This document shows positions 1 to 21,644 of a stretch of 21,644 nucleotides of DNA, one piece after another (the first letter of the stretch is position 1; each line of letters opens with the position of its first letter). The DNA comes from a virus, in IMG/VR virus record IMGVR_UViG_3300013094_000320, positions 1-21,644 of that record; one strand, 5' to 3'. Below the pieces are notes generated by a model, which saw only the letters and a list, made by a program, of their open reading frames with translations, did no database searches and was not told the origin of the DNA. The position numbers were made by a program, and so were the translations under genes.

Positions 1-71
1 CCACTAGGGCCCAGATACGCGAGCACAATGCGGTAGGCGTGGCTCTAAAGTGTGGGTGGATTAAGAAATGA
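1..71 (+). CDS. C-terminal end of an upstream virion gene (partial, possibly capsid protein)
   Basis: The frame starting at base 3 is open from the window edge to a TGA at 69-71 and encodes about 22 residues ending in ALKCGWIKK. Its stop overlaps the next gene's start as ATGA, the same coupling used throughout this phage, which supports it being a real gene end. In P22-like and related podovirus layouts the gene before the adaptor is usually the major capsid protein. That identity is an inference from position only, because too little sequence is present to recognise a family. Confidence 0.6.
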   Translation, partial: TRAQIREHNAVGVALKCGWIKK

Positions 72-808
72 CGACAGGCCTTAGTTACGACGGAACAGTA
101 TCTGGGACGACAAGCTATCTCACACAGATATCTACGATGGCTGTTGTTGACGTAACGGACCCTAATTTTATTAATATTCTTCCACAAATGATTACATTTG
201 CTGAAAACAGGATCTACCGCGACGTAGACTTTCTTTTCACATCTATTGCAACAACGGCATATTCTTTAACTGTTGGAACTCGTGACATTATTGTCCCTGC
301 CGGGACATTTGTTGTTCCTGAGCAAATTAACGTATTGACGCCGGTTGGCGTGACAAATCCAGATGCTGCAACCAGAAACCCACTCCTACCAACAACCAAG
401 GAGTTTCTGGATGCGGTTTACGGTAGCTATCTTTACCCCGGTCTTCCTAAATATTTTTGTCCATTTGACGATTATCACTTCATAGTTGGACCATATCCAG
501 ATCAAAGTTATACAGTTGAGATTATTGGCACATATCGCCCAGACAGCATGTCTGCGACCAACCTTACGACCTTTATCAGTCTTTACCTGCCAGATTTATT
601 TATTATGGCAAGCATGATCTACATTGCTGCATATCAGCGTAACTTCTCGAGCGCGATGGGCAATGATCCACAAATGCCTGTGACCTATGAGACACAGTAT
701 CAAGCGTTATTGAAATCCGCTCTTAGTGAAGAGGAACGTAAAAAATTTCAGGCCGCTGCGTGGTCTTCACAAGGACCGGCTCCAATTGCTACACCAACTC
801 GCGGTTAA
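68..808 (+). CDS. Head-tail adaptor protein (P22 gp4 / T7 gp11-like role)
   Basis: A 246-residue protein that probably forms the adaptor ring between portal and tail. The N-terminal part (about residues 20-60) looks like the alpha-helical start of phage adaptors: a short lead, then DPNFINILPQMITFAENRIY, the pattern of helices that pack on the portal. The middle is beta-rich with many aromatic residues (PKYFCPFDDYHFIVGPYP), followed by helices around residues 170-225 and a flexible Pro/Ala tail. The start is an ATG overlapping the previous stop, with GGTGG about 8 bases upstream. It precedes a large stabiliser-like protein, as adaptors do in podovirus gene order, although an HNH gene now separates them. 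The fold assignment comes from sequence pattern and context. A generic connector protein is the main alternative. Confidence 0.62.
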   Translation: MTTGLSYDGTVSGTTSYLTQISTMAVVDVTDPNFINILPQMITFAENRIYRDVDFLFTSIATTAYSLTVGTRDIIVPAGTFVVPEQINVLTPVGVTNPDAATRNPLLPTTKEFLDAVYGSYLYPGLPKYFCPFDDYHFIVGPYPDQSYTVEIIGTYRPDSMSATNLTTFISLYLPDLFIMASMIYIAAYQRNFSSAMGNDPQMPVTYETQYQALLKSALSEEERKKFQAAAWSSQGPAPIATPTRG

Positions 809-812
809 TATT

Positions 813-1484
813 ATGCAAGATAAAAAATGCCGATTGTGTGAAGAAATTAAACCTATTGAAGGGTTTTCTAAAAAAACGTCTTCAAAAGATGGTCATATGA
901 ATATTTGTAAATTATGTGATTCAAAAAAATCTAGTAAATGGCATTTTGAAAATCCAGAAAAGTCTAAAATACGCGGAGCAAGATATAGAAGTAATAACAA
1001 AGAATATATTTTACAAAGAGATCGAGACAAATATTATAGCGATAAAGAAATTATTTTAAAGAAAAGAAAAGAATATTATGAAAACAATAAATATTTTGTA
1101 ATTAAAAAAGTTTTAAATTATCAAAAAGAAAATAGGGAAGTTAACCGACGTGCACAAAGGAAACATTATACAAATAATAAAATTCAGTATATGTCTCGTT
1201 CAGCATACCGCCGAGCATCAAAGCTTCAGGCCACACCTATATGGTTAAATGAAATACATAAAATGCAAATTCAATGGTTTTATTCAGCATCTAAAATGAT
1301 GACAGAGACTTCTGGCGTTAAGCATCACGTTGACCATATCCATCCACTACAAGGCGATGGTTTTTCAGGTCTTCATGTTCCTTGGAATTTGCGCGTGATT
1401 AAAGCTGAAGAAAACATTTCCAAAAACAACAAGCTCCCACAAGAGCTAAAAAACTTAGCGTGGGAGATTGAATATGCCGCATAG
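813..1484 (+). CDS. HNH homing-type endonuclease with N-terminal zinc motif
   Basis: A 223-residue free-standing HNH endonuclease. The N-terminus has two Cys pairs (C6/C9 and C32/C35) that likely bind zinc. A long, very basic Lys/Tyr/Asn-rich middle follows (about residues 45-130), then an HNH core beginning with HHVDHIHPL (residues 171-179; His172, Asp174 and His175 are likely metal/catalytic residues), followed by GLHVPWNLRVI and an N-x3-N-K ending typical of this subfamily. The gene is clearly more AT-rich than both neighbours, uses many AAA/AAT/ATA codons and lacks a good Shine-Dalgarno sequence. It starts 5 bases after the adaptor stop, and its 3' end overlaps the next gene by 11 bases. 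Insertion between two conserved structural genes and the odd base composition suggest a mobile nuclease gene acquired by transfer. Confidence 0.88.
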   Translation: MQDKKCRLCEEIKPIEGFSKKTSSKDGHMNICKLCDSKKSSKWHFENPEKSKIRGARYRSNNKEYILQRDRDKYYSDKEIILKKRKEYYENNKYFVIKKVLNYQKENREVNRRAQRKHYTNNKIQYMSRSAYRRASKLQATPIWLNEIHKMQIQWFYSASKMMTETSGVKHHVDHIHPLQGDGFSGLHVPWNLRVIKAEENISKNNKLPQELKNLAWEIEYAA

Positions 1485-4314
1485 CACGCTCAAGCTTCAG
1501 CCGGGGGTCGATCAGAATAGAACGCTTGCCCTTAACGAGGCGGCGATATCAAACACGCAGCTCGTTCGTTTCATACCAGACAAGCAAGGTCTTGGGCTTG
1601 TTCAAAAGCTTGGCGGTTGGGTAAAGTATTTTAATTCAAGTATTACAACTATTGTTAGAGCTATGTGGGCGTGGGAAGATACTAACGCCATAACATATTT
1701 AGCTCTTGGATGTGAAGGCAACGCCATAAACGGCAATGGCCTTTCAGTGATATATAACGGCTCTAAACAAGTAATTACACCACAATTCAGCGCGCTCACT
1801 GCAGGAATTGCGACAACTGCAGCGAGTTCCAATACGCCTTTTTATTATTCTATTGTTTCACCCAATGGCGCAATTACTTCAGGAACCACTGCAACGGTTA
1901 CATTTACTGGATACCATTATTTCAAAGTAGGTGATTATATTTACATATCTGGCAACTCTGTAACTAATTATAATGGCACGCAAATTGTAACCGGAGTAAC
2001 ATACAATACAGTATCCTTTACTATTGCTTCTGGAACTGCAAATGGCTCTGGAGGAACAATAACATATGCATCAGGCATACAAACTAATGCCGGTTCTGCA
2101 GATGTTTATGTTACTATTCCAAATTCAAATTTAAATAATTATAGTTCTGTCTATTTTAAAACACCGATGAGCGTTGGTGGTATTGTTATATTTGGGCTTT
2201 ATCAGGCAACATATGTAAGTATTAATCAATTTAAAATAACCGTTACAGATGTCCTTGGAAATTTAAAACCTGCTACGTCAACAGTTTCAACTACGCCGGG
2301 ATTGGGAGCAATGCCGGTGTTTTATTTTACAAATACTCAAGCATTAGTTTATGTGTATTTACCAAATCACGGATATCAGGTTGGGGATACTTTTTCTATT
2401 ATTGATCCTATTCAATCTGGAACTGTTTATCTTTCTGGAAATTATACGGTTCTTGGATTAGGTAGCGATCAAGCTGGAACTAATTCAACTAATTATTTTA
2501 GTATTGGAGCCAACAGCACAGCTACACAGGTTAGTCCATCATCATTTACTGGAGATGGAACATATGCATCTGTTACGTTTCAATTAGGATATGGCGTAAA
2601 TATTGGGGACACAATAACAATATCAAATTGTCCCGTTGCTGGATATAATAATACTGTTGGAGCTATCGTTGTAGACGTTTCATCTACATCCACATCAACA
2701 ACTGTTAAATATGCAAATACAACAACAACCCCGGTATCTTCTTTATTAACTGGGTGTTTCCTTTTTAATGCAACAACACTTTCTAATGGCGGGTTTTCTG
2801 ACATCATTATTTATCGATCTCCCGCCCCACTACCAACAGGAACAGGATACGGCGTTGGTGGTTATGGTGTTGGCGGATATGGCAACGGTGTTGTCCCTCC
2901 TAATCCATATTCTGCAACAACAGCAGCCACTGGAACTACCACTGTTGCAACAATAACCTATAATTCTACCAACCTATTTAATGTTGGTGATACAGTTACA
3001 GTCTCAGGCGTAACGCCACTTGGATACAACGGCACTTACACAGTAACAGCTGTTCCAGCAACAAATCAGATAAGTTTTGCCAATACAACAACTGGGCCTC
3101 AGACAGTTGCAGGAACGGTTACAAACAATACACAGTTAGGACTTCCGTTAACCGTAACAGATTGGACATTAGATAACTGGGGATCTTATCTCATATCCTG
3201 TCCAGTTGGTGGCGGCATATATGAGTGGAGTCCTAACTCTGGCTCAAGCCTTTCATCAATTATACCTCAAGCTCCTCCAGTAAATGACGGCATATTTGTA
3301 GCAATGCCGCAGCGTCAGATTATTGCTTGGGGTAGCACATTTACGGGCATTCAAGATCCACTTCTTGTTAGGTGGTCTGACGTTAATAACTATTCCTCTT
3401 GGATAGCTCTTATTACTAATCAGGCAGGCTCTTATCGCCTTCCACGCGGGTCTAGAATTGTTGGTGGTATTCAAGGCCCACAGCAGGGTTTGATATGGAC
3501 AGACTTAGCCGTATGGGCAATGCAGTATTCTGGTCCTCCATATGTCTATCAGTTCAACGAGCTTGGAACAGGGTGTGGTCTTATTGCTCAAAAGGCAGCG
3601 GCATCAATGAATGGCGCTGTATATTGGATGGGTCAAAGCCAATTCTTTATGCTTGGATCTAATGGCGTTGAAATAATTCCCTGTCCAATATGGGACGTTA
3701 TATTCCAAGACTTAGATACAAGCAACTTAAACAAAATCCGTATTGCGCCTAATTCTCGGTTTGGCGAAATCATGTGGTTTTACCCAACCATCAGCAATGG
3801 TGGAGAGGTTAATGCATACGTCAAATATAATGTTGTTATGCGTCAATGGGATTTTGGAACGCTATCCAGAACAGCTTGGATAAATCAGTCCGTTCTTGGT
3901 CCACCTATTGGCGCTGGCATAGATGATCAGGGAACATATTACATTTATCAGCACGAAATCGGTCAAAATGCTGATGGTAATGTTATGAACTCCAGCTTCC
4001 AGACTGGTTATTTCGTAATTGCTGATGGTGAATATAAAGTATTCGTAGACCAAGTTTGGCCTGACATGAAATGGGGATTATATGGCGGAGCTCAAACAGC
4101 TCACGTCAATCTAACATTCTATGTAACAGATTATCCCGGAGACACGCCAAGAACTTATGGGCCGTATAATATTTCAATTGATACGGAATATATTACGCCA
4201 AGGTTCCGCGGCAGGTTAATGTCAATAAAAATTGAAAGTGATCCTGCAGAAATAAATACTTTCTGGCGTCTAGGCGCTATGCGTTATCGTTTTGAGCAGG
4301 ATGGAAAATTCTAA
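1474..4314 (+). CDS. Large tail / packaged-DNA stabilisation protein (P22 gp10-like), with repeated beta modules
   Basis: A 946-residue virion protein, probably a beta-propeller tail-hub or DNA-stabilisation protein that plugs the portal-adaptor channel. The N-terminus (HSTLKLQPGVDQNRTLALNE, then FIPDKQGLGLVQKLGGWVKY) and the C-terminal half (QRQIIAWGSTF, LLVRWSDVNNYSSW, AVYWMGQSQFFMLGSNG, MRQWDFGTLSRTAW) show the blade-like WSD and aromatic repeats typical of such phage proteins. Four threonine/glycine-rich beta modules of about 50 residues and a GYGVGG repeat (about residues 458-470) are inserted between these halves. The start is set at ATG 1474, which has GGGAG 7 bases upstream, rather than at a TTG six bases earlier. 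The gene overlaps the HNH gene by 11 bases and its stop shares a base with the next start (TAATG). The stabiliser role is inferred from pattern and gene order. Confidence 0.65.
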   Translation: MPHSTLKLQPGVDQNRTLALNEAAISNTQLVRFIPDKQGLGLVQKLGGWVKYFNSSITTIVRAMWAWEDTNAITYLALGCEGNAINGNGLSVIYNGSKQVITPQFSALTAGIATTAASSNTPFYYSIVSPNGAITSGTTATVTFTGYHYFKVGDYIYISGNSVTNYNGTQIVTGVTYNTVSFTIASGTANGSGGTITYASGIQTNAGSADVYVTIPNSNLNNYSSVYFKTPMSVGGIVIFGLYQATYVSINQFKITVTDVLGNLKPATSTVSTTPGLGAMPVFYFTNTQALVYVYLPNHGYQVGDTFSIIDPIQSGTVYLSGNYTVLGLGSDQAGTNSTNYFSIGANSTATQVSPSSFTGDGTYASVTFQLGYGVNIGDTITISNCPVAGYNNTVGAIVVDVSSTSTSTTVKYANTTTTPVSSLLTGCFLFNATTLSNGGFSDIIIYRSPAPLPTGTGYGVGGYGVGGYGNGVVPPNPYSATTAATGTTTVATITYNSTNLFNVGDTVTVSGVTPLGYNGTYTVTAVPATNQISFANTTTGPQTVAGTVTNNTQLGLPLTVTDWTLDNWGSYLISCPVGGGIYEWSPNSGSSLSSIIPQAPPVNDGIFVAMPQRQIIAWGSTFTGIQDPLLVRWSDVNNYSSWIALITNQAGSYRLPRGSRIVGGIQGPQQGLIWTDLAVWAMQYSGPPYVYQFNELGTGCGLIAQKAAASMNGAVYWMGQSQFFMLGSNGVEIIPCPIWDVIFQDLDTSNLNKIRIAPNSRFGEIMWFYPTISNGGEVNAYVKYNVVMRQWDFGTLSRTAWINQSVLGPPIGAGIDDQGTYYIYQHEIGQNADGNVMNSSFQTGYFVIADGEYKVFVDQVWPDMKWGLYGGAQTAHVNLTFYVTDYPGDTPRTYGPYNISIDTEYITPRFRGRLMSIKIESDPAEINTFWRLGAMRYRFEQDGKF
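1882..3127 (+). repeat. Four diverged beta-module repeats inside the stabiliser gene
   Basis: Protein-level repeats of about 50 residues lie at roughly 1882-2076, 2370-2515, 2541-2745 and 2926-3127. Each has a VGD(T/Y) strand, a GYN or NYNGT turn, and a strand resembling NQISFANTT. Copy 4 is the clearest (VGDTVTVSGVTPLGYNGTYT). Copy 2 is the most diverged. They resemble the small beta domains that annotation pipelines sometimes name E1 FCCH-like in phage tail proteins; that name is from memory and untested here. Confidence 0.6.
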
Positions 4315-4892
4315 TGGCTACCTTAGACGATATTCTCACTACACAGAAAAATGGTGTTGTAGCCATTAACAACTTGTCTGAATCTCTTAATAGCCTTTAT
4401 GCGGCATACGTTTCATCAATTGGAAATAAAACATCAACCTCAATATCTTCTGCAACTACTGTTGTTACTGGAACGTCTAGGCTTGTAAGTCTTAATGTTA
4501 CAACTGCAGGTTCGGCTGGAACAATTTATGATTCATTATCTGCAACAGTAACAAATGCTACAGGAACAGGAACCGCGGCAACCCTTACATATAACGGATA
4601 TGGTGTATTTGCTATTGGAGATCTAATCACTGTCGTTGGTATGAATCCCGCCGGTTATAACACAACAAATGCAACTGTAACGGCTATAACAAATACAACT
4701 GTTACTTATGCAAATGCGACGTCGTCAGCGTTTGTAAGTGGTGGAACTTTATTAAACTCTACTTCCTCTCGTATTGTTGCTGCTATACCTGCTACTATCG
4801 GAAATTGGCCGATAGGAAGCTATTTCAAAAAAGGTATAACTGTTCTTCCCGGTGCCAGTCAGGTTGTAACCGTTAATTATTACACAAGCTGA
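4314..4892 (+). CDS. Small virion-associated protein with one shared beta module
   Basis: A 192-residue protein with no function I recognise. The first 40 residues are helical (DDILTTQKNGVVAINNLSES). The rest is a Thr/Ala/Val-rich beta protein. Residues about 85-150 (GDLITVVGMNPAGYNTTNAT and onward) match the beta module repeated four times in the preceding gene. The C-terminus (FKKGITVLPGASQVVTVNYYTS) looks like a closing beta strand. The ATG shares one base with the previous stop (TAATG), so translation is probably coupled and the two proteins may be made together and sit in the same tail structure. It could be a tail decoration protein or a cofactor of the stabiliser; this is inference. 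Confidence 0.7.
   Translation: MATLDDILTTQKNGVVAINNLSESLNSLYAAYVSSIGNKTSTSISSATTVVTGTSRLVSLNVTTAGSAGTIYDSLSATVTNATGTGTAATLTYNGYGVFAIGDLITVVGMNPAGYNTTNATVTAITNTTVTYANATSSAFVSGGTLLNSTSSRIVAAIPATIGNWPIGSYFKKGITVLPGASQVVTVNYYTS
4567..4760 (+). repeat. Fifth copy of the shared beta module
   Basis: This stretch encodes ATLTYNGYGVFAIGDLITVV and continues through GMNPAGYNTTNATVTAI to TYANATSS. It follows the same strand-turn-strand pattern as the four copies in the neighbouring stabiliser gene. Confidence 0.58.
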
Positions 4893-4900
4893 GGATAGTC

Positions 4901-5443
4901 ATGCCGCTCGCTAAGGGAAAATCACAAAAAACTATTTCTTCTAATATCGAAGAAATGGTCCACGCTGGTCATCCCCGGCAACAAGCGGTAGCCGCGGCTC
5001 TCCAGACTGCACGTCAGTCGCGTGCAGAAGGCGGAGAAACGAATGAAAAAATTCATGTTGGCCCTATACATAGTAATGTGGCCGGTCGCACAGATCATTT
5101 GCCTATTAATGTTCCTTCTGGTGCTTATGTCATACCAGCCGACATAATCTCAGCTATGGGCGAAGGCAACACAATGGCCGGTTTCCAAATTGCTAATGAT
5201 GTTTTTGGAATCCAACCTTCTGTTTCTTTACTTGATGACGATGACGCTGTTGGTAAGCCAGTGGAGATCGTAGCAGCTGGTGGAGAATATGTTATCTCTC
5301 CATTTAATGTTGCTCGCATCGGTGTTCGCGCTAGTGGCAATAGTTTAGATAATGGCCACAAACTCTTAGATGAGTTTGTCAAAGAATATCGCGCAAAGAC
5401 CGTTCAAACATTGAAAAAACTACCGGGACCAAAGAAGGACTGA
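4901..5443 (+). CDS. DUF6496-type phage virion protein
   Basis: A 180-residue protein. The N-terminal 40 residues (MPLAKGKSQKTISSNIEEMV, then HAGHPRQQAVAAALQTARQS) match the short basic helical motif named DUF6496 that recurs at the start of many phage structural proteins. The middle (GPIHSNVAGRTDHLPINVPS, then GAYVIPADIISAMGEGNT) and the end (GGEYVISPFNVARIG, LKKLPGPKKD) are also strongly patterned and familiar from uncultured and marine phages. GAGGATAG lies just before the ATG. It sits among tail and ejection genes, so a minor virion or morphogenesis role is likely. The precise function is unknown. Confidence 0.7.
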   Translation: MPLAKGKSQKTISSNIEEMVHAGHPRQQAVAAALQTARQSRAEGGETNEKIHVGPIHSNVAGRTDHLPINVPSGAYVIPADIISAMGEGNTMAGFQIANDVFGIQPSVSLLDDDDAVGKPVEIVAAGGEYVISPFNVARIGVRASGNSLDNGHKLLDEFVKEYRAKTVQTLKKLPGPKKD

Positions 5444-5454
5444 GGGGGACTTCT

Positions 5455-5958
5455 ATGAGTGATGACGTAAAGGTGAGGGTTGGGACGCCAGAGGATTTAG
5501 ATGGTATAATGGACCTTGCCGTTAATGTAGCCAAGGAGAATGGCGTATTTGCTCCTGACATACATAAGGTTTTGAGTGAGGTTTGGCCGTCACTGCACCA
5601 GCACTTTGGCATTGTCGGAGTGATCGGCAATATCGGTAACCCACTTGAGGGGTTCGTGCTACTCAGGATTGGCCAACAGTGGTATAATAATAATAACATC
5701 TTGGAAGAACGGGTAGTTTTCGTCGATAAAAAGTTCCGTAGTGCAAAAGGCGGTCGGGCCAGAAAACTATGCGAGTTTTCCAAAAAGGCGGCAGATGAAT
5801 TGGGATTGCCGCTCATTATAGGAATAATGTCCCACAGTCGGACAGAAGGTAAAATGAGGCTTTATAGGCGAATGTTTGGTCCAGAGGCCGGTTGTTTCTT
5901 CCTTTACGGTGCGACGACTGGCAATTGGAATACAAATGATGGGTTGCCTCAAAGTTAA
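5455..5958 (+). CDS. GNAT-family N-acetyltransferase
   Basis: A 167-residue protein with the GNAT layout. The N-terminus reads VRVGTPEDLDGIMDLA, a beta strand plus first helix. A central beta hairpin follows (GFVLLRIGQQWYNNNNILEE), then VFVDKKFRSAKGGRARKLC, corresponding to the acetyl-CoA-binding motif A loop (R/Q-x-x-G-x-G/A replaced here by RSAKGGRA) and its helix. The strand LPLIIGIMSH and an RLYRRMFGPEAG segment complete the domain. It likely transfers an acetyl group from acetyl-CoA to an unknown acceptor. The gene has a strong GAGGGGG site six bases before the ATG and sits between two virion genes. GNAT genes are a recurring feature at this place in related phages, but their substrate is not known. 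Confidence 0.72.
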   Translation: MSDDVKVRVGTPEDLDGIMDLAVNVAKENGVFAPDIHKVLSEVWPSLHQHFGIVGVIGNIGNPLEGFVLLRIGQQWYNNNNILEERVVFVDKKFRSAKGGRARKLCEFSKKAADELGLPLIIGIMSHSRTEGKMRLYRRMFGPEAGCFFLYGATTGNWNTNDGLPQS

Positions 5959-5971
5959 TTGGAGAAGTTGA

Positions 5972-8900
5972 ATGTGCGGCGGCAAAGGTTCACAATCAGG
6001 CGGCGGAACAGGGGCCCTCGGATGGGGTGGTTTAGCGCCCGCACAGCAGCAAACGACACAAGCCTCCCCGCAGGCCCTTGGCTGGTATAATCAGGCTATG
6101 AACCTTGGCCAGCAGGCCGTCAGTAATCCTTACCAGCAATTCGGAACGACGCCACAAGACTTTGTCGCCCAGCTAAATGCGCAACAGCAGGCCGCGCAGC
6201 AGGGTATACAGCAACAGGCCGCTGCAACTCAGCCGTTTGCTGAAATGGGCGCTGGATTGCAGGCTGCATCAGGATTGGGCAACGCCGCTCAAATGGCCGG
6301 CGCATATATGAACCCATTTATGCAGCAGGTTGTCTCTCCCGTTCAGCAGGCGCTACAGCAGCAGCAAGGGCAACAGCTTGCGCAGCAACAGGCCGATGCT
6401 ATTAGCGGCGGCGCATTTGGCGGCGAGCGTGCTGGTTTGCAACGCGCAACCCTTCAGGGTCAGCAAGAGCTTGCTATGGGTCAGGCCCTTAGCCCCCTAT
6501 ATCAGACGGGATATGGTCAAGCTCTAGGCGCAGCTCAAACAGATCTTCAGCGCCAGTTAGCAGCTGGACAGGGCCTGTCTCAAGCAGGATTGGCCGCACA
6601 ACAGGCTTCCCTTGGCGCGGGAACACTTGGCCAGCAGACGCAGCAGGCGGGAATTAACGCTCTCTACAATCAGTTTCAGCAGCAGCAAATGTGGCCATAC
6701 ATGCAGGCGCAGTTTCTTGGCGGACTTGCTGGATCACTTGGACCCCTTACTGGCACTCAGACATATCAGGCGCAGGCGTCTAACCCATTTGGTATGCTTC
6801 TCGCCCGTGGTGGCGCTGCCAAGTCACGCATGGGTGGCGCAGTAAGGGGCGGCGGTGACTACTACAAGGGTGGTGTGGTCCCGCAGGGATACGCCACTAA
6901 GGGCGGCGTCCCCATTGGTGACGTTTCCTATGGTGACGACCACGACCTCGCAAGCGCATTGGACTCACAAGAGGCAATGTATCAAAACGCTCCGACACCT
7001 GAAGACATACCTGCAAGTCAAATTCAAACGGGTAAGCCCCTTGAAGCCAAACTTGGTAGTGTTGGTCAAGGCAAACAACAGGCAAGTCTGTCTGATATCA
7101 TCAAGGCTGGCAAAGATGCCCTTGGTCTTGGTTCAGATATATATGGTATGGGAAAAAGTGCTTACGGCGGGCTAGGCGCTGCGGCTGATAGTTTGTTTGG
7201 TCCCGCAACAGTAACTGGCGGAGCGGGCTCTTTAGCTGTCCCGACATATGGGGCAGGATTAGGCGCTCAAATTGGGTCCGGCCTTTCTGGTATTGGATCA
7301 GCACTTGGTGATATTGGAAGTGCTGCTTTAGCCTTTCTTCCTTTTGGATTTGAACGAGGCGGCGCTGTTCCTCGTCACGGCTACAATGGCGAAAATGGTT
7401 CTTCTGTTCCAGTATCTGAAGAAGACGACGGCTTTGAGCCTGCAGTTGAGCGCACATTAAAGTTTGAGGGTGGATTAAATCCGCGCGACACGACTGGCCT
7501 GCCTTCAATGCGCGGCATTAGCCAAGCAGCTCACCCCAATATTGACGTAACTAAATTAACCCCTGAACAGACAAAAGACATTTATCGCAAAGAATATTGG
7601 CAGGGAATTAATGCATCTAACTTGCCGCCTGAAATTAGAGAAATGGCCTACGACACTGCAGTCATGGCTGGTCCGGGTAGAGCCAAACAATTGCTTGCTC
7701 AGTCTGAAAATGACCCTGAAAAGTTTATGTCGGCGCGGCGTGACTTTTTAAATAGTCTTGTTGAGCGCAACCCCGAAAAATACGGAAAATACGCAAAGGC
7801 TTGGGAAAACAGAAACCGCGCACTAGAGGGCGGCGACACTGCTGGCGGTGGACTTGCTGGTGCTGAGAAGGCTCTTCTCTCAAGCCGGTCGGAAATACCT
7901 TTAGGCGATCCGCGACGTAGCTATTTAGGTCTGGACCAATCCGAAAAGGCTGCGCCAGAAGAAGAGGGGTTGGGCGGAATATTTAAAGAAGAGCACGTCG
8001 TCCCAGCTCTAATGGGTCTTGGTTCTGCAATTTCTGGTATGGTCGGCGCTAAGACAACGTCACCCGGCGCGGCCATTGCTTCTGGCCTTGGTCAGGGGCT
8101 TGCTGGTGGCGCTAAGTCTTATATGGATATGCGCAAAGACCAGCTTGCTAGAGAAATAGAGAAATCAAAAATGTCCCTTCAAGAAAGAGGGGTAAATGTC
8201 GAAGAATTAAATGCTCTACTCAAGCAAAGCGAATTTGCGCAAAAACAAAAAAGCATAAAAAATACTGCTGATATATTGGCAGGTAGAAAGCCCTCTTATC
8301 CAGAGGAGCCAACAACTACGACACCAAAAGACACAGCTCCATCTGCACAACCTCCTCAATCAAAGGAACAGAAGACTGAATCTATTCGGCTTGCTGAGAG
8401 GGCAGAAGCTGAGGCAGAACAATATAGACAAATGGCAAGAGCCGCAACGACCCAAGAAGAACAAAGAGATTTCTTGTCGAAGGCAAATGCTTCAGACGCA
8501 AGAGCTGAAAATTTAAGGATGCAATCTCCTGAGAATTTAGAATTGAAGGCTGGCGCAGAACTTAGAGCTAAACAGTATCAAGCAATTGAGCAAAGCATTG
8601 CCGACGACGTTAGAGCCGCTCAACCTGCAATTGATAGATTAGAACTAACTAATAGCCTCCTTGATGACAAAGGCGTCTACACTGGTCCTCTTGGAGAAAG
8701 GTTCTTGCAAGTCAAGCAAACGCTTGATGCCTTGGGATATCCGGGACTCAAAGAAGGCGTTTCAAATACAGAGTTCTTTAGGTCTATGGCTAATAAAATG
8801 GTTACAGATGCCACCAACGGCAGTCTTGGCGCTGGAATATCTAATGCCGACGTCAATTTTCTTAGACAAGTTCAGGCAAATATGGGGACTTCTAAAGAGG

Positions 8901-9181
8901 GTAATAGAAAGATTATTGATCTTGCAATTAGGTTGCAAAAAAGAAAACAAGAGGTCGCACAATTCCAATCGGAATATGGAAATGTTGATAAGAAATTCAG
9001 TGTTGCTTTAGACAAGTGGGCAAAAGAACATCCAATGTTCTCAGAAAAAGATTTGCCTCCAAAGAGCGAAGCTAGACCAAGCTCTGATGCAACATTAAAG
9101 GCTTTGAAAGAAAAATATCCTCAATATTCTGAAGACGAACTTCGGGCTCAGTATGAATTGCTGAAAAAGGGTAGAAAATAA
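5972..9181 (+). CDS. Internal virion (ejection) protein with embedded GH108 muramidase domain
   Basis: A 1069-residue protein, probably packed in the head and ejected into the cell envelope with the DNA. It begins MCGGKG, a start common among phage internal proteins. Residues 1-270 are Gln/Ala-rich helices with many QQQ runs. Residues 272-310 form a Gly-rich linker (RGGGDYYKGGVV). A Gly/Ala segment at 390-460 may contact membranes. Residues about 487-635 resemble glycoside hydrolase family 108: an FEGGLNPRD strand with the probable catalytic Glu499, then GLPSMRGISQAAHP and IYRKEYWQGI. A second Gly/Ala stretch at about 675-720 is followed by coiled coil, and residues about 890-1069 are a helical C-terminal domain seen in related phages. 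GGAG stands 7 bases before the ATG. It likely digests peptidoglycan locally during DNA entry. The boundaries are approximate. Confidence 0.78.
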   Translation: MCGGKGSQSGGGTGALGWGGLAPAQQQTTQASPQALGWYNQAMNLGQQAVSNPYQQFGTTPQDFVAQLNAQQQAAQQGIQQQAAATQPFAEMGAGLQAASGLGNAAQMAGAYMNPFMQQVVSPVQQALQQQQGQQLAQQQADAISGGAFGGERAGLQRATLQGQQELAMGQALSPLYQTGYGQALGAAQTDLQRQLAAGQGLSQAGLAAQQASLGAGTLGQQTQQAGINALYNQFQQQQMWPYMQAQFLGGLAGSLGPLTGTQTYQAQASNPFGMLLARGGAAKSRMGGAVRGGGDYYKGGVVPQGYATKGGVPIGDVSYGDDHDLASALDSQEAMYQNAPTPEDIPASQIQTGKPLEAKLGSVGQGKQQASLSDIIKAGKDALGLGSDIYGMGKSAYGGLGAAADSLFGPATVTGGAGSLAVPTYGAGLGAQIGSGLSGIGSALGDIGSAALAFLPFGFERGGAVPRHGYNGENGSSVPVSEEDDGFEPAVERTLKFEGGLNPRDTTGLPSMRGISQAAHPNIDVTKLTPEQTKDIYRKEYWQGINASNLPPEIREMAYDTAVMAGPGRAKQLLAQSENDPEKFMSARRDFLNSLVERNPEKYGKYAKAWENRNRALEGGDTAGGGLAGAEKALLSSRSEIPLGDPRRSYLGLDQSEKAAPEEEGLGGIFKEEHVVPALMGLGSAISGMVGAKTTSPGAAIASGLGQGLAGGAKSYMDMRKDQLAREIEKSKMSLQERGVNVEELNALLKQSEFAQKQKSIKNTADILAGRKPSYPEEPTTTTPKDTAPSAQPPQSKEQKTESIRLAERAEAEAEQYRQMARAATTQEEQRDFLSKANASDARAENLRMQSPENLELKAGAELRAKQYQAIEQSIADDVRAAQPAIDRLELTNSLLDDKGVYTGPLGERFLQVKQTLDALGYPGLKEGVSNTEFFRSMANKMVTDATNGSLGAGISNADVNFLRQVQANMGTSKEGNRKIIDLAIRLQKRKQEVAQFQSEYGNVDKKFSVALDKWAKEHPMFSEKDLPPKSEARPSSDATLKALKEKYPQYSEDELRAQYELLKKGRK

Positions 9182-11415
9182 TGGATAACCAGCCCTCGCT
9201 TGAAGAGCTCGAAGCTGTCTTTGGGGCGCCTAAAAAAGAAGCCACTGAACTATCTAAGGGACAGCCAACCTTAGAAGAATTACATGCGGCGTTTGGAGAA
9301 CCTTCTAAGGGAGGTGAACTTAGCGACATTGTTGAACCTATTTCTTCATTTGGCGCGGGCATGGCAAAAGGCGTTGCCGGTTTAGCAAATCTGCCTGCTG
9401 TAGCACAGCGTGGATTATTACATTTAGCGGAAAAGGGATATTTGCCAAAGCCAGAACATCCAATAATGATCCCTACTGTTGAAGAAGTAACCGACATCCC
9501 GGCATTAAAACAAAAGCCAGAATCAACTCTTGGTGAATATGCGCAAACGATAGGTGAATTTACCCCCGGGGGTGGTGGCGTAGTCCGCCCTATTATTACG
9601 GGCGTAACATCAGAAGCTGCCGGACAGGCAACAAAGGGAACTGCAGCAGAGCCTTATGCGCGTGTTGCTGGGGCTCTCATTGGTGGTGGGGCATCAGGCC
9701 TTCCCGATTATTTAACCGGGCCTCGTGGCGCTCGCGCTATGGTTACTCGCGCCACTGAAGGCGCTACCCCTGAACAGATAAATCATGCAGAAAGACTTTT
9801 TAATGAGGCCAGAGAAAGAGGCATTGATATAACAAGGGCGGAGGCATTAGATTCAGTTACACAGGGCGCGACATCCCTTACAGACATTTTGCGCGTCCTT
9901 GAGGGGCAAGGAGAGCTCCGTCAATTTTTTGCTCCTAGAGCTGGACAAGTTGAAACCGCCGCGAGGCGTGAATTTGAAAATGTTGCTCCTGAGTTGGAGC
10001 GCCCTGAACTTATAGGTCCGCGTGCTGGTGAAGCGGCAAGGGGAGAGATAGTTGGGGCACACGCGGCCCGTTCAGAAAGGACGGGACCATTTTACCGTCA
10101 GGCTGCAGAACAAAATGTCGCGCACGAAGACGTTTCCAATGCAATAAATAGATTGGACCAACTCGTTACGAGCGACCCGACTGGCGCGACACACGGGCCA
10201 TTAAATGAACTAAGAAGAAGGCTCGTCGCCACTCCAGCGAGAGCTGGAACGCCATCGACGCGCATACCTGTTGTAGATCCTCGGACTGGAAATATTATTA
10301 GATACGATCGAACTGCTGCAATACCCCCAACCCCAGAAAGATATGTCACAGACATTGAATCTTTAGACAGAATCCGTAAGGAATTTAGAGACAGAAGTGA
10401 ACTCCCAGCATTTGCTGAAAGGGCAATTGATAAGGAGACGTCATCAAAAATAAACAGCCTTATGGATGAACTGAATGAAGCAGCTGTTCAAAGAAGCGTC
10501 AACCTTCGCCTTGCGCGTCGTGCGCATCAAGAGGCGACGAGAGACATTGTTGAGCCACTAGAAGCCGGCCCCGCCGGCAAGATTGCAAAGGAAGGCATCA
10601 CGACGGAAGAGGCGCAGGGTGCATTGTTTCCAACAAATCCCCTTCCGGGCAGTGAAGAATCTCTCTCTAGAACAATACAGGCGCTTGAGGGACAAGAGCC
10701 AAATGTTGCGCGTGACCTAATTAGGTCTCACTTAGAAAGAACTTTTAATGAGGCCACGCAAGCAACTCAAGCAGGAGCATCACAGTGGGGTGGGGCGAAG
10801 TTTGCTTCTGTTATTGCTGGGAACCCACAGCAGAGAGCAAATCTATTAACCGCAATTAATTCCCTTCCCAATGGACCACAAATCCTTCCGGGCGTTGAGA
10901 GACTTTTAGATATTCTTGAAGCTACTGGTAGAAGGCAAGCGATAGGGTCTAAGACGGCATTTAATACGCCTCTTATCGAAAGACTAAAGTCTGGCATACC
11001 CGCAGACAAGGCAAAAATATTTTCTTCTTTCGGTAAGTGGCTTGATGATATTTCCGTCGGTCGTAATACGGAAGAACTTTCCCGTCTTTTAACTGACCCA
11101 GCTGCAGCAAGAGACTTTAGGGCGCTCGCTCAAGGAAACGACAGGTCATTTATTAGGGGCATAACCGGCCTCACGGCTAGGACTTCCAGATATGCCGCAG
11201 AGGCTGCGGCAAGAGAAGGACAATTTGGTCTTGAATACGATAACCGACCAACACGCGCCACAGGTGGCAAGGTGAGCCGTGGCTTTACAGTCCAAGGGCT
11301 ATTGGGCGCCGTAGAGGCTGCGAAAAAACGCAATCAGCAGAAAACTGAAAAGATACTAGGCGCACCTGATGAGCATGTTGTTCACGCACTCAAAATAGCA
11401 AACGATCACATTTAA
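9181..11415 (+). CDS. Second large internal virion (ejection-type) protein
   Basis: A 744-residue, Ala/Glu/Arg-rich, mostly helical protein. The N-terminus carries two copies of a short motif, PSLEELEAVFGAP (about residues 5-17) and PTLEELHAAFGEP (about 28-40). These are probably peptides that dock on a partner. A Gly/Ala region (about 55-180) could contact membranes, and long helices with many charged residues follow. The C-terminus has an ATGGKVSRGF turn and ends GAPDEHVVHALKIANDHI, a tail that recurs in ejection-type proteins of related phages. Its ATG shares a base with the stop of the muramidase-bearing protein (TAATG), so the two are probably made in fixed ratio and act together in forming the DNA-entry channel. 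No enzyme motif is visible. Confidence 0.68.
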   Translation: MDNQPSLEELEAVFGAPKKEATELSKGQPTLEELHAAFGEPSKGGELSDIVEPISSFGAGMAKGVAGLANLPAVAQRGLLHLAEKGYLPKPEHPIMIPTVEEVTDIPALKQKPESTLGEYAQTIGEFTPGGGGVVRPIITGVTSEAAGQATKGTAAEPYARVAGALIGGGASGLPDYLTGPRGARAMVTRATEGATPEQINHAERLFNEARERGIDITRAEALDSVTQGATSLTDILRVLEGQGELRQFFAPRAGQVETAARREFENVAPELERPELIGPRAGEAARGEIVGAHAARSERTGPFYRQAAEQNVAHEDVSNAINRLDQLVTSDPTGATHGPLNELRRRLVATPARAGTPSTRIPVVDPRTGNIIRYDRTAAIPPTPERYVTDIESLDRIRKEFRDRSELPAFAERAIDKETSSKINSLMDELNEAAVQRSVNLRLARRAHQEATRDIVEPLEAGPAGKIAKEGITTEEAQGALFPTNPLPGSEESLSRTIQALEGQEPNVARDLIRSHLERTFNEATQATQAGASQWGGAKFASVIAGNPQQRANLLTAINSLPNGPQILPGVERLLDILEATGRRQAIGSKTAFNTPLIERLKSGIPADKAKIFSSFGKWLDDISVGRNTEELSRLLTDPAAARDFRALAQGNDRSFIRGITGLTARTSRYAAEAAAREGQFGLEYDNRPTRATGGKVSRGFTVQGLLGAVEAAKKRNQQKTEKILGAPDEHVVHALKIANDHI

Positions 11416-11424
11416 GAGGATAAG

Positions 11425-12243
11425 ATGGCCAATAACCCGACAACAAATAAGCAGCTTAACCGTCCTGATTATAACGATCAGAACTGGAACACGCCGCTTA
11501 ATAATGACTTCACGATTATTGACCAGTGCTTTGGTTCTACTATTCAGCCGTCAAATGTTTCCAATGTTTATACCGTTGGCAGCACAGACATCCAGAACAT
11601 GCGTATTAATTTAACGGGAACATTAACAGCAAATGCTACTGTTACAGTTCCTCCTTCCTATGGCGGATTTTGGATAGTTACGAATAATACAACCAACAGT
11701 CCATCAAGCTCCAGCTTTACTCTCAATATGAGAACGACAACCGGATCTAATCTTGTTCAGATCCAGCAAGGTTACTCGACAATTGTGTATAGCAATGGCG
11801 TTGATTGTTTTGAGGCTGTTTCTCAAAAGTTTAATGTCACTGGCGGAACAGTTAGCGGCAATCTAACTGTTACTGGCGGATTAAATGTTAATGGTAGCGC
11901 AATGTATTTTAATGCTGGTAGTGGTCAGCTTTATGTTGCTGGAACAATATACGCCACTGGCAACATCACGGCGTTCTCTGACGAGCGTCTAAAGAGCAAT
12001 ATATCAAATATTGATAATGCTCTTGAGCTTGTTAAGCAGCTGCGTGGTGTTCGCTTTGAAGATAAAGATGGAGAAAAATATGTCGGCGTTATTGCTCAGG
12101 AAGTTAAGCCAATTGTTCCTGAAGTTGTAATTGAACACCAAGACAGTGGGTATTACAGCGTTGCATATCAAAATCTTGTTGGCGTTTTAATTAACGCCGT
12201 TAAAGAGCTATCAGAGAAAGTCGAGAGACTGGAGAATAAATAA
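11425..12243 (+). CDS. Tail fibre/spike protein with C-terminal S74 self-cleaving chaperone
   Basis: A 272-residue protein. The N-terminus (KQLNRPDYNDQNWNTPLNND) is a virion-attachment motif common in phage fibres. Residues about 40-135 form a beta domain and 135-183 a short repetitive shaft (GGTVSGNLTVTGGLNVNGS). Residues 185-272 are an intramolecular chaperone of the Peptidase_S74 family. It begins SDERLKSNISNIDNAL, with Ser185-Asp186 at the expected autocleavage site, continues YVGVIAQEVKPIVPEVV and ends in a trimeric coiled coil (LINAVKELSEKVERLENK). In this family the chaperone drives trimer folding and is then released by self-cleavage next to the conserved Ser. GAGGATAAG precedes the ATG. 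It is short for a receptor-binding fibre, so the next gene may supply the tip. Confidence 0.88.
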   Translation: MANNPTTNKQLNRPDYNDQNWNTPLNNDFTIIDQCFGSTIQPSNVSNVYTVGSTDIQNMRINLTGTLTANATVTVPPSYGGFWIVTNNTTNSPSSSSFTLNMRTTTGSNLVQIQQGYSTIVYSNGVDCFEAVSQKFNVTGGTVSGNLTVTGGLNVNGSAMYFNAGSGQLYVAGTIYATGNITAFSDERLKSNISNIDNALELVKQLRGVRFEDKDGEKYVGVIAQEVKPIVPEVVIEHQDSGYYSVAYQNLVGVLINAVKELSEKVERLENK

Positions 12244-12896
12244 TGACGCTACCATCTAGCGGCGCATTAGTATTAGGATCTGCTGGCGGCGGCAACTCCA
12301 TTAATAGTGAGTTTGGATACGGCAATGATATGGCGTCGTATCTTGGTGTCTATTACGGTAAAGGCGGCGTAGAATATAGGTTTCCGCTTCCGGGTAATTA
12401 TCTTGATATGAATAGCTTTTACGGAACCTATAAAATCACAGGTGGTGGCGTTACATTATATAGCAGTCAGAATTATGTTGTCCCTGTTTATAATACAATT
12501 ACAATTACAACCTATGGAGATCAGGGAGGGCAGGCTGGCCAATACGGCATCAACGGCTGCACAGGAAATACTCCTACAGCATCTCATGATGGATATGTTA
12601 GTGGCGTTACAACAAGCTTTGGTGGTTATGTTACTTCTGGATGGGGATCTGGAGGTAGTGGTAATCAAGCTGTAGGCTCATATGGTCCTGTTTATACGCA
12701 ATCATTTACTAATCCTCTTCAAGGAGGCTCTGGACCTACATCTGGTAATACTATTTATGCTTCTGTTGGACCGGGGGGTGCCGGCGGAGGTGGCGGTCCA
12801 AATGCTGTCTTATATTATGGTTATTGCGTTGGAGCCGGAAATGGTGCGACTGGAGCTCAAGGCGGAGCCGGAAGAATAGTTATATCTTGGTCATGA
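12243..12896 (+). CDS. Glycine-rich tail fibre / adhesin-tip protein
   Basis: A 217-residue protein. The start (MTLPSSGALVLGSAGGGNSI) and the FYGTYKI segment near residue 60 match phage fibre proteins that begin MTLP-SSGAI and continue to a SFYG motif. The C-terminal two-thirds are Gly/Ser/Thr-rich (GWGSGGSGN, GPGGAGGGGGPNA, GAQGGAGRIVISWS), like the polyglycine sandwich of T4-type gp38 adhesins and other fibre tips. Two Cys lie within the Gly-rich part. Its ATG shares a base with the stop of the S74 fibre gene, so it likely acts as a distal receptor-binding partner. The family is recognised by composition and ends, not by a catalytic motif. Confidence 0.68.
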   Translation: MTLPSSGALVLGSAGGGNSINSEFGYGNDMASYLGVYYGKGGVEYRFPLPGNYLDMNSFYGTYKITGGGVTLYSSQNYVVPVYNTITITTYGDQGGQAGQYGINGCTGNTPTASHDGYVSGVTTSFGGYVTSGWGSGGSGNQAVGSYGPVYTQSFTNPLQGGSGPTSGNTIYASVGPGGAGGGGGPNAVLYYGYCVGAGNGATGAQGGAGRIVISWS

Positions 12897-13021
12897 TGCA
12901 CCCAGACCACTTTAACTTTATAATATTAATGATGAAGGCGTTTCTTATCGCCTCCATCTGTATTTACGCTTTCAAGCTTGGCCGTATTGCTTACGAAATC
13001 TCATATTCAAGCCTTTACTAA
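12893..13021 (+). CDS. Small single-pass membrane protein (lysis candidate)
   Basis: A 42-residue protein beginning MMHPDHFNFIIL, with a hydrophobic span at about residues 8-27 (FIILMMKAFLIASICIYAF) and a short C-terminal tail containing Lys and Arg. The ATG overlaps the fibre stop as ATGA, so it is probably translated by coupling as the last gene of the late block. The end of the tail genes is a usual place for a holin or other lysis protein, and no other holin is recognised in the window, but nothing in the sequence proves this. It overlaps the convergent GcrA gene by 15 bases. Confidence 0.55.
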   Translation: MMHPDHFNFIILMMKAFLIASICIYAFKLGRIAYEISYSSLY

Positions 13022-13477
13022 TTTCTCTAATGTCGTTCGCGCAGGATAGTAGCAAATCTTGTAGTGCTCCTTGCAGTATGAGCACTTGTCTGCTCTCTTG
13101 CCGCAGTATTTAGTTGTCTCGTAATTGCCTTCCTCCACGATATATCGACATGAATAATATTTGAGATCAGACATTGGTATGTTTTCTTTGCTAGGCTTTT
13201 TAGCATCCAACATACGCTGCTGCTTTTCTTTCAAAACCTTTTGTTTTTCTTGGGCTTTTTTTTCTTTTCTATTAACATTTTTCTTATTTTCTTCATGAGA
13301 ACTTAGTATATGGCCTTGTCGGCGCATTCTGTAAACAGCGCCAATTACGGAATTTCTGGTTATGCCAAGCTCTTCTCCTATTTCAGAGCCTGTCTTATTT
13401 TGTTGCCAGAGCTCAATTATGCGAGCTTTCATTTCATTGGTTATTTTAATGAATCGGCTAACGTATTGCTCTTCCAT
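13007..13477 (-). CDS. gcrA: GcrA-family cell-cycle regulator homologue
   Basis: A 156-residue protein with the GcrA layout. The N-terminal helix-turn-helix (about residues 12-57) contains IIELWQQNKTGSEIGEELG followed by ITRNSVIGAVYRMRRQGHIL, which matches the TRNAVIGKVHRLGL signature of alphaproteobacterial GcrA. A Lys/Glu-rich coiled linker spans about 60-100. A Cys-rich C-terminal domain (SCRYIVEEG, KYCGKRADKCSYCKEHYK, CYYPA) matches the C-terminal GcrA pattern of CRW-P, FCG, YC-x-x-H and Y-P. Host GcrA works with RNA polymerase sigma70 at promoters carrying methylated GANTC sites, and the length is close to host GcrA. The start is set at ATG 13477, which has GGAG six bases upstream; an in-frame ATG at 13489 lacks such a site. 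The gene is single, convergent with the late block and divergent from the HNH mini-operon. It may redirect host transcription, which is inference. Confidence 0.87.
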   Translation of the reverse strand: MEEQYVSRFIKITNEMKARIIELWQQNKTGSEIGEELGITRNSVIGAVYRMRRQGHILSSHEENKKNVNRKEKKAQEKQKVLKEKQQRMLDAKKPSKENIPMSDLKYYSCRYIVEEGNYETTKYCGKRADKCSYCKEHYKICYYPARTTLEKLVKA

Positions 13478-13494
13478 ATCAATCTCCATCAAGG

Positions 13495-13522
13495 TTGTCT
13501 TATATCAATATTGGCGTATCAT
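13495..13522 (+). promoter_or_regulatory. Possible sigma70-type promoter of the HNH mini-operon
   Basis: TTGTCT at 13495-13500 and TATCAT at 13517-13522 are spaced by 16 bases in the divergent gap between the GcrA gene and the plus-strand mini-operon. The match is partial and the call depends on position. Confidence 0.3.
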
Positions 13523-13551
13523 ACTAGGCTGGCCAAACACAGGAGGCCGCT

Positions 13552-13692
13552 ATGGTTGTAGCGTTCGATCTGACCATTTGCTTTATAAGCCTATTTCTGG
13601 GCGGATATCTACCATTATTTTTAACTGGTGGCATGAAACGGGATTTAAAGCCCGCTCCTATCACGGTCAATAGGCGTCGTAAGAAGCCGTGA
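13552..13692 (+). CDS. Small membrane protein upstream of the HNH gene
   Basis: A 46-residue protein beginning MVVAFDLTICFISLFLGGYL, with one hydrophobic span (about residues 2-25) and a basic C-terminus (NRRRKKP). A near-consensus AGGAGG lies 5 bases before the ATG, the strongest ribosome-binding site in this region. The stop overlaps the GTG start of the next gene (GTGA). The good translation signal and exact overlap support a real gene. The basic tail suggests an N-out, C-in orientation. No family is recognised. Confidence 0.6.
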   Translation: MVVAFDLTICFISLFLGGYLPLFLTGGMKRDLKPAPITVNRRRKKP

Positions 13693-14291
13693 GCGACCCC
13701 CACCAAGGCCCCCTAATCACGAGGAAGGAGGCCAAGGAACGGGGATTAAAGAGATACTTCGAGGGCAACTGTTGCTCTAGGGGACACCTTGCAGAGAGAC
13801 GGGTAGCAAACCGTGAGTGTGTCGAGTGCCGAAAGCTAAATAGGAATAATGCCTATCCAAGGAACAAGGAAAAGTTAAATTCAAAGGCTAGAGAGAGTTA
13901 TAAGGAAAACCGAGAATATTATTTGAAGAAAGCCAAGAAGTGGCGTGAGGAGAACCCAGAACGCAAAAAGAAATACGCTGAGGGCTGGGAGAAAAAGAAC
14001 AAGCATAAGCGCAAGATGTATAAGCAAAACCGCCGCGCCGCGGAGGCCAAGGCGGAGGGTGATTTTAAGTCAGAGGACATACTTAGAATATTCGATATGC
14101 AGAGGGGCAGGTGCGGGATATGCTCGAAGAAGAAGGATTTGTCTGACATGCATGTCGACCACATCGAGCCAATCAGCAAGGGAGGCTCAAACTGGCCCAG
14201 AAACCTTCAGCTGCTATGCAAGAAATGCAACCTAAGTAAATCCGCCAAAGATCAAATGGACTACATGAGAGAACTTGGAAGGCTGCTATGA
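13689..14291 (+). CDS. Second HNH endonuclease with N-terminal zinc motif
   Basis: A 200-residue protein starting with GTG inside the stop of the membrane-protein gene. The N-terminus has a Cys/His motif (C28, C29, G-H33, then C44 and C47) as in CSRGH-type nuclease leaders. A very basic middle follows (ENREYYLKKAKKWREENPER, about residues 78-97). The C-terminal HNH core contains CGIC (142-145), HVDHIEPISKGG (155-166; Asp157 and His158 likely catalytic) and NLQLLCKKCN, the classic McrA-like pattern with two Cys pairs holding a structural zinc. Its overall layout matches the HNH protein at 813-1484. Its base composition is less AT-rich than that one. It could be a homing nuclease or a packaging or host-directed nuclease. 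Confidence 0.88.
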   Translation: MSDPHQGPLITRKEAKERGLKRYFEGNCCSRGHLAERRVANRECVECRKLNRNNAYPRNKEKLNSKARESYKENREYYLKKAKKWREENPERKKKYAEGWEKKNKHKRKMYKQNRRAAEAKAEGDFKSEDILRIFDMQRGRCGICSKKKDLSDMHVDHIEPISKGGSNWPRNLQLLCKKCNLSKSAKDQMDYMRELGRLL

Positions 14292-14518
14292 GCGAATATG
14301 ACGACGACGACATCCCAGAGATTGAAACATCAGACCTAGATGACTTCCCCTTAGACGCCGTGGCGGCAAGGGTCGTTAGCTTTACCAAACTGCTGGCGCT
14401 CGTCGACCACATTAAGAACGAAGAGGCGCAGAAGGAAGCCATCATGATGCTTAAGGCTGTTAGGCGGTCGTTTAAGACGATCCCGACGGCTGACGAGGTT
14501 ACGCCGATAAAGTCATAG
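14288..14518 (+). CDS. Small acidic protein of unknown function
   Basis: A 76-residue protein whose ATG overlaps the HNH stop (ATGA). The first 20 residues are strongly acidic (EYDDDDIPEIETSDLDDFP). The rest is an amphipathic helical part (AARVVSFTKLLALVDHIKNE, then AQKEAIMMLKAVRRSFKTIP). I do not recognise the family. As the last gene of a mini-operon with a nuclease, it might modulate that nuclease or act as a DNA mimic; this is only suggested by acidity and position. Confidence 0.65.
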   Translation: MSEYDDDDIPEIETSDLDDFPLDAVAARVVSFTKLLALVDHIKNEEAQKEAIMMLKAVRRSFKTIPTADEVTPIKS

Positions 14519-14536
14519 TCTGACTATGTATTTTTT
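14514..14536 (+). terminator. Intrinsic terminator of the HNH mini-operon
   Basis: A perfect 6-bp stem CATAGT / ACTATG (14514-14519 and 14523-14528) has a CTG loop and is followed by TATTTTTT. The stem overlaps the TAG stop of the acidic protein. It faces the minus-strand genes arriving from the right. Confidence 0.6.
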
Positions 14537-14544
14537 ATGCTTTG

Positions 14545-14604
14545 TAAGCTTCGTGCGTCATATTTGGCTCATAAGCAGGCTTCGTGAGCCATATTTAGAC
14601 TTAT
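14545..14604. repeat. Two imperfect tandem repeats in the convergent gap
   Basis: Copy A (14545-14571) and copy B (14572-14604) share TAAGC, TTCGTG and CATATTT in the same order, with a 4-base insertion after TAAGC in copy B. They sit in a stretch of about 130 bp without any gene. Confidence 0.5.
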
Positions 14605-14620
14605 GTGAAATGCGACATAA
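14565..14620. repeat. Inverted repeats in the convergent gap
   Basis: TGGCTCA (14565-14571) pairs with TGAGCCA (14585-14591) around a 13-base loop. TTATGT (14601-14606) pairs with ACATAA (14615-14620) around an 8-base loop. Neither is followed by a convincing T-tract on either strand, so they look more like protein-binding or processing structures than terminators. Confidence 0.45.
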
Positions 14621-14646
14621 TTCTTATTTATGCGGGTTTTGTAATA

Positions 14647-14711
14647 TTTACTGCTCAGTAAAATTTTTACCTTTTTTCATGCGGAAACTACTATATTTAC
14701 CGTTCGGTAAA
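14647..14711. promoter_or_regulatory. Pair of matching 16-bp palindromes (possible operators)
   Basis: TTTACTGCTCAGTAAA (14647-14662) and TTTACCGTTCGGTAAA (14696-14711) each have 7-bp arms and a 2-base centre. Their starts are 49 bp apart, and the flanks ATAT and AT are shared. The first overlaps the stop codon of the Cys-rich gene and the second lies inside its 3' end. Confidence 0.45.
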
Positions 14712-14866
14712 ATCTGCCAAAAATTTTCACACGGGCCTTTGTAATCATCAGGCCAGATGAAATATGATTGCCAATATTCGCAGGGTTTCGTGCCACTATC
14801 TTTGTGTCGGTAACATTCGTTCGACTTTGGGCAATCGGTCACAGCACACATCGAGATGTCAGGCAT
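14648..14866 (-). CDS. Small Cys-rich phage protein
   Basis: A 72-residue protein. Its N-terminal 40 residues carry a Cys pattern CAVTDCPKSNECYRHKDSG and then CEYWQSYF. This fits a small phage family that reads C-x-x-x-x-CP-x-S-x-x-CYR, followed by QSYF and a later Cys-x-x-FW (CENFW near residue 46). The Cys spacing suggests metal binding. The ATG lies 8 bases inside the previous gene's 3' end, and the gene is the last of the long minus-strand chain. The function is unknown. The C-terminal 20 residues are basic and overlap the two palindromes. Confidence 0.72.
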   Translation of the reverse strand: MPDISMCAVTDCPKSNECYRHKDSGTKPCEYWQSYFIWPDDYKGPCENFWQILPNGKYSSFRMKKGKNFTEQ

Positions 14867-15200
14867 TTTCTAATACCTTACGGGCTTGGCGTAGGTCGCC
14901 ACATGATACAACTTGCATCAAAGGATAGTCGTCTGATGCAGCATTATGTCCGGCTTCTATTGCTGTCTCTCCTAGCGCGAACGGCTTTAACGCTGCCTCT
15001 AGTTCAGCGATGCGGGCGACATTGTCCTTTATTGTTTCGAGTGCCTCGCGGGTGCGGTTTTTCCAATAATCTATTTCCGCGTCCTTCGCCTTTAATGCGT
15101 CGGCGGCTCCATTTACTGGATAGTAAATACTATCACGCACTTTGTGTGAGGCTTGTGATATTTCGCGCTGACGCTTCACAAGGTTAAGGTTGTCAGACAT
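14859..15200 (-). CDS. Coiled-coil paralogue 1 with shared C-terminal module
   Basis: A 113-residue helical protein. The N-terminal half (MSDNLNLVKRQREISQASHK, then a NGAADALKAKDAEIDYW helix) is its own. The C-terminal half contains the module RIAELEAALKPFA and the end DLRQARKVLENA, which also occur in the proteins at 15313-15783 and 15780-16076. Such modules are common in small early phage proteins, sometimes grouped loosely with Ea22-like proteins; their role is unknown. AGGAGAGG precedes the ATG, which shares a base with the stop of a 38-residue gene (TAATG). Its ending VLENA departs from the VLGE-(K/E)-E of the other two. Confidence 0.74.
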   Translation of the reverse strand: MSDNLNLVKRQREISQASHKVRDSIYYPVNGAADALKAKDAEIDYWKNRTREALETIKDNVARIAELEAALKPFALGETAIEAGHNAASDDYPLMQVVSCGDLRQARKVLENA

Positions 15201-15316
15201 TACCCTCTCCTAACGGAATTTGCGCACCTATTGCGAATTGTGGCCACAAACCCAGATGTGTATCTGCATCGACAACAAATACATCGATGGTTGTCCGTTG
15301 GGCGGCGGTCACTCAT
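15200..15316 (-). CDS. Tiny Cys/Arg-rich gene (possible)
   Basis: A 38-residue frame beginning MSDRRPTDNHRCICCRCRYT and ending CANSVRRG, with five Cys and nine Arg. Its ATG overlaps the stop of the upstream paralogue (ATGA) with GGGAG 7 bases before it, and its TAA shares a base with the next ATG (TAATG). Exact fit at both ends in a chain of coupled genes is the main evidence. The CICCRC cluster could bind a metal. It may instead be a decayed remnant of a duplicated paralogue. Confidence 0.42.
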   Translation of the reverse strand: MSDRRPTDNHRCICCRCRYTSGFVATIRNRCANSVRRG

Positions 15317-15783
15317 TCCTTCTCTCCCAATACCTTACGGGCTCGGCGACAGGCAGCGAGAGGCACAAATATTTGATCATTATCTTGAACACCAAGAATA
15401 AGTTCGTATTCATCGGCCACCTCAGCAAACGGCTTTAACGCTGCCTCTAGTTCAGCAATGCGAGATTTCATGTCAAATGTGGTCGCTTCAATATTGAAGA
15501 AATCATTATTCGCTATCATTAATAGTTCTTTCAATTCCTCAATCCGCTCATTAGCTTTTTCTATGTCAGCCAAATATTCCAAAGCCAGTTCCTTTTGCTG
15601 CTCCCATAGTTCAGTCGCACACTTTAGTTCGCGCTGTAAAAGCTCAATAGCGTCGGCGGCTTCATTACAAGAACTCTCAGGCCAATCTGTATTGCAACAG
15701 CATTCGCTGGCTGATGTAGCGGCACAAGTGCAGTTTAACTTTTTGCCGCGCAATCGCTTCACAAGGTCGGAGTAATCTGTCAT
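15313..15783 (-). CDS. Coiled-coil paralogue 2 with shared C-terminal module
   Basis: A 156-residue protein. The N-terminus MTDYSDLVKRLRG is followed by a Cys-rich stretch (CTCAATSASECCCNTDW) and NEAADAIELLQREL, a start familiar from many small phage proteins. A long helical middle follows (LADIEKANERIEELKELLMI). The shared module RIAELEAALKPFAEVAD appears near residue 108 and the protein ends ACRRARKVLGEKE. The ATG overlaps the stop of the previous gene as ATGA, and a GGGAGAGGAGGA run upstream gives a strong ribosome site. The function is unknown. The Cys cluster may bind a metal. Confidence 0.76.
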   Translation of the reverse strand: MTDYSDLVKRLRGKKLNCTCAATSASECCCNTDWPESSCNEAADAIELLQRELKCATELWEQQKELALEYLADIEKANERIEELKELLMIANNDFFNIEATTFDMKSRIAELEAALKPFAEVADEYELILGVQDNDQIFVPLAACRRARKVLGEKE

Positions 15784-16076
15784 TCCTCCTCTCCCAATAC
15801 CTTACGAGCTTGGCGTAGGTCGCCAAGCGTAAAAGCAAACGTGCGGTCATCCTCTGGGACGAAGTCAGAGTATCTTTGTTCGCAAGCTGTTGCCTTATCA
15901 GCAAACGGCTTAAGCGCTGCCTCTAGTTCAGCAATACGGGAGTTAGCCAATTCCAATTTAGCCTGTAATTCGTAGTTATGCTGATGAAGCATATTGACTT
16001 GCCCAATCAGATTGAGGTGTCGGCCACTCGCTAACAAGTCATGTTCTGTTATTGGAAAACTGTCAAAAAATCCCAT
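15780..16076 (-). CDS. Coiled-coil paralogue 3 with shared C-terminal module
   Basis: A 98-residue protein starting MGFFDSFPITEHDLLASGRH, with helices at about residues 22-60, the shared module RIAELEAALKPFADKA near residue 47, and the end LGDLRQARKVLGEEE. The start is placed at ATG 16076 because GGAG lies 7 bases upstream; an in-frame TTG at 16106 would extend it into the previous gene without a ribosome site. It overlaps the previous gene by 14 bases and the next by ATGA. No enzymatic motif is seen. Confidence 0.72.
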   Translation of the reverse strand: MGFFDSFPITEHDLLASGRHLNLIGQVNMLHQHNYELQAKLELANSRIAELEAALKPFADKATACEQRYSDFVPEDDRTFAFTLGDLRQARKVLGEEE

Positions 16077-16443
16077 CAACTTTCTCCAAATATGATCTTT
16101 CCTCAAGATGCTGCAAAATATCCTCTCCCTCTCTAATCAAATAGTCGGGTATCTCTGTTGCCATTGTCAGTTCATTGCGTCTTGCTTCCGGCGAACTGCC
16201 GTATTTAAACAGCCTTTCCATCCAATATTCTAAGAACGCAATACGTCTCGACATTTGTTTGCGTTTCCATAGAAAAGTGTCACACTCGAATTTCATTTGA
16301 TGTTCTAGTTCAGCAATGCGTTTATCTTTTCTATCTAAATCATACAGCGCCTTTACGCATATCTTGGCGTCATCATATCTGCTTTCAAATTGCAGCTTTG
16401 ATATAAGCTCAACGAGCTCAGGGTATGTTTTTTTGTCGGTCAT
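16063..16443 (-). CDS. Helical protein of unknown function, partly related to the paralogues
   Basis: A 126-residue, charged, mostly helical protein. It reads TDKKTYPELVELISKLQFES at the start, then KRIAELEHQMKFECDTFLWK near residue 42, which shares RIAELE and its DNA sequence with the three downstream paralogues but lacks their LKPFA and ARKVL parts. The C-terminal half (ATEIPDYLIREGEDILQHLE) is predicted helical. The ATG overlaps the upstream stop (ATGA). The ribosome site is weak. It may be a diverged or recombined relative of the paralogues. Confidence 0.68.
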   Translation of the reverse strand: MTDKKTYPELVELISKLQFESRYDDAKICVKALYDLDRKDKRIAELEHQMKFECDTFLWKRKQMSRRIAFLEYWMERLFKYGSSPEARRNELTMATEIPDYLIREGEDILQHLEERSYLEKVDGIF

Positions 16444-16964
16444 TTGTCACCAAAATTTGTCACGTTAAAACACTTTTCCCAATCTTCTTGTATTTTTTTA
16501 AGACTATGTGTCAAAGCCTCTTTTTCTCTTTCCAACTTTGATACTTTTTTATTAAGCCTATCCATTTCAAACTGATGCTTTTCTAATGATTTCTCAAACA
16601 ATTTTGGATTTTCATTGTATTTTCTATAAGTATTTACTTCTTCTTCTAATCGAATATTTTCACCATATAATTTTAGAGCATGTGCGCCAGTCTTTTGGCA
16701 TTCTTCTTCAGTTCTTTTAATACGATCAAGAAGCAATAAATTCTCATGATGCAATGAAAATTTACCGATTCCTAAATAATAAACTATTCTTTTCCAACCG
16801 TGTTTTGGTCGATAAAAACTACGAGGCGTCACTTTTACTTCATGCAAAATTTTACGCCTAAATTCACGCCCAGTATCTAAATCCTTATATTCATGGTTTT
16901 TGCTAAGATCTTCAGTTTGCTTTTTCCTAAGAGGGAAAAAGTTTATTATTTTAAACGGATTCAT
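16440..16964 (-). CDS. Coiled-coil protein of unknown function
   Basis: A 174-residue protein with a basic N-terminal region (NPFKIINFFPLRKKQTEDLS; FRRKILHEVKVTPRSFYRPK; HGWKRIVYYLGIGKF) and then about 100 residues of coiled coil (LLLLDRIKRTEEECQKTGAH; LEKHQFEMDRLNKKVSKLER). The AT-rich composition stands out from the paralogue genes beside it. GAGG lies 8 bases before the ATG, and both ends overlap neighbours by ATGA. I do not recognise a family. A structural scaffold or DNA-associated role would fit the basic head and coil, but this is speculation. Confidence 0.68.
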   Translation of the reverse strand: MNPFKIINFFPLRKKQTEDLSKNHEYKDLDTGREFRRKILHEVKVTPRSFYRPKHGWKRIVYYLGIGKFSLHHENLLLLDRIKRTEEECQKTGAHALKLYGENIRLEEEVNTYRKYNENPKLFEKSLEKHQFEMDRLNKKVSKLEREKEALTHSLKKIQEDWEKCFNVTNFGDK

Positions 16965-17110
16965 TTTGATGCCCTCACAGAACGTCTCAATTTCTTAAAC
17001 TTTTTCTTTAATTTCTTTAGCTCCTTGGCCAGACCAGCAATAGGGTCTTTTTGCTCTTCTTCAGAGTATTCAACTTTTGTCGTGTCTTTTGGTGTGTCGT
17101 CTTTGCTCAT
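16961..17110 (-). CDS. Small charged protein
   Basis: A 49-residue protein with an acidic first half (MSKDDTPKDTTKVEYSEEEQ) and a very basic second half (GLAKELKKLKKKFKKLRRSV). Both ends overlap neighbours by ATGA, which supports expression as part of the chain. The Lys-rich helix may bind nucleic acid or membrane. No family is recognised and the ribosome site is weak. Confidence 0.52.
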   Translation of the reverse strand: MSKDDTPKDTTKVEYSEEEQKDPIAGLAKELKKLKKKFKKLRRSVRASK

Positions 17111-17229
17111 TGTCTTGTCTCATAAGAAACAATTAATGACTTTGATTCCACGACTGATGCATTTGCCGACATAACGGCCAAGGCCCACATAGTTAAAATT
17201 CCAATGCATAATATTGCGTCAATTTTCAT
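17107..17229 (-). CDS. Small exported or membrane-anchored protein
   Basis: A 40-residue protein beginning MKIDAILCIGILTMWALAVM, with a hydrophobic span at residues 5-21 and an SANAS sequence that resembles a signal-peptidase site, leaving a tail of about 16 residues. AAGGAG lies 7 bases before the ATG. It overlaps the upstream gene by 11 bases and the downstream one by ATGA. It could be a secreted peptide, a membrane anchor or a lysis-related protein. No family is recognised. Confidence 0.55.
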   Translation of the reverse strand: MKIDAILCIGILTMWALAVMSANASVVESKSLIVSYETRQ

Positions 17230-17659
17230 TTTTAATCTCCTTCATCGTGAATATTTTGATTGGAATAAAATAAACAGGCTCTACGTCCTGAGAATCATTC
17301 CTATCTGTCCTTCCGCCAAAGCCGAGACTTAATCCTTCTACTGTCTCTATTTTTGTAAATCCTATTTTGTCCGTCCATTCCGCAACAACAAAGAAAGGCT
17401 TGCCTGTGTTGATTGACGTATAAACGCCCTGCCATATCTTGGCGGCACTAATCATTAAGGTTGGGTATTTGTCGCTATCATTAAATCTACACTTAACCTC
17501 TACCCACGCCGTTATCTCTCCATCCTTTATAATGGCAAAGTCTACGCCGTATCTTATTGGTAGCTTTCTTACTGTCTTCTCTGTCCCACTAAGAAGACGA
17601 TTTATTGCCGAAAGCTCTCGAATACGGTCATCAGAGCTCTCATAAAGTGGGCGTGCCAT
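17219..17659 (-). CDS. PD-(D/E)XK nuclease-like protein
   Basis: A 146-residue protein. The core YGVDFAIIKDGEITAWVEVK (about residues 37-56) has the beta-hairpin signature of restriction-endonuclease-fold proteins: an Asp at the end of one strand (VDF) and E-x-K (EVK) on the next, followed by a helix (MISAAKIWQGVYTSINTG) and the strand PFFVVAEW. This order matches small phage nucleases or resolvase-like proteins. Acidic and Lys residues expected for metal-dependent DNA cleavage are present, but activity is unproven. The start is ATG 17659, which forms TGATG with the upstream stop. It overlaps the small exported protein by 11 bases. Confidence 0.62.
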   Translation of the reverse strand: MARPLYESSDDRIRELSAINRLLSGTEKTVRKLPIRYGVDFAIIKDGEITAWVEVKCRFNDSDKYPTLMISAAKIWQGVYTSINTGKPFFVVAEWTDKIGFTKIETVEGLSLGFGGRTDRNDSQDVEPVYFIPIKIFTMKEIKNEN

Positions 17660-18258
17660 CACGCATTAACTCTGGTTATATGTGCATCCCATCGAACAGA
17701 TTCAGTTATCTTTGTTGGATCATTAGCATCTTGTGTGAGAAACTGAGTTGCAACTGGACCTATTCCAATCGCCATCCAGTAGCGAGCACCCGTTGCCGGA
17801 TTGCCTCCCCAAGACTGCAAATAACTAAATATAATGACGTCGTTGTAATAGACGCCGTTTACTCCCATAACAGCTAGTCGGTCTTCAAACGCAACAATCT
17901 GTTCACCTGATCCCATTGCCGGCGGCGAACATTTAAAGAAATCAAACTTTGGCTTGTTCTCATAAGTGCCGCCAATTTCTGTAAACTCTCCCCATCCAAT
18001 AGGGGGCGACATTACAACTTTCTTCCCACCGGGATAATCATCTCTGTATTCCGCAATTCCAAACCCAGTGCGGTATTGGTAATACCAACGATTTAACCAA
18101 GTAAGATTGGCGTCATAGTTGTTATACAACATCGAATCTGAGCCGACGTCGTATGAAAAGACGGATGTGAAGTTGGGTGCGTTAGGAGCTGTATAATCAA
18201 AACGACGTAGCTCATGCGTCTTGAATAGCGGCCAATAAGCAGGAACAAAGATCGTCAT
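17659..18258 (-). CDS. Aromatic-rich protein of unknown function
   Basis: A 199-residue protein rich in Tyr, Trp, Phe, Gly and Asn (NRWYYQYRTGFGIAEYRDDY; SYLQSWGGNPATGARYWMAI; IGWGEFTEIGGTY), with no signal peptide and little predicted coiled coil. The composition is that of a beta-rich structural or carbohydrate-binding protein, unlike the charged helical early genes around it. GGAG precedes the ATG, and ATGA overlaps couple it to the HTH gene upstream. I do not recognise the family. It could be a virion protein transcribed apart from the late block, or an exported surface protein. Confidence 0.68.
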   Translation of the reverse strand: MTIFVPAYWPLFKTHELRRFDYTAPNAPNFTSVFSYDVGSDSMLYNNYDANLTWLNRWYYQYRTGFGIAEYRDDYPGGKKVVMSPPIGWGEFTEIGGTYENKPKFDFFKCSPPAMGSGEQIVAFEDRLAVMGVNGVYYNDVIIFSYLQSWGGNPATGARYWMAIGIGPVATQFLTQDANDPTKITESVRWDAHITRVNA

Positions 18259-18458
18259 TTTTCCATCTCCAAAAGTCTCAACTTTTGATTAATTACAGTG
18301 AACTTATTTGAGATTGTATTTTCACTTGCGTTATAATTCTGAGCTATTTTCTTATGACTAAGCCCCTGCCTTCTTAAATCCAGAAGGGTCTTTTCGTAAT
18401 CAGTCAAATCAGCAGGATCTTTAAACCTGCGAGACTGTGTGTCATGCATAATCTTCAT
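18255..18458 (-). CDS. Small helix-turn-helix protein
   Basis: A 67-residue protein starting MKIMHDTQSRRFKDP. Residues about 20-60 form a LuxR/sigma-region-4-like helix-turn-helix: LTDYEKTLLDLRRQGLSHKK, then IAQNYNASENTISNKFTVIN. It likely binds DNA as a small regulator. The start is uncertain among ATG 18458, ATG 18449 and a TTG at 18467. It overlaps the methyltransferase 3' end and couples to the next gene by ATGA, so the two are co-transcribed. Confidence 0.68.
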   Translation of the reverse strand: MKIMHDTQSRRFKDPADLTDYEKTLLDLRRQGLSHKKIAQNYNASENTISNKFTVINQKLRLLEMEK

Positions 18459-19074
18459 GTCTCTCAAGCTCCTTGCGGCACGGCGGTATCCATCTCAATA
18501 CAGTTACCTTTTCTAGGTCGTGCAAATTGTCGATATACCAAACAAGCCACGCATAGCTGGTGGCCGTTGAGGCATGTTTATCCATACGGCCCTTGACCAT
18601 AGGCACACGGCCAGCAAACTGCGCAACAATGTCTGGAGGGTTGTGCATATACAAAGTATTGTATCTCATACATCCTTCTAGGAACGACGTCCTGACAAGC
18701 ATAGCCACGCCGTCCGTTGCTATTGTCTGGGCCTTCTCTATGAACTGCTGCGCCTTATTAAATGGCGGGTTCGTTATTACCCAGTTAAATATTCCATCCA
18801 TACTATTGGCGTTGAGAAAGTCGCAGACATTGCCTTCGCCCGTGTAATCGTTGATGTCAGATTCAGCAACGGTCTTAAAATACTCTTGCAATGGCCTAGC
18901 CATAAACCCACGATTGGCGGCTGGCTCCCATACATTCTGATCTCTTACGCGATCTTTTCCGATCACATATTCGATCAATGCGCGTGTTGCCCAAGGAGGA
19001 GTTGGAAAGTCATCCAATCCATCCTTAGAGCCATATCTTTGAGCCGCAACGGCGTATATGCCAGCCGACCTCAT
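18442..19074 (-). CDS. SAM-dependent N6-adenine DNA methyltransferase
   Basis: A 210-residue protein of the phage adenine-methyltransferase type. The N-terminal DDFPTPPWATRALIEYV is followed by VWEPAANRGFMARPLQEYF (motif I, SAM binding, in place of the usual EPACGRG). The catalytic WVITNPPFNKAQQF carries the NPPF motif IV at about residues 103-106, and a C-terminal part contains RTSFLEG and AWLVWYI. Members with this order methylate the N6 of adenine. The target site cannot be read from the sequence. The start is set at ATG 19074 with GGAG six bases before it, rather than ATG 19086. Its length is typical. It may protect phage DNA from restriction or alter host methylation patterns. Confidence 0.86.
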   Translation of the reverse strand: MRSAGIYAVAAQRYGSKDGLDDFPTPPWATRALIEYVIGKDRVRDQNVWEPAANRGFMARPLQEYFKTVAESDINDYTGEGNVCDFLNANSMDGIFNWVITNPPFNKAQQFIEKAQTIATDGVAMLVRTSFLEGCMRYNTLYMHNPPDIVAQFAGRVPMVKGRMDKHASTATSYAWLVWYIDNLHDLEKVTVLRWIPPCRKELERHEDYA

Positions 19075-19088
19075 GCTTATCTCCATAT

Positions 19089-19121
19089 CAATAAAAATAA
19101 ATTATCAGCCGTTAGGCTGAT
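19089..19121 (-). terminator. Intrinsic terminator at the end of the 65-residue gene
   Basis: Reading the minus strand, ATCAGCC (19121-19115) and GGCTGAT (19110-19104) form a 7-bp stem with a 4-base loop, followed by AATTTATTTTTATT. The stem overlaps the TGA stop. It lies just before the methyltransferase gene, so that gene may depend on read-through or on a promoter further inside the upstream gene. Confidence 0.6.
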
Positions 19122-19302
19122 TGCCGCTGCGTATGTCGGCTTCAATACCAGAAACAACCTTTTGAAGGACAGCCATAGCGTTCCCCTCAATAGGACCATA
19201 ATGCGTGGCAATGTAAGATGGGCGCTTCCAGAACTCACAAATAACAACGCAACGTGCGCGCTCGTCTGTTACGCCTGTTTGGTAATCTGGTTCATTGTTC
19301 AT
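19105..19302 (-). CDS. Small phage protein (ERARC type)
   Basis: A 65-residue protein: MNNEPDYQTGVTDERARCVV, then ICEFWKRPSY, ending VSGIEADIRSGNQPNG. The ERARC-x-x-IC helix and a closing A-x-IRSG helix are a pattern shared by many short phage proteins of unknown role. The ATG lies 11 bases inside the upstream gene. The 3' end carries a terminator hairpin. Confidence 0.6.
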   Translation of the reverse strand: MNNEPDYQTGVTDERARCVVICEFWKRPSYIATHYGPIEGNAMAVLQKVVSGIEADIRSGNQPNG

Positions 19303-19489
19303 TTGTTTTATCCTTCACTATTTTTATTTCTACATTAGGAGTAACAGGATCACCATCGCCAGACCAAATGTAAAGACTACTGTATGCGGCATGAGGTGGC
19401 CCTAAGTCGCAATGGAAAGTCCAACCTAGTTCTCCCCATAGCTTCTGTTGATGGTGCGGGACATATTTAAAAAACTTATCTTCAGACAT
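19292..19489 (-). CDS. Small protein of unknown function
   Basis: A 65-residue protein beginning MSEDKFFKYVPHHQQKLWGE and containing GWTFHCDLGPPHAAYSSLYI followed by WSGDGD. It is compact and aromatic-rich with no recognised motif. ATG 19489 is chosen as the start; GTG 19498 and TTG 19501 are possible and the ribosome site is unclear (GGGA very close to the ATG). Confidence 0.55.
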   Translation of the reverse strand: MSEDKFFKYVPHHQQKLWGELGWTFHCDLGPPHAAYSSLYIWSGDGDPVTPNVEIKIVKDKTNEQ

Positions 19490-19508
19490 GTCCCACACCA
19501 ATTATTAA

Positions 19509-19907
19509 TTACAATGACGAGATGATCTCATCTTCAAGAGCGTCTAGATTTACTGTCCCTGTAGGAGGTGTAAATGTTTTTCTCTTTGAGCGTAGAGACT
19601 CAATATTTGACGACGGGATGGTAAATGATGGGCCTTCGCTCTTTCCTTCCTTCATAGCAAAGTGACCCAAAAATCCTATGTAGCTTGCGCCATCAACATA
19701 GTTGTCTGAATAGTCTTTATTCATACGATGACGGCCAAGCTTTGTCCCGAGCTGGAATGCAGCGACTTCATACTCTGTCACTTCACGACCAAGAAGAGCG
19801 CCGGTAATCTCGGCAATAGCCTTGAAGCACTCGTCTGGCGTTCCGTATTTATTGCTACGATCTGAAATTGCAGCAGCAGATGATGTCAATATCTCTGTAT
19901 ATTTCAT
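19509..19907 (-). CDS. DUF6378-like phage protein
   Basis: A 132-residue protein. The first 85 residues (SDRSNKYGTPDECFKAIAEI; GREVTEYEVAAFQLGTKLGR; DYSDNYVDGASYIGFLGHFA) match the helical pattern D-R-x-x-x-YG-x-P-x-x-x-F, then I-x-R, then D-x-x-x-D-x-A-G-Y seen in the DUF6378 family of phage proteins. The rest is a flexible tail ending in LDALEDEIISSL. GAGGAAATAG precedes the ATG, which shares a base with the upstream stop. The role is unknown, probably nucleotide or DNA metabolism by context. Confidence 0.7.
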   Translation of the reverse strand: MKYTEILTSSAAAISDRSNKYGTPDECFKAIAEITGALLGREVTEYEVAAFQLGTKLGRHRMNKDYSDNYVDGASYIGFLGHFAMKEGKSEGPSFTIPSSNIESLRSKRKTFTPPTGTVNLDALEDEIISSL

Positions 19908-20170
19908 TATCTATTTCCTCTGTTTGCTAGATAAGAGTCACCGTTCATCACTTTAATTTTACCAACAAAGCGATAGTTTAAAGCAAGCAACCCGCGGCTT
20001 ACTTCAGTTCCAGTTTGAGATTCTCTGTAGAACTCCTCAACAACAACGAAGTCATTTGTCGTTAAAGTATCGACAAACTCTTCTAAACTATTTGATGGAT
20101 GTTCTACATTTACTTGATGAACAAGATTGCCATTAAAGCTTGGCATATTCATCGTTACTAAAAACCTCAT
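19907..20170 (-). CDS. Small protein of unknown function
   Basis: An 87-residue protein: MRFLVTMNMPSFNGNLVHQV, then EHPSNSLEEFVDTLTTNDFV, ending NGDSYLANRGNR. It has a beta-alpha-beta look (a MRFLVTM strand, an LEEFVDTL helix, a VVVEEFY strand). The start is the ATG with AAGGA six bases upstream rather than an upstream GTG at 20221. Two hairpins lie in its leader. No family is recognised. Confidence 0.58.
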   Translation of the reverse strand: MRFLVTMNMPSFNGNLVHQVNVEHPSNSLEEFVDTLTTNDFVVVEEFYRESQTGTEVSRGLLALNYRFVGKIKVMNGDSYLANRGNR

Positions 20171-20191
20171 GTCCGTTCCTTGTGTAATCGA

Positions 20192-20224
20192 GGTGTGGTG
20201 CGGCTTTGCAGGTAACACCACACC
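20192..20224 (-). promoter_or_regulatory. Strong 9-bp hairpin in the leader of the 87-residue gene
   Basis: GGTGTGGTG (20192-20200) and CACCACACC (20216-20224) are perfect inverted repeats around a 15-base loop. On the minus strand the hairpin lies 22 bases before the ATG. No T-tract follows, so a leader structure or processing site is more likely than a terminator. Confidence 0.55.
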
Positions 20225-20229
20225 CCGTA

Positions 20230-20254
20230 TTAGAGGGCTTTAGCGCCCATCTAA
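20230..20254 (-). promoter_or_regulatory. Hairpin just after the SSB-like gene
   Basis: TTAGAGGGC (20230-20238) pairs with GCCCATCTAA (20245-20254) with one bulged base and a 6-base loop. Six bases separate it from the SSB-like stop codon. On the minus strand no T-tract follows. It may protect the SSB mRNA 3' end or be a weak terminator. Confidence 0.45.
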
Positions 20255-20260
20255 TTTAGA

Positions 20261-20908
20261 TCAACCAAAATCATCATCTCCACCAGCTGGAGCAGATACC
20301 TTTGTAGAGCCCGTTGCTGGCGGCGCTGAAGGTGCTGCAGAAGGGGCAGACGAACTACGCGACTGATAGACCAGATCATCGGGACGCTTTACCCAGCCCG
20401 TAATCTCGAATACAGGAACGTAGTTCGTTGTCTTCAAAGCCCCTCCGCTTGAAGTCTTAGCAATTGTATCAGATAGTGATACTACTGGCAGTTTGCCGGG
20501 ATTAGACTTAACGCCTGCATCGTATTCGTCCTTGAGCTTCTTGATGCCGTCGAGGCAGGCACCTGCGTTTGAGGCGAACTCGCGAACGTCCCCGCCGCAC
20601 TCCTTGGAAAGTTTAACAACAAAGCGCACACAGCGTTTGAAGTTCCCCTCTGATGGTTTTGGGATGGAGCCGCCGTCAGCGAAGCGCACGAGACGGAAAT
20701 CAGGAGGACCGTTAGTGAAATCAGACCAGCCAATCTCAACATTCTCGAAGTCCATAATAGCTTTGAAGCTGCGCGTAATATCAACGTCATTGCTTTCACC
20801 GTTTTCACGGTCGCGTCTCGTGATACGGCCTGAGCGCGCATCATACTTAACGATTGGCAGAAAGGTTACACCTTCACCAACACTATCAAAAAAGCCATTG
20901 AAAGACAT
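20261..20908 (-). CDS. Phage SSB-like protein with acidic C-terminal tip
   Basis: A 215-residue protein of a type found in alphaproteobacterial and marine phages: FFDSVGEGVTFLPIVKYDAR, RSFKAIMDFENVEIGWSDFT, GNFKRCVRFVVKLSKECGGD, then TTNYVPVFEITGWVKRPDD. The beta-rich body, a Ser/Ala/Pro linker and an acidic end (APAGGDDDFG) parallel single-stranded DNA-binding proteins such as T7 gp2.5, whose acidic tail contacts replication partners. It likely coats single-stranded DNA in phage replication. The start is ATG 20908 with AAGGAG 7 bases upstream; a longer in-frame form from 20944 has no such site. The 72-bp leader holds two palindromes. Confidence 0.66.
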   Translation of the reverse strand: MSFNGFFDSVGEGVTFLPIVKYDARSGRITRRDRENGESNDVDITRSFKAIMDFENVEIGWSDFTNGPPDFRLVRFADGGSIPKPSEGNFKRCVRFVVKLSKECGGDVREFASNAGACLDGIKKLKDEYDAGVKSNPGKLPVVSLSDTIAKTSSGGALKTTNYVPVFEITGWVKRPDDLVYQSRSSSAPSAAPSAPPATGSTKVSAPAGGDDDFG

Positions 20909-20924
20909 ATTACTACTCCTTGAT

Positions 20925-20971
20925 GTGCTAATCTGGTCTAGCACTTACCTCTCCCCATTATGGGGAATCCC
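20925..20971 (-). promoter_or_regulatory. Palindromic sites in the leader of the SSB-like gene
   Basis: GTGCTA (20925-20930) and TAGCAC (20939-20944) form an inverted repeat with an 8-base centre. TCCCCATTATGGGGA (20952-20966) is a 15-bp palindrome whose minus strand contains CATAAT, a possible -10 box. GGGGAATCCC (20962-20971) adds a third symmetric element and a GANTC site. They sit between the 78-residue gene and the SSB-like start, as operators would. Confidence 0.45.
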
Positions 20972-20980
20972 TTCCTACAT

Positions 20981-21217
20981 TCAGCGTAAAGACGGATGAA
21001 TGCTTTCTAACTTTTGTAAAACCTGATCTATTGTTTCACTGAAGTAAAACACCTCATCAATACTCGTATATACTACACAACCAACTTCCTCTGGCATCCC
21101 GTCAAGAGGCTCACATATTGCATTAATTTTATTTGCTTTGATAAGAACGTCTCTATTATCCATTATCTCGCGTAGAGAGAGATAACCAAACTGACATGCT
21201 GGAATTGCACTGCTCAT
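20981..21217 (-). CDS. Small protein of unknown function
   Basis: A 78-residue protein: MSSAIPACQFGYLSLREIMD, ending SETIDQVLQKLESIHPSLR. The second half (EEVGCVVYTSIDEVFYFSET, then IDQVLQKL) has the strand-strand-helix pattern of small phage or FlbD-like proteins that place a final helix after a beta hairpin. The ATG forms TGATG with the stop of the nuclease gene and has GGGGG 5 bases upstream; an ATG three bases earlier is possible. Confidence 0.58.
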   Translation of the reverse strand: MSSAIPACQFGYLSLREIMDNRDVLIKANKINAICEPLDGMPEEVGCVVYTSIDEVFYFSETIDQVLQKLESIHPSLR

Positions 21218-21644
21218 CATATCCCCCAAACTTCAAACACAGACTGACGCACCATTGCGTCTTTAAAGTAAAAATGATCGACCTCTGGAATGACATGCTG
21301 CGCCAGTTCCATAGGGTCTTCGCTTATCGATAGAAACCGTTGGATCGCAAGACCGATTCGCTCCAAACTCTTGACATGTTCAGATACATTTTCAAGCCGA
21401 TAAGTCGCACACTTCTTCGTCGTGACATAAGTAAGTCTTGGGTCATTCTCATTGCCACGGGCAGCAGTATACAGAGCCACTTGTCTCGCGTGGTTTGTAG
21501 ATATCTTAGAAGGGAGTGCATGTGTCGTCTTTAGATCTATTAGTATTTTGTGGTTAGACCACTCGAAGTCATAGTAGCCAATGAAGGGCACCGCAATACC
21601 CTCAAACCAATGTTCAATGGCTCCCTGATAGCTTGTTGGCTTTC
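21217..21644 (-). CDS. PD-(D/E)XK exonuclease, RecB/Cas4-like (5' end outside window)
   Basis: The last 142 or so residues of a nuclease whose start lies beyond the window. The visible core is GYYDFEWSNHKILIDLKTTH: Asp of YYDF and the D-L-K of IDLKTT are the metal-binding and catalytic residues of RecB/Cas4-type PD-(D/E)XK nucleases, followed by HARQVALYTAA with the QxxxY motif typical of this group. The frame stays open to the window edge. It likely degrades or processes DNA ends in phage recombination and replication, next to the SSB-like gene. An earlier GTG at 21591 is only an internal codon; the reading frame continues upstream (EHWFEGIAV). Confidence 0.76.
   Translation of the reverse strand, partial: KPTSYQGAIEHWFEGIAVPFIGYYDFEWSNHKILIDLKTTHALPSKISTNHARQVALYTAARGNENDPRLTYVTTKKCATYRLENVSEHVKSLERIGLAIQRFLSISEDPMELAQHVIPEVDHFYFKDAMVRQSVFEVWGI

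Follow-up and report, generated by a model that had tools for sequence, protein, structure and literature searches.

A small FCCH-like beta-barrel module plugged into a podovirus tail nozzle and into the protein encoded next to it

Nozzle proteins form the DNA gate of short-tailed phages and are usually taken as fixed core parts of the tail. A known counterpart of the protein considered here is gp17 of the Kuravirus SU10, in which Ig-like domains sit between propeller blades 2 and 3 (PMC9509320); the chain of these arm domains swings out when the phage meets a cell, whereupon the tail lengthens. In the muzzle protein gp44 of crAss001, Ig-like domains are found between blades 2 and 3 and within blade 3, and the muzzles of crassviruses vary in length through insertions (PMC10172136).

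We have analysed a stretch of DNA of 21,644 nucleotides from an uncultivated short-tailed phage (IMG/VR record IMGVR_UViG_3300013094_000320, positions 1 to 21,644), referred to below as the window, in which the gene of a large tail protein is followed by that of a protein of 192 residues (gp192). The features needed are these:

68..808, + strand: SU10-type tail adaptor gene, given for context (PF24175, E 3e-18; synteny)
1474..4314, + strand: tail nozzle protein gene (PHROG 3287; profile matches to PDB nozzles; model matches)
1861..2061, + strand: module 1, site B, FCCH-like beta domain (alignment, profile, six-frame search; strands in the model)
2074..2277, + strand: N2a, a scaffold beta domain permanently present in the nozzle arm, not a module (hhalign: 97.1% with N2b, 0.3% with the module)
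2308..2529, + strand: N2b, permanent scaffold beta domain, initially annotated as the second copy (unrelated to the modules; present in module-less relatives)
2536..2754, + strand: module 2, site D, initially annotated as the third copy (alignment, profile, six-frame search; strands in the model)
2830..2904, + strand: Gly/Tyr-rich linker (pLDDT <50, model residues 453-477)
2917..3120, + strand: module 3, site E, initially annotated as the fourth copy (alignment, profile, six-frame search; strands in the model)
3157..4311, + strand: C-terminal beta-propeller part and platform, from TDWTLDNWG (kept in all relatives; aligned to PDB nozzles)
4314..4892, + strand: gp192 gene, 192 amino acids, N-terminal helix and module-bearing beta domain (model; homologues with and without module)
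4548..4751, + strand: module 4, in a loop of gp192, initially annotated as the fifth copy (alignment, profile, six-frame search; FCCH fold, Z 10.8)

The nozzle gene starts either with TTG at 1468 (948 amino acids) or with ATG at 1474 (946 amino acids) and ends at 4314. Up to base 5830 the window is identical to a second source, the IMG/VR contig L086, and the arrangement of genes and modules is therefore no assembly accident. An adaptor homologue lies upstream of the nozzle gene in 81 of the 81 loci listed, directly so in relatives. The window is one of only 6 of 81 loci with a homologue of the HNH gene (726-1484) between adaptor and nozzle, and its nearest relative, L001, has none; this gene was therefore rejected as a general driver of module spread.

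The large protein can be identified as a podovirus tail nozzle of the P22 gp10/SU10 gp17 type. It belongs to PHROG 3287, virion structural protein (E 2e-52), and the nozzle profile A1 finds the PDB nozzles 8zkm/8zkk (E 4e-7) and 9nwi (2e-5). Alignment A1 comprises 57 of the 81 nozzles, A2 has 49 of the 78 gp192 homologues, and A3 has 68 of the 142 modules. The nozzle model, of moderate confidence (78.4) and poor in the linkers, has the propeller and platform fold and superimposes on the nozzles of Pa223, VP1, SU10 and P22 with Z 25-27 over 413-465 residues; its best Foldseek match is SU10. For gp192 itself the searches gave no convincing family, and tblastn against the phages collection found nothing.

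The initial annotation had described one beta module in five copies, four in the nozzle protein and one in gp192. The five VGD/IGD sites map to 1927, 2380, 2602, 2983 and 4614. When the five segments were aligned all against all, segments 1, 3, 4 and 5 proved to be related (six pairs with z 4.3 to 13.5; for each pair none of 2000 shuffles scores as high), whereas segment 2, with its VGD at 2380, is not (four pairs, all z <1; between 390 and 1517 of 2000 shuffles score as high). A profile made from the four good copies recovers exactly those four, among the open reading frames of the window as well as when the entire record is searched in six frames, and leaves segment 2 unmatched; hhalign of segment 2 against the modules gave 1.8%. 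Segment 2 is homologous to the scaffold segment preceding it (hhalign 97.1%, E 7e-11) and is present in 81 of 81 nozzles examined, including the 12 that are module-less, and on both N2a and N2b the module profile scores no better than on shuffled sequence. N2b and the module may still have a remote fold in common. Because segment 2 is unrelated and part of the scaffold, there are four modules and not five: three in the nozzle and one across the gene boundary in gp192. What stands of the initial description is that both genes encode the same small beta domain and that, in the beta-propeller protein, this domain separates the N-terminal from the C-terminal part of the chain.

In the predicted structures the module is a six-stranded beta-barrel of about 68 residues with the fold of the FCCH domain of ubiquitin E1. 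The gp192 copy, taken from a model with pLDDT 94.2, matches FCCH (PF16190; PDB 4p22) with Z 10.8 and rmsd 1.8 Å over 76 residues, and the top 36 rows of its structural comparison list, which covered the module and not gp192's own beta domain, are all E1 chains (Z 10.8-8.3). In the three nozzle modules of the model the order of the strands is as in the gp192 copy, their likeness to FCCH being one of strand order only. Plain Foldseek of gp192 against the PDB yielded nothing at E ≤0.001, the best match, at 1.3e-3, being an E1. At the level of sequence, 2 of 68 modules match PF16190 at E up to 1 (best E 0.0027, below the Pfam cut-off; the gp192 copy of the window gave no match) and 2 of 68 match PF12195, End_beta_barrel (best E 0.029, likewise below the cut-off). 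Pfam and NCBIfam scans of the 68 modules otherwise returned scattered weak matches, and the module profile gave chance-level matches against PDB sequences, the best (0.017) to a lectin repeat, followed by antibody light chains. The early suggestion of an E1_FCCH domain was thus right for the fold and not borne out as sequence membership.

The relatives come from 80 viral loci, the best 80 of 588 matches to the window protein, so that the sample leans to close kin. In line with the initial annotation the number of modules differs among them: each of 81 nozzles has 0-3, distributed over five loop sites (A to E), 12 have none, and 29 of 78 gp192 homologues have one. The insertion points are loops and domain junctions, and empty and occupied sites align cleanly, with clean empty/filled pairs in L079 versus L037/L040, L080 versus L068/L078 and L066 versus L057/L062. 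It should be noted that at site D the first matches of four tandem pairs are partial profile matches. On a scaffold tree of the propeller part only (66 of 81 rows, 14 near-duplicates and the truncated L006 being left out), the fewest presence changes are 8 for site A, 2 for B, 7 for C, 12 for D and 3 for E, some of which recombination could make look separate; for the gp192 module they are 3 (63 rows). By this count, presence has changed repeatedly along the scaffold tree. The modules at sites B and E and in gp192 are retained through a clade. The module tree, in which many forks are unresolved (67 columns; 108 of 142 modules, namely those of the 66 kept rows), has 21 site-label changes versus a shuffled mean of 55.

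The module is not confined to these two proteins. Among 170 module-bearing open reading frames in 135 loci listed, at least 84 are neither nozzle nor gp192, shares which are not frequencies, the single-module searches having covered the best 80 loci each. Besides the nozzle and gp192, the carriers include tail-fibre, tail-tip and Phage-tail_3 proteins and, by weak matches, adaptor-like ones, as well as tail and baseplate proteins in BFVD; the site-E module retrieved 3 records from the phages collection. Fraser et al. reportedly described mobile Ig-like domains in phage virion proteins in 2006. In its behaviour, not in an Ig fold, the module resembles such mobile small beta domains, occurring in several unrelated virion proteins and patchily among close relatives. 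Searches of the open-licence PMC literature found no paper on the module in phage nozzles.

As relatives have none to several copies at five sites, the module looks like a swappable tail-tip part. We picture it as a plug-in cassette of FCCH fold. It is inserted in nozzle loops, for the most part where domains meet in the arm that leaves and re-enters the beta-propeller; the blade of insertion would follow by analogy with SU10 and crAss001. A further nozzle site is a loop in the early propeller part, vacant in the window, and one more copy sits in a loop of gp192, encoded next. Each extra module would then lengthen and decorate the arm at the tail tip, and the added barrels may adjust its reach and touch the cell surface through weak contacts that can be exchanged, comparable to those of the K1F endosialidase barrel with polysialic acid. 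Recombination between phages that infect one cell together would create new combinations, drawing on a common pool and not on copying within one genome. The description alone we hold with considerable confidence; the whole account, with a cassette that lengthens and decorates the nozzle arm, we regard as somewhat probable, and for the role as arm spacer or contact the chances are close to even, if slightly on the lower side. That 12 of 81 nozzles manage without a module makes the role an optional one.

A different origin was proposed by the initial annotation, namely duplication of one module within this genome and its spread over the gene boundary, for which the presence of four related copies in neighbouring genes speaks. 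The supposed fifth copy is none, however, and the modules of the window share 32-46% identity among themselves, against 87-93% with the L001 copies at the corresponding sites, so that a recent duplication across the boundary in this lineage is unsupported. Moreover, the gp192 module of the window clusters with modules from the nozzles of other phages, its best match outside L001 being a nozzle module (L058, site C, 63%). We consider this reading highly improbable, and the claim of a recent duplication was dropped; an old duplication of the module may have occurred. Nor was diversifying selection found: dN/dS between window and L001 is 0.03-0.05 in all four modules, like the rest of both genes, at synonymous sites near saturation, and with L002 and L004 some ratios were not computable or higher, up to 0.29 (site D versus L004). 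Judged by these substitutions, the four copies are under purifying selection. The variable surface that had been postulated therefore lies in the presence, number and identity of the modules and not in fast point evolution.

These low ratios also bear on the possibility that the module is inert, a compact domain that exposed loops can accommodate, that recombination spreads and that later disappears, and for which the nozzle has no selected use. Its patchiness, the frequency with which presence changes at A, C and D and the insertion at loops and domain junctions would all be expected of such a hitch-hiker, yet the four copies are as constrained as the scaffold (which folding alone could explain), those at sites B and E and in gp192 are kept through a clade, and the domain recurs repeatedly in virion proteins; we hold this to be unlikely. 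Still less likely, in our opinion, is that the modules steady the nozzle hexamer or tie the nozzle to gp192 or the fibres and do not contact the host. SU10 arm domains do hold adjacent nozzle subunits and short fibres (PMC9509320), the module is present in both adjacent gene products, and FCCH of E1 is itself an inserted protein-binding domain (PMC12355090). However, module-less nozzles and gp192 proteins occur in many combinations, and module-bearing nozzles beside a module-less gp192 are common (e.g., L022-L026), so that a fixed pairing is unnecessary.

A core part of the tail here has five sites at which an additional domain is naturally accepted, and the natural empty/filled pairs are ready-made comparisons of arm length or contacts with adsorption and ejection. 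FCCH joins, as a second fold, the few small beta domains known to be mobile in phage virion proteins. A wider generalization, which we think doubtful, is that one FCCH-fold cassette might be a general, recombination-borne adapter of phage tail machines, swapped among nozzle, gp192-type, adaptor and fibre proteins, whose number and position in the nozzle arm would determine how far the tail tip reaches and what surface contacts it makes, and which phages would draw from a common gene pool.

With SU10 gp17 (PDB 7z4b, 7z47, 7z4f; Z 25.9) the nozzle protein of the window shares the platform, the seven-bladed propeller and an inserted chain of small beta domains; in SU10, however, these are four Ig-like arm domains, whereas here they are N2a, N2b and a varying set of FCCH-like modules. 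The muzzle gp44 of crAss001 is likewise a propeller nozzle (Z 23.8 with the nozzle model), yet an FCCH-like module is not described in the accessible part of PMC10172136. FCCH of E1 has the same fold and is also set in a loop of another domain, where it serves protein contact (PMC12355090); unlike it, the module is without sequence membership and is part of a virion protein and not of an enzyme. The beta-barrel of the K1F and phi92 endosialidases (PF12195) is of similar fold (Z 7.0-8.1), with weak sequence matches, but belongs to a capsule-degrading tailspike that binds polysialic acid, and a ligand of this kind is not known here. Mobile Ig-like domains, and likewise BACON repeats (PMC6949934), are also small beta domains of variable number, distributed patchily over unrelated virion proteins. 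They differ from the module in fold, and in the present case it is one nozzle scaffold that offers five alternative sites, each of which can be empty or filled.

The window is the entire IMG/VR virus record (21,644 bases) and is identical over its first 5830 bases to an independent contig (L086). It was compared with 80 viral contigs, the best 80 of 588 matches to the window protein, giving 81 nozzles and their loci.

Genes on the window, in order
68-808, + strand: SU10-type tail adaptor (PF24175, E 3e-18)
726-1484, + strand: endonuclease VII/HNH-like protein
1468 (TTG) or 1474 (ATG)-4314, + strand: 948-residue protein (nozzle)
4314-4892, + strand: 192-residue protein (gp192)
directly after gp192, + strand: 180-residue protein (4901-5958 together with the next)
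thereafter, + strand: GNAT-like protein
5972-9181, + strand: 1069-residue protein with a glycosyl hydrolase 108 domain
thereafter, + strand: 744-residue protein
11425-12243, + strand, next: peptidase S74 domain protein

The order adaptor, nozzle, gp192, 180-residue protein and GNAT-like protein is common to most loci and is also that of the complete 61.2-kb genome MW202675.1. The endonuclease VII/HNH-like gene, which lies between adaptor and nozzle and overlaps the ends of both neighbours, looks like a recent homing endonuclease because a homologue at this position is found in only 6 of the 81 loci (window, L013, L014, L015, L059 and L061) and not in the nearest relative, L001. The 1069-residue protein carries its lysozyme-like domain within a long virion-type protein and may be an ejected wall-cutting protein, since its homologue in MW202675.1 is annotated as internal virion protein D. 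The S74 domain, a chaperone domain, lies in a short protein that also matches tail-fibre families.

PHROG 3287 (virion structural; profile of 524 positions) aligns over residues 43-947 of the 948-residue protein, so that about 400 residues of the latter are extra. A profile from 57 relatives matches the PDB nozzles of VP1 (E 4e-7) and Pa223 (2e-5), and the AlphaFold2 model (mean pLDDT 78.4) is matched best in Foldseek by the SU10 nozzle (2e-21) and in VIA by Pa223 (Z 27.5), VP1 (26.0), SU10 (25.9) and P22 gp10 (25.3). Judged from these profile and model matches, the protein is a nozzle.

In the initial annotation one beta module was thought to occur in five copies in the two genes, as a result of local duplication. 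There are indeed five VGD/IGD sites, and all-against-all alignment relates segments 1, 3, 4 (nozzle, 1861-2061, 2536-2754 and 2917-3120) and 5 (gp192, 4548-4751) to one another (six pairs, z 4.3-13.5, each score reached in 0 of 2000 shuffles); segment 2 stands apart from all four. A module profile trained on the four good copies and iterated over the 81 sequences matches these four in the window and no others. Segment 2 belongs to a tandem pair of scaffold domains, N2a (2074-2277) and N2b (2308-2529). By hhalign the two are homologues (97.1%, E 7e-11), but neither is related in sequence to the module (0.3% and 1.8%). The observation was therefore partly right: a repeated module in both genes stands, with four copies instead of five.

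The gp192 model, with a high pLDDT of 94.2, shows its copy with an FCCH fold. In a second-look structure alignment residues 73-151 are matched best by the FCCH domain of E1 enzymes, whose chains fill the top 36 rows with Z from 10.8 down to 8.3 and, at best, 1.8 A over 76 residues; phage proteins follow, namely the phi92 endosialidase (8.1), tail entries of FCWL1 (7.9) and T1 (7.6) and the K1F endosialidase (7.0-7.2). At an E limit of 0.001, plain Foldseek of the gp192 model found nothing in the PDB, where the best match, again an E1, reached 1.3e-3. In BFVD 24 viral proteins pass that limit; they include baseplate proteins, one whose name refers to an FCCH domain, and one of 117 residues with the appearance of a gp192 lacking the module. 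The three nozzle copies have the same strand order in the nozzle model, their likeness resting on that order. The likeness to E1_FCCH holds for the fold of the gp192 copy and not for sequence, where the modules stay below the Pfam FCCH cut-off, with matches for 2 of 68 and a best E of 0.0027.

Module number varies among relatives, as a comparison proposed at the outset revealed: of the 81 nozzles 12 have none, 38 one, 18 two and 13 three. They occupy five loops (window numbering, modules removed).

Nozzle sites
A, ~89: loop in the early propeller part
B, ~124-136: before N2a/N2b
C, ~208-211: between N2a and N2b
D, ~294-303: after N2a/N2b
E, ~354-362: ahead of the propeller re-entry

Site D holds tandem pairs in four proteins, the first member of every pair being a partial profile match. 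A gp192 homologue is present at 78 of the 81 loci (two, in contigs L003 and L068, are short at the contig end); 29 of the 78 bear a module, in one common loop in every second row of the 49-row alignment. Within the ~5 kb spanned on each side, the 81 sequences have no other module-bearing ORF. In the gp192 homologue of L003 (4487-4666) the usual N-terminal helix is followed by a collagen-like Gly-Pro-Thr run up to the contig end, which may mean that this protein has a different type of part in place of the beta domain.

In pairs of related nozzles a site can be empty in one and filled in the other, with flanks that match. On the propeller-half tree (66 rows) the fewest presence changes are 8 for A, 2 for B, 7 for C, 12 for D and 3 for E; the gp192 module (63 rows) requires 3. 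Modules mostly keep their site, yet moves between sites have also happened, since the tree of 108 modules requires at least 21 site-label changes, against a mean of 55 and never fewer than 50 in 200 shuffles. For 93 of the 108 the nearest module in a different locus is at the same site. A recent local duplication is not supported: the window copies have a mutual identity of 32-46%, versus 87-93% to the same-site partners in L001; after L001, the gp192 copy is closest (63%) to a site-C nozzle module of another relative, L058. Exchange between phages is therefore favoured, rather than copying within one genome. Most likely, a promiscuous cassette of the FCCH fold circulates in a shared pool, which supplied the four copies to a nozzle offering five sites. 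All four are under purifying selection (dN/dS versus L001 0.03-0.05), which, given how many relatives lack the module, fits a part that is optional, of real but replaceable use.

Two single-module searches of viral contigs yielded at least 135 further loci with, among the matches listed, 170 module-bearing ORFs: 76 nozzles, 10 gp192-like and 84 others. Ten of the 84 were annotated. Four match tail-fibre families (L153, L095, L140, which also has a collagen stretch, and L112, matching 'tail fiber assembly'), one is a Phage-tail_3 protein (L134), two match weakly a pectate lyase (L199) and a head protein (L145), and two have no family match at all. The L153 protein (3-3995) has six modules in tandem. 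In L110 (3252-4229) the module takes up residues 85-152 of a protein of 326 residues that weakly matches the SU10 adaptor, and the adaptor may hence be another carrier. Modules are matched by six PHROGs; the names of five denote virion, head or tail-fibre proteins. Among 12 genome contigs holding a nozzle relative, 3 have nozzle modules; the 10 gp192 homologues identified on these contigs all lack the module. One contig, L228 (JAOYTL010000026.1, 62,205 bases), has a module-less nozzle of this family and belongs to an assembly whose title is Boseaceae bacterium BT-24-1 and which carries no MAG label; this is a possible host lead.

The modules would make the nozzle arm at the tail tip longer or decorate it. 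A spacer or contact role in the arm is a tentative proposal, slightly less likely than not; the account as a whole we regard as somewhat more likely than not. In SU10, four Ig-like domains are described between propeller blades 2 and 3, wrapping the tail at rest and extending it by 28 nm when they straighten on infection (PMC9509320); for crAss001 such domains are reported between blades 2 and 3 and also in blade 3 (PMC10172136). Because ~115 residues precede the inserted stretch of the window nozzle and a conserved DWTLDNWG re-entry follows it, this stretch corresponds by position to that arm, with blade numbers assigned provisionally. A precedent for surface contact is the K1F endosialidase: its beta-barrel, which resembles the module, is described as one of the protein's three sites for polysialic acid and as a hot spot in discriminating hosts (PMC12632334). 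An FCCH-fold cassette in a five-site nozzle would add a new variant to the known modularity of phages.
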